Assembly (NCBI GenBank): GCA_951799405.1
Contig: OX637334.1
Coordinates: 10,044,001-10,108,000, forward strand
From: Agapetus fuscipes
Taxonomy: Eukaryota > Arthropoda > Insecta > Trichoptera > Glossosomatidae
Direction: 5' to 3'
DNA: 64,000 nucleotides
In this document: positions 1 to 64,000 of the stretch, one piece after another
Position numbering within the stretch: position 1 is the first letter of the stretch
Layout: each line of letters starts with the position of its first letter
Made by a program: the position numbers and the translations under genes
Notes under the pieces: generated by a model
Told to the model about the DNA's origin: nothing
Database searches by the model: none
Seen by the model: the letters and a program-made list of their open reading frames with translations, nothing else

Positions 1-367
1 CGTGTTATTAAACTGTTGTTGATACAACTAAAGAAAGTTTGACATTGATGTGATGTCTAGATATGTAATTTTGACACAGGGCAACTATAATACGGGGTAA
101 CTACTACTATGTATAATACAGGGTATTATTGCCAATTAAACTTAACAAGCTGAACCCCACCATGATTTGCTGCGGCTTTGTCTGATAGATTTTTGTGAGA
201 GTAAAAGGCATAGTCATTTTAGTCAATAGTCAAGCCAATTTACATATATTACGGTATTGAATTCCTGTATCATTTTTGTAATTTGGAACTCTTTTCTTGG
301 CAAGCAAACGTCAGTCTTATATAACACGACCATCAATACCAAAATATTTTGTAAAGATTTTGTGTTT
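1..367. other. no recognised feature
   Basis: AT-rich sequence with no convincing reading frame. A short phrase (tataatacggggta / tataatacagggta) occurs twice near 88-127. Nothing else is recognised. Confidence 0.6.
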
Positions 368-676
368 CCAGGCTTTGACCGTGGTCCATAGTTTTTATTT
401 ATTTTTTATTTTTCATTTTTTTCTTCTTGATACTTCTTGAAGACTTCAGCTGACGTTTCGTCACCTCTGTGTGTGGTTTCTTCGGAGCTCTGCTCACTTC
501 TGAAGTTTCTTTACTTCTGAAGACGCCGTGTTTCGTACAAACTTCAGAAGTGAGCAGAGCTCCGAAGAAGTCACACACGGAGGTGACGAAAAGTCAGCTT
601 CAAGAAGTATCAAGAAGAATAAAAAGAAAAAGAAGAAAAAAAAAACTATTGACCACGGTCATAGCCCGGAAACGAT
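368..676. repeat. foldback (inverted-repeat) element, about 310 bp
   Basis: The sequence from about 368 to 517 is repeated in reverse complement from about 536 to 676. Paired blocks include gaccgtggtcca against the region near 650, and gagctctgctcac (492 on) against gtgagcagagctc (about 552 on). The loop is under 20 bp. The 82-codon frame through the palindrome results from the symmetry and shows no protein family. I found no clear target duplication. It is a MITE-like hairpin; the superfamily is unknown. Confidence 0.7.
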
Positions 677-795
677 CATCGGAATCTGGCCGTGAAAGCC
701 TAAAAACATTTTTATGAATTTTCCTTGCAACCCGGCCAGGTGAAGTCACAACTTTGCCTATGCCAATTCACGTGCCAACCTCATTCAATTCATTA

Positions 796-1031
796 CCCTT
801 AGTACGAGTTGCAAAACTTGAGTAATGTATAGTTTACGGCAATTATTAATGAGTGATTTCCCCCAAAATCTGCCGTTTTTGTTTGTTTGAACATGATTTT
901 CTTCATCACTGTAACTCTTTAGCTAAGACCATTAAGTGTAAGAAACAAAAACGGCAGATTTTACGAGAAATAACTCTGTAATATTTTTCTTAAACTTTAC
1001 TTTTCTCAAGTTTTGCAACTCGTACTAAGGG
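796..1031. mobile_element. TA-flanked MITE (Tc1/mariner-like), 236 bp
   Basis: The termini are CCCTTAGTACGAG and its reverse complement, with the outer ~28 bp of each end pairing, including gttgcaaaacttgag. TA lies immediately outside both ends (794-795 and 1032-1033), as expected for Tc1/mariner-type insertion. Inner blocks also pair (aatctgccgttttt against aaaaacggcagatt). No coding capacity. It shares the core GTACGAG terminus with the element at 36035-36192. Confidence 0.7.
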
Positions 1032-1190
1032 TACAGATTGTTGTACTTCCTGTGTTTCAGCACAATGGACTCGACACCATACAAATGGAGGGAAATATTT
1101 AATGTCATCGGTCGGGTTGCTGAAACACCAATGTTATGTTACAAGGGCTAAGGGCCGAAGTTCCAAGTAAGTTTGATGTTTTCCCGCCGA

Positions 1191-1305
1191 GCAAAAAAAT
1201 TAGATTAAAATTTCAGGCAACGCAAAGCAAAAAAAAATAGATTAAATTTCAGGCAAAAAAACGCAAAGCCAAAAAATTATAATCGAATTTCAGGCGCAAG
1301 GAGAA
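1191..1305. repeat. short tandem repeat, about 37 bp x 3
   Basis: Three degenerate tandem units built on an A-run, a variable 'tagattaaa' block and 'atttcaggc'. No other content is seen between 1032 and 1489. Confidence 0.6.
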
Positions 1306-1489
1306 AACATGTGAGTAAAAATACGAGTAGTAAAGCTGTGTGGCACATCGATATTAGCTCCGTGATGTGTCAGAAAATTATTTTATTCATCATATGTTGT
1401 TTTTCCTAAAAAAACGCAACTAAGCTACGCATATAGCATGACTTTTTGCCTTGAAATCCCCAAAGGGGTTCGCATTTGCCGATTGGAAC

Positions 1490-1727
1490 CTGTTTATTTT
1501 TACAGCTAAGGGGACGCCAACCTCATCAGTTGAAGTGAGGGCTTCCCAGCTCCCAACGAAGCTAGGACTCATTTCTTGTGAAGGCTGTGTAAGCCTTGCC
1601 GGTATTTAATTTTGGCTTTGAAATAAACACCCAAACCGGAATTCATTTCTGACACTCTCGGTGGAATTCGAACCCGAGCTCACGGCGTGGAGTGCAAACA
1701 CTCTACCAACTGAGCTATCGACCGGAA
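1490..1727 (-). mobile_element. SINE1 copy (tRNA-derived)
   Basis: Read on the minus strand it begins with a tRNA-like head holding box A (gatagctcagttggtag) and a box B-like ttcgaattcc. The body carries ggtgtttatttcaaa, a 'ccggcaagg'-type block and 'cttcaactgaag'. This copy lacks most of the 3' segment seen in the fuller copy at 10842-11172. Confidence 0.75.
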
Positions 1728-1739
1728 TGGCAAACATAA

Positions 1740-2125
1740 AGGGCTTGATGTGATTCGCTCCATCAAAGAAGGGCCTGTAGTGGGCTGGTTAGAACGGATG
1801 ACGCAAGCCCTATCAAGCGCCCAACACTCTCATTATCACAACCGTCGGTAGATCTCACCGTTCCTATTTGAAAGTAAGACGGAATAAAACATGGCGTTGC
1901 CTGAACAGCTGCTCGTTGCTTCATATAAGATGGATCACCGCAATGTTTTATTCCGTCCTATCTTCAAGTAGATGCGGTAAGATCTATCGATGGTCGTCCA
2001 CACTTCCACCCCAGGAAGGCAAAAGAGCGATGAATGAACGGTGTAAACGCAGATGCAGTGAAGGTGAACATACGTGGCTGGAGAGCAAAGGCGAAGGACA
2101 GGCAAGAAGGGAGGAGAGTCCTTGA
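1740..2125 (+). pseudogene. decayed LINE C-terminal coding remnant
   Basis: Near 2035-2120 one frame reads VKVNIRGWRAKAKDRQEGRR, resembling the C-terminal 'W-x-AxDR-x-xWR' segment of non-LTR retrotransposon polyproteins; upstream frames are broken. A perfect 15-bp inverted repeat, gacggaataaaacat at 1878-1892 against 1943-1957, lies within it and may be a separate small hairpin. The assignment rests on a short motif and is weak. Confidence 0.35.
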
Positions 2126-2457
2126 TTCATGATGATGATGATCATTTTAAGTTTAAGATATTTGTGAGTTTTGCAGGTCTTTCTTTCTACGAGTTTATAA
2201 AAGCATTGTGCCAATATAGTTTCTAAGTTTGTTGATCAGTCTTGAAAGTTTTGCTTGATTGAAAAGTACCTTTTGTTTTCTCAAAGTTTGGCAATTAAAG
2301 CAAAAAAACAATGTCGACCATTATTTCAGACGTTTCTAGAATAATTGTAAAGGCTCTCTGGAATTCCGTAATTGGTAAATTTATCTAGGGGCGTGTCATC
2401 CAGAGAGGCAAACAACGAACGAGGCAGTTATTAATTCATTTTAATATACATTTGTAC
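2126..2457. other. no recognised feature
   Basis: A (GAT)n-like run near 2130 (atgatgatgatgat) is followed by AT-rich sequence. No gene or repeat is recognised. Confidence 0.5.
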
Positions 2458-2652
2458 CTTAACTGATAGGTAGTATAAGGCTGACCCCTATTCCGTACAA
2501 ACTTGCCACCCCGATTTCAGGCAAAGGCGGCAGAAATAGCAAGGCTTATGTTCATTTGAGCTTTTATTATAAAATATGAATGCAGGATGTGTCAGCGCGA
2601 ACATACACGTGTGTGCTTGTGGTAGTGCATTAAATATGAGATTATAGATACG
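2458..2652 (+). repeat. LINE 3'-end family copy (old)
   Basis: Diverged sense-strand copy from gataggtagtataaggctgac to attatagata. Several short deletions relative to better copies; the (GATTA)n tail is lost. Confidence 0.65.
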
Positions 2653-2776
2653 TACCTACTGTTAGAAGACCAAATAAATCACGGTATTATTTATTACCTA
2701 CATACTTTTGGTAATAACGTTCTTATTTTTTGTGAAGGCTAAATAAACCTTGCCTTTACTATGAATTGGCTCAGAG

Positions 2777-3346
2777 AAATGATACTCAACCTTTTTTGTC
2801 TTCGGGCCACATAGATATATTTAAAAATCTACGTGGGCTGCAACAGTATACTGGTATAACCTTAATATATCATCATAGGTTGGTATGCGGCTGACCACCC
2901 ATACTGTAAACAATGGTTCACTTTGCCAATGTCACCCCTGCTTCAGGGAAGGTCGGCAAGAGTTGCAGGGCTTATGTTCATTTGAGATTGGGTTTTTTAT
3001 ATTGTAGGTTTAAATGCGGCATGTGTAAGCGCGAAATTATGCATGCCTGCTTGTGGGAATGCATTTAATATGAATCTCAAATGATACATATCTTTGCAGC
3101 TTAGATTTAGATTTAGATCGGAAGGGGGGGGTAGGCACGCAATTTTCAAAAGTTTATTTTGTCCGTAAAAAAATCCGTCGACGGGGGGGTAGGCACACGT
3201 AATTTTCAAAAGTTGCCTCCCTACAAAAACAAAACAAAAAATCGCGCCTCCGTTTCTACGTCCTACGAAATATAGAATGCCAGATTTTGTAAATCACGTC
3301 CGCGGGCCGCACAGAAAAACTTACCGGGCCGCAGGTTGAGTATGGC
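2777..3346. mobile_element. non-autonomous hAT-like element with nested LINE 3' end
   Basis: Ends resemble hAT termini: atactcaacctttttt near 2780 and ggttgagtat near 3334, with 'gggcc'-rich subterminal sequence on both sides. The 10-mer tggctcagag flanks the element at 2767-2776 and 3347-3356 and contains the expected 8-bp duplication. Inside lie a LINE 3' copy (2875-3116) and two G-runs, each followed by a duplicated segment (ggggggtaggcac ... aattttcaaaagtt at about 3125 and 3185). No transposase. Confidence 0.6.
2875..3116 (+). repeat. LINE 3'-end family copy, near full
   Basis: Runs from ataggttggtatgcggctg to a tail of three 'agattt' units, and sits inside the hAT-like element. All main blocks are present (cacccctgcttcagggaagg, cggcatgtgtaagcgcg). 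Confidence 0.8.
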
Positions 3347-3599
3347 TGGCTCAGAGGATCGTTATCGTGTACCTAGTAGGCATACGGCATAGTAGGTACG
3401 TCCTTAATGATTAATTAAAATACGTAAGTTATTGCTCATAATATGTTTTTGTATTCAATGTTATGCACTATCCAGGGTTCTGTAGGTGTCTCAAAAATAA
3501 ATAAATAAAATGGTGAAACGTGAATAAAGCTGCACAAATAGTGAAAATCTTATTGTGTTTTCAATTAAGGGATCATTTGCAAAGATGGGAACCTACGTA

Positions 3600-3832
3600 T
3601 TTATTTTCCCTTGTAAGCTGATCGGCCTCACGCCAACTAATTCAATTGAAGTGGGGAGGTTTGTCGGCATTCATTTTCTATTCTCATTTCTTGTAACGGC
3701 TGGGTACGCTTTGCCGGGGCTTCTTATCTGTTGTGGAATAAAAAAAATCATGAGAGCATGTCTAGCATCCTAGGTGGCAATCAAACCCTACCCGTCTGGT
3801 TATGAACGCAAGCATTTTTCCCACTAAGAATT
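3600..3832 (-). mobile_element. SINE1 copy, diverged
   Basis: Minus-strand copy. The cttacaagggaaaataaat, ggcgtgaggccga, ttcaattgaa and acaagaaatgag blocks are recognisable. The tRNA-like head (3770-3832) is badly decayed. Confidence 0.55.
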
Positions 3833-3894
3833 GGACGGACTACAAGGGAGTAAAAACGGTTAAAATTTTCACCTTTCCATTTTATATGACCATT

Positions 3895-4015
3895 TGTAGT
3901 GTAGTGATAAACGCCACAGACTTGTAATCGGAATATGGAGGGCTCTTGAGGTGTGAATCACACAAAAATAGCGCTCACCAAATCAATCATCCTAATATTA
4001 TTATTTTCAATTCTA
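3895..4015 (+). mobile_element. SINE2 fragment
   Basis: Carries the SINE2 3' end: ggctcttgaggtgtgaatca, gcgctcaccaaatcaatcat and a cctaatattattatt tail. A short decayed head precedes it at 3895-3940; the body is deleted. Confidence 0.65.
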
Positions 4016-4081
4016 AGTGGAGCAAAAAAAACGGTATTTGTACAGCTGAATGGACCTTTTGAGACCGGTGTTTAGCTATCC

Positions 4082-4320
4082 ATAATCTAAGTTGCAAGGA
4101 TATATAAACATTCAAATCTCAAATCAAATGTACACCCACAAATAAACACGTGTAAGTTCGCGCTTAAAAATGCTGAATGAGTACTTAAAAATTAAAATCC
4201 AAACCTCAAATGAACATAAACTCTGCAACCGTTACCGAGATTCCCTGACACAGGGGTGACATCGGCAAAGTGAACCATTTTTTACAGTATGGTCAGCCTC
4301 ATACCAACCAATAAGTCAAC
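4082..4320 (-). repeat. LINE 3'-end family copy, near full
   Basis: Minus-strand copy from ataatctaagttgcaagg to accaataagtcaa. Belongs to the older subfamily with 'tgctgaatgagtac' in place of 'tgccgcatgtggac'. Confidence 0.8.
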
Positions 4321-4339
4321 CTATAAGCTGCAAAGAGAC

Positions 4340-4513
4340 AATTCTCAAGACCAATTTTCTGTAAGGCTGGATGAACCTTTGGTGCCCGGTGTGTTTTAAA
4401 GGTAAAAGGATTTTGAAATATTATTTATTTTTTGTTCTCCTCCGGGAATCGAACTCACGACCTGTGGATTACGAGTCCGTAGCCTTATTCACAAGACTAC
4501 AGACCGGTCTACA
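4340..4513 (-). mobile_element. SINE2 copy, head and part of body
   Basis: Minus-strand tRNA-like head at about 4440-4513 (accggtctgtagtcttgtg ... ggactcgtaa ... ttcgattcccgg), followed by a body shorter than in the fuller copy at 4870-5167. It abuts the LINE 3' copy. Confidence 0.65.
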
Positions 4514-4869
4514 TCTATGTTTTATGTGATTTTACCTTCACACAAGTACATATTTCAGTTTGGATGGAGATTTCCATGAATAGGCATTTGGAGATTTTCA
4601 CGTATCTGATTGCAGAAATAAACATTTATTCCGAAAGGTATATCATAATTTTTTTATTTCTGAAAATTGAGTTCTGTAATCCTCCTTGAATTTTTTTACC
4701 TTACACGTAATGGAAATCCGTTTCCGAGGACACTGCTTTGTTTGATTTAGACAAAACAAACAATAACAAAAAAAATAATGACTTAAAAATGTGTAAAATT
4801 TCCTTTTATGTATCTATATAATCCAAGCTGCAAAATTACATGAATATTTAATATTCATATACAATGCAT
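4514..4869. other. no recognised feature
   Basis: AT-rich sequence with an A/T homopolymer-rich centre. No coding or repeat match. Confidence 0.5.
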
Positions 4870-5167
4870 TTGACCGGTCCGTAGTCCAAGTGGTAACACT
4901 TCGGACTCGTAACTGGAAGGTTGTGGGCTTGAATCCCGGCGGAGCACAAAAAATATATCATTTATATTTTCAAATTTGCTCTTCGCTGGGTTGAAAAATT
5001 CATAAACCTTTACCAAAGACCGGTCATCAAAAGGTCCATCCAGCCTTACAACAACTGGGTCTTGCTTGAGAATTGGCGCTTTATACAGCGACGACCAAGC
5101 TCGCAGAGGGCTCTCGTGGTGTGACACACACAAAAACACCGCTCACCAAATAAATCAGCCTATTTTT
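4870..5167 (+). mobile_element. SINE2, essentially full length
   Basis: Reference copy here. The tRNA-like head (4872-4945) has box A-like gtagtccaagtggtaac, an anticodon-arm-like ggactcgtaactgg and box B-like gggcttgaatccc. The body has 'cttcgctgggttgaaaaatt', 'gggtcttgcttgag' and 'ctacagcgacgacc'-type blocks. The 3' end carries 'accaaataaatcag' and a T-rich tail. Pol III-type internal promoter and LINE-dependent mobility are inferred from structure. Confidence 0.8.
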
Positions 5168-5312
5168 TTTTTCCCCCACTTCAACTGAAAGTGGTTGGTG
5201 TGAGGCCGGCCCCCTTACCTGTAAAAATAAATAGGTCCCGAAACGCCACATGCGACCCCTTCGGGGATAACGCAGGCAAGAAGTTACACTATATGTGTAG
5301 CTTAGTTGCGTT
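5168..5312 (+). mobile_element. SINE1 3' segment
   Basis: Starts at cccacttcaactgaaagtgg and runs through ggccggcccccttacctg and gcgaccccttcggggataac to tatgtgtagcttagttgcg. The tRNA-like head is absent; it joins the SINE2 tail directly. Confidence 0.7.
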
Positions 5313-5319
5313 AGTTGCG

Positions 5320-5513
5320 TTGCATGCTAACAAGCAGACACGCGTTAGTTCGCGCCTTCACGTGCTGCATGTGCACTTGCAAAGTAAACAAATCTCGTAT
5401 GAACATAAGCCAAGTGTGAAACAAGAATGCAATGAAATGAAAAAGTCTGAAAATACCAATGAAACAAGTGTGACATTGGTATAGTGTACTCAAACCAACT
5501 TGTAAGTCGAAGA
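5320..5513 (-). repeat. LINE 3'-end family copy, diverged
   Basis: Contains aagcagacacgcgtta, cgtgctgcatgtgcac, gaacataagcc, a relic of the conserved block (gaaacaagtgtgacattgg) and accaacttgtaagtc. The (GATTA)n end is missing. Confidence 0.6.
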
Positions 5514-5682
5514 AAAAATAATATAATAAACATTCGACCACAAAAAACAAACGATGCGTAAAATAAATAGCAATAAAAATGAACATGATGACGCCCACGT
5601 TGAGTGTGACTGAAACATACGGAAATAATAATAACAAGTTAATAATGCAAAAATAAAAACAAAGTTTTTCTTCAAGCGTCTC

Positions 5683-5888
5683 GAAAGTTGGTTCATTGTT
5701 ATCACTCCGTTGCGTTATCAAGAAAGTTGGTTCATTGTTATCACACCGTTGCGTTATCAAGAAAGTTGGTTCATTGTTATCAGTTATGTATCACACCGTT
5801 GCGTTATCAAGAAAGTTGGTTCATTGTTATCACACCGTTGCGTTATCAAGAAATTTGGTTCATTGTTATCACACCGTTATCAAGAAAA
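5683..5888. repeat. 39-bp minisatellite, about 5 units
   Basis: Tandem units of gaaagttggttcattgttat plus cacaccgttgcgttatcaa. One unit has a short insertion and the last is truncated. The period is a multiple of three, so open frames appear on both strands (for example repeated NNEPTFLITQR on the minus strand). I treat these as a consequence of the repeat. Confidence 0.85.
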
Positions 5889-6332
5889 CAACTCTCTTGT
5901 TTTCTGGATAATGATGCAATAACACGCCAAAAGCGCTCGAGAAAATATTGTAAGATTTGAAGAAAATAAATGTTTTTTTTTGCATTATGAATTTTAATGA
6001 ATATGTCAATACACATTCCTTCGAAGTTTTTGAGAATAGTCAAGATTAAAGGGGTGTTCTTTACTTTCTTAAAACAATAATTGCTTTTGTTTTTTCATTG
6101 TATTTTATGAATATCAACAAAGAAAGTAGCTTCTTACTTGAAAAAGTAATCACGCTAAAATATTTAAAAAGCCTTATAATGATAAATTATTTTATCCTAA
6201 TAAATGAGCTGTTATAATGATGTAGGAATTCAATATTAGACTTGTTTTTAAGGCTCAGGTGTTTTTCTTTAATGTCAGCCCCTCTACAACCAGCTTTAAG
6301 GCTTAAAATCATAATTCGCTAAACAACTTGGT
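5889..6332. other. no recognised feature
   Basis: AT-rich sequence; no repeat family or coding signal recognised. Confidence 0.5.
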
Positions 6333-6470
6333 AGGAGCTATTCTGTGAAGCACATCTCAAGAGCCCTCCCACAGCTAAGTCGACGCTAGCAAGCCCCAAC
6401 TGGGGCCTTATCTTTGGCCGGGTGAACTTGTATAACCGACATTGAAATAAGCACCTGGACCTACTTATGT
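6333..6470 (-). mobile_element. SINE2-like 3' fragment, diverged
   Basis: Minus-strand blocks gggctcttgagatgtgctt and tagcgtcgacttagctgtg match the SINE2 3' region loosely. The remainder (to ataaccgacattg) is unique. Confidence 0.45.
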
Positions 6471-6484
6471 ATCTTTAATATAAT

Positions 6485-6535
6485 AAGTTCTCCTGAAGAA
6501 GTTGGCTACGTCATCAACGAAACGTCAGGAATGAT
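6485..6535 (+). other. hammerhead-ribozyme-like motif
   Basis: CTGAAGA (6493-6499), one extra base, a 4-bp stem GTTG/CAAC closing a 10-nt loop, then GAAA (6519-6522) and acgtc, which could pair with gatgt six bases on, followed by A. This is the order of a hammerhead core (CUGANGA, helix II, GAAA, helix III, NUH). I cannot form helix I, and the extra base before helix II is non-canonical, so it may be a relic. Confidence 0.35.
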
Positions 6536-6820
6536 GTATGTTCTCCCATGACGGTTTGTCTAATATCCGAAAAGAATAATTACCTAACTTTGGGGTTATT
6601 AAAATTACACCTATTTGCTTTCGCCAGAAACATATTTTTAGAATGTCAATTTTTTTATGAACTAGTAGATATTTATTCCCCAATGATATGTCTCGACTAA
6701 AAGTCAAAACTTTCATCTAACAGAATAGATGAAGATTGAATCAGCGCTGATTTTAATTCAAACATACCACGGCTTTTACCGCTCGACCATATCGCCGACA
6801 AAATAAAAATAAAAATTGAT

Positions 6821-6919
6821 TTATGAGAAATTATTAAAATAAAAATAAAAACACACAGAGCTTTATTTCACAATTTGTGAAAATAAAACTCTGTTTTTTA
6901 TTATTTTTTTCTCATAAAA
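6821..6919. repeat. small foldback, about 99 bp
   Basis: ttatgagaaattattaaaat pairs with the reverse-complementary block ending at 6919; inner blocks agagctttatttcacaa and ttgtgaaaataaaactct also pair. It is followed by ttttcactgtgtgaatac, a phrase recurring near the hammerhead-like motifs. Confidence 0.65.
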
Positions 6920-7149
6920 CTGTATTTTCACTGTGTGAATACATAAACTGAAGTTTATTGAAATATTGTTCATGATTCTTCAGGACAAGTCTTGTCCTGA
7001 GAAATCAGGAAGTCACATTATTTTCCAGAAAATTTCACATCGACGTATTTTAAATAATTTTATGAATACACTATCTGTACCGGGTGTGTATCACTACGCA
7101 ATTTAGGCATGTGCAAACTAGCTATTTTCACAGGTGAGGGCTACACCTA
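6920..7149. other. unassigned sequence with a short hairpin
   Basis: A perfect 10-bp-arm hairpin (tcaggacaag / cttgtcctga) lies at 6980-7000. Nothing else recognised. Confidence 0.5.
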
Positions 7150-7315
7150 TGAAATTGTTCTGACCGGTCTTTGGTCTAGTGATTATCGCTACCGAGTACC
7201 GACTCGTACTCGGTTGTTCATGGGTTTTTTTCCCAGCAGAACACAAAAAAAAATATATATTTAAAGAATATGCTCTTTTCACACAAAAACTTCCCTCACC
7301 AAATACTTCATTGCA
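7150..7315 (+). mobile_element. SINE2 copy, diverged
   Basis: Starts tctgaccggtctttggtcta; has a degenerate box B region (gttcatgggtttttttccc), 'cagaacacaaaaa' and the tail 'ctcaccaaatacttcattg'. The central body is deleted. Confidence 0.55.
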
Positions 7316-8264
7316 ATTTTTTCATTAAAACATATTTCAAACAAATATTTCATTGCAAATTTGAATAAAAATAAAGATAGAGCTACCGCGCAATGGACAC
7401 TATGTAAATAGTTCAACTCTCTTCATCGAATACTGCGTCCAGAGCTTGCATAGAATACTCTACCCAGAGTATAAAAATCTGCGTAAATACTCAACCATCG
7501 CGTGAACAGAAAGATACAGACAGCCCCAGAGCAGCGGTACGACCAAACCAGGGCCTCCACGTCCTAGGGCCCCCCGAGACGTTTTAAAAATTAGTTAGGA
7601 AGATATTTAATTTTTTTTTTTTTGGAGTTTTAAATCAAAGGGGGTCAAAAGGCCATGAAGTATAAGAAACATATTTTTAAAAATAACGGACATTTTCGTG
7701 TGTGTGGTCTGTCAGTTTGACGCAATGGAAGAAAAGGCACCTCCAAGACAAGACGCCCACGGTGACTTTATTAAAGTGTAAAGAAAAATGTTTTTTTACT
7801 AAAAAGATGAGACGAAATTCTCTCCAACAAGTGTCACAGAAGTCCCTAACAGGTTCCCCAAAAATAAATCTAAAATTCGGTCAGTAATAATTTTTGTTCG
7901 CAATAAGTATTTATTTTTGGTGGTTGGTGCGAGAAAGGGAGCTAGGGGGGTTAAAGGCCCCCTGACATTGAATAATAACATAGAGAAGTAGAAATTAACT
8001 CACTGCATTGATACATACTATCTACCACTTTCTTCTCAGTCCTGTCAAACGTTCCAGTTGTGTAGTCACACAAAACATGTTTTTACGTGTCAAATTTTAT
8101 GTTTTCTTCTATTCTCCATTTTGTGTTTTAACACCCAACTATGACACATTCCATAATGTTTTTTATTTTTTATTCAATAAAACAACACTATTTATCTTTT
8201 AAACACTGTTTTTAATTTCACAAATATAATATATTTATAAATTATTAAATTTTAAATTATACTA
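7316..8264. other. unassigned AT-rich sequence
   Basis: No gene recognised. Positions 7651-7682 match the arms of the foldback at 8553-9247 (agtataagaaacatattttt), so part of this stretch is probably a remnant of that family. Poly(T) at 7609-7622. Confidence 0.5.
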
Positions 8265-8300
8265 CTAACGTTTTCGACTATTCAGTCATCATCAGGTAGG
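8265..8300 (-). other. hammerhead-ribozyme-like motif
   Basis: On the minus strand: CTGATGA (8295-8289), one extra base, a GACT/AGTC stem with a GAAT loop, then GAAA (8275-8272) and acgtt. The core is exact apart from the extra base. It is followed on the plus side by tttcacagtgttaatacac, which also occurs near the motif at 30939-31092. Confidence 0.4.
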
Positions 8301-8552
8301 AAAATATTGTTGCCATGTAAATTAAGTGTCACCAAACTAAAAAACATGAATTTTCACAGTGTTAATACACAAACCATAAAAAATATAACATTCCATAATG
8401 CATTAAAATAATGAATTTATCATTATAATAATATTATAATATCGTGAGTTTTATCGATCAAAAGATTTATATCGCATGCGTCTATGTTTGGACTGCTCCG
8501 GGCATAGCACGTGGCAATTTTGCCACCTTTCTCGAAACCTTTTTGAGACTCC

Positions 8553-9247
8553 GGTCAAAAAAAAAATCCCGTTGTTTTTAAAAATATGTTTCTTATACTT
8601 TATGGCCTTAGTAAAAAAGTGACATTAATAAAAAAAATCACGCGTGTTAAATGATTTTTCATCTTAATTTTAATGTTAGTTTTTTTATATAACTAAAAAA
8701 ATAACGCCACAAAAATATATTAAAAAAAACTCGGTTTGTGTACATTTTTTTGCTCGCATTTTGTTGTTTTGTCTTTTGGAAATATTTTTTTTCTTCATAA
8801 TTATAGAATGATACAAATTCTAGTATTTGGTGTGATTTTTAATAGAATAATGTGAATGGTTTTTTTAGATAATATGAAAAAACTGAAACTAATTAACATA
8901 TTTAATTCTTGAAAACAGTTTTTTCATATTATCTCAAAAACTATTCACATTATTTTATTAAAAATTACACCACATACTAGTATTTGTAAATTTCTTTAAT
9001 TATAAAGAAAAAAATATTTCCAAAATACAAAACAACAAAATGCGAGCAAAAAATGTAAAAAAAATGAGTTTTTTTAAATATTTTTTTGTGGCGTCATTTT
9101 TTAAGTTATAGAAAAAAAACTAACTTTAAAATTAAGATAAAAAATCATTTAACACGCGTGATTTTTTTTATTAATTTCACTTTTTTATTAAGGTCATAAA
9201 GTATAAAAAACATATTTTTAAAAACAACGGGATTTTTTTTTTTGAAC
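8553..9247. repeat. large foldback element, about 695 bp
   Basis: Two arms of about 332 bp (8553-8884 and 8916-9247) are reverse complements with modest divergence around a 31-bp loop. Matching blocks include tgacattaat/attaatttca-type, cacgcgtgttaaatgattttt, tttgctcgcattttgttgtt and gttttttcatattatct. It is extremely AT-rich and has no coding capacity. It could be a MITE or foldback transposon; superfamily unknown. Confidence 0.8.
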
Positions 9248-9674
9248 ACAGCCTTAAACCCACCCGAGTTTTTTTGTACTCATGGAAATGCATCTGTGAA
9301 GTTCTTTGTTCTCTTTCTTACTAATGACCATTTCGGTAGTAGGCTGAAACAGATATATTTTGTCTATTTTCGTAAAAATAATTTCAGTCCACAGATATAA
9401 TAAGTCAATGCCCCCTGACTTTCCTGCACCAGGGCCTTCAGTGGTCTTAATCCGGGCCTGTATATAGACATTAAAAAAGTGCTCTAGTGAGTGTTTTTGT
9501 CTTCGCACATGCTTTCTGTAAACGCGATGGTTGAGTATGTTTGCTCTGTTTTATACTCGGTGTGCACTGTGCAGTATCCTAGAGTAAATATTTAAATTAC
9601 TTCTACGAGTTCAATGAAAATCAGATTGTATACAGCGCAGCGGTTTGTCCCTTAGTAATGACACAAGGTCTGGC
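9248..9674. other. no recognised feature
   Basis: Includes an 84-codon minus-strand frame (9254-9508) with no recognisable family. Probably unique non-coding sequence. Confidence 0.45.
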
Positions 9675-9822
9675 ATAATTGCCCGGTTTGTAGACTAGCA
9701 GTTACAACTCCTGAATTTTCCATTCTGTGACCTTATTATCCATTTTCTTTAAGTAGTTCTTTATTATTGTAGAAGTCCCTTGAGGTGTGACACATGAAAA
9801 ACTGCGCTCTTTTATTATGTGT
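9675..9822 (+). mobile_element. SINE2 copy, diverged
   Basis: Head remnant gcccggtttgtagactagca and 3' segment gtcccttgaggtgtgacaca, gcgctctttt. The body is reduced. Confidence 0.5.
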
Positions 9823-9864
9823 AATTGAAAATTAAATACCTACGCCGGACATTTAGTTTTATAT

Positions 9865-10191
9865 GTACCTATACACACGTAGTCCTTAGTTGGTAGATTG
9901 CTTGCATTCCATGCCGAGAGCTTGGGCTCCAATCCCATAGAGGGTGTCGTAAATAATTCTCCCTTTTCGATGTTTATTTCAAACCCAAAATTAAATACCG
10001 GCAAGGTTATTCAATATTACTCAACATTCACAAAAAAAATACCACTCCCTTGGGAGCTATGAAACCCCCACTTCAACTGAAGTGATTGGTGTAAGATAAA
10101 ACTTTTAAGCCCTTACCTGTAAAAATAAATCTATTCCAATCGCTACATGCGGACCCTCGGGGAGAATGCGGCACGATGTCATACTATATGT
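9865..10191 (+). mobile_element. SINE1 copy interrupted by a MITE
   Basis: Head at 9870-9945 (tagttggtagattgcttgc, gggctccaatccc), body to ataccggcaagg, cttcaactgaagtgattgg and the 3' block ctacatgcggaccctcgggg. The 3' end is split by the MITE at 10192; remnant sequence resumes at 10443. Confidence 0.7.
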
Positions 10192-10438
10192 CGCACGTTT
10201 AATAATAAAGAGCAATAACTCGACAATTGGGAAAATCGAGATTTTGTAGTAGAACGCACGAACAATGCGAGAAGAATAGGTAGAATGCGACAGCCGTTCA
10301 ATTTGGACGAATATGACCGAGATAAAACATCTGTCGCCTTTTTCATCCCATAAAAGTTGTACTGGTTGTCTGAACTTCAAACGTGATTTCCCAACATGTT
10401 TGTTTTTTGAGTGATTGCTCTTTATTATTAAACGTGCG
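10192..10438. mobile_element. MITE with 4-bp target duplication, 247 bp
   Basis: Termini cgcacgtttaataataaaga and its reverse complement pair over about 34 bp. ATGT occurs on both sides (10188-10191, 10439-10442). Inserted in the 3' end of a SINE1. A second copy, itself interrupted, lies at 31933-32695. A 118-codon minus-strand frame crosses it but shows no family. Confidence 0.7.
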
Positions 10439-10459
10439 ATGTTTAGGTGAGTAGCGTGC

Positions 10460-10841
10460 ATTTATATATTATACAATCAGTGGGCGAATGCTTTACAATA
10501 TATTCGAGAGGAAAATTCTCAGGAAAAGTCTAACATCCAAATTAAGTAATAAGTGGTTTTTTTTATTGAGAGAAGCCTTTGAAATTTAACAGACAACTTC
10601 AATTAAAATAAAATAGACGGAAGATTTTTTTTCCTACACGGGTGGTGTTTTTTCCAACGTAAGTACCCATCAAAGCAAGGAATAATCATTCACATGCACT
10701 GATGGGCAAACAAATAAGTATTGACAAATTACATTATCCTATACATAAACATTTGCTTTTCGCCTTATGGTAACAGATTTATGAATTTGAGTCAATTATA
10801 TCGTTACGGTTCACTTCGGGTTTAATTTTATAAAACTTGTC
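10460..10841. other. no recognised feature
   Basis: AT-rich sequence with no convincing gene or repeat. Confidence 0.5.
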
Positions 10842-11172
10842 CGGTCGATAGCTCAGTTGGTAGAGTGCTTGCTAGTTCCATGCCGTGAGCTCGGGTTCGA
10901 ATCCCACCGAGGCGAGGGTGTCAGAAATGATTTCCCGTTTCGGTGTTTATTTCAAACCTCAAAATAAAATACCGGCAAGGTTTACTCAGCCTTCACAAGA
11001 AATGAGTACCAGCTCTCTCGGGAGCTGGGAAAACCCCCACTTCAACTGAAGTGGTTGGCGTAAGGCCGGCCCCCTTACCTGTAAAAATAAATAGGTTCAA
11101 CTCGCCACATGCGACCCCTTCGGGAATCACGCGGCAAGAAGTTACACTATATGTGTAGCTTAGTTGCGTTTC
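10842..11172 (+). mobile_element. SINE1, full-length reference copy
   Basis: The head (10843-10917) has canonical box A (atagctcagttggtagag) and box B (gggttcgaatccc) spaced as in a tRNA. The body has tgtttatttcaaacc, taccggcaagg, ttcacaagaaatgag, ctctcgggagctgg and cttcaactgaagtgg. The 3' part has ggccggcccccttacctg, ccacatgcgaccccttcggg and cactatatgtgtagcttag. No LINE here shares the 3' part, so the partner is unknown. The head alone would not fold into a functional mature tRNA, so I do not call a tRNA gene. Confidence 0.85.
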
Positions 11173-11511
11173 GTTGGTTTTGCGTCGCTTTAATTTATTT
11201 AACACAATTTATTTTACAATTTACTTACATTACTTTTTCACTTTAACTTTTGTACTGGTGGCTTCACGTCTCGAGTGCTAATGAAATATTACCTACTCTA
11301 GAGCACTGAAAGCCGTATTTATAGAATGACTAAAGGCTAGTGCAGCATGTACCAGACTATGCCAGAGTGATCTCGGGCAGACGTTTCGAGTAAACACGAG
11401 TAGGTTCAACCATCAAATACTTACACACATTTACAAGTAAGTAAAAACACATATACAAGTATGTAAGTAGACACACATAGACATAAAGTCATACATTCAT
11501 AACAATATAAT
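11173..11511. other. no recognised feature
   Basis: Low-complexity 'acaagtaagta'/'acacatagaca' stretch near 11420-11490. No gene. Confidence 0.5.
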
Positions 11512-11735
11512 ATGGTTCGTTGAGTAAAAGGTTGGTAGAAGGCTGATAAGTCACACTTTGGTTCACATTACTGATGCCACTCGTGATAAGGAAAAGCAAA
11601 AGTCGCACAGCTTTTATTAACTTTGAGTTGAGTTTTTATTTTGTAAAGACATGTGCAGCAAGAGTAAGCGTATCTGCTTATTTGCATGCATTAAATATGA
11701 ATCTTGCATGTTAATTTATCTTACAAATTACACAA
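11512..11735 (+). repeat. LINE 3'-end family copy, old
   Basis: Recognisable blocks: aaaggttggtagaaggctga, gtgcagcaagagtaagcg and gcattaaatatgaatcttg. Central blocks are strongly diverged. Confidence 0.6.
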
Positions 11736-12489
11736 TGGGTTATTGATTAGCTTAATATTTGCATATATTTACCTATAATATAAGTTGCTAAGGTATATTA
11801 ATATTTAACTATAGTATAATTGAATGCGCAACTAAACACGTATTTATTTATGCTTATACTTGTTCTATGTTAACCCTTAAATTGATTCTGTCCGTTTGAA
11901 ATGACGTCTACATAACTGGTCTAAAAAGAAGGATGTAGGAATAAGAAAGGATGGTAGGGAAGAGAGGAATCCTGGGCAAAAGTGGAGAGGACTACAACTT
12001 GCAGAAATCAAATTCGATATTAATGAAGCCAACTATGTTAAGTAAACCACCAAACCCTTAAAAATATCAAATTCGATGTATTTCAACACGCCATTTATTT
12101 GGCTCACTGCCGCAAACACATGTTGACAGGGGGACGGTCAAAGCACAAGAGAGTTTTACAACTAATAAAATGACATAAGACGTCAGACAAGTCTTCTTCC
12201 TCTTTCATCTTTTTAGTTGTTCGACAAAATGATATTAGACGTCAGAATCCACTTCCTCTTCTTTTAATATTAGTTATCATAACTTATTTATTTAAATTAC
12301 AACATTTCTTTAATTTATTAACGAATTTAATCATTGTTTTTTTTTCTTTTGGCCTCCATGGTATGTTCACCACTGCCTTATTAAGGCAAGCTTTGGAATA
12401 TTGAAGGGAAATAAAGCAGATTTATTTTTGACCCAGAAACACATATTCTATGACGCATCTGAAAAAATCTAAAAATGCGCTTGGACAAT
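11736..12489. other. unassigned sequence with a short direct repeat
   Basis: A ~50-bp segment around 'agacgtcagacaagtcttct' (12178 on) is repeated in diverged form from about 12236. Near 12034 the phrase 'accaccaaacccttaaaaat' matches the tail that follows the palindrome at 30939-31092. No gene. Confidence 0.5.
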
Positions 12490-13150
12490 CTATAATCTAA
12501 GTTGCAAAGATACATGTATTCCCGGAAGTTGATATTGTTACGAATTTGGGTTCAAAAGTCTTTCAAATTAAAATACACAGGTCTTCTTATACAGTTATTT
12601 ATTTTACACTTTTACAGGATTTATTTTTACAAAGATTTCTCGACTATTCCGCTTGGTTTCTGCTCACTGCTCAGGTTAGTTCTATGTGTTTGTAAATCTC
12701 GTATGATACTGCTGGCCCTGCAGGCCAATTGCACCCTTTTATACTCTCTAAAGCAGTATAGTCTAGATCCTATAGTTGCTAGACAATTCCAGAAAGGCAT
12801 AGTAATTATTATTTCTCGATGCTGCACGTATTTTATTCTATGATTCCTACCCACACAATGCAAGACAGAATTCCTATAATAACAAATACCTACTAAGCCT
12901 AGAGAATTCTTATAACTACAACTACCCATACTTATTTCAATATTTATATTTACATAACAATATGCATAAGTTCGCGCTTACACATGCCGCATGTGGACTT
13001 GCAACACAGCACCCAATCTCGAATGAACATAAGCCCTTCAAATCTTGCCGACCTTCCCTGAAACAGGGTGATATTGGCAAAGTGAACCACTTTTTGCAGT
13101 ATGGGGGGTCAGTCTTGACTTATAGGTCATACCAACCTATACGTCAAGGA
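12490..13150 (-). repeat. LINE 3'-end family copy split by a solo LTR
   Basis: The (GATTA)n-side end is at 12490-12535 (ctataatctaagttgcaaag). The rest resumes at 12960 (atgcataagttcgcgcttac) and ends gtcaaggaaca at about 13146. An internal stretch of about 35 bp is deleted near the break, and the tail region carries a small duplication around cttataggtcataccaacct. Confidence 0.8.
12536..12959. mobile_element. solo LTR of an LTR retrotransposon, 424 bp
   Basis: Begins tgttacgaatttgggttc and ends ttatatttacataaca, giving the TG...CA ends of an LTR. The 4-bp sequence ATAT flanks both sides (12532-12535, 12960-12963). Lies inside a LINE 3' copy, whose reading resumes exactly after the duplication. 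It has no internal region, so it probably arose by LTR-LTR recombination. It is not similar to either LTR pair in this window. Orientation cannot be decided. Confidence 0.7.
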
Positions 13151-13267
13151 ACATGCCGCCAAAATAAATAAATATTCATCTGACAGCCACAAAATCAATA
13201 CTCGTGTGAAAATAAAGTATAAAAATCCTGTAGTTCATTTACTTACATGTGTGTCTGTGTATGTCCC

Positions 13268-13540
13268 TCTTTTAGAGCCTTTCTGTAAAAATAACCCTTC
13301 TTTAAACCCCCTTTTAGAGCTTTATTTCGCAGATAATCTTCTCTTATAGCTTTACAATATTATGTGCATTTGACCCTGTCTTAGAGTCTTACTAGACATG
13401 GAACCCTCTTTAGTGCCTTATTTTACCGATAATGCCCTCTTTTAGAGCCTTACTCTAAATTGAACTATCTCTAAGAGCCCTAATACACAGAGAACCTTCT
13501 CTTAGAGCCTTACTATACAGTAAATAACCTTCTTTTAGAG
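13268..13540. repeat. degenerate tandem repeat, about 43-bp unit
   Basis: At least six imperfect units around 'cccttcttttagagccttac' with a variable A-rich spacer (tatacagataat-like). No coding. Confidence 0.75.
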
Positions 13541-13664
13541 CAAGCAAACGGCACAATTATATGGGACTACGGTTCTAAGCAACCAATAAATAAATTAAAT
13601 GTTTGCTTTTTCCCCAATACGTGTGACGTCACAGCGTTGTCTACGTAAATTAATTTGAGGAGCT

Positions 13665-13800
13665 TATCCAACTGAAAGTGGTTGGTGTGAGGCCGGCCCC
13701 CTTAACCGTAAAACTAAATAGGTGCCGAATCGCCACATGCGACCCCTTCGGGGATAACGCAGGCAAGAAGTTACACTATATGTGTAGCTTATCAAAAAAT
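13665..13800 (+). mobile_element. SINE1 3' segment
   Basis: From caactgaaagtggttggtg through ggccggcccccttaaccg to cactatatgtgtagctta. Head absent. Confidence 0.7.
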
Positions 13801-14146
13801 GTAGTCCGAACAAAAATTTATGAACTAGGGTTTCTTGCTTTGTCGTGGCGTTGCTTGTAACTCTGAAGCCGTATGACGTCATAAATTTGTCTATGTCAAT
13901 TCATGTGCAGACCCCATCCTAACCCTGTCTAAAAATCGATTTGAAATTATTTTTGCCGCCTTGAAAGCTCTCATGGGGCTTCCACACGCTTGCCAACCCA
14001 TCACAAATCAAGCGCACAGTGTGTCGTCTAGAACATGCTAGCTGGACAAAATTTTGTCTAATGGACTAATTTTTTCCAGCTAGCATGTTCTAGACGACAC
14101 ACTGCACACTTGGCTTGTAGCTAAGCGCACAGTGTGTCGTCTAGAA

Positions 14147-16264
<2,118 letters not shown>

Positions 16265-16326
16265 TTCTAGACGACACACTGTGCGCTTGACTTGTGATGG
16301 GTTGGCAAGCGTGTGGAAGCCCCATC

Positions 16327-16910
16327 ACATATTCAAAGCCGTTCCAAACATTCGAATAGATTCTTGATGGATTGTCGCCTTTAGGTTTCAAAATCAGTTG
16401 ACACCCGACGCTCGCGCTGTGAGGACGCGCTCCGAGTTGAAACAAAACAGTGTCCTAATACATCGCGATCTACAAGTGATTGTCATTCCAAGTAAAAATT
16501 AAATTATGCACATACAAAATAGACAAACGTTCAAATAAATGGATTAAAACAGAGTGTCTATAAATCTGAGTGAATTTAACTTTTAAAATAGTTCGCCAAG
16601 GTACACGCAAAAACAGTAAGTTTAAAAAGAAATATTGAGTATTTTTAAATCGATACCTATGCCTCCTACCTACATAAATAAATCAATAAAAAGTATACAG
16701 AAGTATTTCATGTTAAAACAAGAATTAAATTATGATTAAAAATAAATTTGTATAGAAATTATTATTTTTGAAACAAGAAAGAAAAAAATGTTATAGCAGA
16801 TGCTTATTTTTAAAAATATATTATTATTGAGGTAGTACCTACATGACAACATTTTATTTGTTTCAAAATCAAACGAGCTTAAAAACTTATTTGATAAACT
16901 TGCTTTAATT
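16327..16910. other. no recognised feature
   Basis: The right flank of the inverted repeat can be read on the minus strand as a 78-codon frame (16209-16445) with no family match. The rest is AT-rich. Confidence 0.45.
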
Positions 16911-16948
16911 TCGACGTTTCGTTGGTGTCATGACCAACGTTCCTTAGG
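16911..16948 (-). other. hammerhead-like motif, degenerate
   Basis: Minus strand: CTAAGGA, two bases, GTTGGT, a six-base loop, ACCAAC, GAAAC and GTC. The first core element is mutated (CTAAGGA for CTGANGA), so this is a probable relic. Confidence 0.25.
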
Positions 16949-16989
16949 CTTTGTTGTACGATGCGCAGGGATGAACTCAGTGATGTATA

Positions 16990-17200
16990 GTCTAAAATCT
17001 AAGTTGCAAAGATATGTAAACATTAAGGATTTACATTGAAGCCCGAAACAACCTCGCGTAAGAAGGCGCTTGCAAATGTTTTGTGTAAAGCTCAAATGCA
17101 CATAAGCTCTGCAGCTCATGCCGACTTTTTCTGAAACAAGGGTGACATTGGCAAAAATGATCCACTTTTTAAGTATGAGTGCACATTGACAGCCTTAGGT
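16990..17200 (-). repeat. LINE 3'-end family copy, diverged
   Basis: From ctaaaatctaagttgcaaag through catgccgactttttctgaaa to the conserved gtgacattggc. The outer 5' end is rearranged (gtgcacattgacagcctta). Confidence 0.6.
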
Positions 17201-17204
17201 ACAG

Positions 17205-17757
17205 TCTTACTGCAACTGAGCCTTGCCTGAGTATTAACGATTTCTACACCGACGACTAATCTCTCCAGGTCTTTGAGAACAAAATGCTTCGTCGCATTAT
17301 CGGACCTGTATTTGAAGATGACAGGTGGCGTATCCGGACCAACGCGGAGCTGATGTCCGTGTTTCAAGATGCTAACATAGTGTCGGTAATGAAATCAAGA
17401 AGACTCCAGTGGGCCGGACATGTAGCACGTGCAGAGGACTCCAGGATCATTAGAACAGTCTGGATTGTGCCCCCTCAGGTGATAGACCACTCGGACGTCC
17501 CAGGATGGTGGGCAGACAACGTTGAAGCCGACGCCGAAGTTCTGGGAGTGAGGGGACCATGGAGGGAAGCAGCACAAGACAGAGAGTCCTGGAGGATTGT
17601 GGTGCGGGAGGCCCTGAGCTTTCAAGGCTTATCAGCCGAAGAAAGTAAAAGTAAAGTAAGTACACCGACAACCAAGCATGCAGAGAGCTCTTCAGGTGTG
17701 ATTCACACAAAATCAGCGCTCACCAAATTAAATATCCTAATATTGAACGGATTGGCA
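17205..17757 (+). mobile_element. SINE2 copy split by a LINE fragment
   Basis: SINE2 body at 17205-17248 (ccttgcctgagtatta, ctacaccgacgacta) and 3' end at 17659-17757 (tacaccgacaacca, agagctcttcaggtgtgatt, gcgctcaccaaatt). The sequence tacaccgac plus a diverged 'acta/acca' occurs on both sides of the insert, consistent with a target duplication of about 14 bp. Confidence 0.65.
17249..17658 (+). pseudogene. 5'-truncated LINE, C-terminal RT coding fragment
   Basis: Frame from about 17249 reads LQVFENKMLRRIIGPVFED, then KSRRLQWAGHVARAEDSR and, after a diverged stretch, DNVEADAEVLGV and REAAQDRESWR. These match the C-terminal domain of 'endonuclease-reverse transcriptase' LINE proteins. The middle (IVPPQVIDHSDVPGWW) departs from the usual Arg/Gly-rich 'RGRP' segment, suggesting compensating frameshifts. 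Ends in aagtaaaagtaaagtaagt before the duplicated target. Confidence 0.75.
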
Positions 17758-17759
17758 GA

Positions 17760-17800
17760 AGCATCCTGAGGACGTTTTTACGACACCAACAAAACGTCAA
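17760..17800 (+). other. hammerhead-like motif, degenerate
   Basis: CTGAGGA, one base, GTTTTT, loop, ACCAAC, then AAAAC and GTC. It aligns with the motif at 16911-16948 but GAAA has become AAAA, so it should be inactive. Confidence 0.25.
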
Positions 17801-18080
17801 GTATAAAGAAACATATTAATATTTCTAATAAATGTATTTATATACTATTATTAAACATTTCTAAGGTCCGTAATTCCAATGTTGATTCAATCTTAACAAA
17901 ACATAAAGCTTCATTCAAATTGAAACAAATGACAGCAGAAATTATTGTTTTTTTTTAATTTTACGGTCCCTCTGTTTCAGGGTTCCCTATAATGCTGACC
18001 CTAATTGAAAATGTTTTCGGAGAGTCCTTACAGTCAGAATAAATTACATAAATTAACATCCTTATTACTTTACATATGAG

Positions 18081-18195
18081 TTGGTCCTTGGTGGGTATAA
18101 GGCTGACCACGTGTACTGTAAAAATTGGTTTACTTTTTTCGATGCATCCCTGTTTCAGGGAAAGGCGGCAAGAGTTTCATGGCTTACGTCCATTT
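18081..18195 (+). repeat. LINE 3'-end family fragment
   Basis: Sense-strand 5' half only (gtgggtataaggctgaccac to gcttacgtccattt), meeting a minus-strand copy head to head at about 18198. Confidence 0.6.
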
Positions 18196-18198
18196 CTA

Positions 18199-18470
18199 CT
18201 CTAATCTAATCCAAGTGGCAAATATATGAAACATTAAAGATTCACATTATATGCATTTTCACAAACGACTCTCAAATGAACATACATCCTGCAACTCTTG
18301 CTGACCTTCCCTGGAACAGGTGTGACATTGGCAAAGTGAACCATTTTCTACAGCATGGGTGGTTAACCGCATACCAACCTATAAGTCAAATAACATACAC
18401 AACAAATAACATTTTTTAAATCAATAAATAATAATATGTATTGATATCAAAACTAAAACAAAAAACAAAA
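18199..18470 (-). repeat. LINE 3'-end family copy extending into the upstream UTR
   Basis: From ctactctaatctaatcc, with an internal deletion (cttacacatgccgca missing), to gtcaaataaca. It then continues with acaaataacattttttaaat and further sequence matching the 3' UTR upstream of the unit in the 43.4-kb LINE, so it is a longer retrocopy. Confidence 0.7.
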
Positions 18471-18555
18471 CTCTATTATTATTACTTTAGGGAGCGCCGT
18501 CTCTCTCAATAATCAACTCTCTTATATTTGTGAATCTACTCATAGGCAATATGTA

Positions 18556-18763
18556 TCTAATCTAATCTAATCTAAGCTGCAAAGATATTTATCATTTAAG
18601 ATTTATATTAAATGCATTCCCACAAGCAGACATGTATAATTTTGCGCTAACACATGCCGCATGTGGACCTACAATATAAAAACCCAATCTCAAATGAACA
18701 TAAGCTCTGCAACTCTTGCCGTCCTTCCCTGAAACAGGGGTGACATTGGCAAAGTGAACCATG
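18556..18763 (-). repeat. LINE 3'-end family copy, young subfamily
   Basis: Starts with three 'taatc' units. Very close to the copy in the 43.4-kb LINE 3' UTR. Stops at gtgaaccat, 5'-truncated relative to most copies. Confidence 0.8.
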
Positions 18764-18942
18764 ATAGTAGATGCGCAGAAATGGATTTTGTTAAAATATC
18801 ACAAGGCCTCTCCACGTGTAACAACCTGATATTATTTTACAGGCTGCGGTTGACACTTCCGGGTGGTTTTCCGAGATTTCCGAGGGATTTGTTATGTTTT
18901 TATCAGGGTCTATAAAAAAAAATGAATTTTATACTTTGCGAC

Positions 18943-19016
18943 AGGAGTCTCCAAATAACAGCCCGCGGGCCAAATGCGGCCCGGAAAAGGATTTGGTCCG
19001 GCCCGCAGACGACAAT
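18943..19016 (+). repeat. hAT-type terminus, unpaired
   Basis: caggagtctccaaataacag followed by gcccgcgggccaaatgcggc resembles the 'CAGNGGTCNCCAAA...GGCCCGCGGGCC' ends of hAT elements. No partner end was found. Confidence 0.4.
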
Positions 19017-19075
19017 AAAAAAGTTTTGTTTTAGATATTGAGATCAAAAAGATCGACCGCGCGAAATAGCAATGT

Positions 19076-19343
19076 ACTAATCTAATCTAATATAATCTAA
19101 GTTGCAAAGATTGAGGATTCACAATATGCATTCTCACAAGCAGCCACGCACAAGTTCGCGCTTGCACGTGCCGCATGTGAACCTACAATATAAAAACCCA
19201 TATCTCAAATGGACATACTCCCTGCAACTCTTACCGTCCTTCCCTGAAACCGGGGTTTTTTTCATTTGCAAAAGCGAACTAATTTTTACAGCACGGGGGG
19301 TCAGCCTCTTACTAACCTATCACCTATCAGTCAAGGAGCACAA
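19076..19343 (-). repeat. LINE 3'-end family copy
   Basis: From aatctaatctaatataatct to gtcaaggagca. The block near 19250 is altered (cggggtttttttcatttgca) where other copies have the 'gtgacattggc' block. Confidence 0.75.
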
Positions 19344-19804
19344 TATTAAATGTTAATGAATGTTTTCAGAAGAGGCCGGGTTGCTAGCGAAAAGGCTAAA
19401 AAATATTTGTTAATTGGTTGCTAAAGACTGCTGTCCCCTACAAGTCTGACGTTTTCTCGCCGAGAAAATTTTTTGACTTCAAAATTATTCCGAGTCGATT
19501 GAACAAAAAAAGTGAAAACCACTTGTCTGCTCAACTTGTCTTGTCTTTTCTTGTTTATCATCGTCTTCTCCACGTCCTATTTATGAAGTGAGGTGCTGTA
19601 GGTCAGTGGTTCTTATTCCGAGCGTCCAAGAATGCAGAAACGCATTCTCCGCTCCAAAAGACCGCTCCAACTATTTGCAACCTTCTTTTTTGGCAACTAC
19701 TTTTAACTAAATTCTGTGCCTTGTTCAGACGGGTCAATCTCTTTCATACTGATTACCTACCGAAAGAGCTAATGAGTATTTGTAATAATAATGTTACAAT
19801 GTTT
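19344..19804. other. no recognised feature
   Basis: A phrase near 19440 (gtctgacgttttctcgccga) resembles 1163-1188. Another near 19604 (cagtggttcttattccgag) resembles a hAT end without a partner. No gene. Confidence 0.45.
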
Positions 19805-19905
19805 TATTTGGTGAATGTTGTGACTTGTGAGTCACATCTCAAGAGCTCTCTGCGAGCTAAGCTGTGGCTTTAAAAAGCGCCTTGCAGTAAATTCAATAAA
19901 AGAAC
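19805..19905 (-). mobile_element. SINE2 3' fragment
   Basis: Minus-strand agcttagctcgcagagagct, cttgagatgtgactcac and caccaaataaaac. Head and body absent. Confidence 0.55.
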
Positions 19906-20001
19906 ACACCTAAAGAATATTAACACTTGTTTCCCCCATTCGCTTGACCAATAGATGCGATCCTATTCGGCTTCGTTCATAGCGAACGAGTGTATTAGCA
20001 C

Positions 20002-20430
20002 TAGGGATGTTATGGATACAAAGTTTTGGATGTGGATATGGATAAAAATATTGCAATTCCATTATTTCGGTTATGGCTATGGATGTAGATAAGGATATTG
20101 AATTAATTCGGATATCCGCTAGTTTCGGATGGTTTCGGTTACGGATATCAGATTTTTAAGCAATTGACAAACGTTCATTATAGTTTTATCTCGCTTTCGC
20201 ATCGATTGACATAAGGACCACTCACAGGGAAGAACGAGACAGAGATAATTATGGAATTATTTTTTAAGCTGCGTTTTTTACGCTACGTAACACGTGTTTT
20301 AGTACCTAAGGTTTTTAGTTTTTACTCGAAACTTTTACTTCGGTTTCGGTTACGGATACGGATACGGATACTTTTTATTTCGGATATCAGAGAGTTTCGG
20401 ATACGGATAAGGATATCTATAACATCCCTG
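20002..20430. mobile_element. hAT-type MITE with perfect 8-bp target duplication
   Basis: Termini tagggatgttatggata and tatctataacatccctg are near-perfect inverted repeats. ATTAGCAC flanks both ends exactly (19994-20001 and 20431-20438), the 8-bp length of hAT insertions. The interior is unusual: both halves are rich in 'ggatacggata' and 'ttcggatatc' words. No protein. Confidence 0.85.
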
Positions 20431-20438
20431 ATTAGCAC

Positions 20439-20644
20439 ATACTAAATCTGGCGGCTCACATACACAGACCTATCTATGTATCTACTATTACTTTAACCAT
20501 CTGAACGAACCGTAAGTAGGTACCAAGAGAAATTTATAAAAGGTCATTTTTTTTAAGGTAGTCCGAATGAGAACTGACACTTTGGGATTCTTATAACGGC
20601 AGCCTTATATGAAATTTATCTTTAAAAAAAACACACGACTTATG
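20439..20644. other. no recognised feature
   Basis: Unique AT-rich spacer. Confidence 0.45.
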
Positions 20645-20760
20645 TTCGGTGGATAGTTCAGTTGATAGAGTGCTTGCATTCTAATCCCAATGGCCCGCGC
20701 TAAATTGAAGGGATTTTGAAAATAAATTGAGCAGAGAAGTGTCTGTTTTTTTTCAGATTT
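20645..20760 (+). mobile_element. SINE1 head fragment
   Basis: cggtggatagttcagttgat and agagtgcttgcattc match the SINE1 box A region. Box B is reduced to 'tctaatccc' and the body is lost. A hAT-like end (cagtggctcccaaccggtgg) follows at 20815 without a partner. Confidence 0.45.
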
Positions 20761-20924
20761 TCAGGTTCAACACTTATTTTATAAATAGGCTTATTTGTAT
20801 TTGTGTCTGGGCAGTGGCTCCCAACCGGTGGTCTGTAAGATCCTCGGGAGAGAGTCATACAGCAAAAATAGAAAAGTTGATAACAAAAATTAAAAAAAAA
20901 TAATCACAAACATCGCAAGATATG

Positions 20925-21348
20925 AGAACCAACACCCTCGGAAGTGAGGGTTTTAAAAAGGGGATTGATGTAAGGTTGGCTCCCTTATTTAAGAAAATAA
21001 ATAGTTTCCAATCGTCACACCATACATATTATTTATTGTTTTTAAAATGTAATTTGTCTTGTATTGTCCTTTACTTATGCGTTGGTATGCGGCTGACCAC
21101 CCATGCTGTAAAAATGGTTCACTTTTCCAATGTCACCCTTGTTTCAGGGAAGGACGGCAAGAGTTGCAGGGTGTTTGCCCATTTGAGATTTGGGTTTTTA
21201 TGTTGTAGGTTCACATGCGGCATGTGTAAGCGCGAACTTCTACGTGTCTGCTTGTGAGAATGATATAATATGAATCCCCAAGGTAACATATCTTTTCAAC
21301 TTAGATTAGATTAGACACGCCACGCGTTTGTGGATAACGCATGCTCAA
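20925..21348 (+). mobile_element. SINE1 3' segment split by a LINE 3' copy
   Basis: The left part (20925-21021) has ttgatgtaaggttggctccc and aagaaaataaatag. The right part resumes at 21313 with acgccacgcgtttgtggata. The cacac/cacgc sequence at the junctions may be a short target duplication. Confidence 0.55.
21022..21314 (+). repeat. LINE 3'-end family copy with upstream UTR
   Basis: Begins upstream of the usual unit with catacatattatttattg and aaaatgtaatttgtctt, the LINE 3' UTR sequence also seen at 37240-37300. Ends with a two-unit GATTA tail (cttagattagattag). Confidence 0.8.
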
Positions 21349-21943
21349 GTTTCTCTAAATCAAACCTTTATTTTACTTCACCTACTAAGCTTACTTTTAG
21401 AGTCATGGGCACATCTCTGACTACAGGTTCTTGTTTTGTCGTGCTGTTGCTTTTAAATTCTCGAAAGTCCATCCACCACTCCAAAAATATATGTCTCTGT
21501 ACGAGTTATGAACCCTTCTAACACATACCTTCGGGAAGTGTACTTTAAGGGTGTGAGCGTAATATGTGTGCAGCTTTATTACTAACTAAACTGCATACCG
21601 CGTTGCCATAGAAAAGATTGCATGTGGCCTGTGGAAACCATTTATTTTCACAGGTGAGAGGGTCAGATATACGCTAACTTTGATTGAAAAAAAGGTTGAG
21701 AACCACTTGTTTAGAAGAGGAGAAATTATTTGAAGCTTAATGTTCTTTCTAATCAAAAGCACTTAAAAATCTTTTCTTGACTGAAAAGGGTTAACACGCA
21801 AATGAATGGATGTAATTTTGTTCTTTAAGTGATTGAATAATTATCACGAGTAGGACTTTAATTTATAAGGTAAGAAAAAATCACTAACAAAATTTAATCG
21901 GAGCATTTTCTTCAAATTCTGTCTCTAACCGTATTATCAATAA
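21349..21943. other. no recognised feature
   Basis: No gene. At 21690 aaaaaggttgagaaccact looks like the right end of a hAT element; I could not pair it confidently. Confidence 0.45.
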
Positions 21944-22278
21944 CATTCACTATTCATATTAAATGCATTAGTTACGTTTTTGCATGCCCACAAGCAGACA
22001 CGTGTTTGTTAGAGCTTACAAATGCTGCAAATGCTGTACATACAATTTAAAATCCAACATCAAAAATGGCACAACAACCTGGGTGGGTCTTGGTCGTCTT
22101 GATCAACTGCAGCCACCGCTGTCTGTCCCAAGCCTTCTTTCTAAAGTCCCATACTCCGCAGTGCGTTCAGACGCGTTCATTTTTGTCTTCCCACTGCCCT
22201 GCTTGCGTTTGGTCCGCCATAACAACAATATTTTCCAGGCTCAGATGATCCATTCGCTGGATGCGACCTTGCGCTGAC
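21944..22278 (-). pseudogene. 5'-truncated LINE: C-terminal coding plus 3' UTR
   Basis: On the minus strand 22278-22062 reads GRIQRMDHLSLENIVVMADQ, a stop, then WDFRKKAWDRQRW and LIKTTKTHPGCC, a LINE polyprotein C-terminus with one in-frame stop. Downstream (22061-21944) comes partial 3'-UTR sequence with tgtaagctctaacaaac and gcttgtgggcatgc. This supports the repeat being a LINE 3' end, though the coding part differs from the 43.8-kb LINE. Confidence 0.65.
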
Positions 22279-22309
22279 CAATACAGTCTTAACTGACTTT
22301 TATTAATTT

Positions 22310-22556
22310 CCTTGACTGATTGGTTGGTATGAGGCTGACCCTCAGTGCTGTAAAAAATTATTCACTTTTTCCAATTGGTTCACCTTTTCCCCGGTTTCAG
22401 GAGAAGGCGGCAGGAGTTGCAATGTTTGTGTTCATGTGAGGTTTTGTTTATTTGTATTTACACGTGCAGAATGTTTAGGAGCGAACCTACATGTGCCTCT
22501 CTGTGGGCATGCATTCAATATGAGCCTTAAATGCTACCATATCATTGCAGCTTAGA
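22310..22556 (+). repeat. LINE 3'-end family copy
   Basis: From ccttgactgattggttgg to cattgcagcttagatg. Has a small duplication around 'ttcactttttccaattggttcac'. Confidence 0.75.
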
Positions 22557-24291
22557 TGAAATATTGATCTTGTCACATCAACGTCTTGCTACAGGTTGTA
22601 CAGCTTATAATTGTAACTTCTACGACAAATGATTTTCTAATGGTACTTTATGCCTCTTTTTTGAGTTAATGTCTGCAATTGAAGAGAACATAAGTTACAA
22701 ATGGCACTAATTTCATAAGAGGTTCCCTTGCAAGCTCTGAATATTTTTTTCCATTTCATGCAAAACAATTCAACATGCAGTTTTTTAATCAATCAACTTT
22801 TTTCTGTCTATGGCCCATATGACCTATAGTTGTCTTATGGCCCATGGTGTCCTGTAATTACGGTATTCGTATCCAGGGATCAAGTTAACAATCCACGTCC
22901 ACCCTAGACCATGACTGGCTGTTGACTGCCTCTCGAATGCACGTTTGTCGGAATAGGCCGAAGTCGATCAGGCTTTTTCGGCTTTTTTGATAGATTTGAT
23001 CCTGAGCTAACATATTGCTTTTAGTCTTGGGGTAATATTTCGTAAAATATTTTTATTATGAGTTATTAATCAATAATTTAAAAAATGTATTTTTCTACCC
23101 TCAACAAAAAAGGTTGGCGAATTCCAATTGCCTTACCGAATTTAATTTTAAAATAAGAAAAATAAGTAATCCTTTGTAAATTTAAAATGCACCCCATAGA
23201 TAACGGAATAAAGAGATGTGGTATGGATTCATCGGTAGAACAAAACGCGTGTTCTCATATTTTTTAAAGCTCCGCCTATTGCATAGGTATTTTTCCTATA
23301 CAAACAAATGTGACTTGTGATTGGCTAAGAAAGTTAAAAACAATAACGTTATCAAAACCACTAATGCATAGGGACGTTTTTCCTTTGCATTTCAATATGT
23401 GTGCGTGAGTGACCTAATATCATACCAGAGAATATCAAACAATACCGCTGACTGAAAATCTATTATTTTGTAACACTCCCCAATTTTTTTTTAACATTTC
23501 CAAAACTGAAAACCCACAATGGCATTTATTAATTAAATTATAATTTACTTTATAAGTGTGGTCTTGAGCTTACATTTAATTCTAAATGAGACATTTTTAC
23601 CAATGAGAGCAATTAAAACATAACTTTATAATTTTAGTATTATAAAAATACCTTTCATTCAAATAATAAACAATATAGATAGGTAATCTAATTGCGAGAT
23701 TGGCTTTTGTAGCTGAAATTCCTGATTGCTACTTTTGAATTACATTATTATTTCTTCATTCATCTTTAGTTCTATAGGCTAGAAGTTGTTTAGCAGTGTA
23801 GATATATCCATTCTGATGCTTCCAATTCCAAAATGTCTTAGAATCTTTCTAACGAATCAGTTGGAGGTTTCCCTAATGTTGGCAGTGAACAAAAAGTCGT
23901 CGTTGTTGCCGAAGAGTGATAAATTGGGAAAACTATGAAACTCACCTACGAGATCCAATGAAAGTTTTGCTATTCTTTATTCGTATACAATCATACAGAG
24001 TTGAAATATTAACAAAAAAATAGTTTCAATGTTGAGGGTAGGTTTTAATTGAAGTGAATTTTAAAATTGTAAAGAAAATAAAATTAAATGTCAGCCATCA
24101 TATTATCGCCCGCTTTGAGAAACACTGTCCTATTTCGAGCCTAGGGATGTGACTAAATTCAATACATCGATACATCGTTAGATCGATACCCACTCGATAT
24201 TCACGATTTTTTTATGTCTGAAAATATGTTTATGTCTCCATAAATAATTCATTTTTTCATTACTTTTCCTACGATATATACTTAAATTTAC
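22557..24291. other. 1.7 kb without recognised genes
   Basis: AT-rich. The words 'tatggcccat' repeat at 22810 and 22840. At 24142 tagggatgtgactaaattc followed by 'atcgatacatcg' words looks like one end of a hAT MITE, but I found no second end. No long frame on either strand. Confidence 0.5.
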
Positions 24292-24296
24292 ATTAT

Positions 24297-24529
24297 TGTG
24301 ATGTATTTTGGGGATGTTTATTGTGGATGGGGGATATCAATCAGACGAACAGATGAGTCTTGGTTTCAATGTGATGTATTATTCCATTTCAGTGTTTACA
24401 AGGCGAGAGACAAAACCAGACTGCTCAGTGAAGCAATAATAATCTCTAATAATATTATATTACAATAATACATTACCTTATATATGATATTACCTACTCT
24501 AAATAATCATATCATAATTATACATTACA
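24297..24529 (-). repeat. 3' LTR of the 24.3-28.8 kb element
   Basis: 233 bp, beginning TGTAATG and ending ATCACA on the minus strand. Apparently identical by eye to the 5' LTR at 28525-28757, implying a recent insertion. Confidence 0.9.
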
Positions 24530-24639
24530 CCTCCCTCACTAAATGACGAATCTACATTACATTATATCATACTTATCATACTTATCATTATAACATATTA
24601 TATCAATAAAAATTATATCTTATACAATTTCATCTTCTT

Positions 24640-27600
24640 TCATCTTGGGTACCGCAGGCGGTTCTCCCCCCTCGGACGCAGGCGCTCCGACCATGGTTGG
24701 AACCTGGAAACACCCGAGTCATTAGAGATCTGTCCTGCCTCATCCAACAGCTGACCCAACCCCAGGTCATTGTCAGACTCATCCTCCCAAGACACCTTTC
24801 TTCCGGAAATCTGATCATGATGTCTTTTCCAAATCTGATTTCCAGCTTTTACCAAGTAAATCCTGTTTCCCAATGTTTTAAATATAATGCATGGAACCCA
24901 CTTCCCTACATTTCTGAAATCCTTAGTCATTACCTTTTGTCCAATTCTGAATAGTCCTTTAATCTTTCTTCCCCTGTAATTCCTTTGTTGATTTTCCTGA
25001 TTTCTCTTTTTAAAAACACATACCTTTCTCCCCGTCTTTTTAAATGATTTCTCCCCAGGCACTACTGTATCAAAAATGGATCTTATTTTTCTACCTATCA
25101 TAAGCACGCTCGGCTCCATCCCTGTTGCTAATGATGGTGCATTTCTATGATCTACTAAAAATTCCAAAAGCTTATCTTCATAATCGTTAGGAAACATACC
25201 ATTTTTCATAATTTTTTTTAAAAAACTTTTTGTTGTTTTTACCGTATTCTCCGCCAAACCGTTTGACGCTGGGTGATTTACTGCTGAAGTTAAATGCTTA
25301 ATATTTAAATTTTTGCAAAACCTTTGAAAATCTACTGATGTAAATGCCGTCCCATTATCCGTTACAATGCAACTTGGAATACCTAACACTGAAAATATTC
25401 TCTTCAACTCTCTAATTGTATGCCTTGCATCAATTTTATCAACTTTTACAGCATCTATCCAATTTGATGCTGCGTCTACTACGACTAAAAAATATTTTCC
25501 TGCTAGCGGCCCGAAAAAATCTAAATGTATCCTTTTCCAAATATGTTGTTCTACCGGCCAACTTTTCAACTCGACTTTATCTGGAGATCCCATATTTCTT
25601 GCACATTGTGTACATTCTCTCACTGTTTTCTCAATTTCTGTATTCATCCCTAACCAAAAAAAATAATTTCTAGCCAAAGTTTTCGTTTTTACAATTCCCA
25701 TGTGAGATTTGTGAATAAACTTCAAAATATCTTCCCTTAATGCCAATGGTATTACCAATCTGTTTTCATAAAATAAACAATCATTTGATTCGCTTAACTT
25801 TTCTCTTAAAAACCACCATTTTACCAATCCATTTGTCATTTTGGATTTATTTGGCCACCCTGTTTTTAAATACTCTTTTATCTCACAAATGACCTTGTCA
25901 TTACGAGATGCTTCCTTGATGCATTCTACATTTAAATTTGTTTCTACTGCAATACAGTTTAAAAATTCTCCTTCAACATCCTCAATGTTTATCTCATTTA
26001 TGATCTCAATATTATCTTCCCCCTTGTTATCCGTACTACTCATTGGTAACTTCGACAAAAAATCTGCTTTATTATCCTTTGACGGAACAACTTTATGTTG
26101 AAGTGGTTTCACACCATCCCTCGATATTTGAAATCCCAAATATTCAACTTCTGTCAACCCAAATTCACATTTTTGTAAATTAACACTAAATCCACTACGT
26201 TCTAAACGCTTAATTACCTCTTCCGTTGCCTTCTCCAATTCTTGCAATGTATTCCCATAAATTAACAAATCATCCATAAATGCTATCGCATCCAACCCTT
26301 GAATTGCCGAATATAAAGCTCTGCTAAATATCGCTGGTGACGTCGTGAGACCAAAAGGAAGTACCTTGTACCTAAATAACCCAAATGGTGACGAAATCAC
26401 ACAAAGATTTCTCGACTCCTCCGACAACCTAATTTGAGAAAAAGCATTTCTCAAATCTAATTTTGCATAAAATTTTGCTCCATTTACTCTATTTATTAAA
26501 TCTTCTACTCTAGGTAACGGGTACTTTATTTTTTTTAACATTGGATTCAAAGTATTTTTAAAATCGGCACATATTCTGATTTCATCATTTTTTTTTTTCA
26601 CAATCACTATTGGACTTGCCATTTCACTAGTCTCTACTTTCTCAATAATACCTTCTTGTAACATGCGATCTATTTCTTTTTCTACCCTTATTCTCAAATT
26701 AAAAGGAATTGGCCTCGGGTTAACAAATTTTGCCTTAAAGTCTTTTATAACTTCTATCTCCGCTTCAAAATTTTTAAAAGTACCTGCTTTACTCTCAAAA
26801 ACAGCTGGATATTTTTTTCTCATACTAGAAAAAAAATCTGCATTATAATTCGTATTATTATTTCCTACTGAATAAATATTATCGCTAACATTGAATGAAT
26901 TTATTTTAAAAGTATTCAAAAAATTCCGACCTAATAAAGAAGACGACCCTTTATATACAACAATTATTTCTATGTACTCTTTACTTCCTTGATATTCTAC
27001 TCTCATGTACTTACGACCTTTTACTTGTAGTTGAGTACCATCATAGCTTGATAATTTCAAATCACAATGTTCTAACTTAATATTTGAAAAATGTTCATTA
27101 AATATGTGCCAAGGAATAATAGTCACCCCAGAACCCGTATCTAAAATCATTTTTAGATCTGTATCATTTACCTTTACGTTTAAAAAAATGGGACCATCCA
27201 TCTCATTAATGGCCATTATTGTATTTATTCTTCGAAACTTGCATTTATTTGCATAATGACCAGATTTGTTACATTTAAAGCATTTAATATTATTATTATT
27301 TTTATTTAAAAACTTGCATGCATTTTGTTTATGACCGAATTTACCACAGTTAAAGCATTTATAATTATTATTCCTATCACTTGAAATACTTGCATGTCTA
27401 AAAATAGATTTCTTACTATCATTTGAATTATTTCGCTTGATTTCAGAATTTCGCTGTCTATCCCTTGACTTCCGAGTTTCTGTGGAATCCCTCGAATTAC
27501 ACGAACTCATTAAATTTATACTTTCTGAATTGTTTTGACCACACAAATGTTCCATTGTTCTCGCTAATTCTACACATTCAGATAATTTTAATTCCATTGC

Positions 27601-28053
27601 TTTTAAAAATATTCTCTGCTTTATTTTGTTCTGTCTGATACCTATTAAAAATATATCCTTCAAATTTGCCTCCAATCTATTCTCAAATTTACAGTCTACC
27701 GCAATTTTTTTCAATCTAGCTATATAATCCTTAATTGACTCGGTTTCGAGCTGTTTACATGAATAAAATGACTCCCTATACTCAAATATATTTTTTTTTA
27801 CCCCACAATGACCCCCAATAATATCAATCAACTCCTCGAATTTTGCCTCCGAAATCTTTTTCGGAAAACATAGATCAGACACCGTCTGAAAAGTCTCCTT
27901 GGTGAGAGACGATAATAGAACAGCCCTTCTGCGTTCTTCAGTTAAAAACTTCTCATCATACAAAATGAGGACTTGGTCGAGCCGAAGTCTGAAGACATCC
28001 CAATCTCCAGTCCTATGGCAAAAAGGACTTAGACTCCTCAGTGTTCCCTCCAT
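24640..28053 (-). CDS. gag-pol: fused Gag-Pol polyprotein lacking RNase H
   Basis: I take the ATG at 28053 (MEGTLRSLSPF) rather than a TTG upstream; 1137 residues. Order: Gag with DYIARLKKIAVDCKF; two CCHC knuckles (CFNCGKFGHKQNAC, CFKCNKSGHYANKC); aspartic protease (LDTGSGVTIIPW); RT with KLDLRNAFSQIRL and FMDDLL; then directly from 'FQISRDGVKPLQHKV' to 'PSKDNKADFLSKLP', the sequence that normally follows RNase H; then integrase with its HHCC finger and catalytic LDFFGP, TDNGTAF and GLAENTVK. RT thumb, connection and RNase H are missing without breaking the frame. Gag and Pol share one frame, unlike the 51.9-kb element. A functional RNase H would have to come from another copy. Confidence 0.9.
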   Translation of the reverse strand: MEGTLRSLSPFCHRTGDWDVFRLRLDQVLILYDEKFLTEERRRAVLLSSLTKETFQTVSDLCFPKKISEAKFEELIDIIGGHCGVKKNIFEYRESFYSCKQLETESIKDYIARLKKIAVDCKFENRLEANLKDIFLIGIRQNKIKQRIFLKAMELKLSECVELARTMEHLCGQNNSESINLMSSCNSRDSTETRKSRDRQRNSEIKRNNSNDSKKSIFRHASISSDRNNNYKCFNCGKFGHKQNACKFLNKNNNNIKCFKCNKSGHYANKCKFRRINTIMAINEMDGPIFLNVKVNDTDLKMILDTGSGVTIIPWHIFNEHFSNIKLEHCDLKLSSYDGTQLQVKGRKYMRVEYQGSKEYIEIIVVYKGSSSLLGRNFLNTFKINSFNVSDNIYSVGNNNTNYNADFFSSMRKKYPAVFESKAGTFKNFEAEIEVIKDFKAKFVNPRPIPFNLRIRVEKEIDRMLQEGIIEKVETSEMASPIVIVKKKNDEIRICADFKNTLNPMLKKIKYPLPRVEDLINRVNGAKFYAKLDLRNAFSQIRLSEESRNLCVISSPFGLFRYKVLPFGLTTSPAIFSRALYSAIQGLDAIAFMDDLLIYGNTLQELEKATEEVIKRLERSGFSVNLQKCEFGLTEVEYLGFQISRDGVKPLQHKVVPSKDNKADFLSKLPMSSTDNKGEDNIEIINEINIEDVEGEFLNCIAVETNLNVECIKEASRNDKVICEIKEYLKTGWPNKSKMTNGLVKWWFLREKLSESNDCLFYENRLVIPLALREDILKFIHKSHMGIVKTKTLARNYFFWLGMNTEIEKTVRECTQCARNMGSPDKVELKSWPVEQHIWKRIHLDFFGPLAGKYFLVVVDAASNWIDAVKVDKIDARHTIRELKRIFSVLGIPSCIVTDNGTAFTSVDFQRFCKNLNIKHLTSAVNHPASNGLAENTVKTTKSFLKKIMKNGMFPNDYEDKLLEFLVDHRNAPSLATGMEPSVLMIGRKIRSIFDTVVPGEKSFKKTGRKVCVFKKRNQENQQRNYRGRKIKGLFRIGQKVMTKDFRNVGKWVPCIIFKTLGNRIYLVKAGNQIWKRHHDQISGRKVSWEDESDNDLGLGQLLDEAGQISNDSGVSRFQPWSERLRPRGENRLRYPR

Positions 28054-28509
28054 AGTCTGAAACGGCAGAAAGAAAGAAAACAAAAATCTTATCTGCTTCT
28101 GCGTCCGACAGTCCAGGAAACGCCTACGTGACCCTCAGAAAGTGGCTTCCACTCCCTGCAGCAGTCACCTCCAGGAAAATGACCCTCAAGGCTCCCAGCT
28201 CCTGCAGTACTCCCTGCAGCACTCCGCCCCAGTTGGATCCTCTCCTCTTGAAAAGAAAACCGCTGCAGTAACTCCCTGCAGCGATTCCTCTTGGCTCCGT
28301 GAGTTCTCTTCCTCTTGAAGAAAACCGCTCCTTCTCTTCAGACTTCTTCCAGTTCTCCCTGCAGCAACCTCGCCTCAGCTGGCTTCGTGATCCTCAGTCT
28401 TCAGATCCTTCTTCCTTCTCGAAGATTCCCACATGTTGCTCTTGCAACAATATTATTTTATTTCTTCCAAAAAAAATTTTTTTATCCCGTTTTATATGGT
28501 TCTTCTTTA

Positions 28510-28524
28510 TCCTGACTGCGCCAC
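28510..28524 (-). promoter_or_regulatory. primer-binding site, tRNA-Ser-like
   Basis: TGGCGCAGTC plus AGGAT starts one base inside the 5' LTR on the minus strand. The first ten bases complement the 3' end of insect tRNA-Ser (recalled); a few bases appear deleted after that. Confidence 0.65.
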
Positions 28525-28757
28525 TGTGATGTATTTTGGGGATGTTTATTGTGGATGGGGGATATCAATCAGACGAACAGATGAGTCTTGGTTTCAATGT
28601 GATGTATTATTCCATTTCAGTGTTTACAAGGCGAGAGACAAAACCAGACTGCTCAGTGAAGCAATAATAATCTCTAATAATATTATATTACAATAATACA
28701 TTACCTTATATATGATATTACCTACTCTAAATAATCATATCATAATTATACATTACA
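28525..28757 (-). repeat. 5' LTR of the 24.3-28.8 kb element
   Basis: Begins TGTAATGTATAATTATGATA on the minus strand. Promoter function is inferred from position; an AT-rich TATA-like stretch (tatataaggtaatg, reverse strand) lies near 28705. Confidence 0.9.
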
Positions 28758-28762
28758 ATTAT

Positions 28763-29149
28763 AAAAAATTGAAATGAAATAAATACTCCGAATCAATTTT
28801 TAGAAAATCGACCAGATTCAATTTTTTTTGTAGGTAATAAACTAGCTATCTATAACCCGTTATGAAAGTAGAAAGACAAGTAAAGAGAAGAGCATTTTCT
28901 GTCCACGTACGTTGAAATCAATTTGGTAAATTTAGTTAGAAAAAGGTGTAAAAAATAGTTCAAATGAGAAGAAAGCATTCAAAAACGAAGTTTAGTTTGT
29001 TACGCAAAAAAACACACAATTTGGAGTATTTGAATAAAAAAGATCATTTAAATGAAAACTCGAGTATACAATACAAAATAAAATTATTTTTATTAAATTT
29101 ATTACACATTTGATTTAAAAAAATAATAATTTTATAAACTTTTAATACA
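28763..29149. other. no recognised feature
   Basis: AT-rich, no reading frame of note. Confidence 0.5.
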
Positions 29150-29314
29150 AAACTTTGTTTTATTCCACTGATGTGCATTTTTTATCGTATCTTCATATAC
29201 CTTAGATATGTACCTTTCGTTTCTTCAATAGGTATCTAGATAAATATATAAGAAACTGAAGAAACAGAAATATCTCTAACAAAAATTCTCATCAGTGGAA
29301 TAAAACAAAGGTTT
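29150..29314. repeat. small foldback, 165 bp
   Basis: aaactttgttttattccact and gatg at the left pair with catcagtggaataaaacaaa at the right (about 24 bp). Inner sequences partly pair (ggtatctaga / ctaaggtata). MITE-like. Confidence 0.65.
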
Positions 29315-29829
29315 TTTATTAAGACTTCTTAAAAACTGTTTTTGTAATCAAATATTTAAAATGGAATTCCACAATGTTTCACCACAAAAATTTGAAAAAT
29401 AAATATATGACACTTTACAGGTAAAATCTTACACGTATAACAATTGAAAGGTCAATAAAATGAAATAAAAAGATCCATAAAAACTAAAATCAATGAAATA
29501 CAGCAAAAATGAATTACTGAATCAACTTAGTAGAAATGCAAGCCTCTCTGTAAGACGCTGCCTGCCAAATTTGCTCGTGATTTTTGGTCAAAAAAATAAA
29601 ATTTAAAAATATACATCAACTTACGCAAAGTAATTTACAAAATACAATATAATTTACAAAACCTGGAAACAAAATCAAGTATCTGCATCCGCCGTAAAAG
29701 CCTAAAAACTTAAAGTGCTTGTTGAATGTTAATGAATGTTTTGTCCGACGTTTATAAAACTGCACCAATAAAGATTTCACAGAAAACAAACCCAATATTT
29801 TTATTAATTAAAAAACACACTGTTTCAAT
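29315..29829. other. 3' flank of the THAP gene
   Basis: No repeat recognised. On the minus strand this is downstream of the stop at 29832-29830. An AATAAA-like signal could be present in the AT-rich sequence but I cannot single one out. Confidence 0.4.
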
Positions 29830-29833
29830 TCAC

Positions 29834-29865
<32 letters not shown>

Positions 29866-30709
29866 TTTTCTACATCCTGTAACAATCAATGTATAATTCT
29901 TAAGTTTTGAACTACTTTTTTCTAACACATAATAAATATTTAAAGGATTTACTTCTGCATATATTTGAAGCAAACGTAGTTTTTTTGTAGGTATAGCCCA
30001 TTGAAAAAGCCTACGTTGCTTTTTCGTTAATCGGAAACAACTTTCTTTAAAATGTGATGAGCAAATCGTGCTTGTCTTTAAAGGAAACCAGGAGGATGGT
30101 TTCCCGGTCGCATCAATCCATTGCTCCTTTATTTTTGGATTTTGTGGAAATCTAAAAAAAACAATGTTTATTTTTCACACAGCAAGTAAAAGTTTGTGTA
30201 AATAACACCTGGATGGTGAACTTTGGTGACCGATCTTTGGTAAAGTAAAATGAATTTGTTTTCATCCCAACGAAGGGAATTTTTTTTTTGTGCTCCACCA
30301 GGAATTGAACTCATAAATTTCCCATGAATGAATTGAAAGAGGTATGTAAGAATAGGAAAAATGGAGGCAGCTCTGCAAAGCCTCTGGCCACCCCTATCGG
30401 AATGGCGACAGAGTTACAGTTACAGTCCGTATAGTTAATCACTAGACTACGGCTTGATATTTTATTTCTTTATGAAAAATAAATAAATATAAAAGGTATC
30501 GATGTTTGGCATACACAAGCGCGTATTGCACAACACTAGTGATGCTATGTAGAAATGTCAAAAATTCAAGACACCTAAAAGATTGAAATCGATGTAAAAC
30601 GTTTAATACGTGTGGAATTGATTACTCACCGGTGAAAAGTGATGCCGTGATCCTTAAAGTTTTTATATCGACTTACATTGTTACACTTGACCACACAGCA
30701 ACACGGCAT
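29830..30709 (-). CDS. THAP-domain protein, two exons
   Basis: Exon 1: 30709-30630; exon 2: 30151-29830; predicted product 133 residues. Exon 1 starts MPCCCVVKCNN and ends GITFH plus two bases of an Arg codon, then GTGAGTAAT. Exon 2 follows a T-rich tract and AG and completes the Arg codon to continue FPQNPKIKEQWIDA, W-F-P, STICSSHFKESCF and AIPT. These supply the THAP zinc ligands C4-x4-C9 ... C-x2-H, the FHRFP core, the invariant Trp and the AVPTIF-like motif. THAP domains bind DNA and occur in transcription regulators and P-element transposases. The C-terminus is an Asn run from a TTA microsatellite, then Lys-stop. The 478-bp intron holds a SINE2. It is either a small host gene or the 5' exons of a longer or transposon-derived gene. 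Confidence 0.75.
30215..30460 (-). mobile_element. SINE2 copy in the THAP intron
   Basis: Minus-strand head at about 30405-30460 (gccgtagtctagtgattaac), a 100-bp region with an insertion, box B-like gagttcaattcctgg near 30305, then the body with cgttgggatgaaaac and ttaccaaagatcgg. Same strand as the gene. Confidence 0.6.
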
Positions 30710-30815
30710 TTTGATAAAAACCAAGAGCAGTTGCTAGTACAGCAGTATAAACGTGACTGATTTGCGCAATAATACGGATTTTCAACTAAGATTTTTTTAA
30801 GCATAATTGATTTAC

Positions 30816-30892
30816 CTAGGGAATGCCCTCATACCATATCTCCTTCTTTTTGTGATCTGTGATGCACCCCAATGTCTTAGTTTACGTTGATC
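30816..30892 (-). CDS. possible coding exon, 77 nt
   Basis: On the minus strand a pyrimidine-rich acceptor (gtgttttcag) precedes 30892, and CTAG|GTAAAT forms a donor after 30816. Only one frame is open through it (DQRKLRHWGASQ...RAFP). It lies just upstream of the THAP start codon, so it could be 5' UTR, part of another transcript or chance. Confidence 0.2.
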
Positions 30893-30938
30893 CTGAAAAC
30901 ACAAATTATTATATTAATTAAATAAAAAAGTTGTAATT

Positions 30939-31092
30939 CACTTTTATAATTTTTTTTCTGTCTGGCACTTTCGCCTACAAGGCATCTTCAGGACAATGAC
31001 AGTTTTGTCATTGATGTTTTGAAGTGTCATTGTCCTGCAGATGCCTTGTAGGCGAAAGTGCTAGACAGAAATAAAATTATAAAAGTGAATTG
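30939..31092. repeat. palindrome with two opposed hammerhead-like motifs
   Basis: The arms (about 30939-31000 and 31026-31092) match in reverse complement: ctggcactttcgcctacaag against cttgtaggcgaaagtgctag, and so on out to ttcacttttataat. Each arm holds CTGNAGA, one base, GCC, loop, GGC, then GAAA. The plus-strand copy has CTGCAGA (mutated), the minus-strand copy CTGAAGA. Followed by ggactttcactctgtaagcc, the tail recurring at 6925, 8352 and 15922. Confidence 0.6.
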
Positions 31093-31932
31093 AAACTTTT
31101 TTATTTAATTAATATACAAAGGACTTTCACTCTGTAAGCCACCGAACCCTTAAAAAAATTACAAATTATTATTATTGTAAATGGAAAGGGTAGAAAGTTT
31201 TGACATTTTAAAAAATATAAGCAAAAAGTAAAAGGAGATAAATAAATATAAGATTTATATATTTTTAAAGGATTATTTGAAAATGCCCTCGGTGCGGAAA
31301 GCTTTCATCAATAATGTCCTCTTATGAATAAAGGGAATTTAAAATGTACCTCCTTAATGCTCTCAAAGAAACAACATTATACAAGTGGTACTCTGAGCTT
31401 AATGGGAGGCATTTCATATTATATAATGCAAGATGAAATAAGTTTTGATCTTTAAGGTTATACGAGAGCTTAAGAAGATTATTAATATCGGGACTAAAGA
31501 ACCTCTTTAATAAGTTTTATGAAACTAAAATCGTAATTTTATGTCAAATAACTTTGACTGATCATGGCCAGATGTCGTTGCTGAAGTATATAACTTAATG
31601 TTCTTACTCAAGCATTACGTTTCATAAAAAAATAATGTAAATTATCTTGACACTCTTAGCGAGCGTTTTAGTTTTTATAAACTTGTGTTTAAACGCTATT
31701 GTTGAGTATTTACGACCGCATGGCTCATATAGTAAGTTATGCATCAAAAATTGCAAAAAGAAATGATTTGATACAAGTATTATTCTATGTTAGAATTATT
31801 TAACTTTTTTTGCATTTTGAATCGACACGAAGGACGTGTGCCCAGAGCATGTTTTGTCGTTTTAACAAAGGCATGCCAAAGTACTGTTTCGTCTATCTCA
31901 CACAATATATTATGTGGATATTTTTTTTCATA
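31093..31932. other. no recognised gene
   Basis: Tail of the palindrome-linked repeat to about 31170, then AT-rich sequence without a family match. Confidence 0.5.
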
Positions 31933-32175
31933 TATCGCACGCTTCTAATTAAAGAACAATAAGTACAAAAATAAGAATGATGGGAAATTACGTTTGATGT
32001 TTTGCATGTTTGACTTGTTGCACTAATGTACAAAAAACCGGTAAAATGGCCTTTTTTTCTCAAAATATAAGAAATGAATCTAAAAGTAGATTTCAACCTT
32101 TAATTTTGTATGGCAATTACCATCACTTGAATTTACTTAACTTTTAGTAATAAACTCAGATTAAAGTTCTTTACA

Positions 32176-32252
32176 GATCACCGAAGTTAAGCTACATTGG
32201 GCGCGGATGCTACTTGGATGGGTGCCCGCTAGGTACACCGCGTGTTGTTGGC
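32176..32252 (+). pseudogene. 5S rRNA-derived fragment
   Basis: gatcaccgaagttaagctac, gggcgcgga, ggatgggtgcccgct and acaccgcgtgttgttggc follow the 3' two-thirds of eukaryotic 5S rRNA in order (about nt 40 to the end), with several substitutions. The internal control region (A box, intermediate element, C box) lies within the retained part. The 5' third is missing, so no functional 5S rRNA can be made. Five bases on, a SINE2 head begins. Confidence 0.8.
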
Positions 32253-32257
32253 ATTTC

Positions 32258-32535
32258 TTGGACCGGTCCGTAGTCCAGTGGCAACACTTCGGACTCGTAA
32301 ATGGAAGGTTGTGGATTCGGATCCCGGCGGAGCACAAAAATATAACATTTATATTTCCAAATTTACTCTTCGCTGGGTTGAAAAATTCATAAGCCTTTAC
32401 CAAAGACCAATTTTACAACAACTGGGTCTTGCTTGAGAATTGGCGCTTTCTACAGCGACGACCAAGCTCGCAGGGGGCTCTTGAGGTGTAATACACACAA
32501 AAACAACGCTTACCAAATAAATCATCCTAATATTA
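32258..32535 (+). mobile_element. SINE2, nearly full length, next to 5S-like sequence
   Basis: Head gaccggtccgtagtccagtg to ggatcccggcgg, body with cttcgctgggttgaaaaatt, and 3' end ctcttgaggtgtaatacaca plus aaataaatcatcctaatatt. Lacks the 'ggtcatcaaaaggtccatcc' block of the 4870 copy. Confidence 0.8.
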
Positions 32536-32822
32536 TTTATTCTTGTTAATGTACCTATTCATATTCGTCCAAATTGAACGACTGTCACATTCCAGCTTTT
32601 CTTTTCACATTTTTATGGCGTTTCTACATCAAAATCGATTTTCCCAATTTCGGAGTTATTGCTCTTTACGATTAAGGGTGCGATGCGGATCTTTTGTATA
32701 TGTACGTATTTTTTTTATATTTTCAAAGTGTAGGTCCTAGCGATAGCAAACCAGTGTATTAATAAAGTTTGGCCATAAAAATATTTTCATTTTATTTATC
32801 ACTTTTAATCTTCTTTTATATC

Positions 32823-32937
32823 TTATCAGTCCGTAGTGCAGTAGTAACACTTCGGACTCTGAATGGAAGGTTGTGGATTCGAATGCTAGCGGAGCACACA
32901 AAATATACCATTATCCTTGTAATTTATCCTTTGTCGG
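32823..32937 (+). mobile_element. SINE2 head fragment
   Basis: cagtccgtagtgcagtagta, cttcggactctgaatgg and gattcgaatgctagcgg. Ends at tttgtcgggg where a SINE3 begins. Confidence 0.6.
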
Positions 32938-33195
32938 GGTTATAGCCGCGGGGGCCAAGAGGGCTGATCTTTCTAGCGTGTTTCGAATGGAACAACGTTG
33001 GTTCGATCCCCGCTTGGGTCACTTGACTTTAACTTTGACCCTGGTTCAACAGATGCTATTGGGTAATTATTATTTAATCATTCATTAATAATAAACAATA
33101 ATGAATTATTAAATGATGATATTAATACCTGTTTCTGGCCAGGCAGAATAGGTTGGTGAATTGCATTCCTCTTCACAATTTTTTTTTTTAATTAA
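32938..33195 (+). mobile_element. SINE3 copy (tRNA-derived, A/T tail)
   Basis: tRNA-like head: gccgcgggggccaagagggc (box A class of Leu/Ser tRNAs) and ggttcgatcccc (box B). Body has ccctggttcaacagatgc and ggccaggcagaataggttgg, ending in a poly(T/A) tract. An AT-rich insertion (about 33062-33125, itself a near-palindrome of aataat words) is absent from the 60470 copy. Confidence 0.7.
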
Positions 33196-33275
33196 AAAAT
33201 ATATATATATGTATGTATATATATAACCAGTAAATACTAAATATACCAGATCCTCGATTGATAGATTGGTTGATT

Positions 33276-33407
33276 TTAGGTTTTGGTTTCAATTTGTAAA
33301 TACACATGCAGCATTTGTTAGTGCGATTTTACAAGTGTGTGCTTGTGAGAATGCACTTTATATGAATCTTAAATGTTAACATACCTTTTCAACTTAGATT
33401 ATAGATT
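33276..33407 (+). repeat. LINE 3'-end family copy, 5'-truncated
   Basis: Only the 3' half: aggttttggtttcaatttg to ttttcaacttagattatag. Confidence 0.65.
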
Positions 33408-33427
33408 GTGGTTATCAAGCGCAAAAC

Positions 33428-33508
33428 TTTGCCGGTTCACTTTGCCAATGTCACCCCTGTGTCAGGAAAGGTCGGCTAAAGTTGTAGGGCTTATATTCAT
33501 TTATATAT
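33428..33508 (+). repeat. LINE 3'-end family fragment
   Basis: Central conserved block only (ggttcactttgccaatgtca to gggcttatattcattt). Confidence 0.6.
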
Positions 33509-33565
33509 TCAATGTCTTTCAAATTTCTTCAAATACAGTAAAAAAGTACGAAAGTTCAATAATAA

Positions 33566-33813
33566 TCTGCAATCTATAGTGCAAAGATATATTAACATTC
33601 AAAACACATATCAAATGCATGCCCACAAACAGACACTTGTAAGTTCGCACATACAAATGCTGAGTGTGTACTAGTAATTAAAAATCAAAACCTCAAATGA
33701 ACATAAGCCCTGCAACTTTTGCCGACCTTCCCTGGAACAGGGGTGACATTGAGCAACTGAACTATTTTTTACAGTATGTGTGGTCAGCGCCATACCAACC
33801 TATAAGTCAAGGT
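33566..33813 (-). repeat. LINE 3'-end family copy, full unit
   Basis: From tctgcaatctatagtgcaaa to ataagtcaagg. Old 'tgctgagtgtgtac' subfamily. Confidence 0.8.
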
Positions 33814-33832
33814 ATGCGTGTAATTAATAACA

Positions 33833-33990
33833 TTCTAATCTAATCTAAGTTGTAAAGATATGCAACATTGGGGATTCACATTAGATGCATTCTCACAACA
33901 CGTTTTACACGCAGAACCATTTTCTACAACATGGGTGGTCAGCCGCAAATCAACCTATAAGTCAATGAATATACACAACAAATTACATTT
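33833..33990 (-). repeat. LINE 3'-end family copy with internal deletion
   Basis: The tail (ctaatctaatctaagttg) joins near the middle (acacgttttacacgcaga) straight to accattttctacaacatggg. About 100 bp is deleted. Continues into the LINE UTR (caacaaattacatttaaa). Confidence 0.7.
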
Positions 33991-35482
33991 AAAAATAAAC
34001 ATCTAGATAATTTACAATTTCCAAAAAAGGTTTTCGATTTCTATAATAATTTGGAAGCTCCCATACACCCAATAGAGTAATAATAATAGTATTATTATTT
34101 GGTTTCAAAGCCACGCGAACACGTGAAAGTTAAACTCCAAGTATGAAAGTCAACGTTTTAACTGAGCCGCGGCGCATACACATAATGTATCAAGAATAAA
34201 GCAGCACCTCTCACGAGCGTCTCAATTTCTATATATTATAATAAAATGAACAATGTTTTACGTTTAAAACACGAGAACTCCTGTGTTAGCAGAGTTATAG
34301 GTATATTAGAGTTATATATTATGTCAATGTCGCTATGTCTTTTCACATATGTAGTATGACATTTTACGTTTTAACTCAATCATAACGTAAACAAAAAACC
34401 TATTAGGTCTTATACAGCGCTTCAAGTTTGCGTTATAATTTTGATGTATTTTGACAAAACGATTTATTCGAGTAACAACGTTAAGTTTTATTTTCTTGAA
34501 TATGAACTTTGTAAAGCCAGCGAAATAAATTTTGTTTTGCCAATGCTCCGCGAATAATTATTATTTTCTAAGGTTCCCGGAGCGGCCGCATGGCGCTGAA
34601 ATCAGTCAAAATTGTGTATGGAACTCTTTCTTTTTCCATTATTAAATATTACTTGGAGGAGAAAAAATAAAACAAGTATTGCATTACAAACATAAAAAAT
34701 ATTACTTCAAATCCTAAAAAGAAAATATACCATTATAATGCAATTTTAGCTACACGATCGTATGCAAAATTTGGGTACTTTTTAAATAATTATAAAAAAT
34801 CAATGAAAAGTTTAAAAAAATAATTTTCATCTAGAAAAAATAAAACTAATCAAAATGAATGTTTTGAAATAAAAAAAAGTTAGGATTTATTCATAAGAAC
34901 AGTGGAAATCTCCATTTAAGGTATCTCCGTAAATAAAATTATTTTGAATTGGTATTTTATGGAAAAAAATACCTAATTTTATTTGTTAATTTAAACTGCA
35001 GAAAAAATACTACCTTACCATTCAAAATATGGGTTATTTCGGTCATCAAAGTTGGGCGCGCTGACCTCTCAATCACCCTTAATCCTAGTAATTTCAGTAT
35101 AAAATACCGTCACGTAAATATAAATATATAAATTATTTAAGATACAACAGCACTTCTAGTGAGTGATTTAGTTTTCATATATTTTTCTGTATATGCAATG
35201 GTGGGAAACTAATGCAATGTTTAATGTAAAAAAACAGTCGTAGATTGTAGGTACCCGAGTGTCTACGACTGAAAATTTTACAGACAGAAATCCAAAAAAT
35301 TAATGGGAAATATAATATTTTCAGCAACTAGTGTGCTAGTCAGTAGCTCCAAATAAATCTTTAACATAAACGAACGGCGCGATCAAGTCATCAAGTCAAG
35401 CTATCAATCTTTCTTTTCTTTCAAAGCGGATTATTGGAACTAAGAATGTGCAACGTTGTTATAATGGTTTCTCTCTTTTTCA
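33991..35482. other. 1.5 kb without recognised features
   Basis: AT-rich. No gene, repeat family or terminal repeats recognised. The longest frame, 60 codons at 34949, is unconvincing. Confidence 0.5.
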
Positions 35483-35716
35483 ATCTAATCTAATCTAAGT
35501 TGCAAAGATATGTTACATTGGAGATTCACATTACATGCATTCTCACAACCAGACACGTACAAGTTCGTGCTTGCACATGCCTCATGTGAACCTACAACAT
35601 AAAAACCAAATCTCCAATGGACATACACCCTGCAACTCTTGCCGTCCTTCCCTGAGACAGGGGTGACATTGGCAAATTGGTGGTCAGCCGCATACCAACC
35701 TATAAGTCAAGGAACA
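35483..35716 (-). repeat. LINE 3'-end family copy, full unit
   Basis: Three-unit TAATC tail, 'gccgtccttccctgagacag' block, a small deletion before ggtggtcagccg. Ends gtcaaggaac, immediately abutting the next copy. Confidence 0.8.
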
Positions 35717-35966
35717 ATCTAAATTGCAATGTTATATTGACATTGAAAACTCATATTAAATGCATGCCCACAAACGGACACGTATAAGTTCGCGCTAACA
35801 AGTGATGCATGCGTTATATACAAATTAAAATCCAAGCCTCAAATGCACATGAATCCTGCAACTTTTTCAACCTATTCCGAAACAGAGGTGACACTGGCAA
35901 AGTGAACCTTTTTTTAAGTATTTGGGTGGTCAGCCTCATAAGCCAACCTTTAAGTCAAGGAACAAA
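35717..35966 (-). repeat. LINE 3'-end family copy, full unit, abutting
   Basis: Begins aatctaaattgcaatgttat with no spacer after the preceding copy and ends gtcaaggaaca. Clearly older than its neighbour, so the neighbour may have inserted at its tail. Confidence 0.8.
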
Positions 35967-36034
35967 ACATCAATATATTTTTTACTCCTCACGATATACG
36001 AGGGTTCACTAGTTTGCTCGTTGAACAGTACCTA

Positions 36035-36192
36035 CCCGTAGTACGAGTTTTTTCACAATACTCGAAGTATCGAGTATTCGAGAAAAAATGTATGTGAACT
36101 TGTAAAGCACCTCTGGCAATTTTTGCCAGAGGTGTTACAAAGTTTCGAAATATTTTCTTCTTCAAGTATTGTGAAAAAGCTCGTACTACAGG
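36035..36192. mobile_element. TA-flanked MITE, 158 bp
   Basis: Termini cccgtagtacgagttttttc and its reverse complement (aagctcgtactacagg), with TA outside both (36033-36034, 36193-36194). A second, inner hairpin sits at the centre (cacctctggc / gccagaggtg). Confidence 0.7.
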
Positions 36193-36447
36193 TACAGGTA
36201 CCGAAATAACTCAAGTGATAAGGGAAACAATATGACAGAAGCGGATTTTTGTTTATTTTTAGAATTCCCGCATTTTCAGAACTACCCTAATGCACCCCTC
36301 AGAATGCACCCTAAAAAAAACAACGCATTACGAGAACATTGTGATTTCTAATTTATATCATAGGTTCTTAAACGGTCGTTCATGGGATGATCATCGGTCG
36401 TGAAACATGCAGAAAATGGTAAGCAAGGAGTATACAATGATGAACGA

Positions 36448-36661
36448 ATCTAAATCTAAGTTGCAAAGATATGCATCATTTGAGATTCATATTAAATGCA
36501 TTCCCACAAGCAGAAACGCATAATTTCGCGCTCACACATGCCGCATGTGGACCTACAATCTAAAAAAACCCAATCTCAAATGAACATAAGCCCTGCAATT
36601 CTTGCCGACCTTCCCTGAAACAGGGGTGACATTGGCAAAGTGAACCATTTTTTACAGTATG
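36448..36661 (-). repeat. LINE 3'-end family copy, 5'-truncated
   Basis: From gaatctaaatctaagttgc to ttttttacagtatg; the outermost ~35 bp are missing. Confidence 0.8.
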
Positions 36662-37011
36662 AAAACAAATCATCTGTAAATTGAAATCACGGAAGAAAAG
36701 TGACTCAGCCTGGTTGCTAAGTACTTGTGATTGATTGAATGGATGCTAAAGACTTTCGTCTCCAATCTGAACTCCGCCGTCCAGGCGCTGTCGTCCATAA
36801 AAAACATTGCACTAGAGACAGAAAATACGTAGGTACTGTTATTCTTTAATGCTATATTACTTATGTAGATTTATTGAAAAGAGGCTCAAGCGCTACATAT
36901 TGTTTTTATCACATCTTCTGTCGTCGGATGTGATAAACGGTTGATATCTTTAAGTTACAAATGAATCCCAGTTTATCTGGAAATATTTATTTTACTAAAC
37001 GTTCGTTCGCA
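36662..37011. other. no recognised feature
   Basis: Unique sequence; nothing recognised. Confidence 0.5.
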
Positions 37012-37568
37012 TGGATATAGTGGTAGAGGAAGACCGAGAAAGCTATGGATGGACCAAATTTCTGTAATTGCGAATGAATGGAATATCCAGAGTAACAATA
37101 AAAGAAGAGCCTGTGTGAAGAAGGTTATGACTCTGGAGGAAATGAAAGAAGTATCTAAGGACAGAAAAAAATGGCGGGTGATCTGTAATATTGGCGGCTA
37201 GGGTTTTTAAAATTAGAATTAGTTTTCTGTTTAGTTTTTGATGTCCATACATATTATTATTTATTGATTCTTAAAATGTAATTTGTTGTGTAATTTGTAT
37301 GTTCCTTAACCTATAGGTTGGTATGCCCCTCACTACCCATGCTGTAGAATGTAGATGATGGTTTAATTTGCCAATATCACCCCTGTTTCAGGGAAGGTCG
37401 ACAAGAGATGCAGGGTGTATGTTCATTTGACATTCGGGTTTTAATATTGTAGGTCCACATGCGGCGTGTTTAAGCGCGAACTTATTCGTGTTTGCTTATG
37501 AAAATGCATAATATAATGTGAATCTTTAATGTTACATATATTTGCAACTTAGATTAGATTATTAGATT
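37012..37568 (+). pseudogene. 5'-truncated RTE-like LINE: C-terminus and full 3' UTR
   Basis: From 37022 the frame reads RGRPRKLWMDQISVIANEWN, then KRRACVKKVMTLEEMKEV and a stop at 37199-37201 (IGG, then TAG). It aligns residue for residue with the end of the LINE at 43.8-46.5 kb. The 3' UTR follows and contains the ~245-bp unit (about 37305-37568) with its GATTA tail. This copy is the direct evidence that the unit is a LINE 3' end. Confidence 0.85.
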
Positions 37569-37865
37569 AATTTCACCGGTGTGGTCATTGAGCCGACGGT
37601 AAATTCAACTTAAAGATTCTGTTTATCTTTTTAAGAAATATTTTTTTGTGAAACTTATTCAAATAAAGTTCAGTATGCTATAATTATTTTTAACTAAAAA
37701 TATGTATAGATAGCAGTGTAAGCATTTGAGAAAAGTGTAAATTAAACAACAGTGATGGAAAGACTTGAAAACCAATAAAAACAAACATGGAAGAAAAGCG
37801 TTTAATACCGGTAATAAAATTGAAAGACTTGCGAAACAGTTTTTGCTCATTTTAACTTGATAAAC

Positions 37866-38078
37866 ATGATGTTTTCCATCTTAAAAAAAATATTTTTCGT
37901 AATGGCGGCCTGGCAAAGTTCTACTTTGGTTGCCTGCCTGCCGCAGCAAGAAAGAAGCGGGATTTTCGACAGCTCGGAGGTCCAGCAAGATGGCGGGCAT
38001 GCAACAGCTGATTCGTCCAGTCAAAATGGCTTCTTGCTGTATGCATATTGTATTGCCGTGTGCCGCGCCGACCAGACG
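37866..38078 (+). CDS. candidate first coding exon of an unidentified gene
   Basis: A locally GC-richer segment ends at a strong donor (GACG|GTGAGT at 38079). Two readings: ATG 37866 gives 71 codons beginning MMFSILKKIFFVMAAWQSS, a plausible signal peptide, and ends in phase 0; ATG 37990, in good Kozak context (aagatggcg), gives MAGMQQLIRPVKMASCC and ends in phase 2. I do not recognise the family and found no downstream exon. It could also be a decayed transposon segment. Confidence 0.3.
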
Positions 38079-38343
38079 GTGAGTTTATACACATATTATA
38101 TATTTAACATTGAATTTCATTACTTTTTAATTTAAATACTTAAAAAATTGGATATCGAGTTTAAGAAAGAGTATAATTTAATAAAAACGTGCATGAAATG
38201 AAACAACATACAAATATCGAAAAAATAGTGGTTGCTCCGCAATATTGGTTGCTACGACTATAAATTTGAGCATGCCAATTTTAATTTTACTTTTCTACTA
38301 CTTATTTTTTTACGGTAAACTGTATTTTTTTATTTTATGCGCT

Positions 38344-38573
38344 TTAGTATGTTGAAATGAGGCTGACAACCTACATTGTAAAATTTGGTTCAGTTTTTCC
38401 CTAGGTGCCCCATGTTTTTGGAAACGTCTGCAAAAGTTGCAGGGTTATTGATGTTTGGGTCTCATTTTGTAATTATACATACAGCGTGAAATAACACGCT
38501 TTTGCATGTGGGCGCGCATTGAGAATGAGTCTCAAATGTTAATCTATTCTTCAAACTTAGATTTTGGATATAT
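38344..38573 (+). repeat. LINE 3'-end family copy, diverged
   Basis: From tttagtatgttgaaatgagg to tcaaacttagatttt. Many substitutions; tail lost. Confidence 0.65.
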
Positions 38574-38954
38574 TGAATCAATCTACGAGTATAAACGACA
38601 TGACTACACGTGCTACGCACAGCTACGATTTTTTCGTTTCATGCCCGGTTTGTTCGGCAACTACTGCATATTTTCTTATAAGACATACCTACCTACCACG
38701 CAAATTTACAACATAATAAATCGTTGATTTTCAGAAAACAATCAAGTATAAATATAGGTACGTCAAGTACCTAAGTACAAGTTTGTATCATTAAAATTCA
38801 AAAGGTCAAGATTAGGACAGTGTCTAGTCAAATGGAAAACAATAATTTGAATTTGATAAATACTGATTTGAAATTCAAATAAATACAATATTTTACAAGA
38901 AAAGCCCATTTTTACTTACGTTTATTTTTGTATGGCTTGTGTAGCACCTATTGT
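38574..38954. other. no recognised feature
   Basis: AT-rich unique sequence. Confidence 0.5.
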
Positions 38955-39117
38955 GAAAAAAACTTGTCGATTGGTTAAAGAAAGAGATCCAATCTTATCC
39001 ACTTCTCTGCTTCTGGCGTGGCTTTGTGGAAGCCTCCCAGGCCAGGAGGGTGTCTTCTGGTGGGCACTCCTCCATTATGTGCCGGCAAGTCTGGTTCTCC
39101 GACAAGCCCACTATTGA
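38955..39117 (-). pseudogene. possible LINE C-terminal fragment
   Basis: Minus-strand reading GLSENQTCRHIMEECPPED resembles the C-terminal Cys/His segment ('HIxxECP') of jockey/CR1-type LINE polyproteins. Very short, hence low confidence. Confidence 0.35.
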
Positions 39118-39124
39118 AAAGTGC

Positions 39125-39306
39125 CGAGTATTGCATTGCATTCAATGCCGAGAGCTAGAGTTCGATCACCTACGATGGTGTCTGAAATGATTTCTCGTAT
39201 CAGTAAATCAAATGTTAGGAAGGCATACTCAGCGTTTACAAGAAATGAGAAGCAGCCTTGTTGTGAACTGGGAAACGCCAACTTCAACTAAATTTGTACT
39301 TATACA
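39125..39306 (+). mobile_element. SINE1 copy, left part (split by Helitron)
   Basis: Box A is absent. gagagctagagttcgatcac, tgtctgaaatgatttctcgt, tacaagaaatgagaag and cgccaacttcaacta follow the SINE1 order. The 3' part resumes after 41252. Confidence 0.65.
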
Positions 39307-41252
39307 TCTTTCTTATATATAAGAAAGGATTTGCGTCTGTTTTTTTAATTTGCAAAAATGTTTTTCCAACAAGTGTTTCTATTGACAAACTGAACTAACG
39401 CTCAATTCCAGAATTTTTGGTGTTTGTTTGTTTGTTTGTATATTTGTACAATTATAGGCGCCCAGACCGTTCGCAGCACGATGCTGAAATTTTGCATACC
39501 CCCATAAAATGTTAGTAGCTAAACAACTGTTAAGGTCCGGATGACGTCACGTGCATATTTCGTATACGTGCGATACTGACTGAAAGTTGAAATCATGCCG
39601 CTGGCGGCCATTTTGAATTTACAGGCTTGATATCCGAAACAGTCATGTCTATTAGTAATTCAAACAACTTTTGGAAGAAGCTTTTTCGCAAAAAGTAAAT
39701 TCTTCAAACAAAATTTGTAAATACCTACATAGAAAAAAATAAAAAATAATAACTTTCAGGTGGCACAACGGGCGCATGCATAAAGTTGGAACATTGAAAT
39801 TAGGCATGCTATCTGAACATAAACAGACTTAAATATTTTCAAAGGAACAACTAAATACATGAAGGATTAAGAGTAGCTGCGATACATTTTTTTTGGTTTC
39901 TCTAATAATCCGAGGTCTGCTGGCGTCCATTTTAAATTTTGGAGGTTCATTTTTACATTTTTGAGTTTTTTTTGGGGGTATTGTTTTATATACATTGTGT
40001 GAGGTAAATAGGCGTACGAGTATACTTTTGACCAATGAAATCCATTATTGTTTTATACCAACATGCCTTATGTACTGTACAGCCAATGAAAGTTTGGTTT
40101 CGCGACAAAATAGTGGAAAATTAAAAAGTTATTTTCTATCGACCAATCAAACACAAAAATCTCTTATGTAATATGTACCTATATACTGACATGCTATATA
40201 CTCCAACAGCCAATCACATAACATTACCGTCTTTGTAATCGTGGAAAATTTAAAGAGTGGATTTATATGCCAAAAAAAAGAGTAAAATAATACTTTTAAT
40301 AAAAAATCAAAAATGGTCAAAAATAAAAATTTGACACAACTTAAAAAAAAAAAACAAAATCAAAAAGAATTTCGGGTTACAGAAAAAAAACTTTTAACAT
40401 CGAAAAAAACGCAAAATCAAAATTTAATAAAAAAATGAAATAAAATAACATGAAATAAAACATTAAAAAAACTTACAACAAAAAAAAAAGAAAGACGAAA
40501 TCAAATAGTTTAAAAAAACAAAATAAATAATCGAAAAACATGAAATCAAAAATTAAAAAAAAACTTAAAAAAAAAACGAAACAAAAAAACGCAAAATCAA
40601 AAATTAATAAAAAAAATGAAATAAAATAACATGAAATCTAACATTAAAAAAAACTTACAAACAAAAAAGAAACACGAAATCAAATATTAAAAAAAACAAA
40701 CTAAATAATCGAAAAACATGAAATCAAAAATTAAAAAAAAAATGAATTTTATAATTAAAAATAAAAAAACGCAAAATCAAAAATGAATAAAAAAAATTAA
40801 ATAAAATAACATGAAATCTAACATTAAAAAAAACTTACAACAACAACAAAAATAAAAAAATACGTAATCAAATACTTAAAAAAAAAACAAATTAAGTTTT
40901 TTTTACCAAAATACATGAAACCAAAACTTGAATTACCGAAAAACCTGAAACCAAAACTTGAAAAATACATCAATTTTAAAATTAAACAAAAATTAATGAA
41001 AAATTTTAAAATAAAATAACATGAAATTCATCCTTATCAAAAAATTACAAAAATAGAAACGGGAAATTAAAAAAATTTAATACTAATTTTGAAAATAACT
41101 AATAGAAAAACATGAAAAAAAAAACTTGAAACAAAAACAAGGCATTCAATGAAATAAAGAACATAAGGGCAAAAAATTATGGCGAAGATAGACTAAAAAC
41201 TGCCCGGAGGGCCTAGCAGCCAACCGTGCGAGAGCGCGGTTTGGTCTGCTAG
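39307..41252 (+). mobile_element. non-autonomous Helitron-like element, 1946 bp
   Basis: Starts TC (tctttcttatatataagaaa) after host A and ends CTAG before host T, with a GC-rich hairpin (accgtgc gaga gcgcggt, 41223-41240) about 9 bp before the end. These are the hallmarks of Helitrons: 5' TC, 3' hairpin plus CTRR, insertion between A and T, no target duplication. The flanks are two parts of one SINE1, which supports the ends. No Rep/helicase frame is seen. The interior includes gtttgtttgtttgtatattt and the A-rich tandem array. Orientation follows the termini. Confidence 0.65.
40400..41030. repeat. A-rich tandem array, period about 180 bp
   Basis: The words acgcaaaatcaaa recur at 40409, 40589 and 40769, and ataaaataacatgaaat at about 40440, 40621, 40801 and 41011. 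This gives three near-exact 180-bp periods and a longer fourth. Almost entirely A with scattered C/G. Lies inside the Helitron-like element. Confidence 0.8.
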
Positions 41253-41330
41253 TTACCTATAAAAAAATAAATTGCACAGAATCTGCACTCGACTTTCTTG
41301 CAAAAATTAACCCACTGTATGACGTATGTT
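41253..41330 (+). mobile_element. SINE1 copy, right part
   Basis: ttacctataaaaaaataaat and the following degenerate sequence match the SINE1 3' region (ttacctgtaaaaataaatag), continuing the copy interrupted at 39306. Confidence 0.5.
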
Positions 41331-41474
41331 AAGCTATAATCACCTACCAGCTTTTGCAGTTTCAATGAAAATATAATATATCGATAATAAATCAATTTTA
41401 TTCCACCGCGGTGTGTACCTGCATACCCGTGCAAATATGGAAATAGCCATATAAATTCTTAAGTGAATAAAAAA

Positions 41475-41584
41475 TATTTGGATGATTTATTTGGTGAGCG
41501 CCGTTTTGTGTGAATCACACCTCAAGAGCCCTCTGCGAGGTTGGTCTTCTCTGGAAAAAGCGCCAATTACACAAGAAAGATCCT
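41475..41584 (-). mobile_element. SINE2 3' fragment
   Basis: Minus-strand cttgtgtaattggcgctttt, ctcgcagagggctcttgagg and gcgctcaccaaataaatcat. Confidence 0.7.
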
Positions 41585-42515
41585 CGACTCATAGGTTGGT
41601 ATGAAGCTGACCTCTGTACTGTACTGTACTGTATCCTGCCACCGTTTCATTAGGGGTGGCCGGTACCTTCGCAGATGCGCCTCCACTTTTTGCTGTCATC
41701 ACCTTTTTCATACATACTCTTCTCTTATTCTCACTCTGCAGGATCCATTCTTTCGCAATCTCACCTATTTGGTCTAACCATTCTTTCCTCAGCCTTCCCC
41801 TTCCGCGCTTTCCTCTAACATTTTCTTTGTACACTTTCTTCGTTAGTTGTTCATCATCCATTCTTTCAAGATGTCTGAACCATCTCATCTTACTTTTTTG
41901 TACTTTCATTCTCATATTCTCTTTTATACCACACTCGTTCATCACTCAAGCATTACGTACTCTATCACTCAGTGTCTTTCCAGCCATTGCTCTCAGGTAA
42001 GCCATTTCAACCGTACTTACATACTTTACTCAGCTCACATTCATTAAGCCTCACTTCCACCAACCAATATGCCATTGTGGACCGCCGATCTCATATTCTT
42101 CGTAAGTTTCCTATTCCTTGTAATGCTTCCAATCGTTTCCATTACACTTCTTCCTCTACTAGCGCGCTTTTCCAATTATTTCGTCAATTTCGCATTCGAC
42201 TCAAACTTGCTTCCCAGATAATCAAATTCTTTCACGACCTCCACTCTTTTTTCATTCAGTCTTATCTCAATTTTCTCGTATTTCTCAGTCCTCCCAAAGT
42301 GTAAAAAATAATTCACTTTGTTAATGTCACCCCTGTTTCAAGGAAGGTCGGCAAGAGTTGCAGGTTTTATGTTCATTTGAGATTTGGTTTTAATTTGTAA
42401 GTACAAATTCAGCATTCGTAAGCGCGAACTTACACGTACCTGTTTGTGGGCATGCATTTCATATTAGTTTTGAATGTTTATATTTCATTGCAACTTATAT
42501 TCTAGATTATTATAG
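41585..42515 (+). repeat. LINE 3'-end family copy split by another LINE
   Basis: The first 36 bp (tcgactcataggttggtatg, aagctgacctctgta) are separated from the rest (42299 on: gtaaaaaataattcactttg to tattctagattattatag) by an opposite-strand LINE fragment. Confidence 0.75.
41621..42298 (-). pseudogene. 5'-truncated RTE-like LINE, (TACAG)n tail
   Basis: The minus strand from 42298 reads FGRTEKYEKIEIRLNEKRVE, EFDYLGSKFE, then after stops MRWFRHLERMDDEQLTKKVY, RGRLRKEWLDQIGEIAKEW and NKRRVCMKKVMT. Related to but distinct from the 43.8-kb LINE. Its 3' end is a run of cagta/tacag units (gtactgtactgtactgta on the plus strand at about 41612-41633). At least three in-frame stops. Confidence 0.8.
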
Positions 42516-42529
42516 ATGGTCATTGAACC

Positions 42530-43446
42530 CTTCTGTATGCAAACTAGGACTTTGTATGGTGGGTAAACTTTTTAGTTATATTTTGAAAAAGTAACGATTG
42601 ATTATAATTGGTATTTATAAAATTTTAAGAATCGCAGCCTTTTATCTATTTTTAACCCTTTGACTACCAAGAAAATTGCTATTACATTTTGTATGGAAAA
42701 TTTTCACTTTGTATGGCGGCTATGCTTTTGATTCATTTTTTGGAAAAAATAATGATGGCAATATGTAGGTTATTATTATTATTTTACATTTGCACTACAT
42801 TATTTTTTTATTAACCCTCTAACTGCCGAGGATTTTACCATTATTTTTTTCTTTTATATGGCAACTCCCTAAACCGAGATTATGATGAAGAAATGATTAT
42901 AATTATTAGATAGCACTATTATATAAATGGACTCACAAAAAATTTAAGAAAAATCGTCGGAGCCGTTTTTGAGAAAATCGCATTTTAAATTTTCAGCTCT
43001 TCGGAAGCCATCTTGAATTTTCAAAAAAGTAAAAAAAAATGATTATGAATTAAAGTGATAAGCTTGTTCTTTCTATCAAATCTAAAACAAATTTAAATAT
43101 CTTGCATTTTAATAGGTTTTTGTAATATTTTCGATTTAAAATTTCAGGTCGTGTAAACGGTGCTTTATATTTATTTTTTCAAAAAAATTTTTTTTTTAAC
43201 TTGTAGAAATTTATGTTGTCCACAATATTGTAGAACATTATATTTTTGTTGACCCCTTAACTTTCGAGAAAATCACAATCGTTTGTTTTTTTCATATGGC
43301 AGCCCATAGACACAGATTAGTAAGAGTGTTGCCATAACTAATTTATTAAGTTAAAAATTAATTAGTGGCAACTCTGAAAATTTAAGAAAAATTCTTGGAG
43401 CCGTTTTTGAGAAAAGTGCAATTTTATGTTTTTTTTGTATGGCAGC
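42530..43446 (-). repeat. R4 repeat family, downstream part (split by LINE)
   Basis: Minus-strand AT-rich repeat. Shared phrases with 47219-48960 and 62195-62945 are tctcaaaaacggctccaa, attcaagatggcttcc, gttatggcaacactctt and gccatacaaaa. It continues the part at 46505-46806 exactly across the LINE. Not a recognised transposon class. Confidence 0.6.
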
Positions 43447-43803
43447 TAATCTAATCTAATCTAAGCTGCAAAGATATATATCATTTAAGATTTATACTAA
43501 ATGCATTCCCACAAGCAGATATGTATAATTTCGCGCTAACACATGTGGCATGTGGACCTACAATATAAAAACCCAATCTCAAATGAACATAAGCCTTGCA
43601 ACTCTTGCCGTCCTTCCCTGAAACAGGGGTGACATTGGCAAAGTGAACCAATTTTTATATTATGGGTGGTCAGCCGCATAACAACCTATAAGTCAAGGAA
43701 CATACATGACAAATTACATTTTTTAAAATCAAAGAATAAAAATAACAATATATACATGGACATAAAAAACTAAATCATAAAACCAAATTCACTTTAACAA
43801 ACC
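43447..43803 (-). repeat. LINE 3' UTR with the ~245-bp unit
   Basis: From the stop codon the UTR runs through 43803-43700 and then the repeated unit (43697-43447), ending in three 'gatta' units. This is the source-type sequence for the short copies across the window. Confidence 0.85.
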
Positions 43804-46446
43804 CTAGCCGCCAACATCACAGATCAACCGCCATTTCTTTCTATCCTTGCATACTTCTTTCATTTCCTCCAGAGTCATAACCTTCTTCATACAAGCTCTT
43901 CTTTTATTATGACTCTGGATATTCCATTCATTCGCAATTTCGGATATTTGGTCCATCCATACCTTTCTCGGTCTTCCTCTACCACGACATCCATCTATTC
44001 TACCAACATATACTTTCTTCGTCAGTCTTTCCTCATTCATTCTCTCCATATGCCCAAACCATCTTAACAAACTTCTTTTAATCTTCACTTTCACACTTTC
44101 TTTTGCACCACATTTTTTTCTTACAAAATCATTCCTCACCCTGTCACTCCGTTTTTTCCCAATCATACTTCTTAGAAAGTCCATTTCAACAGTATGGACT
44201 TTACTAATTTCACTTTCATTCACCGTCCAGGCCTCGCTTCCATACATCAAGGTGGGTAAAAGTATGCCACTGCGTACCGCCAATCGAGCATTTTTAGAAA
44301 TGTTTTGATTTTTGGCGATACAAGCTGTGGCACCCAGTACACACCTGCCCTTCATTACTCTTCTTTCAAGTTCACCTGTCATTCTTCCATCTTTCTCAAA
44401 CTTACTTCCCAAGTATACAAACTCATTTACCACATCAACATTCATTCCGTTTATTCTAAATTCGTAGTTCGTATTTTCTTCATTTCTTTCAAAAATCAAA
44501 ACTTTCGTCTTACTTGCATTCAATTTCAAATAATTACCTAGCAGAGCTTCGTTCAATCTAGAGAGCATCGTTTGCAATTCTACTGCTGAGTCCGATACAA
44601 GAACAGCATCATCCGCATACAGTAGAACACTCACTTTGCTCTCTCCTATCATTAATCCACAATCATCAAGTCTAGCATCTCGAACACACTTGTCCATGAC
44701 TATGTTAAATAGCCATGGGCTCATCACACATCCTTGCCTTACACCCTTAAAAACTTCAAACCATTCACTATACTCATCATCAATACGAACACATGCTGTA
44801 CTATTTTCATAGTTTGCATGCACCGCACCTAGGAGAGCCCCATTCACTCCGTATGCTTTCAAAACATCCCATAACATACCTCTGTCTACTGAGTCAAAAG
44901 CCTTTTCCAAATCTACAAAGGCCGTGAACAGCTTCCGCCTCACCGACAATTGTTTTTCAACAAGTTGTCGTAGAGTAAAAATCTGATCAACACAGCCTCT
45001 ACCGGCCATAAAGCCGGACTGTATATCGGAAATCCTTTCACTAGTAGTCAGAATCACATTTTTTATAATCACCTTACAGAAGACTTTTCCTGGTATACTG
45101 AGTAGACTGATTGGTCTGAAGTTCTGACAGTCTTTTTTGTCCCCTTTACCTTTGTAAATGGGAACAATGACTGCCTTCCTCCAATCCATCGGTACTACTC
45201 CTGCATTCACACAAAGCTTACATAATTCGTACATCCAATCTATCACGCATTCACCTCCTGCTTTCAACATTTCACCATTTATTCCATCAAACCCAGCAGA
45301 CTTTCCATTCTTCAAACATTCAATAGATACTTTTATTTCTTCTTTCAAAATCCTAAATTCATTCTCTTCTGTCATTTTTCTAAACAAAATTCTTTCGCCC
45401 CGACCAAAAATCCCTTCAAAATATTCTTTCCATCTCTTACATACTTCATCCTTCTCCCATACCATCTCACCAACAGCACTTTTGATTCCTGGGGTGGTCA
45501 ATGCAGAATCTTTATTCCTATTGGCACCGACCCATCTCCAGAATTCCTTCCTACTGTCGGTGAAACTCCTGTTCATTTTTTCATCAATCTTTCTCTGTTC
45601 ATTCGCTTTGCTTTCATAAACTACATTCTTCGCCATTTGCTTGGCTATCTTATATTCATCTTCTAGCTTTCTATCATTCCTGTCGTTCAGCCACTTTTTG
45701 TAACATTCCTTCTTCACTTTCACAGCCTCTTTTACTTTAGCATTCCACCAGGCATCCCCTTTCAATCTTCCACCTTTCGTTTCTCCACATACTTTTCGAG
45801 CACATTCAATCATTCCTTCTTTCATAAACTTCCACATGCTTTCAATATCTTTTTCATTAACATTCTTTTCAAGTTCATTCACACTTAACTTTTTTTGTAT
45901 TTCTGATTTATACTTCACTTTCACATTTTCATCACTCAGACTTTCTACTTTTATTCTTGGCTTTCTTACTTTCTTCTTACGTTTCTTCTTTCTTACTTCT
46001 CCAATCATTATTTTAGCGCATAAGAGATAGTGGTCACTGCCTATTTCAGGCCCACGATAGACACGGCTATCTCTTACGGCTCCTCTCAGTCTTTCATCCA
46101 CACAGATGTAGTCAATGATTGTGCGACTTCCCACAATCTGCCTTGTGTACAGATGCACATCCTTATGTCGAAACCATGTGTTTGATGCAAAAAGGCTGTG
46201 CTCTGCACACAAAGCTATCAGGTGTCGCCCATTATCATTGACTACACCTCGTCCACTAGGACCAACAATTTTCACACACTCATCTCTTTGCGTACCTACC
46301 CATCCATTCATATCTCCCAAAATTATAATGTATTCATTCTTCTTGCTTTCGCGCACAACTGCATTCAACTCATTCCAGAATCTCATTTTCACGTCGATAC
46401 ACTCTGAATCTACAGGTGCATAACAGGCCACCAAGAAAATTTTCAT
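43804..46446 (-). CDS. LINE endonuclease-reverse transcriptase, N-truncated
   Basis: The frame is open from the junction at about 46504; the first internal ATG is 46446. Endonuclease C-terminal part: VACYAPVD, ILGDMNGWVG and GSDHYLL (catalytic Asp, Asn and His region); the N-terminal catalytic Asn/Glu are missing. RT: VIVPIYKGKGDKKDCQNFRP, FVDLEKAFDSVDR, GVRQGCVMSPWLFN and LLYADDAVLVS with YADD at about 44618. C-terminal domain: WFGHMERMNEERLTKKVY, RGRGRPRKVWMDQI, DRKKWRLICDVGG. The order fits RTE-type LINEs, often annotated 'craniofacial development protein 2-like'. No internal stops, so young, but it cannot move on its own without the endonuclease N-terminus. Confidence 0.85.
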   Translation of the reverse strand: MKIFLVACYAPVDSECIDVKMRFWNELNAVVRESKKNEYIIILGDMNGWVGTQRDECVKIVGPSGRGVVNDNGRHLIALCAEHSLFASNTWFRHKDVHLYTRQIVGSRTIIDYICVDERLRGAVRDSRVYRGPEIGSDHYLLCAKIMIGEVRKKKRKKKVRKPRIKVESLSDENVKVKYKSEIQKKLSVNELEKNVNEKDIESMWKFMKEGMIECARKVCGETKGGRLKGDAWWNAKVKEAVKVKKECYKKWLNDRNDRKLEDEYKIAKQMAKNVVYESKANEQRKIDEKMNRSFTDSRKEFWRWVGANRNKDSALTTPGIKSAVGEMVWEKDEVCKRWKEYFEGIFGRGERILFRKMTEENEFRILKEEIKVSIECLKNGKSAGFDGINGEMLKAGGECVIDWMYELCKLCVNAGVVPMDWRKAVIVPIYKGKGDKKDCQNFRPISLLSIPGKVFCKVIIKNVILTTSERISDIQSGFMAGRGCVDQIFTLRQLVEKQLSVRRKLFTAFVDLEKAFDSVDRGMLWDVLKAYGVNGALLGAVHANYENSTACVRIDDEYSEWFEVFKGVRQGCVMSPWLFNIVMDKCVRDARLDDCGLMIGESKVSVLLYADDAVLVSDSAVELQTMLSRLNEALLGNYLKLNASKTKVLIFERNEENTNYEFRINGMNVDVVNEFVYLGSKFEKDGRMTGELERRVMKGRCVLGATACIAKNQNISKNARLAVRSGILLPTLMYGSEAWTVNESEISKVHTVEMDFLRSMIGKKRSDRVRNDFVRKKCGAKESVKVKIKRSLLRWFGHMERMNEERLTKKVYVGRIDGCRGRGRPRKVWMDQISEIANEWNIQSHNKRRACMKKVMTLEEMKEVCKDRKKWRLICDVGG

Positions 46447-46504
46447 CCTGTTTGTTTTGAGTTTAACAGTCAAAACTCTTGGAGAGATTTTTGATTTGAA
46501 GCCA

Positions 46505-46806
46505 TCTTGAATTTTCAAGTTGGTGTAATGCCATGTTATGCATACTTAATACATGTCCAAAAAAGTTGATGTAGCCAAAATTTGGTATCTCTAGGTCTTA
46601 TACTTTGGAAAGTGACACACACACATACATACATACATACATACATACATACATACATACATACATACAGACGGACGTTTTTGAAAGATAGTGTTTTTTG
46701 GCATGTCCTGCACCAGGACAACTCATTTCCGTGAAAACCTCGAAATTTTTTTTTCACACCAAATCATAACTTTCTTTTATAGCCTTCGGCTATAGCAAGA
46801 AAGTAA
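46505..46806 (-). repeat. R4 repeat family, upstream part (split by LINE)
   Basis: Minus strand: a near-hairpin ctatagccgaaggctata, then gagttgtcctggtgcaggac (another hairpin), a tetranucleotide run, and ccaacttgaaaattcaagat up to the LINE junction. Same order as 62195-62460. Confidence 0.65.
46616..46668. repeat. (ACAT)n microsatellite
   Basis: About 13 tetranucleotide units (acacacatacatacatac...), part of the R4 repeat. The same position carries (GTAT)n at 47377-47398 and (GTGT)n at 62324-62342. Confidence 0.9.
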
Positions 46807-46904
46807 AAAATGGTTAAACACGCAAAATTGCGCCTGCACTGCGTTGCGTGTGGATTTTCTTGTTCCCGGGGAAGCAAGTCTTGATTTCTTGCGATTTCCA
46901 TAAA

Positions 46905-47112
46905 TTCGTGTGAGGCTTACCAGTTACCACCTGTACTTCAAAAAAATGGTTCACTTTTCCAATGTCACCCCTGTTTCAGATTAGCAAAGCTTGTATTTAT
47001 TTAAGATTTGAGATTTTATTTTTGTAACTACCTACACAATACACATGTGCCACTTGTAACTGCGAACTTCAGCAAGTCTGCTTGAGGGTATACACTAAAG
47101 ATTATATGAGAA
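46905..47112 (+). repeat. LINE 3'-end family copy, diverged
   Basis: From attcgtgtgaggcttaccag through ccaatgtcacccctgtttca (with a deletion after it) to agtctgcttgagggtata. Confidence 0.65.
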
Positions 47113-47218
47113 TTATGTCTAAGAAAACAAAACCTGATATATTTTAGCAATGTTTTTTCATTGTCATTGCCAAAGGCGTTATTGATGTTTTTACAACACA
47201 GTAAAAAAACAAGTGAAA

Positions 47219-48960
47219 AATATTTTTACTTTATAGCAGTCCGAAGGAACTGTTATAAAGTATTGTATTCGTCCGAAAAAAAAAATGAGGTTTCAACGGA
47301 AATGAGTTGTCCTGCACCAGGACATGTAAAAAAAACCTAATTTGTCGAACCTGTCCGTCCGTCCGTATGGATGTATATATGTATGTATGTATGTATGTCC
47401 CAGTCGGAACTACTGATCGCAGAGACACCAATTTTTGGATTTAGAGAATTGACCACCACAGATTATGAAGGGCCGACTGGCATGGCTGCAACCTGAAAAT
47501 TCAAGATGGCTGATATGCAAAAAAAACATAAAATTGCACTTTTCCCAAAAACAGCTCTAACGATTTTCTTTAAAATTTCAGTGTAGTCGTTGCTTAAATT
47601 GCCACTAAGAAAATTAGTTATGGCAACACTCTTGCCAATCTGCGTCAATGGGTTGCCATATGAAAGAAAAAAATGATTGGGATTTTCTCGGAAATGGCTG
47701 AGTTGACTAAAAAATAATGTTCTACAATATTACGCGCAATATAAACTTTTACAAAAAATAAACAACACTTATAAAAAAAATACCTAAAGTAACGTTTACA
47801 CGATCTCAATTTTTTTATCGTAAATATTAAAAAGGCCCATAAAATCGCGATTTTTTAAAACTTGTTTTTAGTTTACAAGAAATAAAAAGTTATATACTTA
47901 TTTGCGATTTTTTTTTCACTCTTTTGAGAATTCAAGATGGCTTCCGAAGAGCTGAAAATTTCAAATGCGATTTTCTCAAAAACGGCTCCAATGATTTTTG
48001 TTAATTTTCAGTATAGTAGTTGCTTGATACATTCTTACCACATTTTGTTATGGCAACATTATTGCTAATTTGCGTCTATGAGTTGCCATATAAAAAAAAA
48101 ACAATTGTGACTTTCTCAGAAGTGAAAGCGTTGACAAAAAAATAATTTTCTACAATATTATACACAACATATAATTCTTTATTAAAATTTAATAAAAAAA
48201 TTGAAAATAATAACAAAAAGTACCGTTCACATGATATCAAAAATTGAAATTAAAAGGCTACAAAATCCCATCAGAACGCCAAAAACTTTTATATATTTTT
48301 AACTTTAATGAAAAGAACTCTCTTATCACTATAATCCATAGTGAAACATTTTTCAAATTTCAAAAAATTAAGATGGCTTTCTAACAGCTGAAAGTTTCAA
48401 ATAGATTTGCTCAAAAACGGCTCTTACGATTTTTTTGAGTAATCGTTATTATAGTAGTGCTATGTAACAACAATAATCATTGCCTCATAATTTTCTTTGT
48501 TTTGGGGGTTGCCATTAAAGGGAAAAAATATTTTAAAATTTCTCGGCAGAGAACGGGTTAACTAAAGCATACAGTTCTACGATTGGAAAGCTCTTTTGTA
48601 AACCTACATACATTATTCATTAATTTTTTCAAAAAAATATTATTAAGTATAGCCACCATACAAAGTGATAAATTTCCATACAAAAAATAATTTTAATATT
48701 TTTCGTAGCAAAACGTCTAATACCCATAAATAAACCTACATAACAATTCGCTCAAACAAGTGCTATGTAACAACAATAACCATTGCCTGATAATACTCTT
48801 TGTTTTGGGGGTTGCGATACAAGAGAAAACAATAATTTAAAATTTCTCGGCAGAGAACGGATTAACTAAATAATAATGTTATACAATTGAAAAGCTCTTA
48901 TATAAACCTACATACATTTATCATAACTTTTTTCAAATAAACATTATATGCTTGTATTCT
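47219..48960 (+). repeat. R4 repeat family with about 430-bp internal modules
   Basis: Head: tagcagtccgaaggaactgt, gagttgtcctgcaccaggac (GTCCTG/CAGGAC hairpin), 'gtccgtccgtccg', (GTAT)n. Then modules starting with an 'aagatggct' phrase at about 47504, 47935 and 48370, each followed by 'tctcaaaaacggctc'-type, 'gttatggcaaca' and 'gttgccatat' blocks. Two shorter related modules lie near 48480-48600 and 48760-48900. No coding frame. Confidence 0.65.
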
Positions 48961-49548
48961 TGGTACTAAAACGCCTAATATAAAATACTAGGCTGCGAGT
49001 CTTAAAATCTAGTAAGTAGTACTTATATAATAATCAATTATAACTTTCCAAAATATCAATGAAAAGTATACCCACCAAACAAAGTGTTAGTTTTTATACA
49101 AACGGGATCAATGATAATAATGCAAAAAGACGATTACCTACTTAAATTGATGAGCTTCATTACTTACACACAACTAATTTTCTTGTTATAAAAATTGACT
49201 ATAACCTAAACATGACAGTATTTTATGCTATAAAGTCATGTGCAGTCACTGTACAGTTTATTTTATTATTCTTTTGCACGATCGACGAACTTGATGTATG
49301 TATATGCAATATGTTAACAATATTTATATAATCAATATATGTACGATATTGATGTGAAGAGCGTGGAGAAGAAATATTTACAAAATCCAGAAAAAAAATC
49401 ACCCTGTTTTTCTGTCGTTTATCGTGAATAAAGAAAAATCAAACAGCCATCCTCGCGATTTGCATGAAAAGGACACAAATACAAAAACAACAAAAATGAA
49501 TTTCACCTTTTATAGATCCTTTTTCTTTTGAATTTACATTGACAATGC
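48961..49548. other. no recognised feature
   Basis: AT-rich sequence; the R4 match fades after about 49090. Confidence 0.45.
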
Positions 49549-49802
49549 TTCCTTGACTTAGGTTGGTATGAGGCTGATCACCCATTCTGTAAAAAATAGT
49601 TAATTTTGCCAATGTCATCCCTGTTTCAGGGAAGGTCGGCAAAAGTTGCAGGGCTTACGTTCATTTGAGTATTGAAATTTTATTTGTAAGTACACATGTA
49701 GTATTTGTAAGCGCGAACTTACACGTGTCTGTTTGTGGGCATGCCCTTTATATGGATCTTAAATGTTAACATATCTTTGCCATTTAAATTAAAGATATTA
49801 TG
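49549..49802 (+). repeat. LINE 3'-end family copy, full unit
   Basis: Starts ccttgacttaggttggtatg, the common 5' edge, and ends catttaaattaaagat. Tail degenerate. Confidence 0.8.
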
Positions 49803-50034
49803 GATTATGTGATTTGAAGTGATAAAAATATTGCATGAGTGATATTCATGGCTGGTCTGAAAGTGGCTTATTGAATTCTGTAGGAAAATAATTGGACGCA
49901 AATATGAGAATCGAGGGGTGGAAGCATTGACTTGATATATCTGTGGACTAGAAACTATTTTATTTTAATGAAAATATACCATACATACGTTTCATTTTAC
50001 TTAACCGCAAATCTGAGGTACGTGAACAAACTAC

Positions 50035-50240
50035 ACCAACCCTTTCAGTTGAAGTGGGGGTATCCTAGCTCCCAAGGGGGCTGGTACTCATTTCTTGTGA
50101 AGGCTGAGTAAACATTGCCGGGATTTTATTTCGGGTTTTTGAAATAAACACCGAAACGGGTAATCATTTCTGACATCCTAAGTGGGATTCGAAACCGAGC
50201 TCTCGGCATGCAATGCAAGCACTCTACCGACTGAGCTAAA
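50035..50240 (-). mobile_element. SINE1 copy
   Basis: Minus-strand head (50180-50240: tttagctcagtcggtagagt, a box B-like ttcgaatccc with changes) and body to ttcaactgaaagggttggtg. Without the 3' segment. Confidence 0.75.
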
Positions 50241-50332
50241 TGGTTTATTTTTGATACTGATGGGATTCGAACCCAAAACCTTCCATTTACGAGTCCGAAG
50301 TGCTGCCACTGAACCGAAAAAGATTGGCAACC
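50241..50332 (-). mobile_element. SINE2 head fragment
   Basis: Minus strand ggttcagtggcagcacttcg, gactcgtaaatggaaggttt and gggttcgaatccc. Joined head to tail with the SINE1. Confidence 0.65.
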
Positions 50333-50944
50333 ACTGTCTTGTTATCAACCAAAGATTGTCGTCCTAATTTGAAAGACCCCATACATGTATCTGTGATGTT
50401 TAGCTATTGAGTTTACATATCTTTAGAATTTTGTTCATAATATGCATTTTTTTCATACTGTCGGTATTCTCATTGTCATTTCAGACGCTTCGAAAATAAA
50501 CCTCGGTTTGATCGAAAATAATGATGTACTCGTACTCATGAAAATGATAACTTCAACATTCTTACAAACAGACGTAAAGCTTGTACTGTAGAGGTCGGGA
50601 AGGTGACCCGAAAAGTGAAAGTTAAAAGTGTTTTAAAAGAATAAAGATTCATATTGTTTACAAAAATAAATTGAGTTGTAATAAATATATTAAAATGAAT
50701 TTAAATTATATTTTAATGAAAGTAGATTTCGGTACATGTAATTAAGTTAAATTAAATAATCAAGATAAAAAATATGCACCTATGTACATATTGCCCGTCG
50801 CTTTTGTATCTACTTATAAAATCAAATAAGTTCTTTAAATTTACTAGGATTTTATTTTAATTTTTGTGAGCACAGAACTCCCTCTATAATCAGGCACTTG
50901 GCTCTTCATAATCAGGCAGTTGTTCGGCGTTTTTTTTTTCAATC
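50333..50944. other. no recognised feature
   Basis: AT-rich; no frame or repeat family. Confidence 0.5.
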
Positions 50945-51235
50945 TATATTATCCCCCGAGAGCTGGGGTTCGAATTCCTCCCAAAGGTGCCAAACACCGT
51001 TTCGGTGTTTATTTAAAATCCAAATTATAAAATACCGGCAAGGTTTACTCAGCCTTCACAATAAATGAAACTGGCCGCATCGAGAGCTGGGAAACCCCTA
51101 CTCAACTGAAGTGATTGGCGTAAGACCAGCCCCCTTACCTTTAAAATAAATATGTTTCACTCGCCACGTGCAATCTTTTCGGGGAAAACGCGACAAGAAG
51201 TTATACTATAAGTGTGGCTTAGTAGTTAGTAACTT
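50945..51235 (+). mobile_element. SINE1 copy, head truncated
   Basis: Begins in the tRNA-like head just before box B (gagagctggggttcgaattc). The remainder is complete to ttatactataagtgtggctta. Confidence 0.7.
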
Positions 51236-51256
51236 ATATTAGTAGCTATTCATAGA

Positions 51257-51481
51257 CATTTTAGTCGTCGGTTGAGCCCACGCTTTGACAAACTAATGAC
51301 GCCTGGGCTGAAAGTCTCATCACCACAGTCATTCTTACCTAGGTACAGAATTTTGGTAATATTTGTAAAAAGACTAATCAGCTGTTCACTTGCGGCCATC
51401 TTGGATTGGCCGTGTGAGCCTAAAACTCTTTTAATGCATCATTAGTTTGTCAAAGCGTGGGCTCAACGGACGACTAAAATG
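51257..51481. mobile_element. MITE with 44-bp terminal inverted repeats
   Basis: cattttagtcgtcggttgag, cccacgctttgacaaactaa and tga pair with the right end (tcattagtttgtcaaagcgt, gggctcaac, gacgactaaaatg). The interior is unique. No clear target duplication. Confidence 0.7.
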
Positions 51482-51589
51482 CACCGCTAGTATCTTTTTC
51501 TTTCTTGGTCTATGTTATAGAGAGAGGAAAGGAAAACAGAATTGAACTTATGTGTTAACTTATATGTGATGTTATATTCAATGTAGAAA

Positions 51590-51905
51590 TGTATGAAAGG
51601 AATATGCAAGGACCGAAAAAATGGCGGTTGATATGCAATGTTGGCGTCTAAGGCTTGATATTTCATAAAGTTTTTTTTTAATTCATCCATTGTTTTTGTT
51701 ATAAAGCTAATACCAGTAAAGTGTTTGTTTCCCGAAATCTGTTTCTTTACACTTTCGTAGGTATGAGGCTGGTCACCCATACCTACTGAAGAAATTAGAT
51801 GACTTTTTAAGAATATCCCACCTGCTTCATGAACATGCGACACTGAATATTAATTAATGTGAATCTTAATTGTTACATCATATCTTTGCTACTTAGATCA
51901 TATAT
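51590..51905 (+). pseudogene. 5'-truncated RTE-like LINE fragment
   Basis: Starts in the last codons: MQGPKKWRLICNVGV then stop, aligning with the LINE C-terminus (DRKKWRLICDVGG). The 3' UTR includes a diverged unit with an internal deletion (51755-51900). The gypsy element is inserted 17 bp downstream. Confidence 0.75.
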
Positions 51906-51921
51906 TATTTATGTAATATAC

Positions 51922-52196
51922 TGTAACGATTATGCTGTGTGAAGGAATATCCTCGAAGCGACTAGTGCTTCTAGACTAAGTACTTGTAACAATAATTATT
52001 ATTCGAGAACAAAATAGATAGATCCGTATAAGGAGAGCGGACAGTCGCTTGCGGGCATTCTGTAATTGAGCATCGACCTGTAAAGTACTAACTGAAACAT
52101 TGTAAAACAGAACAGAAAATAAATCTAAATAAATACAAATCCTCGTTTTTATTAAACAAGTTAGTTAAATCTATTGAACCTGCTAAAACCGGTACA
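51922..52196 (+). repeat. 5' LTR
   Basis: 275 bp, tgtaacgattatgctgtgtg to ctaaaaccggtaca. Includes gtataaggagagcgg (TATA-like, about 52036) and aataaatctaaataaat near the 3' end, which could serve as a polyadenylation signal. Same sequence as 58161-58435 as far as I can see. Confidence 0.93.
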
Positions 52197-52198
52197 AT

Positions 52199-52212
52199 TG
52201 GTGTCAGGTGGG
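52199..52212 (+). promoter_or_regulatory. primer-binding site, tRNA-Leu-like
   Basis: TGGTGTCAGGTGGG begins 2 bp after the LTR. TGGTGTCAG complements the CTGACACCA end of tRNA-Leu; the match beyond is partial. Confidence 0.7.
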
Positions 52213-52621
52213 AATAGAATTTAAATAAAATAAATAAAAGACGTTAAAGTGATAAGTTCTAAATTTAAAAAAAATCTGCATTGACAATGTTTTAAATATT
52301 AAAATATTTCGTGGACATTATAAAATTTATAATTATTGTGCGTAACTAACTACCTAGGTACCTACAACATTCGCTAATTCAAAATTATTATTGACTATTA
52401 TTATGTACCTACGCTGTTGTTACTGACAGCCGAAGTGATATTGTGTTTGAAGCAGGTAGGTACCTACCTACTTGTGCAAAACATTTTTGAAATAAAAATA
52501 AATTATTATTGTAAAAAGTGAAAGAATTACAAAAACCCATATAGTTCGGCATTCCATTTAAATTTTGTTATTTTCGTAAATAAATAAATAAAAAAAATAT
52601 ACAAATAAATTGAAGTGAAAC

Positions 52622-53926
52622 ATGGCCCAGTATATTGCCGTGTTGGACTTAAAAGTTTGTGAGCTAAAGGATGAGCTCATTGAACGCGACCTTGAAAGCA
52701 CTGGCAACAAAAATGCCTTGCAAGCGAGGCTTATGGAAGCCCTGGAGAAAAATGGAGAAGACCCGAACGCTTTTGTTTTATTATCGGGAAAGAATCGGGG
52801 CTTTGACGAGCTTAATCTCAGCATCATCGAGAGCTCCAAAAGTTTGAAGGAAGAGATGGCCGAGAGCTCCAAAAGTTTAAAGGAAGAGATGGCCGACAAT
52901 TCCAGAACCCTGGAAGAGAAGCTGGGGACCCTTAAGAATGAGATGGCTGACAACTCTAAAGCCCTTGAGGCTCTGGCAGAGAATATGGCGGAGAGCAACA
53001 AAAATCTCAAGGAGGAACTGAGTGGTTTGATGGCGCAGAACTTAACCAGTCTCGAAGAAAAGCTCGATGAAAAGATTTCTGAAGGTTCCCGAGCGGTGAT
53101 GGAAATTGAGGCACGTGTTGCAAGCCTTGAAAACCGTCTTCGTGCCGCCGTGAGTAGTGAAAAGCCTTTGCCGGATGATAAAACACGGCATGAACTTAAC
53201 GAAGACACCGTGACTGGTAAAACCATTCCTAAAAAACATGATTTACCAACTTTCGATGGGAAGTCATCCTGGGAAGGGTACATGACCCTATTCGAAACGG
53301 CAGCTATGTTGGGAAATTGGTCTCCACAGAGCAAGGCGTCCATGCTCAGCCTGTCACTTAGAGGAGATGCTCTGCGTGTGCTGCAGTCCATTCCTTTGGA
53401 AAACCGAGGGAATTATTTGGAGCTGAAGCAGCGCCTAGACATGCGCTTTGGGCACAAGTACCTGGAACAACTTTACAAATCCCAGCTAAATACCAGAGTA
53501 CAGACAGCAAAGGAAAGTCTTCAAGAATTCGAGATGGACATTGCCCGACTAGTGAGAGATGCATACCCCTCAGCCCCTGACGACATTTATGAGAGTCTGG
53601 CCGTGGACAAATTCCTCAATGGACTGCATGAATGGGAGACACAACAAGCGGTGAAACTGGCCCACCCAAAGACACTTAATGAGGCTTTAACCCAAGCATT
53701 GGAGTTTGAGGCCATCAAACAATCGATCAGAGGACATGTCAAAGTACGCGGTGTTGATGCAGAAGAAGCCAAGCCACCTTCGATTGAAGAACTAATCGAA
53801 AAGGTGTTGGAACGGCTAAGGCCCAGGAGGCGAGGAATACGCTGCTGGAACTGCGGCCAACTGGGTCATCTGAGCATCAAATGTCCAAAACCCCAGAAAC
53901 CCAAACCACAAGTCTCGGAAAACTAG
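52622..53926 (+). CDS. gag: Gag with SAP-like domain, coiled coil and CCHC knuckle
   Basis: 434 residues from ATG 52622. Residues 4-45 fit a SAP motif (LKDELIERDLESTGNK then LQARLMEAL), a fold usually associated with DNA or chromatin binding. Residues about 63-150 are Glu/Lys/Ser-rich heptads built from an 11-residue repeat (ESSKSLKEEMA), with two copies almost identical at DNA level (33 bp). Residues about 205-370 form a retrotransposon capsid-like region (KKHDLPTFDGKSSWEGY, ESLQEFEMDIARLVRDAYP). Residues 408-421 are a CCHC knuckle (CWNCGQLGHLSIKC). Leader from the primer site to ATG is about 420 bp. Ends 46 bp inside the pol frame. Confidence 0.9.
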   Translation: MAQYIAVLDLKVCELKDELIERDLESTGNKNALQARLMEALEKNGEDPNAFVLLSGKNRGFDELNLSIIESSKSLKEEMAESSKSLKEEMADNSRTLEEKLGTLKNEMADNSKALEALAENMAESNKNLKEELSGLMAQNLTSLEEKLDEKISEGSRAVMEIEARVASLENRLRAAVSSEKPLPDDKTRHELNEDTVTGKTIPKKHDLPTFDGKSSWEGYMTLFETAAMLGNWSPQSKASMLSLSLRGDALRVLQSIPLENRGNYLELKQRLDMRFGHKYLEQLYKSQLNTRVQTAKESLQEFEMDIARLVRDAYPSAPDDIYESLAVDKFLNGLHEWETQQAVKLAHPKTLNEALTQALEFEAIKQSIRGHVKVRGVDAEEAKPPSIEELIEKVLERLRPRRRGIRCWNCGQLGHLSIKCPKPQKPKPQVSEN

Positions 53927-56900
53927 AAAGGGTTAATGGGAAGGGGCAACTGTTGACCCGCGTTGGAGAGGCCCGGAAATCTGCTGCTATTGTCGCAACC
54001 TTGAAAGGTCGAGCTAGCAGCATCTTCATTAATGGCATGATAGATGGAAGGAACTGTGAACTACTGGTGGACACAGGAGCAACCAGGACGATTGTAAGAC
54101 CAGACATAGCGACAAAGCAGAAGAAAATTTTACCAACAAGATGGTCTTTGCGTACAGCAACGGGAGAGTCAGCTCGAGTACACGGGGAGACGCTGGCAAC
54201 CTTCCAGATTGGCAACATGACTATCGAACATCGAACCTTGGTGGCCAATATTGAAGAAGAAGTTATTATTGGGATGGATATGCTCACTAGACTTGGATGT
54301 AATCTGGACCTGAAGAAAGGGACCATAATTATTGGGAACGAAGAGATCATTATCCAAAAACGCAATGACATGGCCACTCGAGTAGTCGTAGCAGAGACTA
54401 CAAAATTGAAAAAAAACTCCGAGATGATAGTACCAGCACGTTTTGACTCCAAGTGTGCAGAAGGACAGATTATTATGATGGAACCCGAGAAGATTGGCAA
54501 GATTGCAAAAGGAGTTCTAGTTGCCAGCGCAGTAATCCGCACACAAAAGATAGTCCCAATACGGGTGATGAACATAAATGATTATCCTATTACAATACAC
54601 GAAGGCAGCACCCTGGGTAATTGCGTGATAATGACGTCCATTGTACGGAACGTGAAGAGTTCGAGCTACCAGGAAGGAAAGTTGCCTGGCCGATTAGATG
54701 AACTCACTCAAAGAGCTTGCCGAGAGCTTCCCGAAGAGGATGAATGGAAAGTAAAAAGTCTTCTTTGCCGATATCAAGACATCTTTGAGGATTCCAACGG
54801 TCCGTTGGGAAGAACCAAAATTGTACGACACTGCATTGACACTGGAGACTCAAGGCCAATTCGACAGGCACCACGAAGGCTACCCTTTGCCAAGCGCGAG
54901 GAAGCAGACACAATTATCCAAGACATGCAACGGGACGGCATCATCGAACCATCAAACAGCCCGTGGACATCACCAGTTGTGTTAGTCAAAAAAAAAGATG
55001 GAACGACAAGGTTTTGCGTTGACTATCGTCAGCTCAATGATGTCACAAAGAAAGACAGCTACCCTTTGCCCAGAATAGACGACACTTTGGACACTTTGAC
55101 AGGATGTGAGATCTTCTCAACTCTCGATTTGAAGAGTGGATATTGGCAGGTGGAATTAAATCCAAAGGATAAAGAGAAAACTGCCTTTTCGACAGGTTCT
55201 GGACTCTGGCAATTTACCGTTATGCCATTTGGGCTGTGCAATGCACCTGCTACGTTTGAACGCCTGATGGAAAGCGTGCTACGTGGATTATCCTGGGAAA
55301 AATGTCTAGTATATTTGGATGACATCATTATTCTTGGAAAAACTTTTGATGACCAGCTGAAGAATCTGGAACAGGTATTTTTAAAATTGCAAGAAGCCGG
55401 GCTAAAACTCAATCCAAAGAAATGTAACCTTTTTCAAAAACAAGTGAGCTATCTGGGGCACATAGTATCGGGAAAAGGGGTAGCAGTTGACCCAGAAAAG
55501 ACTAGAGCTGTCAAAGACTGGCCAGTCCCGAGGGACAAGCATGAGGTCAGAAGCTTCCTGGGATTGTGTACCTACTACCGTCGATTTGTGCCAAGGTTTG
55601 CAGACATTTCTAAGCCATTGACTCGTCTCACCGAGGAGAAAAACAGCTTTGTATGGACAAATGACTGCCAACAGGCATTTGAAGAACTAAAAAAACGTCT
55701 TACTAGTGCGCCAATCTTGAGTTACCCCAGATATGAAGGGCAATTCATCCTAGACACAGATGCCAGTAATGTCGGTATTGGGGGAGTTCTTTCCCAAATT
55801 CAGGATGGCCAAGAGACAGTGCTTGGATACTTCAGCAAAGTTCTATCAAAACCAGAGCGTAACTATTGCGTCACTAGAAGAGAACTCCTGGCTGTGGTTA
55901 AATCAGTGGAACATTTCCGGAAGTACCTTTATGGAAGGAAATTCTTGTTGCGGACAGACCATGCCGCTCTGATGTGGTTGTTGAAATTCAAAAACCCTGA
56001 GGGTCAAGTAGCCAGGTGGATGGAGAGACTCCAAGAATATGATTTTGATGCTGTACATCGAGCAGGAATTATCCATCGTAATGCCGACGCTTTGTCAAGA
56101 AGGCCTTGTCACGATGACTGCAGACATTGCAGCAGAGTGGACACAAAGGCTGCTATAGTAAGCCGGACGACAGTCACGAGCGAGGATTGGAGAGAAGAAG
56201 AAATGAGGCAGGACCAAGAGAACGACCCAGAGCTGAAGTATCTAATACAATGGGTGCGAGAAAAACAAAGGCCAACCTGGGAACAAGTCGCCCCGTTATC
56301 ACCAACCGTCAAATCGTATTGGGCTCAGTGGAACTCCATACAACTGGAAAATGGGATACTTAAACGAGCAATTGAAAACGAAGACGGTACAGTGAAGAAA
56401 CTTCAGTTACTGGTACCAAAAGTGCGAGTCGCTGAAATCTTGAAGCTACTGCATGATGGGACGTCCGGTGGACACTTAGGAGTGAAAAAGACTCTGGAGA
56501 AACTGAGGGATCGGTTCTACTGGGTGAACTGCAAGGAAAATGTAAAAGATTGGTGCCGGAAATGCGTGACATGTGCCACAGCTAATGGACCCTTAAGAAA
56601 GAAGAGAGCCCCCATGCGCCAGTACAATGTTGGGAGCCCATTTGAAAGGATCGCTATTGACATCGCTGGTCCATACCCGACTACCGAAGATGGCAACAAG
56701 TACATTCTGGTGGCCATGGACTATTTCAGTAAATGGGTAGAAGCATACGCTTTACCCAACCAAGAAGCAGTTACGGTAGCAGAAGCGCTGGTGACTCAAC
56801 TGATAAGCCGATTTGGAGTACCACTGGAACTGCACTCTGATCAAGGACGGAACTTTGAGGCCACAGTGTTCCAGCAAATGTGCGACTTGCTGGGGATCAA

Positions 56901-58149
56901 GAAGACGAGAACCACAGCCCTGCATCCACAGTCTGATGGGATGGTAGAAAGGATGAACCGGACGGTTGGGAGATATTTGGCAAAGCATGTGTCAATTCAT
57001 CAGAGGGACTGGGACCGACATCTTCCCCTATTTTTTTTGGCTTATAGGTCCGCAGTTCACGAAACTACTGGCCAAACACCTGGGAGCATTATTTTTGGGC
57101 GAGAACTGCGACTGCCATGTGACCTGAAGTTTGGGTGCCGACCGACTGAGGATCTTGCAGGAGAGGACTACGTCTCGGATCTCCGCAGGCGACTAGATGG
57201 TGCCCACGAGCAAGTGCGAGCAAACATCCGTGAGGCAAGTGGTCGGATGAAAGAGCAATACGACATCCGGGCTGAGGACGGTGGATACCAAGCTGGGGAT
57301 TTAGTATGGCTGTTTGACCCAAAAAGGCGCCGAGGATACTCTCCAAAACTACAACGCTCATGGGATGGGCCGTATGAGGTCGTAAAACGCATCAATGACG
57401 TCATCTACAAGATAAGGAAAGAGCCAAGCGGAAAACCACGGATTGTCCATTTTAACCGCCTCACACCATATCTGGGAAACAACCACGATGACAGCCCGGA
57501 GCAAAAAGTACGAAGGTGTGCCGGATTTAAGGGAGCAGCCACTTTTGATGATTTTTGGGTTGAAGCACAAGATGGGCGAAAAATTCGGCATGACATTACC
57601 AAAGAAGTCCAACAGGATCTCTTTGCTGTACCATCTAACTACGCCATGGCTTGTTGCACGGCTGAAGACCTGGACATGTCTCGCGGGGTTGCTGGAGCAT
57701 TCCGTAATAAGTTCGGCAAGGTAACAGCACCGGTGGAGTCGGGGCCTATTGCAGGGAGAGCATTACGACTACCTGGTGAAGAGCGTCACGCATACTGCCT
57801 GGTGACAAGGATGACAGTTTCGGAGAAGACTGGTTATCAAGACCTGTGGGACAGCCTCGTGCATCTACGGGACCAACTGATGCAAGCCGGCATTTCCAAG
57901 CTGGCCGTACCAAAGATGGGTGGTGGACCAGCAGGACGAGACTGGAGGATCATCAGGAACATAATGGAAACTGTCTTCGAAAATACTGGCATCGAAATCC
58001 TGGTGTGCTGCGAGCAGCTGCAGAGAAGACACCCAGACGACCGGACGGTGGATTGTTACTTCTTCTCTAGATCCGGATGCAGTCGAGGGACATCTTGCAG
58101 ATACCGGCATGTTCCAGGTTCAAGACTGTTCCGGGACGGAACAGCCTAA
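53881..58149 (+). CDS. pol: Pol with C-terminal macro domain and CCCH zinc finger
   Basis: 1422 residues counted from ATG 53881; in life probably made by -1 shift from gag. Protease D64-T-G-A; RT about 326-510 with YLDD at 478-481; RNase H from D625/D627 (LDTDASNVGIGG); integrase HHCC about 857-900, catalytic D927, D987, E1023 (D-x35-E); GPY/F module WDGPYEVV near 1161. After this comes an extra segment. Residues about 1238-1376 (QQDLFAVPSNYAMACCTAED, RGVAGAF, YCLVT, KMGGGPAGRDW, TGIEILVC) follow the TARG1/OARD1-type macro-domain order. Residues 1392-1410 are a C-x7-C-x5-C-x3-H finger. By eye, R1310 and A1351 occupy the positions of the TARG1 catalytic Lys and Asp, so binding is likelier than hydrolysis. 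The assignment rests on motif reading, not a profile search. Confidence 0.88.
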   Translation: MSKTPETQTTSLGKLERVNGKGQLLTRVGEARKSAAIVATLKGRASSIFINGMIDGRNCELLVDTGATRTIVRPDIATKQKKILPTRWSLRTATGESARVHGETLATFQIGNMTIEHRTLVANIEEEVIIGMDMLTRLGCNLDLKKGTIIIGNEEIIIQKRNDMATRVVVAETTKLKKNSEMIVPARFDSKCAEGQIIMMEPEKIGKIAKGVLVASAVIRTQKIVPIRVMNINDYPITIHEGSTLGNCVIMTSIVRNVKSSSYQEGKLPGRLDELTQRACRELPEEDEWKVKSLLCRYQDIFEDSNGPLGRTKIVRHCIDTGDSRPIRQAPRRLPFAKREEADTIIQDMQRDGIIEPSNSPWTSPVVLVKKKDGTTRFCVDYRQLNDVTKKDSYPLPRIDDTLDTLTGCEIFSTLDLKSGYWQVELNPKDKEKTAFSTGSGLWQFTVMPFGLCNAPATFERLMESVLRGLSWEKCLVYLDDIIILGKTFDDQLKNLEQVFLKLQEAGLKLNPKKCNLFQKQVSYLGHIVSGKGVAVDPEKTRAVKDWPVPRDKHEVRSFLGLCTYYRRFVPRFADISKPLTRLTEEKNSFVWTNDCQQAFEELKKRLTSAPILSYPRYEGQFILDTDASNVGIGGVLSQIQDGQETVLGYFSKVLSKPERNYCVTRRELLAVVKSVEHFRKYLYGRKFLLRTDHAALMWLLKFKNPEGQVARWMERLQEYDFDAVHRAGIIHRNADALSRRPCHDDCRHCSRVDTKAAIVSRTTVTSEDWREEEMRQDQENDPELKYLIQWVREKQRPTWEQVAPLSPTVKSYWAQWNSIQLENGILKRAIENEDGTVKKLQLLVPKVRVAEILKLLHDGTSGGHLGVKKTLEKLRDRFYWVNCKENVKDWCRKCVTCATANGPLRKKRAPMRQYNVGSPFERIAIDIAGPYPTTEDGNKYILVAMDYFSKWVEAYALPNQEAVTVAEALVTQLISRFGVPLELHSDQGRNFEATVFQQMCDLLGIKKTRTTALHPQSDGMVERMNRTVGRYLAKHVSIHQRDWDRHLPLFFLAYRSAVHETTGQTPGSIIFGRELRLPCDLKFGCRPTEDLAGEDYVSDLRRRLDGAHEQVRANIREASGRMKEQYDIRAEDGGYQAGDLVWLFDPKRRRGYSPKLQRSWDGPYEVVKRINDVIYKIRKEPSGKPRIVHFNRLTPYLGNNHDDSPEQKVRRCAGFKGAATFDDFWVEAQDGRKIRHDITKEVQQDLFAVPSNYAMACCTAEDLDMSRGVAGAFRNKFGKVTAPVESGPIAGRALRLPGEERHAYCLVTRMTVSEKTGYQDLWDSLVHLRDQLMQAGISKLAVPKMGGGPAGRDWRIIRNIMETVFENTGIEILVCCEQLQRRHPDDRTVDCYFFSRSGCSRGTSCRYRHVPGSRLFRDGTA
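53905..53926 (+). promoter_or_regulatory. candidate -1 frameshift region
   Basis: The last gag codons, tcg gaa aac tag, offer GGAAAAC just before the gag stop. This is close to but not a perfect X-XXY-YYZ slippery heptamer. A -1 slip here enters the open pol frame at once. I did not find a convincing downstream pseudoknot by eye. Confidence 0.4.
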
Positions 58150-58160
58150 GGAAGGGGCAA
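58148..58160 (+). promoter_or_regulatory. polypurine tract
   Basis: aaggaaggggcaa lies directly before the 3' LTR and overlaps the pol stop codon. Confidence 0.75.
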
Positions 58161-58435
58161 TGTAACGATTATGCTGTGTGAAGGAATATCCTCGAAGCGA
58201 CTAGTGCTTCTAGACTAAGTACTTGTAACAATAATTATTATTCGAGAACAAAATAGATAGATCCGTATAAGGAGAGCGGACAGTCGCTTGCGGGCATTCT
58301 GTAATTGAGCATCGACCTGTAAAGTACTAACTGAAACATTGTAAAACAGAACAGAAAATAAATCTAAATAAATACAAATCCTCGTTTTTATTAAACAAGT
58401 TAGTTAAATCTATTGAACCTGCTAAAACCGGTACA
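58161..58435 (+). repeat. 3' LTR
   Basis: 275 bp ending ctaaaaccggtaca, then the ATAC target duplication. Confidence 0.93.
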
Positions 58436-58555
58436 ATACTTTTACAACTTAGATTATAAATTAATATGGATATGAGACAAAAAAAGTAAAGATAGAAAAT
58501 AGCATAACCACAGGATAAGAAAATATGAAAAAAGGTCGATAGTTCATAAGCCAGT

Positions 58556-58787
58556 AGCAATCGAAGTTGCAAAGATATATTTACATTAATGCAAGCGCAC
58601 AGGCGGACACATATAAGTTCGCGCTTACACATGCTGCATGTATACAAAAAAATAAACCAAACCTCACATGAAAATACACTTTGCAACTTCTGCCACCTCC
58701 CTCTGAAACCGGAGTGGCATCGTCAAAAGTGAACCAAGTTTTTACAGCACGGGGGGTCAGCCTCATACCAACCTATTAGTCAAGGAA
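58556..58787 (-). repeat. LINE 3'-end family copy
   Basis: From caatcgaagttgcaaagata to gtcaaggaa; lacks the tail and about 20 bp near 58590. Confidence 0.75.
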
Positions 58788-59239
58788 TAATCAAGATCGA
58801 AAATATTGGCTTGGGATTCTGAGAATCTTGAATGATGTTTTGGTAACTTTGTATTTAGGATCCCAGCACTGGTTCTTGAAATAATAAATCCTTAAATTCT
58901 TCGGATGGATTTGGTTTTATTGGTATGAAATTTACAGAAAGAGACAGGGTTGTCTTTTTGACAGTTAGAGACATAGATAAGTATACTATAATACTACTTT
59001 TTATAGTACTACGTAAGTATACTCGGAGAGGAAAGCAGTGAGGTCAGAGAGGAAAGCAGTGAAAAAAGGTTTAAAAACTTAATAAAATTAAAAAGGTCAA
59101 TATTACCAACTTGGAGAAATCAAATTGTAATATGATTTGTTAATTTTGTACCTACTCAATTGAATTAATTTGAGCCTCAACAAAAAGGTTAATAAAAATA
59201 TACATAGATGTCAGTATTTCATGTTATATATATATACAT
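58788..59239. other. unassigned sequence with small duplications
   Basis: gagaggaaagcagtga occurs twice in tandem (59031-59063), and gataagtatactataatac (58977 on) recurs near 59680. No gene. Confidence 0.5.
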
Positions 59240-59362
59240 ATATTAGGATGATTTATTTGGTGAGCGCTGTTTTTGTGTGTATCACACCTCAAGAGCCCTC
59301 TGCGAGCTTGGCCGTCGCTGTAGAAAGCGCCAATTCTCAAGCAAGACCCAGTTGTTGTAAGG
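59240..59362 (-). mobile_element. SINE2 3' segment
   Basis: Minus-strand ccttacaacaactgggtctt, gcttgagaattggcgctttc, ctcgcagagggctcttgagg and caccaaataaatcatcctaa. Confidence 0.7.
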
Positions 59363-59371
59363 TTGTTAACA

Positions 59372-59635
59372 TATATCTAATCTAATCTAATCTAATCTAA
59401 GCTGCAAAGATATATATCATTTAAGGTTTATATTAAATGCATTCCCACAAGCAGATATGTATAATTTCGCGCTAACACATGCCGCATGTGGACCTACAAT
59501 ATAAAAACCCAATCTCAAATGAACATAAGCCTTGCAACTCTTGCCGTGCTTCCCTGAAACAGGGGTGACATTGGCAAAGTGAACCATTTTTTACAGTATG
59601 GGTGGTCAGCCGCATAACTACCTATAAGTCAAGGA
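59372..59635 (-). repeat. LINE 3'-end family copy, young, full unit
   Basis: Four TAATC units at the tail. Almost the same sequence as the 43447 UTR copy. Ends gtcaaggaa. Confidence 0.85.
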
Positions 59636-59756
59636 ATAATTATTCATTAAGGAGGATTATTCTGCCAAATACATAGATAAGTATACTATAATACTACGTA
59701 TTAGTCAAATATTTGACAATAAACGACATTAACCAAAACAATAACATGAAGAAAAA

Positions 59757-59822
59757 AATCTTGTCGTCCTTTCCTGAATCAGCTACATTTTCCATTATGG
59801 GTGGTCAGCCTCACAGCTGGTA
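59757..59822 (-). repeat. LINE 3'-end family fragment
   Basis: atcttgtcgtcctttcctga joined by a deletion to cattatgggtggtcagcctc. Confidence 0.5.
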
Positions 59823-59895
59823 AGGGACCACAGAGAAGAAACCCTTTTCGGAAGGACAATCCCCTGGGCAAATTAGATGAATGTAATCCTTGAAT

Positions 59896-60160
59896 AATCT
59901 AAAATCTATGTCTAATTTGTAAAGATATATTATCATTTGGGATTCATATTAAATTCATTCCCACAAGTAGACACGTATAAGTTCGCGCTAACACATGCCG
60001 CATGTAAACCTACAATATTAAAACCCAATCTCAAATAAACATAACCCTGCCACTTTTGCCGACCTTTCCTGAAACAGGGGTGACATTGGCAAAGTGAACC
60101 ATCTTTTACAGTATGGGTGGTCAGCCTCATACCAACCTGTAAGTCAAGGAATACAAGCAA
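59896..60160 (-). repeat. LINE 3'-end family copy, full unit
   Basis: From ataatctaaaatctatgtc to gtcaaggaatacaagc, with a few bases of upstream UTR (aatgaattacat). Confidence 0.8.
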
Positions 60161-60346
60161 TGAATTACATCCAGTTATAAAAAACCAAAACTAAAAAATC
60201 TGCAAGACATCTATAAAAATGAAAATTGAGTCTTTGCCTTAGTCATCTACATTACAGATCAGCTGTAAATAATAGTTTGGAATATATTGACCGGTCCATA
60301 GTCTAGCGGTCGCGGGTCGACATCAGTGTGACGTCAAAAACGAGAC
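60161..60346. other. short unassigned stretch with a SINE2 head scrap
   Basis: gaccggtccatagtctagcg at 60289-60308 matches the first 20 bases of SINE2; the rest is not recognised. Confidence 0.4.
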
Positions 60347-60402
60347 ACAGTTTTTTACAGCATGTGGGGGTCAGCCTCATACCCACCCATTATTCAAATA
60401 AC
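60347..60402 (-). repeat. LINE 3'-end family fragment
   Basis: Outer 5' edge only: ttttttacagcatgtggggg, tcagcctcatacccaccca. Confidence 0.55.
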
Positions 60403-60469
60403 CGTTTTCAGAAGGGATTTTCTCTTTCAGAGATCTATTAGGTCCTTTTTTTTCCAACTCACATTCGGT

Positions 60470-60667
60470 GTTATGGCCGCGGGGATCAAGACAGGTTATT
60501 TGGAACCGGATAACGCTGGTTCGAATCCCGTGACGATAACTTCGACCCTGGTTCAACAGATGCCGTTGCATGCACACAAGCTTCTGCTTTCGCATGAAGA
60601 CAACTGGCCAGGCAAAATAGGTTGGTGGATTGCATTCCTTTCCACAAATCTATTAAAAAAAAAAAAC
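60470..60667 (+). mobile_element. SINE3 copy, full length
   Basis: Head ttatggccgcggggatcaag with box B ggttcgaatcccgt, body ccctggttcaacagatgc and ggccaggcaaaataggttgg, poly(A) tail at 60656-60666. A mariner is inserted directly after the tail. Confidence 0.8.
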
Positions 60668-60673
60668 ATTATA

Positions 60674-61740
60674 TTAGGTCTTTACTTAAGAAATTGGCGT
60701 TTTGTATGGGAGGAACATTAAGTCATTTTTTGTTTTAATATAATGTATTTATTTAATCAAAGTATGTACCATTGCTATCTATGCACTTTTGCCATCTCAT
60801 AGGTAGTTTGTTGATCCCTTTACTAAAAAAAAACATTCGGACGAAAATCACTAAAATCTTTGAAGGCGGTTTGGACTGCCCCATCGGAGTTTATTTTTTC
60901 CCCTTAGTTATCCAAATTTCGAAAAAAATTGTAATCTGTTGGAACAAGGTCCGAGGAGTACGGCAGATGTCTTAGACATTCCAATTGAAGCTCCTCTAAT
61001 TTGGTAGCCGTCTGTTGTGCAGTGTGTGGTCTAGCGTATTCATGAAGAGCATTGACCAGAGCGATTGACCAGCCTCGGTTGTTTATCAGCTAGCTTTTCC
61101 ATCATGGTTTGCAGTTGCTGACAATAGACATCTGCCGTAATCGTCAGACCAGATTAAAGAAATGTATAGTGAACGACACCGGCACTAGTCCACCAAACGC
61201 TCACAAGTAACTTTTTTGAGTAAATTTCGCTCGGGGCATGATTTGGCTGGTTCGGAAAGGTTCAGCCTTTACGATGAGCGCTTCCGATTATTGTACAGGA
61301 TCCACTTTTTATCACAGGTAATGATTTGATTTAAAATCCCTTCATTATTGTGCCGGTTGAGTAATGTAACGCAGCAGTCGACGCGCGTTTGTTGATTTGC
61401 TTCACTTAATTTGTGAGTTACCAATCTTTCAAGCTTTTTCACCTGTCCAATTTGCTTCAAGTAGATTAAAACAGTTTTATTTCTAATTTCGCAGCCTGCA
61501 GCTAACTAGTACGTGGTTTGCAATAGATTCGCTTCCACAATAGCCTTCAATTCCTCATTATAAACTTTGGTCTCCGGCCGTCCACGAGGCTTGTTCTGCA
61601 GGTCGAAATTTCCAGAACGAAAACGTTGGACACCGTCGCTATATACATCATAAATCCCTTGAGCCGTTTCTGCAGCACTGGTGCCACGGTGGAACTAACG
61701 TGATATTTCAAGGTTTCCATTTTGAAAAAATGAGTGACGC
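60674..61740 (-). pseudogene. mariner transposase pseudogene
   Basis: Minus-strand reading: SAAETAQGIYDVYSDG, a deletion, then VQRFRSGNFDLQNKPRGRPE and TKVYNEELKAIVEA, a stop, then IGQVKKLERLVTHKLSEANQ and IITCDKKWILYNNRKRS, then shifted remnants to about 60750. ITCDKKWILYDN-type is the second catalytic Asp region of mariner transposases. The left terminus ttaggtctttacttaag (60674 on) follows a TA, as for mariner ends. I did not find the right inverted repeat. Multiple frameshifts and stops: inactive. Confidence 0.8.
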
Positions 61741-62194
61741 AAAGGAAAAAGACAATTGAGGATCGAACAAATGAACTACAATTTTCAAAACACATACATA
61801 TTACATGAGTAAATCTAAACTATAAAACCAAAAAACCGTTCGTTGGTAATGCGATAAAATGGTGAAGGACTCAACGGTTTTGGCTGTCTTTCGTTTCAGA
61901 ATAAAGTACGTAATCTGGGAAGGGTTATAGCGTACAAAAAAGTTGATAAAATAACGCAGAACATGTTTCAATTGAACGTCGTTTTTATATGGGAATTGAT
62001 CATTTCCAACTTCATCTATGTAATTGACAGATTTTTGTTCCATATTCAAATTTCATTAAATGTGTTCGGTTTGAAATATTGTAAGAGGATAAACAAAATC
62101 AAATTAATAATAAAATAAACTGGTAGGTACAAAATTTGAAAATGGAATAAAAGATTTTATTCATCAACAGCCTTTACCAAACAGAACTCTTTTT
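61741..62194. other. unassigned sequence
   Basis: An 82-codon minus-strand frame (61801-62049, ...MEQKSVNYIDEVGND) is not recognisable. It may be flanking or decayed 5' mariner sequence. Confidence 0.4.
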
Positions 62195-62945
62195 TACTTT
62201 CTTGCTATAGCTGAAGGCTATAAAGAAAGTATTGATTTGGTGTGAAAATTTGTTTTCGAGGTTTTCACGGAAATGAGTTGTCCTGGTACAGGACATGCCA
62301 AAAAACACTATCTTATCTTTAATTGTGTGTGTATGTGTGTGTCACTTTCCAAAGTATTAGATCTAGAGCTACCAAATTTTGGCTACTTCAACTTTTTTGG
62401 ACATGTATAAAGTATGAATAACACGGCATTACACCAACTTGAAAATTCAAGATGGCTGCCATACAAAAAATTTCACTTTTCTCAAAAACGGCTCCAAGAT
62501 TTTTTTTGTAAATTTTCAAAGTTGCCTTAACTTAGTAAATTAGTTATGGCAACACTCTTGCTAATCTGTGTCTATGGGCTGCCATATGAAAAAACAAACA
62601 ATTGGGATTTTCTCGAAAGTCAAGGGGTTAACAAAAATATAACGTTCAAAAATATTATTAACAACATAAATTACTACAAAATTACAAAAAAAAAAAATTG
62701 AAAAAAATATTGTAAAGCTCCGTTTACACGACCTGAAATTTTAAATCGAAAATATTACAAAAACCCATTAAAATGCAAGATATTTAAATTTGTTTTCGAT
62801 TTGATAGAAATAACAAGTTTATTACTATGATTCATAAGGAAAGATTTTTTACTTTTTTGAAAATTCAAGATGGCTTCCGAAGAGCTGAAAATGTTATATA
62901 CGATTTTCTCAAAAACGGCTCCAACGATTTTTCTCAAATCCTTTA
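62195..62945 (+). repeat. R4 repeat family copy, uninterrupted
   Basis: Head ttgctatagctgaaggctat, hairpin gagttgtcctggtacaggac, (GTGT)n, then two modules starting aaaattcaagatggctgcc (62445) and aaaattcaagatggcttcc (62861). It preserves the target sequence that the LINE interrupted at 43446/46505. Confidence 0.7.
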
Positions 62946-63255
62946 TTATATTACCCTTCGTCGTCGTCATTCGTCGTCGAGTTTCGATTTTCAAAATCAA
63001 TGCCATCACAGCAGATGAAACACATTCATGCTCTATAGCAAATTAATTTTTGTATATATGCTGCAATGCGGCGAGCTTACGCGTGTGTGTTTACAAATGT
63101 ATGAAAACTTTTAGGAATTAATCTGTTTGTTCATACTAAAAATGTATGGAACAATATTGACATCTAGCGGCAAAACGTAAAAGTTTTTTTTACATTTTCT
63201 TTTATTTCATGCAAATTAAAAATAAAAAAAAAGCCAAATAAAAATGGATTTCAAT
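62946..63255. other. no recognised feature
   Basis: Short 'cgtcgtcgtcattcgtcgtcg' run at 62959-62979, then unique sequence. Confidence 0.5.
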
Positions 63256-63332
63256 CTGTAATCTAAGTTGCAAACATATATAACATTTGAGATTCATATT
63301 ACATGCATTCTTACGAGCAGACATGTATAAGT
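63256..63332 (-). repeat. LINE 3'-end family copy, tail part only
   Basis: From tctgtaatctaagttgcaaa to gacatgtataagttc, then the next copy begins at once. Confidence 0.7.
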
Positions 63333-63585
63333 TCTAATCTAATCTAATCTAAGCTGCAAAGATATATATCATTTAAGATTTATATTAAATGCATTCCCAC
63401 AAGCAGATATGTATAAGTTCCCGCTTACATATGCTGCATGTGTACTTACAACATAACAGCCCATTCCAAATGAACATAAGCCCTGCAACTCTTGCCAACC
63501 TTCCCTGAAACAAAGGTGAATTTGCAAAGTAAACCATTTTTTAAAGTATGGGTGGTCAGCCTCATACCAACCTATAAGTCAAGAA
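63333..63585 (-). repeat. LINE 3'-end family copy, full unit
   Basis: Tail taatctaatctaatctaagc. The first part is of the young type, the rest (tgctgcatgtgtacttacaa) of an older type, as if recombined. Ends gtcaagaaaa. Confidence 0.8.
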
Positions 63586-63607
63586 AAATATTTTGTGTAT
63601 TTCTTTA

Positions 63608-63855
63608 CATAATCTAAGTTGCAAAGATACATACCATTTAAGATTCATATTAAATGCATTCCCACACGCAGACAGGTACAAGTTCACGCTTACAAATGCC
63701 CAATGTGGACTTGCAAAATAAAAAAACTAATCTCAAATGAACATAAGCCCTGCAACTTTTGCCGACTTTTCCTCAAACAGAGATAAAATTTGCATGGTAA
63801 ACCATTGCTTACAGTATGGGTGGTCAGCCACATACTAACCTTTTAGTCAAGGAAA
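63608..63855 (-). repeat. LINE 3'-end family copy, full unit
   Basis: From cataatctaagttgcaaag to gtcaaggaa. Shares 'gcagacaggtacaagttca' with the next copy, so the two may be a local duplication. Confidence 0.8.
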
Positions 63856-63871
63856 TTATTTTGTTTAGTTC

Positions 63872-64000
63872 TATAATCTAAGTTGCAAAGATACATACCA
63901 TTTGAGATTCATATTAAATGCATTCCCACAAGCAGACAGGTACAAGTTCACGCTTACAAATGCCCAATGTGGACTTGCAAAATAAAAAAAACTAATCTCA
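63872..64000 (-). repeat. LINE 3'-end family copy, runs off the window
   Basis: Nearly the same sequence as the first half of the 63608 copy; continues beyond 64000. Confidence 0.8.

What the first reader, a model, noticed from the sequence alone, without database searches (positions are those of the whole stretch)
57592..58146. Macro domain plus CCCH zinc finger at the C-terminus of a gypsy Pol
Seen: the pol frame continues about 220 residues past the GPY/F module. The segment has the order of a TARG1/OARD1-type macro domain (DLFAVPSNYA, CCTAEDLDMSRGVAGAF, YCLVT, PKMGGGPAGRDW, EILVC), then C1392-x7-C1400-x5-C1406-x3-H1410. Known: macro domains bind ADP-ribose and occur in host enzymes and in some RNA-virus proteins, where they counter host ADP-ribosylation; CCCH fingers usually bind RNA. 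Inference: the element captured a host module that could counter ADP-ribosyl-based (PARP-like) restriction or help packaging. R1310 and A1351 in place of the TARG1 catalytic Lys and Asp suggest a reader, not an eraser. I do not know of this domain pair in a described gypsy lineage, though I cannot search.
Basis: partly seen in the sequence, partly recalled or inferred. Interest (0 to 1): 0.88.

Follow-up and report, generated by a model that had tools for sequence, protein, structure and literature searches.

The report
Gypsy retrotransposon carrying captured TARG1 domain

The parts
51918..51921 (.). target-site duplication ATAC (repeated at 58436-58439)
   Evidence: read from sequence
51922..52196 (+). 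5' LTR (TGT...ACA); exact 277-nt repeat 51922-52198 = 58161-58437
   Evidence: boundaries read
52199..52212 (+). primer-binding site TGGTGTCAGGTGGG, tRNA-Leu-like (tRNA assignment recalled)
52619..53926 (+). Gag frame: N-terminal SAP domain and CCHC knuckle
53788..58149 (+). Pol frame, 1453 codons, in the -1 frame relative to gag
54028..54291 (+). aspartyl protease (PF13975, E 3.3e-12)
54985..55467 (+). reverse transcriptase (PF00078; matched in two pieces because the frame was cut for the scan)
55654..56040 (+). RNase H (PF17919/PF17917)
56413..56922 (+). integrase H2C2 and catalytic core (PF17921, PF00665)
57367..57468 (+). integrase C-terminal module (PF22938)
57607..58005 (+). TARG1-type macro domain
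57808..57810 (+). Arg codon at the position of TARG1 catalytic Lys84
57931..57933 (+). Ala codon at the position of TARG1 catalytic Asp125
58054..58110 (+). CCCH zinc finger, C-x7-C-x5-C-x3-H
58161..58435 (+). 3' LTR; only 11 bases lie between the pol stop and this LTR, so there is no room for env there

Best explanation
Shown: a Ty3/gypsy lineage carries a TARG1-type macro domain plus a CCCH finger at the C-terminus of Pol. Inferred: it was captured from a cellular TARG1 gene, and the ancestor had the intact Lys/Asp dyad, since relatives still do. Shown by tree: the dyad-less rows form one supported clade that holds the window element. Shown: the macro domain stayed under purifying selection and kept the aspartate and glycines at positions that in TARG1 line the ADP-ribose site (site assignment recalled), while changing faster than RNase H and integrase. 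Shown: a pol-less derivative keeps Gag plus macro-CCCH. Inferred mechanism: the released or Gag-joined macro-CCCH protein is part of the Gag-RNA particle; the CCCH finger holds the element's RNA, and the macro domain recognises an ADP-ribosyl mark or a host ADP-ribosylation factor there, masking or sequestering it instead of removing it. This would protect the RNA, cDNA or capsid, or favour packaging.
For: TARG1 match by sequence and fold. Relatives P0004, P0005 (Acanthoscelides obtectus, a beetle) and P0006 (nearly full Pol, 1364 aa) keep Lys and Asp; the window element, P0002, P0003 and the second subfamily lost both. P0004 matches TARG1 at E 2.3e-31. Tree of 15 rows: dyad-less clade 95/93, with P0006 as sister 98/94. 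Asp20, Gly43, Pro118, Gly121 and Gly123 of TARG1 are kept in the window element. Rates, window against second subfamily: RNase H 90%, integrase core 84%, macro 49%, CCCH 44% identical; dN 0.08, 0.10, 0.47, 0.44. Window against P0006: RT 86%, integrase core 83%, macro 48%. Second subfamily against a divergent copy: macro dN 0.175, dS 0.98. Gag-coil-macro-CCCH frames; the junction query gave 150 scored matches out of 953 first-look candidates, 142 of 150 with frames of at least 600 aa (my count). Macro dN/dS between pol-less copies 0.08-0.19 for pairs with dS above 0.08. Host frames with the dyad that look like TARG1 exons and PARP-domain matches (5 on two contigs) suggest that the host has the machinery. 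Precedent that ADP-ribosylation restrains retroelements: SIRT6 represses LINE-1 by mono-ADP-ribosylating KAP1 (passage in the review PMC4695847).
Against: No binding, catalysis, expression or particle data. A dyad-less macrodomain (SCO6735) is a hydrolase (PMC9411070), so 'reader' may be wrong. Ser35, Cys122 and Leu124 of TARG1 are changed in the window element, and Asp20 is Ser in the RNase H-integrase class. The AlphaFold model leaves the CCCH at pLDDT under 50 and the second pocket loop at 64; Pfam puts the finger under its cut-off and reports no Macro match for the pol-less frame L046 or for P0006. The 45-codon linker before the macro domain changes as fast as the macro domain, so speed is not special to it. 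For the 35-codon CCCH tail dN equals or exceeds dS in 3 of the 6 pairs tested (L046/L047 0.067 against 0.038, L037/L047 0.053 against 0.038, L046/L044 0.040 against 0.038; few changes): no constraint on the finger is shown in pol-less copies. One common pol-less type has a macro region 99.6% identical over 704 nt to an autonomous copy while gag is about 92% and LTRs 95%: recombination could account for part of the constraint seen. The host PARP matches are few (5, two of them with a stop inside), so a broad PARP-type restriction system is not evident.
Confidence: 0.48

Rival explanations
1. The domain is still an enzyme: an ADP-ribosyl hydrolase using another chemistry, removing ADP-ribose from element RNA ends, cDNA or Gag.
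For: Dyad-containing relatives exist. SCO6735 lacks the Lys84 and Asp125 equivalents but hydrolyses dT-ADP-ribose and needs Gln85 (passages). TARG1 acts on nucleic-acid ends (passages of PMC7050489).
Against: Position 84 is Arg, Pro or Gly in the dyad-less rows and position 125 is Ala in each of them: no single replacement residue is conserved at 84, unlike a kept active site.
Confidence: 0.18
2. Integration-targeting module: the macro domain reads ADP-ribosylated chromatin (for example automodified PARP1 at breaks) and steers the integration complex, as chromodomains are thought to do in chromoviruses.
For: It sits after the integrase C-terminal module, where chromodomains sit in chromoviruses (start of the abstract of PMC3605345 in the listing). 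In 8 of 8 copies looked at, the 4 bases next to the element end fit RTAY.
Against: The amplified derivative has no integrase but keeps macro-CCCH joined to Gag. A short RTAY preference can come from integrase itself. A Gag-borne tether remains possible.
Confidence: 0.15
3. The module is carried passively: a neutral C-terminal tail, or retained because the DNA holds cis signals (packaging, polypurine tract).
For: Copies are numerous and young, so intact frames alone prove little; the module lies next to the purine-rich stretch and 3' LTR. dN is not below dS in the CCCH tail for 3 of 6 pairs.
Against: Between subfamilies it kept an alignable fold and the zinc ligands at 44-49% identity, and macro dN/dS is 0.08-0.28 for all printed pairs with dS above 0.08: constraint at protein level on the macro part.
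Confidence: 0.07
4. Protein-binding decoy or scaffold: the domain no longer recognises ADP-ribose and instead contacts a fast-evolving host restriction factor or Gag.
For: Fast protein change against slowly changing Pol enzymes and loss of the dyad.
Against: Pocket glycines and Asp20 are kept.
Confidence: 0.12

Closest known systems
TARG1/OARD1/C6orf130 (ALC1-like macrodomain class)
   Different: Lacks Lys84 and Asp125; fused to Pol and a CCCH finger.
Macro-domain ORFs of teleost epsilon-like endogenous retroviruses (Basta et al. 2009, as cited in PMC4977317; one passage read; my look-up of the original by a recalled DOI found nothing held)
   Same: A retroelement with a macro domain.
   Different: Described as additional open reading frames in vertebrate retrovirus-like sequences, not as a Pol extension with CCCH in gypsy; sequences not compared.
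Phalaenopsis gypsy elements with an AlkB m6A demethylase (PMC9289625; abstract and section 12 read)
   Same: Ty3/gypsy with a captured eraser of a nucleic-acid mark.
   Different: Additional ORF, plant host, methyl mark, active enzyme; section 12 says 15 extra domains were found in angiosperm elements and names no macro domain.
DNMT-bearing retrotransposons (PMC5890265; abstract and outline read)
   Same: Recurrent, independent capture of a host modification enzyme.
   Different: Writer of DNA methylation; dinoflagellates and charophytes.
Alphavirus and other RNA-virus macrodomains (PDB rows)
   Same: A genetic parasite with a macro fold.
TR-GAG-type non-autonomous LTR elements (search listing only; definition recalled)
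   Same: LTRs and gag kept, pol missing.
   Different: Here a macro-CCCH module and a coiled coil are kept in frame with Gag.

Membership tests
TARG1/OARD1 macrodomain | Sequence and fold relation to TARG1 | tested here: met
TARG1/OARD1 macrodomain | Catalytic Lys84 | tested here: not met
   Arg in the window element; Arg, Pro or Gly in the dyad-less rows
TARG1/OARD1 macrodomain | Catalytic Asp125 | tested here: not met
   Ala. Hence: TARG1-derived domain, not a canonical TARG1 hydrolase
TARG1/OARD1 macrodomain | ADP-ribose binding and hydrolysis | not testable with these tools
   needs the purified domain
CCCH zinc finger | Cys-Cys-Cys-His spacing near C-x8-C-x5-C-x3-H | tested here: met
   C-x7-C-x5-C-x3-H; the three Cys are invariant in the 12 sequences of A1, the His in 11 of 12 (L011 lacks it)
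CCCH zinc finger | Pfam gathering score | tested here: not met
   19.1 against 20.5 bits for PF00642, 24 against 31 for PF15663; the spacing and ligand conservation carry the assignment
CCCH zinc finger | RNA binding | not testable with these tools
   none
Ty3/gypsy LTR retrotransposon | LTRs, short target duplication, PBS | tested here: met
Ty3/gypsy LTR retrotransposon | Order PR-RT-RNaseH-IN | tested here: met
Ty3/gypsy LTR retrotransposon | Named clade within Ty3/gypsy | not tested
   no reference set of gypsy clades at hand
Fish epsilon-like ERVs with macro ORF | Homology of the macro domain or element | not tested
   original paper and sequences not at hand
TR-GAG-type pol-less derivative (L057, L046) | LTRs plus gag, no pol | tested here: met
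   L057: 478-bp terminal repeat at 99.6%, about 3.96 kb; Gag-coil-macro-CCCH frame; no PR, RT, RNase H or IN family among the 12 Pfam rows of L046

The most novel reading that the evidence does not exclude
Gypsy retrotransposons have taken up the TARG1 ADP-ribosylhydrolase at least twice, at two places in Pol. One lineage turned it into a catalytically dead, fast-evolving ADP-ribose reader tied to an RNA-binding finger that works in the Gag particle, so useful that pol-less parasites of the element keep only Gag and this module. This would point to an ADP-ribosyl-based arm of defence against retroelements in this host group.
Probability: 0.3. Interest if true: 0.88.

Novelty: new variant of a known kind. 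Interest (0 to 1): 0.74.

Why it matters
LTR retrotransposons with captured host modification enzymes are a known kind; in the papers I could see, an ADP-ribose domain in a gypsy element was not among them. Two positions in two families, loss of the catalytic dyad in one clade, fast change under constraint, and retention in pol-less Gag derivatives together make ADP-ribosylation a testable factor in the contest between retroelements and their hosts; in mammals SIRT6 already represses LINE-1 through mono-ADP-ribosylation of KAP1 (review passage). The dyad-intact and dyad-less relatives form a natural comparison of eraser and non-eraser.

Tried and rejected
Pfam Macro alone would have missed the domain (13.1 bits); at E up to 0.5 it is not reported for P0006 or L046 and gives E 0.24 for P0007. 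The viral-contig scan with A1 found 18 pattern matches and no relative. A splice origin of the Gag-macro and PR-macro joints (both lie just upstream of the macro linker) was considered; I saw no clear acceptor at the joint by eye and did not pursue it. The source of the coiled coil was not found: against the loci then held and the window only short matches to L006, L034 and L045. Host order: gloverin gave 0 of 1 genomes, but its controls rang in 0 of 14, so it says nothing; PF07294 did not complete. The contig layout hints at a moth or butterfly, but that is only a guess. RT or integrase relatives without the macro module were not sought, so the point of capture on the gypsy tree is open. YN00 failed or NG86 returned -1 for saturated pairs; those ratios are not used. 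Dropped rows: L016 and L017 (stops) were shown with X and left out of the tree; L011 (no CCCH His) stood in A1 but not in A2 or the tree; L042 and L043 were fetched but not put into the dN/dS set, and pairs with dS of 0.08 or less were not printed. The four reviews were checked by passages: their retrotransposon mentions concern SIRT6 and LINE-1 or reference lists, not an element-borne macro domain. The one eLife paper opened mentions the terms only in its reference list.

Full report
WHAT IS THERE. The window holds a Ty3/gypsy element at 51922-58435. Its LTRs (TGT...ACA) are part of a 277-nt exact repeat, flanked by ATAC on both sides, so the insertion is recent. A Gag frame (52619-53926) with SAP and CCHC domains is followed in the -1 frame by a Pol frame of 1453 codons with protease, RT, RNase H and integrase. 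Pol continues about 220 residues beyond the integrase C-terminal module and stops 11 bases before the 3' LTR, so there is no room for env there.

COPIES AND RELATIVES. In the host genome (618 Mb, unnamed) 150 of 1108 first-look candidates were scored: 55 lie at 83-100% identity, 95 at 52-53% (my count). A query from the second subfamily (P0003) gave 150 scored of 1416 candidates, all 150 at 99%, so that subfamily is large and young. The protein database (5.8 billion) gave 4 relatives among 96 candidates for the segment and 1 nearly full Pol among 783: P0002, P0003, P0004, P0005 (Acanthoscelides obtectus, a beetle) and P0006. P0004, P0005 and P0006 keep Lys and Asp; P0002 and P0003 lack both. 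P0002 joins protease directly to macro-CCCH. In the macro tree the dyad-less rows form one clade (95/93) next to P0006 (98/94): one loss is the simplest history. The tree is unrooted and has 15 rows; P0005 and the host row are long branches.

RATE AND CONSTRAINT. Window against the second subfamily: RNase H 90%, integrase core 84%, integrase C-terminus 76%, linker 50%, macro 49%, CCCH 44% identity. Window against P0006: RT 86%, RNase H 87%, integrase core 83%, macro 48%, CCCH 57%. Second subfamily against a divergent copy: macro dN 0.175, dS 0.98; integrase core dN 0.047, dS 1.94; linker dN 0.46, dS 1.65. So the macro domain is constrained but changes about four to six times faster in dN than RNase H and integrase core; the linker is as fast or faster. 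Host contact is an inference from this.

POL-LESS DERIVATIVES. Some matches lie in frames of about 790 aa that join Gag (SAP, capsid region, CCHC), a coiled coil of about 120 residues and macro-CCCH, without protease, RT or integrase. A 72-aa junction query scored 150 of 953 candidates, each over its whole length at 99-100%; 142 of the 150 have open frames of at least 600 aa (my count). One copy (L057) has a 478-bp terminal repeat at 99.6% and is about 3.96 kb long; its LTRs are 95% and its gag about 92% identical to an autonomous copy of the second subfamily, but its macro-to-3' end stretch is 99.6% identical over 704 nt, which indicates recombination. Macro dN/dS between pol-less copies is 0.08-0.19 for pairs with dS above 0.08, for example 0.08 (L046/L040) and 0.12 (L046/L047). 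Recombination with autonomous copies may contribute to this. Against it: in the 35-codon CCCH tail dN is equal to or above dS in 3 of 6 pairs, with few changes. An element that lost every enzyme but kept macro-CCCH in frame with Gag argues that the module acts with Gag and RNA.

A SECOND PLACE. Searching the host genome with the TARG1 piece (150 of 993 candidates scored) found three frames that look like host TARG1 exons with the dyad (L021-L023, covering query residues 27 or 30 to 132; gene context not examined), and a different gypsy family with a TARG1-like domain (L024: E 1e-22 against TARG1), dyad kept in 9 of 9 loci L024-L032, no CCCH seen. It lies between RNase H and integrase in one frame in 7 of the 9; in L025 the RNase H end and in L032 the integrase is not in the same frame. 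A database record, P0007, has the same order. P0007's RT is 50% and integrase core 35% identical to the window's, and its macro domain falls in a separate clade (100/100) on the side of cellular TARG1. Two captures is the natural reading; one capture followed by a move cannot be excluded with an unrooted tree.

MECHANISM. Shown: identity of the domain, loss of the dyad, constraint and speed of the macro part, retention with Gag. Inferred: ADP-ribose recognition without canonical hydrolysis, RNA holding by the CCCH, action in the particle. TARG1 acts on proteins and on nucleic-acid ends (PMC7050489 passages), so the mark could be on RNA, cDNA or Gag. The host has 5 PARP-domain matches on two contigs, two with a stop inside; the controls of that search rang in 0 of 14. 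ADP-ribosylation as a brake on retroelements has a precedent in SIRT6, KAP1 and LINE-1 (review passage, PMC4695847).

PRIOR WORK. Eight of my 10 paper searches aimed at macro domains in retroelements (open-licence PMC, long listings capped); none of the papers listed described a macro-domain gypsy as far as titles, abstract starts, term counts and the passages I opened show. A review passage cites macro-domain ORFs in fish epsilon-like ERVs (PMC4977317). Captured m6A demethylase in orchid gypsy (PMC9289625) and DNMTs in retrotransposons (PMC5890265) define the known kind. I therefore file this as a new variant of a known kind, with high interest.

Noticed in passing
L024-L032 (own genome) and P0007: Another gypsy family carries a TARG1-like macro domain with Lys and Asp kept, between RNase H and integrase (in one frame in 7 of 9 loci).
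   Followed up: partly
L046, L047, L050, L051, L052, L057, L059, L060: Amplified pol-less LTR elements encode Gag-coiled coil-macro-CCCH in one frame; the origin of the coiled coil is unknown.
   Followed up: partly
L057:3119-3822 against L044:2347-3050: Macro-to-3' end stretch 99.6% identical between a pol-less and an autonomous copy while gag is about 92%: recent exchange of this module.
   Followed up: partly
window 52649-52747: SAP domain at the N-terminus of Gag (PF02037, E 6.1e-09), also in the pol-less derivative (E 2e-08): unusual for a gypsy Gag as far as I recall.
   Followed up: no
window 53917-53926: GGAAAAC directly before the gag stop, in the gag/pol overlap and also in L045: possible -1 frameshift site.
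   Followed up: no
ends of the window copy, L002-L005, L044, L057, L059: The 4 bases next to the element end fit RTAY in 8 of 8 copies looked at; both flanks were checked only for the window copy, L057 and L059.
   Followed up: partly
P0002: Protease joined directly to macro-CCCH with RT-RNaseH-IN missing; the joint lies near the place of the Gag-macro joint. Deletion or spliced form, not decided.
   Followed up: no
L007, L008: Close subfamily-1 copies (96-97% in DNA) whose match to the window element stops at 58172, so their LTRs seem to differ.
   Followed up: no
BFVD A0A8E0KJF2: The best viral structure match to the model is VP8 of Kadipiro virus (E 1.2e-12, 30% identity); whether it is TARG1-like was not tested.
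   Followed up: no
window 24640-28134 (-) and 43804-46545 (-): Two further retroelement frames: an LTR-type gag-pol frame of 1164 aa and an RT frame of 913 aa with an endonuclease match, non-LTR type.
   Followed up: no
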